Program-made: the position numbers and the translations under genes
NCBI GenBank assembly: GCA_028276365.1
Contig: JAPYWL010000061.1
Location: 1-6,324 of the forward strand
Direction of reading: 5' to 3'
DNA length: 6,324 nt
DNA from: Deltaproteobacteria bacterium
Lineage (GTDB): Bacteria > DRYD01
In this document: positions 1 to 6,324 of the stretch, piece by piece
Layout: each line of letters opens with the position of its first letter
Numbering within the stretch: position 1 is the first letter of the stretch
The notes under the pieces: generated by a model
Told to the model about the DNA's origin: nothing
The model's input: only the letters and a program-made list of their open reading frames with translations
Database searches by the model: none

Positions 1-284
1 ATTGTATTATAAAAGAAAATGTTAATGTAGGTGCTGGTGTTGTTTTAGCTAATTATGATGGAGTAAATAAATACCAAACTATTATAGAATCCAATTCTTT
101 TATTGGTTCTAATTCTACAATAATAGCTCCAAGAACAATTGGTAGTAATGCTTATATAGGTGCAGGTAGTGTTGTTACTAAAGATGTTGAAAGTAATACA
201 GTTGTTTTTGGTAATCCTGCTAAGTTCTATACTACTACTGAAAATCTAAAATTAAAAAAGTTTTCAAAAAATACAGTTGTTTAA
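1..284 (+). CDS. glmU: GlmU, C-terminal end (partial): UDP-GlcNAc pyrophosphorylase / GlcN-1-P acetyltransferase
   Basis: Only the last 93 residues are present; the reading frame enters at base 3 and ends at TAA 282-284. The fragment is a left-handed beta-helix of hexapeptide repeats. It carries the GlmU acetyltransferase signature NVGAG...NYDGVNK near its start, followed by FIGSNS, IIAP, TIG and [12 protein letters not shown] repeats. GlmU is cytoplasmic and makes UDP-N-acetylglucosamine for peptidoglycan and surface glycans in two steps; this part belongs to the acetyl transfer step. The family motif TITCNYDG reads VVLANYDG here, but the N-Y-D-G-x-N-K core is kept. The tail has GNPAK, more typical of small sugar O-acetyltransferases, then a Lys-rich end. 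The downstream prs gene supports GlmU, since glmU (gcaD)-prs is a common Firmicutes pair. Another hexapeptide acetyltransferase is the less likely alternative. Confidence 0.87.
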
Positions 285-316
285 AAAAATTTAGAAAGTA
301 TGTAAATAGTAGTGTA

Positions 317-344
317 TAAATTCCTTATTAAAGGGGGGAATTTA
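317..344 (+). promoter_or_regulatory. Hairpin covering the prs ribosome binding site
   Basis: TAAATTCC (317-324) is the exact reverse complement of GGAATTTA (337-344). Two further T-G wobble pairs (325-336 and 326-335) can lengthen the stem to ten pairs around an eight-base loop. The 3' arm takes in four of the six G of the prs ribosome binding site and ends one base before the GTG start. Folding would hide the site in a transcript reading through from glmU. The pairing is visible in the sequence; a regulatory role is inference. Confidence 0.45.
331..340 (+). promoter_or_regulatory. prs ribosome binding site (AAGGGGGGAA)
   Basis: AAGGGGG can pair with the CCUCCUU end of 16S rRNA with one G-U wobble. 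It lies seven bases before the GTG at 346 and fixes that codon as the start. The same A-rich/G6/A-rich design precedes the nitroreductase gene on the other strand, so it appears to be this genome's strong ribosome binding site. Confidence 0.75.
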
Positions 345-345
345 A

Positions 346-1347
346 GTGCTTAGAAGTGAGAAATTACATGAAGAATTAAATACAAAATCTATTTTTTCTA
401 ATATAGTCCTAATAAGTGGGAACTCTAATATATCTTTAGCTAAAAAAATTTCTGAGCATTTAAATATTCCTATTGCTGATAGTATAATAAGTAGGTTTTC
501 TGATGGTGAAGTTAGGGTTAAGATCTTAGAAAATGTTAGGGGTAAGGATGCTTTTATTATTCAATCTACGTGCCCACCTGTAAATGATAATTTAATGGAA
601 TTATTGGTTATAATAGATGCGGTTAAGCGTGCTTCTGCATCTACTATTACTGCTATTATCCCCTATTTTGGGTATGCTAAGCAGGAGAAAAAAGTGGGCG
701 GTAGGGAACCTATCACTGCTAAATTAGTAGCTAATTTATTAACAGTTGCTGGAGCTAATAGGGTTGTTACCATAGAACTCCATGCACCTGCTATTCAAGG
801 ATTCTTTGATATACCTGTTGATAATTTACACGCTAATAATATCCTAATAAAGGCTTTAAAAGATAATAATATATTAAATCAAGATTTATCAGAGTTTGTA
901 GTATTAGCACCCGATGCTGGTAGTGTTATTAGATCTAGAGTATTTGCAGAGAAAATAGGAATACCTATTGCTGTTATGTTTAAAAGAAGACCTGATATTG
1001 AAGAAGTTGAATCTATGGAAATTGTGGGTGATATTTCCAATAAAAAAGTAATAATAGTAGATGATATGATATCTACTGCTAAGACTCTTATAAAAGCTGC
1101 TAATAAGATAATGAATTTAGGAGCTAAAGAGGTTTATGCAGTTGCTGTACATCCTGTTTTTGTTTCTAATGCTATTAATCTTATTGAAGAATCTCCTATT
1201 AAAAAAATTATAGTTACTGATACTATTCCACTTAAAGATGAATTAAAAAATAGTGGCAAAATAATTCAGGTCAGTGTTTCTGAGTTATTAGCAGAAGTTA
1301 TTAAAAGAATTTACCTAAGAAAATCTATAAGTGAATTATTTGATTAA
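346..1347 (+). CDS. prs: Ribose-phosphate pyrophosphokinase (PRPP synthase)
   Basis: Cytoplasmic enzyme that transfers pyrophosphate from ATP to ribose 5-phosphate, making PRPP for purine, pyrimidine, histidine, tryptophan and NAD synthesis. At 333 residues it is slightly longer than the usual 315 or so because of about 15 extra N-terminal residues. Visible family motifs in order: FSDGE (51-55), PPVNDNLMELL (77-87), the ATP loop YAKQEKK (110-116) and GGREP (118-122), the metal/ATP histidine in ELHAPAIQGFF (His146), and the PRPP-binding loop VDDMISTAKTL (238-248). It ends SISELFD, like Clostridia/Bacilli enzymes. The start is GTG with a strong ribosome binding site. The loop is unusual: class I enzymes have D-T-[AG]-G-T where this has S-T-A-K-T. 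It lies 61 bases after glmU and 37 before rapZ, so a glmU-prs-rapZ transcript is likely. Family assignment is certain; the effect of the altered loop is unknown. Confidence 0.97.
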   Translation: MLRSEKLHEELNTKSIFSNIVLISGNSNISLAKKISEHLNIPIADSIISRFSDGEVRVKILENVRGKDAFIIQSTCPPVNDNLMELLVIIDAVKRASASTITAIIPYFGYAKQEKKVGGREPITAKLVANLLTVAGANRVVTIELHAPAIQGFFDIPVDNLHANNILIKALKDNNILNQDLSEFVVLAPDAGSVIRSRVFAEKIGIPIAVMFKRRPDIEEVESMEIVGDISNKKVIIVDDMISTAKTLIKAANKIMNLGAKEVYAVAVHPVFVSNAINLIEESPIKKIIVTDTIPLKDELKNSGKIIQVSVSELLAEVIKRIYLRKSISELFD

Positions 1348-1351
1348 AATA

Positions 1352-1390
1352 TTTGATTAAATAAATGTAAATAAATGTAAATAGATGATA
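1352..1390 (+). repeat. Short tandem repeats with AUG-UAA units before rapZ
   Basis: The 10-base unit ATAAATGTAA occurs exactly twice in tandem (1361-1370, 1371-1380). A degenerate third copy, ATAGATGATA (1381-1390), contains the rapZ start. Each exact copy holds an ATG directly followed by TAA (1365-1370, 1375-1380), so three ATGs are spaced ten bases apart and only the last opens the gene. Just before, TTTGATTAA occurs at 1339-1347 (the prs end) and again at 1352-1360. No Shine-Dalgarno sequence is visible here. The repeats are seen directly; any role in initiation is inference. Confidence 0.6.
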
Positions 1391-2239
1391 GTATTTATAA
1401 CAGGGATCTCAGGATCAGGTAAAAATACTGCACTTAAGATCTTAGAAGATAATTCTTTCTTTTGTATAGATAATCTCCCTATTCAATTAATCCCTAAATT
1501 TTTAGAAATTATATCTTTTACTAATATTAAAGATATAGCTTTAACTATAGATGTTAGATTAAAAGATTTTTTCTTTAATAATTTTGAGCAAAATTTAAAT
1601 GAATTTTTTTTAATATTAAAGCAATACGATGCTAAATTAGTTTTTCTAGATTGTAAAGATGAGATATTACTAAACAGATTTAAAGCTAATAGAAGAAATC
1701 ATCCTTTATCTGTTAATAACCCATTAGAAGGTATTGCTAAGGAAAGAGAATTAATGAAAATTCTAAAAGATAAAGCTCATTTTTATATAGATACTTCTTT
1801 TTTTACCCCTTATGACTTAAGGAATACTATCTTAGCTTTGTTAAATTTACTACCTAATGTTGATCTTACAATTAAATTAATATCTTTTGGTTTTAAGTAT
1901 GGATTGGTTAATGCTGATATTATTTTAGATGTAAGATTACTAAAGAATCCTTTTTATATAGATGAACTTTCTAATAAAACTGGTCTTGATTTAGAAGTAC
2001 AAAGTTACCTACTTAATGATAATCTTACTTTGGAATTTATTAATAAAACTTATAATTATTTAGAGTTTTTTGTAGCAAATTATTTGGGTAAAGTAAAAAA
2101 TATATTAGAAATTGGTGTAGGTTGTACAGGGGGAAAGCATAGATCTGTTTTTGTTGTGGAGTATCTTTATAATTTATTATCTCAAAATATCCCTAATATT
2201 AACATTTTAAAAGAACATAGAGATATATCTAAAAATTAA
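1385..2239 (+). CDS. rapZ: RapZ/YvcJ family nucleotide-binding protein
   Basis: At 284 residues it matches the family length. The N-terminal P-loop domain has the Walker A motif GISGSGKNT (7-15), the family block CIDNLP (27-32), IDVR (55-58) and RRNHPLS (103-109). The C-terminal domain has SFGFKYG (167-173), DVRLLKNPFY (182-191), TGLD (199-202) and the hallmark GCTGGKHRS (246-254). In E. coli, RapZ senses glucosamine-6-phosphate through the C-terminal domain and steers small RNAs that control GlmS; the Bacillus relative YvcJ binds and hydrolyses nucleotides. Which role applies here cannot be told from sequence. Walker A residue 14 is Asn where Ser/Thr normally binds Mg2+, although Thr15 follows. 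The rapZ-yvcK-whiA neighbourhood common in Firmicutes is absent; it instead follows prs. No Shine-Dalgarno precedes the ATG, which was chosen because the protein starts normally there (MIVFITGISG). Confidence 0.95.
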   Translation: MIVFITGISGSGKNTALKILEDNSFFCIDNLPIQLIPKFLEIISFTNIKDIALTIDVRLKDFFFNNFEQNLNEFFLILKQYDAKLVFLDCKDEILLNRFKANRRNHPLSVNNPLEGIAKERELMKILKDKAHFYIDTSFFTPYDLRNTILALLNLLPNVDLTIKLISFGFKYGLVNADIILDVRLLKNPFYIDELSNKTGLDLEVQSYLLNDNLTLEFINKTYNYLEFFVANYLGKVKNILEIGVGCTGGKHRSVFVVEYLYNLLSQNIPNINILKEHRDISKN

Positions 2240-2271
2240 AAAACAAAAAAATGAATAGAAAAACTATTCAT
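2238..2271 (-). terminator. Rho-independent terminator of the nitroreductase gene
   Basis: ATGAATAG (2251-2258) and CTATTCAT (2264-2271) form a perfect 8-bp stem with a five-base loop. Read on the minus strand the hairpin follows the nitroreductase stop by one base and is followed by T6-G-T6 (2250 down to 2238), a good U tail. On the plus strand it follows the rapZ stop but lacks a U tail, so it would terminate rapZ poorly, if at all. Confidence 0.75.
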
Positions 2272-2272
2272 A

Positions 2273-2896
2273 TTAAATGATTTTTCCGAAATCACTAAAT
2301 GGGAATCTAATGCCTCTAGGTAGTAAGTTTTTAGTAGGATCTTTATATCCTATTGCTATTATCATTGGTATTTCTTTGTAATCTTCTATATTTAGGAATT
2401 CTCTTAATAGTTGTTCATTAAATCCTTCTATTGCGTGTGTTTCTAAACCAAAGAATCTGGCTATAGTCATTATATTCATAGCAAATAAAGAAGTATCTCT
2501 AACTGCTCTCATTTTAGCATTAATACTATAAAAATTAGCTATTAGATTTTTATCTACGCTTATATTATAACCTTTGGATTTAGCATCATTTATGACTTTT
2601 TCTATATTATTTATAGCTCTTTTATAATTAGCTATTACTACTATATTTGCACTCGCATCTTGTATTTTCTCTTGATTAAAACAAATTTCTCTTAATTTGA
2701 TTTTATTTTCTTTACTTTTTACTATTATTACTTCCCAGGGTTGGAGGTTGTAACTTGATGGTGCTAATGAAGCTAACTCTATTATTTTTATTAGTAATTC
2801 ATCATCTACTTCTTTTGTTTTATCAAAAAAAGTTATTGACCTTCTTTCTAATATTAATTTTAAACATTCATTTACTTCTAAAGATTTTTCTGACAT
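2273..2896 (-). CDS. Nitroreductase family protein (FMN-dependent)
   Basis: A 207-residue protein, normal for the nitroreductase superfamily of homodimeric cytoplasmic FMN enzymes that reduce nitro compounds, quinones, flavins or related substrates with NAD(P)H. Visible markers: the N-terminal flavin-phosphate motif ERRSITFF (17-24), the signature APSSYNLQPWEV (45-56), an Arg-containing segment AVRDTSLFAMNIM (131-143), the FMN-side motif AIEGFN (155-160), and the C-terminal IAIGYKDP (180-187) followed by RFPFSDFGKII. The physiological substrate cannot be predicted. The gene lies alone on the minus strand between rapZ and the Fe-S scaffold, with its own ribosome binding site and terminator, so it is probably monocistronic. 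The ATG start is supported by the G6 ribosome binding site eight bases upstream. No truncation or missing core motif is apparent. Confidence 0.93.
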   Translation of the reverse strand: MSEKSLEVNECLKLILERRSITFFDKTKEVDDELLIKIIELASLAPSSYNLQPWEVIIVKSKENKIKLREICFNQEKIQDASANIVVIANYKRAINNIEKVINDAKSKGYNISVDKNLIANFYSINAKMRAVRDTSLFAMNIMTIARFFGLETHAIEGFNEQLLREFLNIEDYKEIPMIIAIGYKDPTKNLLPRGIRFPFSDFGKII

Positions 2897-2900
2897 TTAA

Positions 2901-2913
2901 TTTTCCCCCCTTT
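2901..2913 (-). promoter_or_regulatory. Nitroreductase ribosome binding site (AAAGGGGGGAAAA)
   Basis: Read on the minus strand, GGGGGG (2910 down to 2905) is flanked by A runs and lies eight bases before the ATG at 2896. It is nearly the same as the prs site, with AAGGGGG able to pair to the 16S rRNA tail through one wobble. It decides the start of this gene. Confidence 0.7.
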
Positions 2914-3036
2914 TTTTATAAATTATTCTACATCTTTTTTATAACAATTTACTCTTTTAATTAGATTCTTTTTTCATAGTATTTAACCTTTTTAATTGGA
3001 ATTATTTAATATTTTTAGTCTTAATTTTAAAGGAAT

Positions 3037-3063
3037 TTGTGATCTTTAGGAGAACTCTATAAA
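3037..3063 (+). promoter_or_regulatory. Possible promoter for the Fe-S scaffold gene
   Basis: TATAAA (3058-3063) is one mismatch from a -10 consensus and TTGTGA (3037-3042) matches a -35 at four of six positions. The spacing is 15 bases, shorter than ideal. It would give a leader of about 65 bases containing a weak inverted repeat (TTCTAA 3080-3085 with TTAGAA 3097-3102). In DNA this A+T-rich such matches arise easily by chance. Confidence 0.25.
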
Positions 3064-3120
3064 AGAAATTGTTTTTATGTTCTAAGCTAATTATCTTTAG
3101 AATTTTATCATAAATAATTT

Positions 3121-3134
3121 TATTATAAATTTTT
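3121..3134 (+). promoter_or_regulatory. Possible leaderless-type promoter directly before the Fe-S scaffold start
   Basis: TATTATAAAT (3121-3130) contains -10-like hexamers (TATTAT, TATAAA) only a few bases before the ATG at 3135, and no Shine-Dalgarno sequence is present. An in-frame TAA at 3126-3128 rules out a more distant upstream start. Transcription from this element would begin at or next to the ATG. The base composition makes the match weak evidence, and no good -35 is seen. Confidence 0.25.
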
Positions 3135-3518
3135 ATGAGTAAATACTCAATAGAGGATATAATAGAATTAGCTAATGATGGAACTTATAGGAAGGAATTG
3201 GATAATTTTGATGTAGTAGTTGAGGGAGGAAATCCTGGGTGTGGGGATATTGTTAAAATATATCTAAAAGTTGATGATAATCAAATAGTTAAGGCGAGTT
3301 TTATAGGTAGTGGTTGTACTATTAGTCAAGCATCTGCTAACTTATTGATCTATCATATTAATAGCAAAAAGATAAATGAAATAGAAAATTTAGGTATAGA
3401 TTTTATAAAACAAGAGTTAGGAGAACAATTTTATTTATTAAGACCTAATTGTGCATCCTTAGCTATTAGTGTTCTTAAAGCTGCTATTAAAAAATACTAT
3501 AGAATTAAAAATGTTTAA
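3135..3518 (+). CDS. NifU/IscU/SufU-type Fe-S cluster assembly scaffold protein
   Basis: A 127-residue cytoplasmic scaffold on which Fe-S clusters are built from iron and cysteine-derived sulfur before transfer to target proteins. The three ligand cysteines are in place: GGNPGCGD (Cys36, with conserved Asp38), GSGCTISQAS (Cys61) and RPNCASLAISVLKAAI (Cys106). The 45-residue step from Cys61 to Cys106 matches IscU rather than Firmicutes SufU, which has an insertion of about 18 residues. IscU's His before the last Cys is Asn105 here, and its LPPVK chaperone-binding motif is replaced by YLLRP, so this is neither a classical IscU nor SufU. No cysteine desulfurase (nifS/sufS), sufB or hscA lies beside it. 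Its end overlaps the flippase start by eight bases, which suggests co-transcription. The ATG is the only reasonable start; no Shine-Dalgarno is seen. Family is firm, precise subtype uncertain. Confidence 0.9.
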   Translation: MSKYSIEDIIELANDGTYRKELDNFDVVVEGGNPGCGDIVKIYLKVDDNQIVKASFIGSGCTISQASANLLIYHINSKKINEIENLGIDFIKQELGEQFYLLRPNCASLAISVLKAAIKKYYRIKNV

Positions 3519-4023
3519 CATCTTTCTAAAATATATTAATAGAATTTTACAATCAAATTTGTTTAAATTAACCTCTATATATACGGTTTCTAATATTATT
3601 AATGTTTCTATTCCTTTTTTATTATTACCTATTTTAACAAGATATTTAACTCCTTATGATTATGGGATATTGTCGATGTATGCTACATTATATAGTTTTT
3701 TTATTCAATTAGCTGCTTTCTCTACTTTTTCTTTTCCTTTTAATATTTGGTTTAAAGAAGATATTTTGAAAATAAAAAAAATCAATTTTAATGTTATGTT
3801 GTTGAATTTTTTATCTTTTTTTGTTATATTATTTATTTTATATATTTTAAAGGATCTGATTTTTTTTTATAGTAAATTAACTTTTATATGGTTATTTATA
3901 ATGGCTATTAATATACTTTTTGATAGTGCTATAGGTTTTGTTACTAATATATATAGGATGGAGGATAAGGTTTGGAACTTTGTTTATTTTAATATTTTTA
4001 GAAGCTTCTTAGTTTTTTTTTAG
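3511..4023 (+). CDS. Flippase N-terminal part (170 residues)
   Basis: Without slippage this is the whole product. It begins MFNIFLKYIN and has the diagnostic first-helix region of polysaccharide flippases, LLLPILTRYLTPYDYGILSMY (about residues 37-57), followed by several hydrophobic helices up to FRSFLVFF at the T run. The ATG at 3511 was chosen because it gives the normal family N-terminus; it overlaps the last eight bases of the Fe-S scaffold gene, and the open frame further upstream lies inside that gene's coding sequence. No Shine-Dalgarno is present, so translational coupling to the scaffold gene is likely. A protein ending here would have only part of the transmembrane bundle and would not be expected to work. 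Confidence 0.7.
   Translation: MFNIFLKYINRILQSNLFKLTSIYTVSNIINVSIPFLLLPILTRYLTPYDYGILSMYATLYSFFIQLAAFSTFSFPFNIWFKEDILKIKKINFNVMLLNFLSFFVILFILYILKDLIFFYSKLTFIWLFIMAINILFDSAIGFVTNIYRMEDKVWNFVYFNIFRSFLVFF
4013..4021 (+). other. T9 slippage site at the flippase frameshift
   Basis: Nine T follow G4012 and precede AG. In the first frame the codons are GTT TTT TTT TAG, so the run includes T-TTT-TTT (4014-4020), a homopolymeric form of the X-XXY-YYZ slippery heptamer, followed at once by a stop codon. Slipping back one base enters the frame that completes the protein. One added U by RNA polymerase slippage would do the same. A downstream stimulatory structure is not obvious. Confidence 0.55.
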
Positions 4024-4043
4024 TTATTTTATTTGTTGTAGTT

Positions 4044-4826
4044 TTGGGTTATAAATGGGAGGGTAGGGTATTAGCTCAAGTTTTTGTTAGTGTTATTTTT
4101 GGAATTATTTCTATTTATATTATATTTAAAAAATGGATTTTTTTTGAAGTAAAGGGAGATTATATTATACAGCTTCTTAAGTTTGGTATACCTCTGATTT
4201 TTTTTTCTATTTTCTACTTACTTATGTTTCATATTAATAGATTTATAGTAGCCAAATTTTTATCGTTAGAGGACTTGGGAATTCTAAATGTTAGTATTCA
4301 GTTAGGAGGTTTTATTGATTTAATAGCTTCTTCTTTTAATATTGCTTTTTTGCCTTGGATTTATAAAAATTTATCCAATATTGATAAGTTGCTAAGAGAT
4401 AATTTAAGTATTGCTTTAGATCTAAAAAGACGAATAGTTAAAATTATTTACTTATACGTTTTTAGTTTGTTCTTTATTTCATTAATAGTGTATTTTGTTT
4501 TTATTTTTATAATGAAATATTTTTTAGGACCTAGTTTTCATAAGGCTATTGAATTTTTACTAATTATTATTTTTGCATTTTACTTTAAAGCTTTATATTA
4601 TATTTTCTCTTATTTTATAGTATATACTGAAAAAACTATTATTTTAACTATTATAACAGTTATAACTGCTATTTTTAGTATCTTTTTAAGTTATTATTTA
4701 GTAATGTTTTTTGGAATCTGGGGAGCTGTTTATTCATTCTTTTTTACTTTTTTTATTTACTTTCTTATTACTTTCTTATTTACTATTAAAATCTATAAAT
4801 TACCTTGGTTTACAATAAAAACCTAA
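4044..4826 (+). CDS. Flippase C-terminal part
   Basis: This frame is open from the T run (sense from 4020) to TAA 4824-4826. The first possible start codon used here, TTG 4044, falls inside a conserved segment (VVVLGYKWEGR), has no ribosome binding site, and is unlikely to be a real start. The sequence has the second-half flippase pattern: LLKFGIPLIFF...NRFIVAKFLSLEDLGIL (a helix, then the conserved Arg loop), FLPWIYK, then four or five strongly hydrophobic helices including IITVITAIFSIFL and FFGIWGAVYSFFF. It is therefore the distal half of the preceding gene and not an independent protein. The next gene starts 40 bases later. Confidence 0.7.
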   Translation: MGYKWEGRVLAQVFVSVIFGIISIYIIFKKWIFFEVKGDYIIQLLKFGIPLIFFSIFYLLMFHINRFIVAKFLSLEDLGILNVSIQLGGFIDLIASSFNIAFLPWIYKNLSNIDKLLRDNLSIALDLKRRIVKIIYLYVFSLFFISLIVYFVFIFIMKYFLGPSFHKAIEFLLIIIFAFYFKALYYIFSYFIVYTEKTIILTIITVITAIFSIFLSYYLVMFFGIWGAVYSFFFTFFIYFLITFLFTIKIYKLPWFTIKT

Positions 4827-4866
4827 AAAAATTAGGAAAATTTTATTTAATGTAGAATTTTATTAT

Positions 4867-5868
4867 ATGTTTAGTGATATTATACTTTTTTTTAATGATT
4901 TTTTAAATTATATTAAATATTTAATAAAAAGTACGGAGTTTTTATTAAATTCAGTTGATAAAAGGATTGGATTTATTATTATTTTTATTTTTGGAACTAT
5001 ATTTGGTAGTTTTATTAATGTTTTAATATATAGATTACCTTTAGAAATAGATTTTATTTTTAAAAGTAGTTTTTGTCCAAAATGTGGAAATCCTATTAAA
5101 TGGTATCATAATATCCCATTAATTAGTTACATTATTTTAAAGGGTAGATGTTATTATTGTAAGGAAAAAATTAGTTTTCAGTATCCCATTGTTGAGTTTA
5201 TAAGTGGTTTAGTTTTTGGGTTACTTTATCTAAAATTTGGTGTTACTTGGGATTTCTTTGTTTTAGCTTTATTTTATATTATTTCACTACCTGTTATTGT
5301 TATAGATTTTAAGTATCAAATTATTCCAGATGAACTAACTATTGGGGGAATTGTTATCGGATTGATCTTAGCTTTATTAAGGAGTTTATTAAGTTTTCAA
5401 TTAGATAGTTCCATTAGTTTAGGTATATTTGATAGCTTAATGGCTATTATTGTTAATGTTTTGATATTTGTTATAATTTATTATTTATCATTTTTTATAT
5501 ATAAGAAGGAGGGGTTAGGGTTTGGTGATGTTAAATTAGCCGCTACTATTGGGTCATTTTTAGGGGTTTATCCTTCTTTAGTTTCTTTTTTCTTTTCTTT
5601 CCTTTTTGGTTCTATTTTAGGACTTCTTATTATGATTATTAATAAGATAATCAATTATAAAAAAGTTAATCTTTTAAAAAAATATGTTTTTTCTTCGGGA
5701 GATTATTTGAGTACAATAAGCATTATTTATGTAGTTAAAACTGATATAGATAAGAAAAATAGTGTATATATAGCATTTGGCCCTTTTATGATTTTAGGTG
5801 CTTGGTTTGCTATATTTTTTACCAATTTTATTTTAGATACTTTCTTTTTAACAGAATTAGGATTTTAA
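4867..5868 (+). CDS. Prepilin peptidase (type IV prepilin leader peptidase / methyltransferase, A24 family)
   Basis: A 333-residue polytopic inner-membrane aspartyl protease that cuts the leader of type IV pilins and pseudopilins and, in full-size members, N-methylates the new N-terminus. Motifs in order: GTIFGSFINVLIYRLP (43-58), a cytoplasmic CxxC pair typical of bifunctional enzymes (Cys70/Cys73 in CPKCG; Cys95/Cys98 in CYYC), the first catalytic Asp in VIDFKYQIIPDELT (Asp147) and the second in GFGDVKLAATIG (Asp221), and the closing IAFGPFMILGAWFA (302-314). It has about 35 residues before the first conserved helix and a charged loop near 262-300, both longer than minimal members. No pilin or pil ATPase genes are beside it. 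No Shine-Dalgarno precedes the ATG, so a later non-ATG start is possible but none is clearly better. Confidence 0.95.
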   Translation: MFSDIILFFNDFLNYIKYLIKSTEFLLNSVDKRIGFIIIFIFGTIFGSFINVLIYRLPLEIDFIFKSSFCPKCGNPIKWYHNIPLISYIILKGRCYYCKEKISFQYPIVEFISGLVFGLLYLKFGVTWDFFVLALFYIISLPVIVIDFKYQIIPDELTIGGIVIGLILALLRSLLSFQLDSSISLGIFDSLMAIIVNVLIFVIIYYLSFFIYKKEGLGFGDVKLAATIGSFLGVYPSLVSFFFSFLFGSILGLLIMIINKIINYKKVNLLKKYVFSSGDYLSTISIIYVVKTDIDKKNSVYIAFGPFMILGAWFAIFFTNFILDTFFLTELGF

Positions 5869-5898
5869 ATATTTTTTTATAACTATTTAAATATAATT

Positions 5899-6324
5899 TT
5901 ATTTCTTAACTAATTCTTTAATTTGTATTTTATCGTTTTCAATATCTAGGATTACTTTACTATTTGGAGTTATTTTATTCTGTAGGATTAGCTTAGCTAA
6001 TTCATTTTCGATAACTTTTTGGAATCCTCTTTTTAGAGGTCTAGCTCCATAAACTACTGAATATCCTTTTTCTATGATATATTCTTTTAGTTTATCAGTT
6101 AATTCTACTTCAATTTGGTTTTCTTTTAATTTCTGATTCAAATTATTTATAAGAATATCAAGAATTTTCATAACTTCGGTAGTGGTTAATGGTTTAAATA
6201 TAATTATCTCATCAATTCTGTTAAGGAATTCTGGTCTAAAACGATGCTCTATATATTTTATTACTTGTTCTTTGATTTCCTCATAAGTTTTTCCTTTTTG
6301 AGCTAAATCTCTAATTAGATCACT
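5899..6324 (-). CDS. clpB: ClpB/ClpC-type AAA+ ATPase, C-terminal end (partial)
   Basis: The last 141 residues of a larger gene that enters from the right edge on the minus strand and ends at TAA (5901 down to 5899). Visible elements are the end of the second AAA+ module, with RPEFLNRIDEIIIF (30-43 of the fragment) carrying the conserved Arg, and the small C-terminal domain with GYSVVYGARPLKR (87-99, sensor 2 Arg) and IENELAKLIL. ClpB is a cytoplasmic disaggregase working with DnaK; ClpC feeds proteins to ClpP. VYGARPLKR followed by IENxLAxxIL, and the short tail, fit ClpB better, but the ClpP-binding loop and middle domain that would settle this lie outside the window. A Met at 6171 is internal and not the start. 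The gene is convergent with the prepilin peptidase gene, 30 bases away. Confidence 0.82.
   Translation of the reverse strand, partial: SDLIRDLAQKGKTYEEIKEQVIKYIEHRFRPEFLNRIDEIIIFKPLTTTEVMKILDILINNLNQKLKENQIEVELTDKLKEYIIEKGYSVVYGARPLKRGFQKVIENELAKLILQNKITPNSKVILDIENDKIQIKELVKK

Follow-up and report, generated by a model that had tools for sequence, protein, structure and literature searches.

A polysaccharide flippase gene split at a run of nine T's, probably expressed through slippage-dependent recoding, and four further genes split alike in two species of an AT-rich deltaproteobacterial genus

The window analyzed here is a whole contig (C35; 6,324 bases) of a 1.59-Mb genome (G000; 124 contigs; 87% complete). 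The genomes of its genus have a G+C content of 24%, with plentiful A and T runs, and sizes of 1.6 to 1.9 Mb. Flagellar genes are present; this statement is based on an FlgC-like protein (locus L185) that was recognized by eye. The window carries a gene for a Wzx-like polysaccharide flippase that is split by a −1 offset at a run of nine T's (T9). The features of the locus are as follows, with "the relative" denoting a second species of the same genus (G001; public contig CAKZQG010000002.1).

3135 to 3518, plus strand: NifU_N-domain (SufU/NifU-like) gene overlapping the flippase start; same neighbor in the relative
3511 to 4023, plus strand: N-terminal half of the Wzx-like flippase, 0 frame, probable start at ATG 3511, based on the open reading frame (ORF) list, the Pfam match (5 to 133 of 274), and the aligned start in the relative (L041, GTG 1393); the frame is open upstream to GTG 3469
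3860 to 3868, plus strand: in-frame T9 within the flippase, internal control; shrunk to four T's in the relative
4002 to 4826, plus strand: C-terminal half of the flippase, −1 frame (used from about 4023), TAA stop; own start codon not conserved
4013 to 4021, plus strand: T9 run, candidate slip site; homologous codon with the same T9 in the relative (L004/L041:1895-1903)
4021 to 4023, plus strand: TAG stop of the 0 frame adjoining the run; TGG in the relative and hence unconserved
4198 to 4206, plus strand: in-frame T9 within the flippase, internal control; shrunk to five T's in the relative
4867 to 5868, plus strand: prepilin peptidase (A24) gene downstream of the flippase; same neighbor in the relative

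In the 0 frame, the junction reads GTT TTT TTT TAG, with AG directly after the run, and a T TTT TTT heptamer lies in this frame at 4014 to 4020. In the −1 frame, no stop occurs between 4002 and the TAA at 4824 to 4826, and the sequence past the run reads ...TTA GTT ATT TTA TTT GTT.... Both halves match the PF01943 (Polysacc_synt) profile above its cutoff of 28.2 bits (33.5 bits for the first half, profile positions 5 to 133; 40.6 bits for the second half, positions 156 to 272). Since these positions are contiguous, the two halves represent one gene. Of the two candidate start codons, ATG 3511 and GTG 3469, the ATG is the more probable; it aligns with GTG 1393 of the relative. In the window, the flippase frame starts at this ATG before the NifU-type gene has ended (stop at 3516 to 3518), while in the relative the two genes lie apart and the flippase begins with GTG.

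The flippase of the relative, whose second half shares 68 to 69% amino acid identity with that of the window, is likewise split by −1 at a T9, at the homologous codon. The bases around the run differ between the species (i.e., agT9agtt in the window and gcT9ggtt in the relative), and the gene order nitroreductase, NifU-type gene, flippase, and prepilin peptidase is common to both. An AGAAG motif, a candidate Shine-Dalgarno-like stimulator of ribosomal frameshifting, precedes the run in both species; the same bases encode Arg-Ser. The TAG that follows the run in the window is a TGG in the relative, where the 0 frame continues for some eight codons. It is therefore the T run that is conserved, and the stop is incidental. 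In a codon alignment of the two genes (dS of ~0.8), dN/dS was 0.23 upstream of the break (0 frame) and 0.24 downstream of it (−1 frame), which indicates that constraint on the downstream half matches that on the upstream half in both lineages. Both halves are thus under equal purifying selection after a long divergence, and no further stops were found in the flippase halves of either species. As judged from this pair of sequences, the split exceeds what chance would produce, as the second species has it at the homologous codon, again with nine T's, while the in-frame T9 runs within the same gene have eroded. A search of the sister genus with the second half as the query did not find the flippase.

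The original prediction, which was made from the window's sequence, held that two flippase halves offset by one base join at T9 with a built-in heptamer, and the frames and the PF01943 matches confirm its coordinates, offset, and heptamer. It was also right that the remainder of the gene is undamaged (no other stops were seen) and that the other genes of the window end in TAA. It had proposed that the run be compared among relatives, which is where the T9 of the second species was found, and this conservation lends strong support to its proposal of slippage-dependent expression (by RNA polymerase or the ribosome). The adjacency of TAG to the heptamer, which it also put forward, is real in the window, but the argument built on it fails given the TGG of the relative.

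A codon model, with long ORFs as its training set, was used to check every A or T run of at least 7 bases for a change of coding frame. The scan covered about half of each genome (~0.80 Mb for G000, ~0.96 Mb for G001), and the two genomes were scanned independently of each other. In these portions, the in-gene frame changes at runs of at least 9 were all −1 and fell into five genes, i.e., those for the flippase (T9), RecF (T10), a CCA/poly(A) nucleotidyltransferase (A10), a GT2 glycosyltransferase (T10), and an uncharacterized membrane protein (T9); this tally leaves out one A10 junction (L152), which was read as a gene boundary. Ortholog searches and direct reading showed that, for all five, the two species agree in the run at which the gene is split and in the length of that run. 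The four genes found in addition to the flippase, each of which is a single uninterrupted ORF across the homologous position in the sister genus, are located as follows.

L032/L120:895-904 (G000) and L097:514-523 (G001): recF, −1 at T10; TAA or TGA directly after the run; intact in the sister genus
L126/L034, minus strand, 2994-3003 (G000) and L139:5873-5882 (G001): CCA/poly(A)-type nucleotidyltransferase, −1 at A10
L160, minus strand, about 13238-13247 (G000) and L046, minus strand, 2774-2783 (G001): GT2 glycosyltransferase, −1 at T10 ahead of an NDGS(T/I)D motif
L179:1491-1499 (G000) and L178, minus strand, 1491-1499 (G001): uncharacterized membrane protein, −1 at T9, after minD- and minE-like genes

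The recF halves map contiguously on the RecF model TIGR00611 (positions 2 to 91 and 95 to 338), and the nucleotidyltransferase halves map, with weak scores, to positions 465 to 598 and 606 to 679 of the tRNA nucleotidyltransferase model NF041569. The nucleotidyltransferase break precedes, in both species, a DDPTR motif that follows the head domain. The GT2 assignment is backed by PF00535. A likeness of the fifth gene to DUF58 was noted by eye and was not adopted, as a Pfam search gave no confirmation. Very probably, at least five genes of this genus use the same arrangement (i.e., a −1 offset at T9, T10, or A10).

Several other candidates were rejected. A pairwise comparison of ORFs returned mostly ordinary adjacent genes and antisense ORFs, and the splits at run junctions among the matches listed were those of the flippase and recF. 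The A7 and A8 junctions of the coding scan were mostly gene boundaries (e.g., L108), as was a T7 case (L140). A break at T7A6 in a gene for a flavin adenine dinucleotide (FAD)-dependent oxidoreductase of G001 (L084, minus strand, 15479-15485) was set aside as probable decay; in G000, what remains of the gene is a fragment containing a stop (L185:1495-1815), and in G002 (L184) the gene has internal stops. Apparent in-gene frame changes at A7 or A8 occurred in G001 only (L046 minus 5938, L089 plus 11931, L044 minus 9131, and L156 minus 4712), at sites with no ortholog in the examined half of G000. Loss of MutS was ruled out as a cause of the split sites, since MutS was found in both genomes.

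CCA was encoded in 0 of 38 tRNA genes in the examined parts of both genomes (ARAGORN and inspection of the 3' ends), and the CCA/poly(A) nucleotidyltransferase was detected as one copy per genome, split in both. Together, these observations imply that a full-length product is needed. On this gene inventory, the split nucleotidyltransferase must be functional.

Homopolymers erode rapidly. Run length was kept in the ortholog for 2 of the 45 in-frame runs of at least 9 bases and for 5 of the 5 split runs (Fisher p = 9.9e-6, with sites taken as independent, partner runs located within 12 to 15 bases of the aligned codon, and few sites from one species pair). The 45 control sites comprise 27 from G000 and 20 from G001, two of which are common to both. 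Confirmed in-gene shifts were restricted to runs of at least 9 (8 instances versus 78 in-frame runs of such length), and no shift was confirmed as conserved among the coding runs of 7 to 8 bases (about 1,990). Conservation of a run and its length among homologs, a criterion named in an earlier study as a sign of purposeful slippage (PMC1088944), was thus observed at five sites in two species.

We consider it likely that the flippase gene is functional despite its split and that its expression relies on slippage-dependent recoding, mainly by RNA polymerase. A full-length protein would require either one added mRNA nucleotide or a −1 step of the ribosome. In the proposed course of events, the weak rU:dA hybrid at T9 would let RNA polymerase slip, and some of the flippase mRNAs would gain one extra U. 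In these mRNAs, the first half would read through into the second, giving a full-length transporter of ~438 residues, while the faithful transcript would give a product of ~170 residues ending at the run. We infer from the sequences the occurrence of slippage, its mainly transcriptional rather than ribosomal nature, and its efficiency. RNA polymerase is favored because the confirmed sites are all 9 to 10 bases long although runs of 7 to 8 already offer the heptamer, because no downstream RNA structure was clearly better than shuffled sequences (z of +0.43, −0.95, −1.43, +0.87, and −1.32 for five sequences, in folds modeled without pseudoknots), and because the stop after the run is unconserved. 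According to published surveys, many bacterial genomes show selection against slippage-prone runs once these reach nine nucleotides (PMC1088944), and the confinement of the shifts to runs of at least 9 agrees with this threshold for polymerase slippage.

Why the sites persist is a separate question. As has been suggested for insect endosymbionts, they may be compensated frameshifts of a neutral kind, in which indels caused by replication slippage are fixed by drift, polymerase slippage makes them tolerable, and the split state confers no advantage. We give this explanation somewhat less than an even chance. As it assumes the same molecular mechanism and competes with selection only over the reason for persistence, its probability overlaps that of the slippage-dependent expression preferred above. 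The low G+C content, the abundance of runs, and the precedents in Blochmannia and Buchnera (PMC3017870, PMC5009743) speak for it, as does the observation that coding in-frame runs of at least 10 are roughly as common as shifted ones. However, the lengths of neutral runs should drift, and a run able to gain or lose a base should have drifted back in frame. The retention of both offset and length at 5 of 5 split sites across a dS of ~0.8, when 43 of 45 in-frame runs were not kept, therefore argues against tolerated noise. The converse reading is possible but rated lower by us, namely, that several chromosomal genes, including an essential tRNA maturation enzyme and RecF, are held out of frame by selection, so that slippage would set a fixed and probably reduced yield of full-length product.

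Programmed −1 ribosomal frameshifting on T TTT TTT or A AAA AAA, without polymerase slippage, would account for two features of the data, since one of these heptamers is present in the correct phase at every split site and the shift is always −1. Nevertheless, it appears improbable as the sole mechanism. Seven bases would suffice for the ribosome, yet the confirmed sites have 9 to 10, and coding runs of 7 to 8 are >20 times more numerous; the downstream structure is also not consistent, and the stop past the heptamer varies. Slippage of the ribosome and of the polymerase could both contribute.

The original prediction had also allowed for an assembly error or a recent one-base deletion, and the finding of the same run in a diverged species and of four further genes split alike disfavors both. 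If the true runs were one base longer and the genes intact, as could be suspected because both genomes are metagenome assemblies and homopolymers are error-prone on some platforms, the same five runs would have to be one base short in both species, whose assemblies are independent. Miscalled bases, moreover, have no reason to persist at 5 of 5 sites when 2 of 45 ordinary runs do, T9 and A9 runs with strong coding on both sides are otherwise in frame (73 of 76), and the G001 data set seems to be a short-read one. We regard such an error as highly unlikely. Surface-glycan genes with homopolymers are typical of phase variation, and a flippase with a T run fits this pattern. On/off switching of the flippase by changes of DNA run length between cells, which had likewise been suggested, is just as unlikely, since the run lengths are identical in two diverged species, MutS is present, and the same pattern is seen in recF and the CCA/poly(A) nucleotidyltransferase gene, neither of which is a likely target of switching. 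The splits in these housekeeping and other genes also speak against the original emphasis on a surface-glycan gene.

The reading frames overlap as they do in translationally coupled genes, and two separately translated polypeptides might in principle assemble into one transporter or enzyme. The first 59 to 60 codons of the second frame contain no ATG, GTG, or TTG in recF of G000 and in the nucleotidyltransferase and GT2 genes of both species, and the sole candidate in recF of G001 is a TTG that arises where the run ends. The candidates in the flippase (TTG 4044 in the window and GTG 1917 in G001) are at different codons and lack a Shine-Dalgarno sequence. With start codons missing or unmatched, separate translation of two subunits is very unlikely. 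A recent loss-of-function mutation or a decaying pseudogene, to which the single premature stop might point, can be dismissed almost entirely given a split common to two species, equal dN/dS on either side of the break, and no other stops.

This kind of arrangement is known from Shigella mxiE, Blochmannia, and Buchnera, while the genes and the lineage appear to be new; the titles and abstracts of the open-access literature, in a nonexhaustive search, contained no report of slippage in a bacterial flippase gene. In mxiE of Shigella flexneri, transcriptional slippage at a T run is reported to make a longer product (cited in PMC1088944 and PMC3711429). As in mxiE, two ORFs overlap at a T run here, an extra nontemplated nucleotide would fuse the frames, and the slipped product would be the longer one. 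The mxiE case concerns a single, experimentally demonstrated regulator, whereas the present one concerns a flippase and four further genes of an uncultured bacterium known from its sequence. In Blochmannia and Buchnera, as many as eight genes of one genome are interrupted at poly(A) or poly(T) runs, some of the splits are common between species, and 12 to 50% of the transcripts were corrected in the tested cases (PMC3017870, PMC5009743). The similarity extends to AT-rich genomes, to housekeeping genes split at runs, and to splits found in more than one species. However, those bacteria are endosymbionts with genomes of <0.8 Mb, in contrast to the 1.6- to 1.9-Mb genomes with flagellar genes considered here, in which all five confirmed sites are kept at identical length and the genes (flippase, recF, and the CCA-type enzyme) are new to the phenomenon. 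In Citrobacter rodentium, the interrupted gene tssM1 is rescued by polymerase slippage at A11, at a level of ~20% (PMC4256274). The rescue of a premature interruption at a run is the point of likeness; tssM1 is one gene, its slippage was measured, and its two length variants were shown to be both needed. Finally, dnaX of Thermus thermophilus slips at nine A's (PMC1088944). It resembles the present cases as a housekeeping gene of DNA metabolism with a nine-base run, but there the unslipped mRNA encodes the full-length product, and here the slipped mRNA would do so.

Automatic annotation would label these five genes as broken, while their conservation indicates that they work, and that a cell whose CCA-adding enzyme is split in the DNA still finishes its tRNAs. 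The retention test between two species is applicable to other AT-rich uncultured lineages, and the five-gene set offers a natural test of whether slippage sites are tolerated by drift or kept by selection. If the reading based on selection is true, a genus outside the known endosymbionts would use slippage as a means of gene expression across its genome, and the sites would be more than tolerated accidents.
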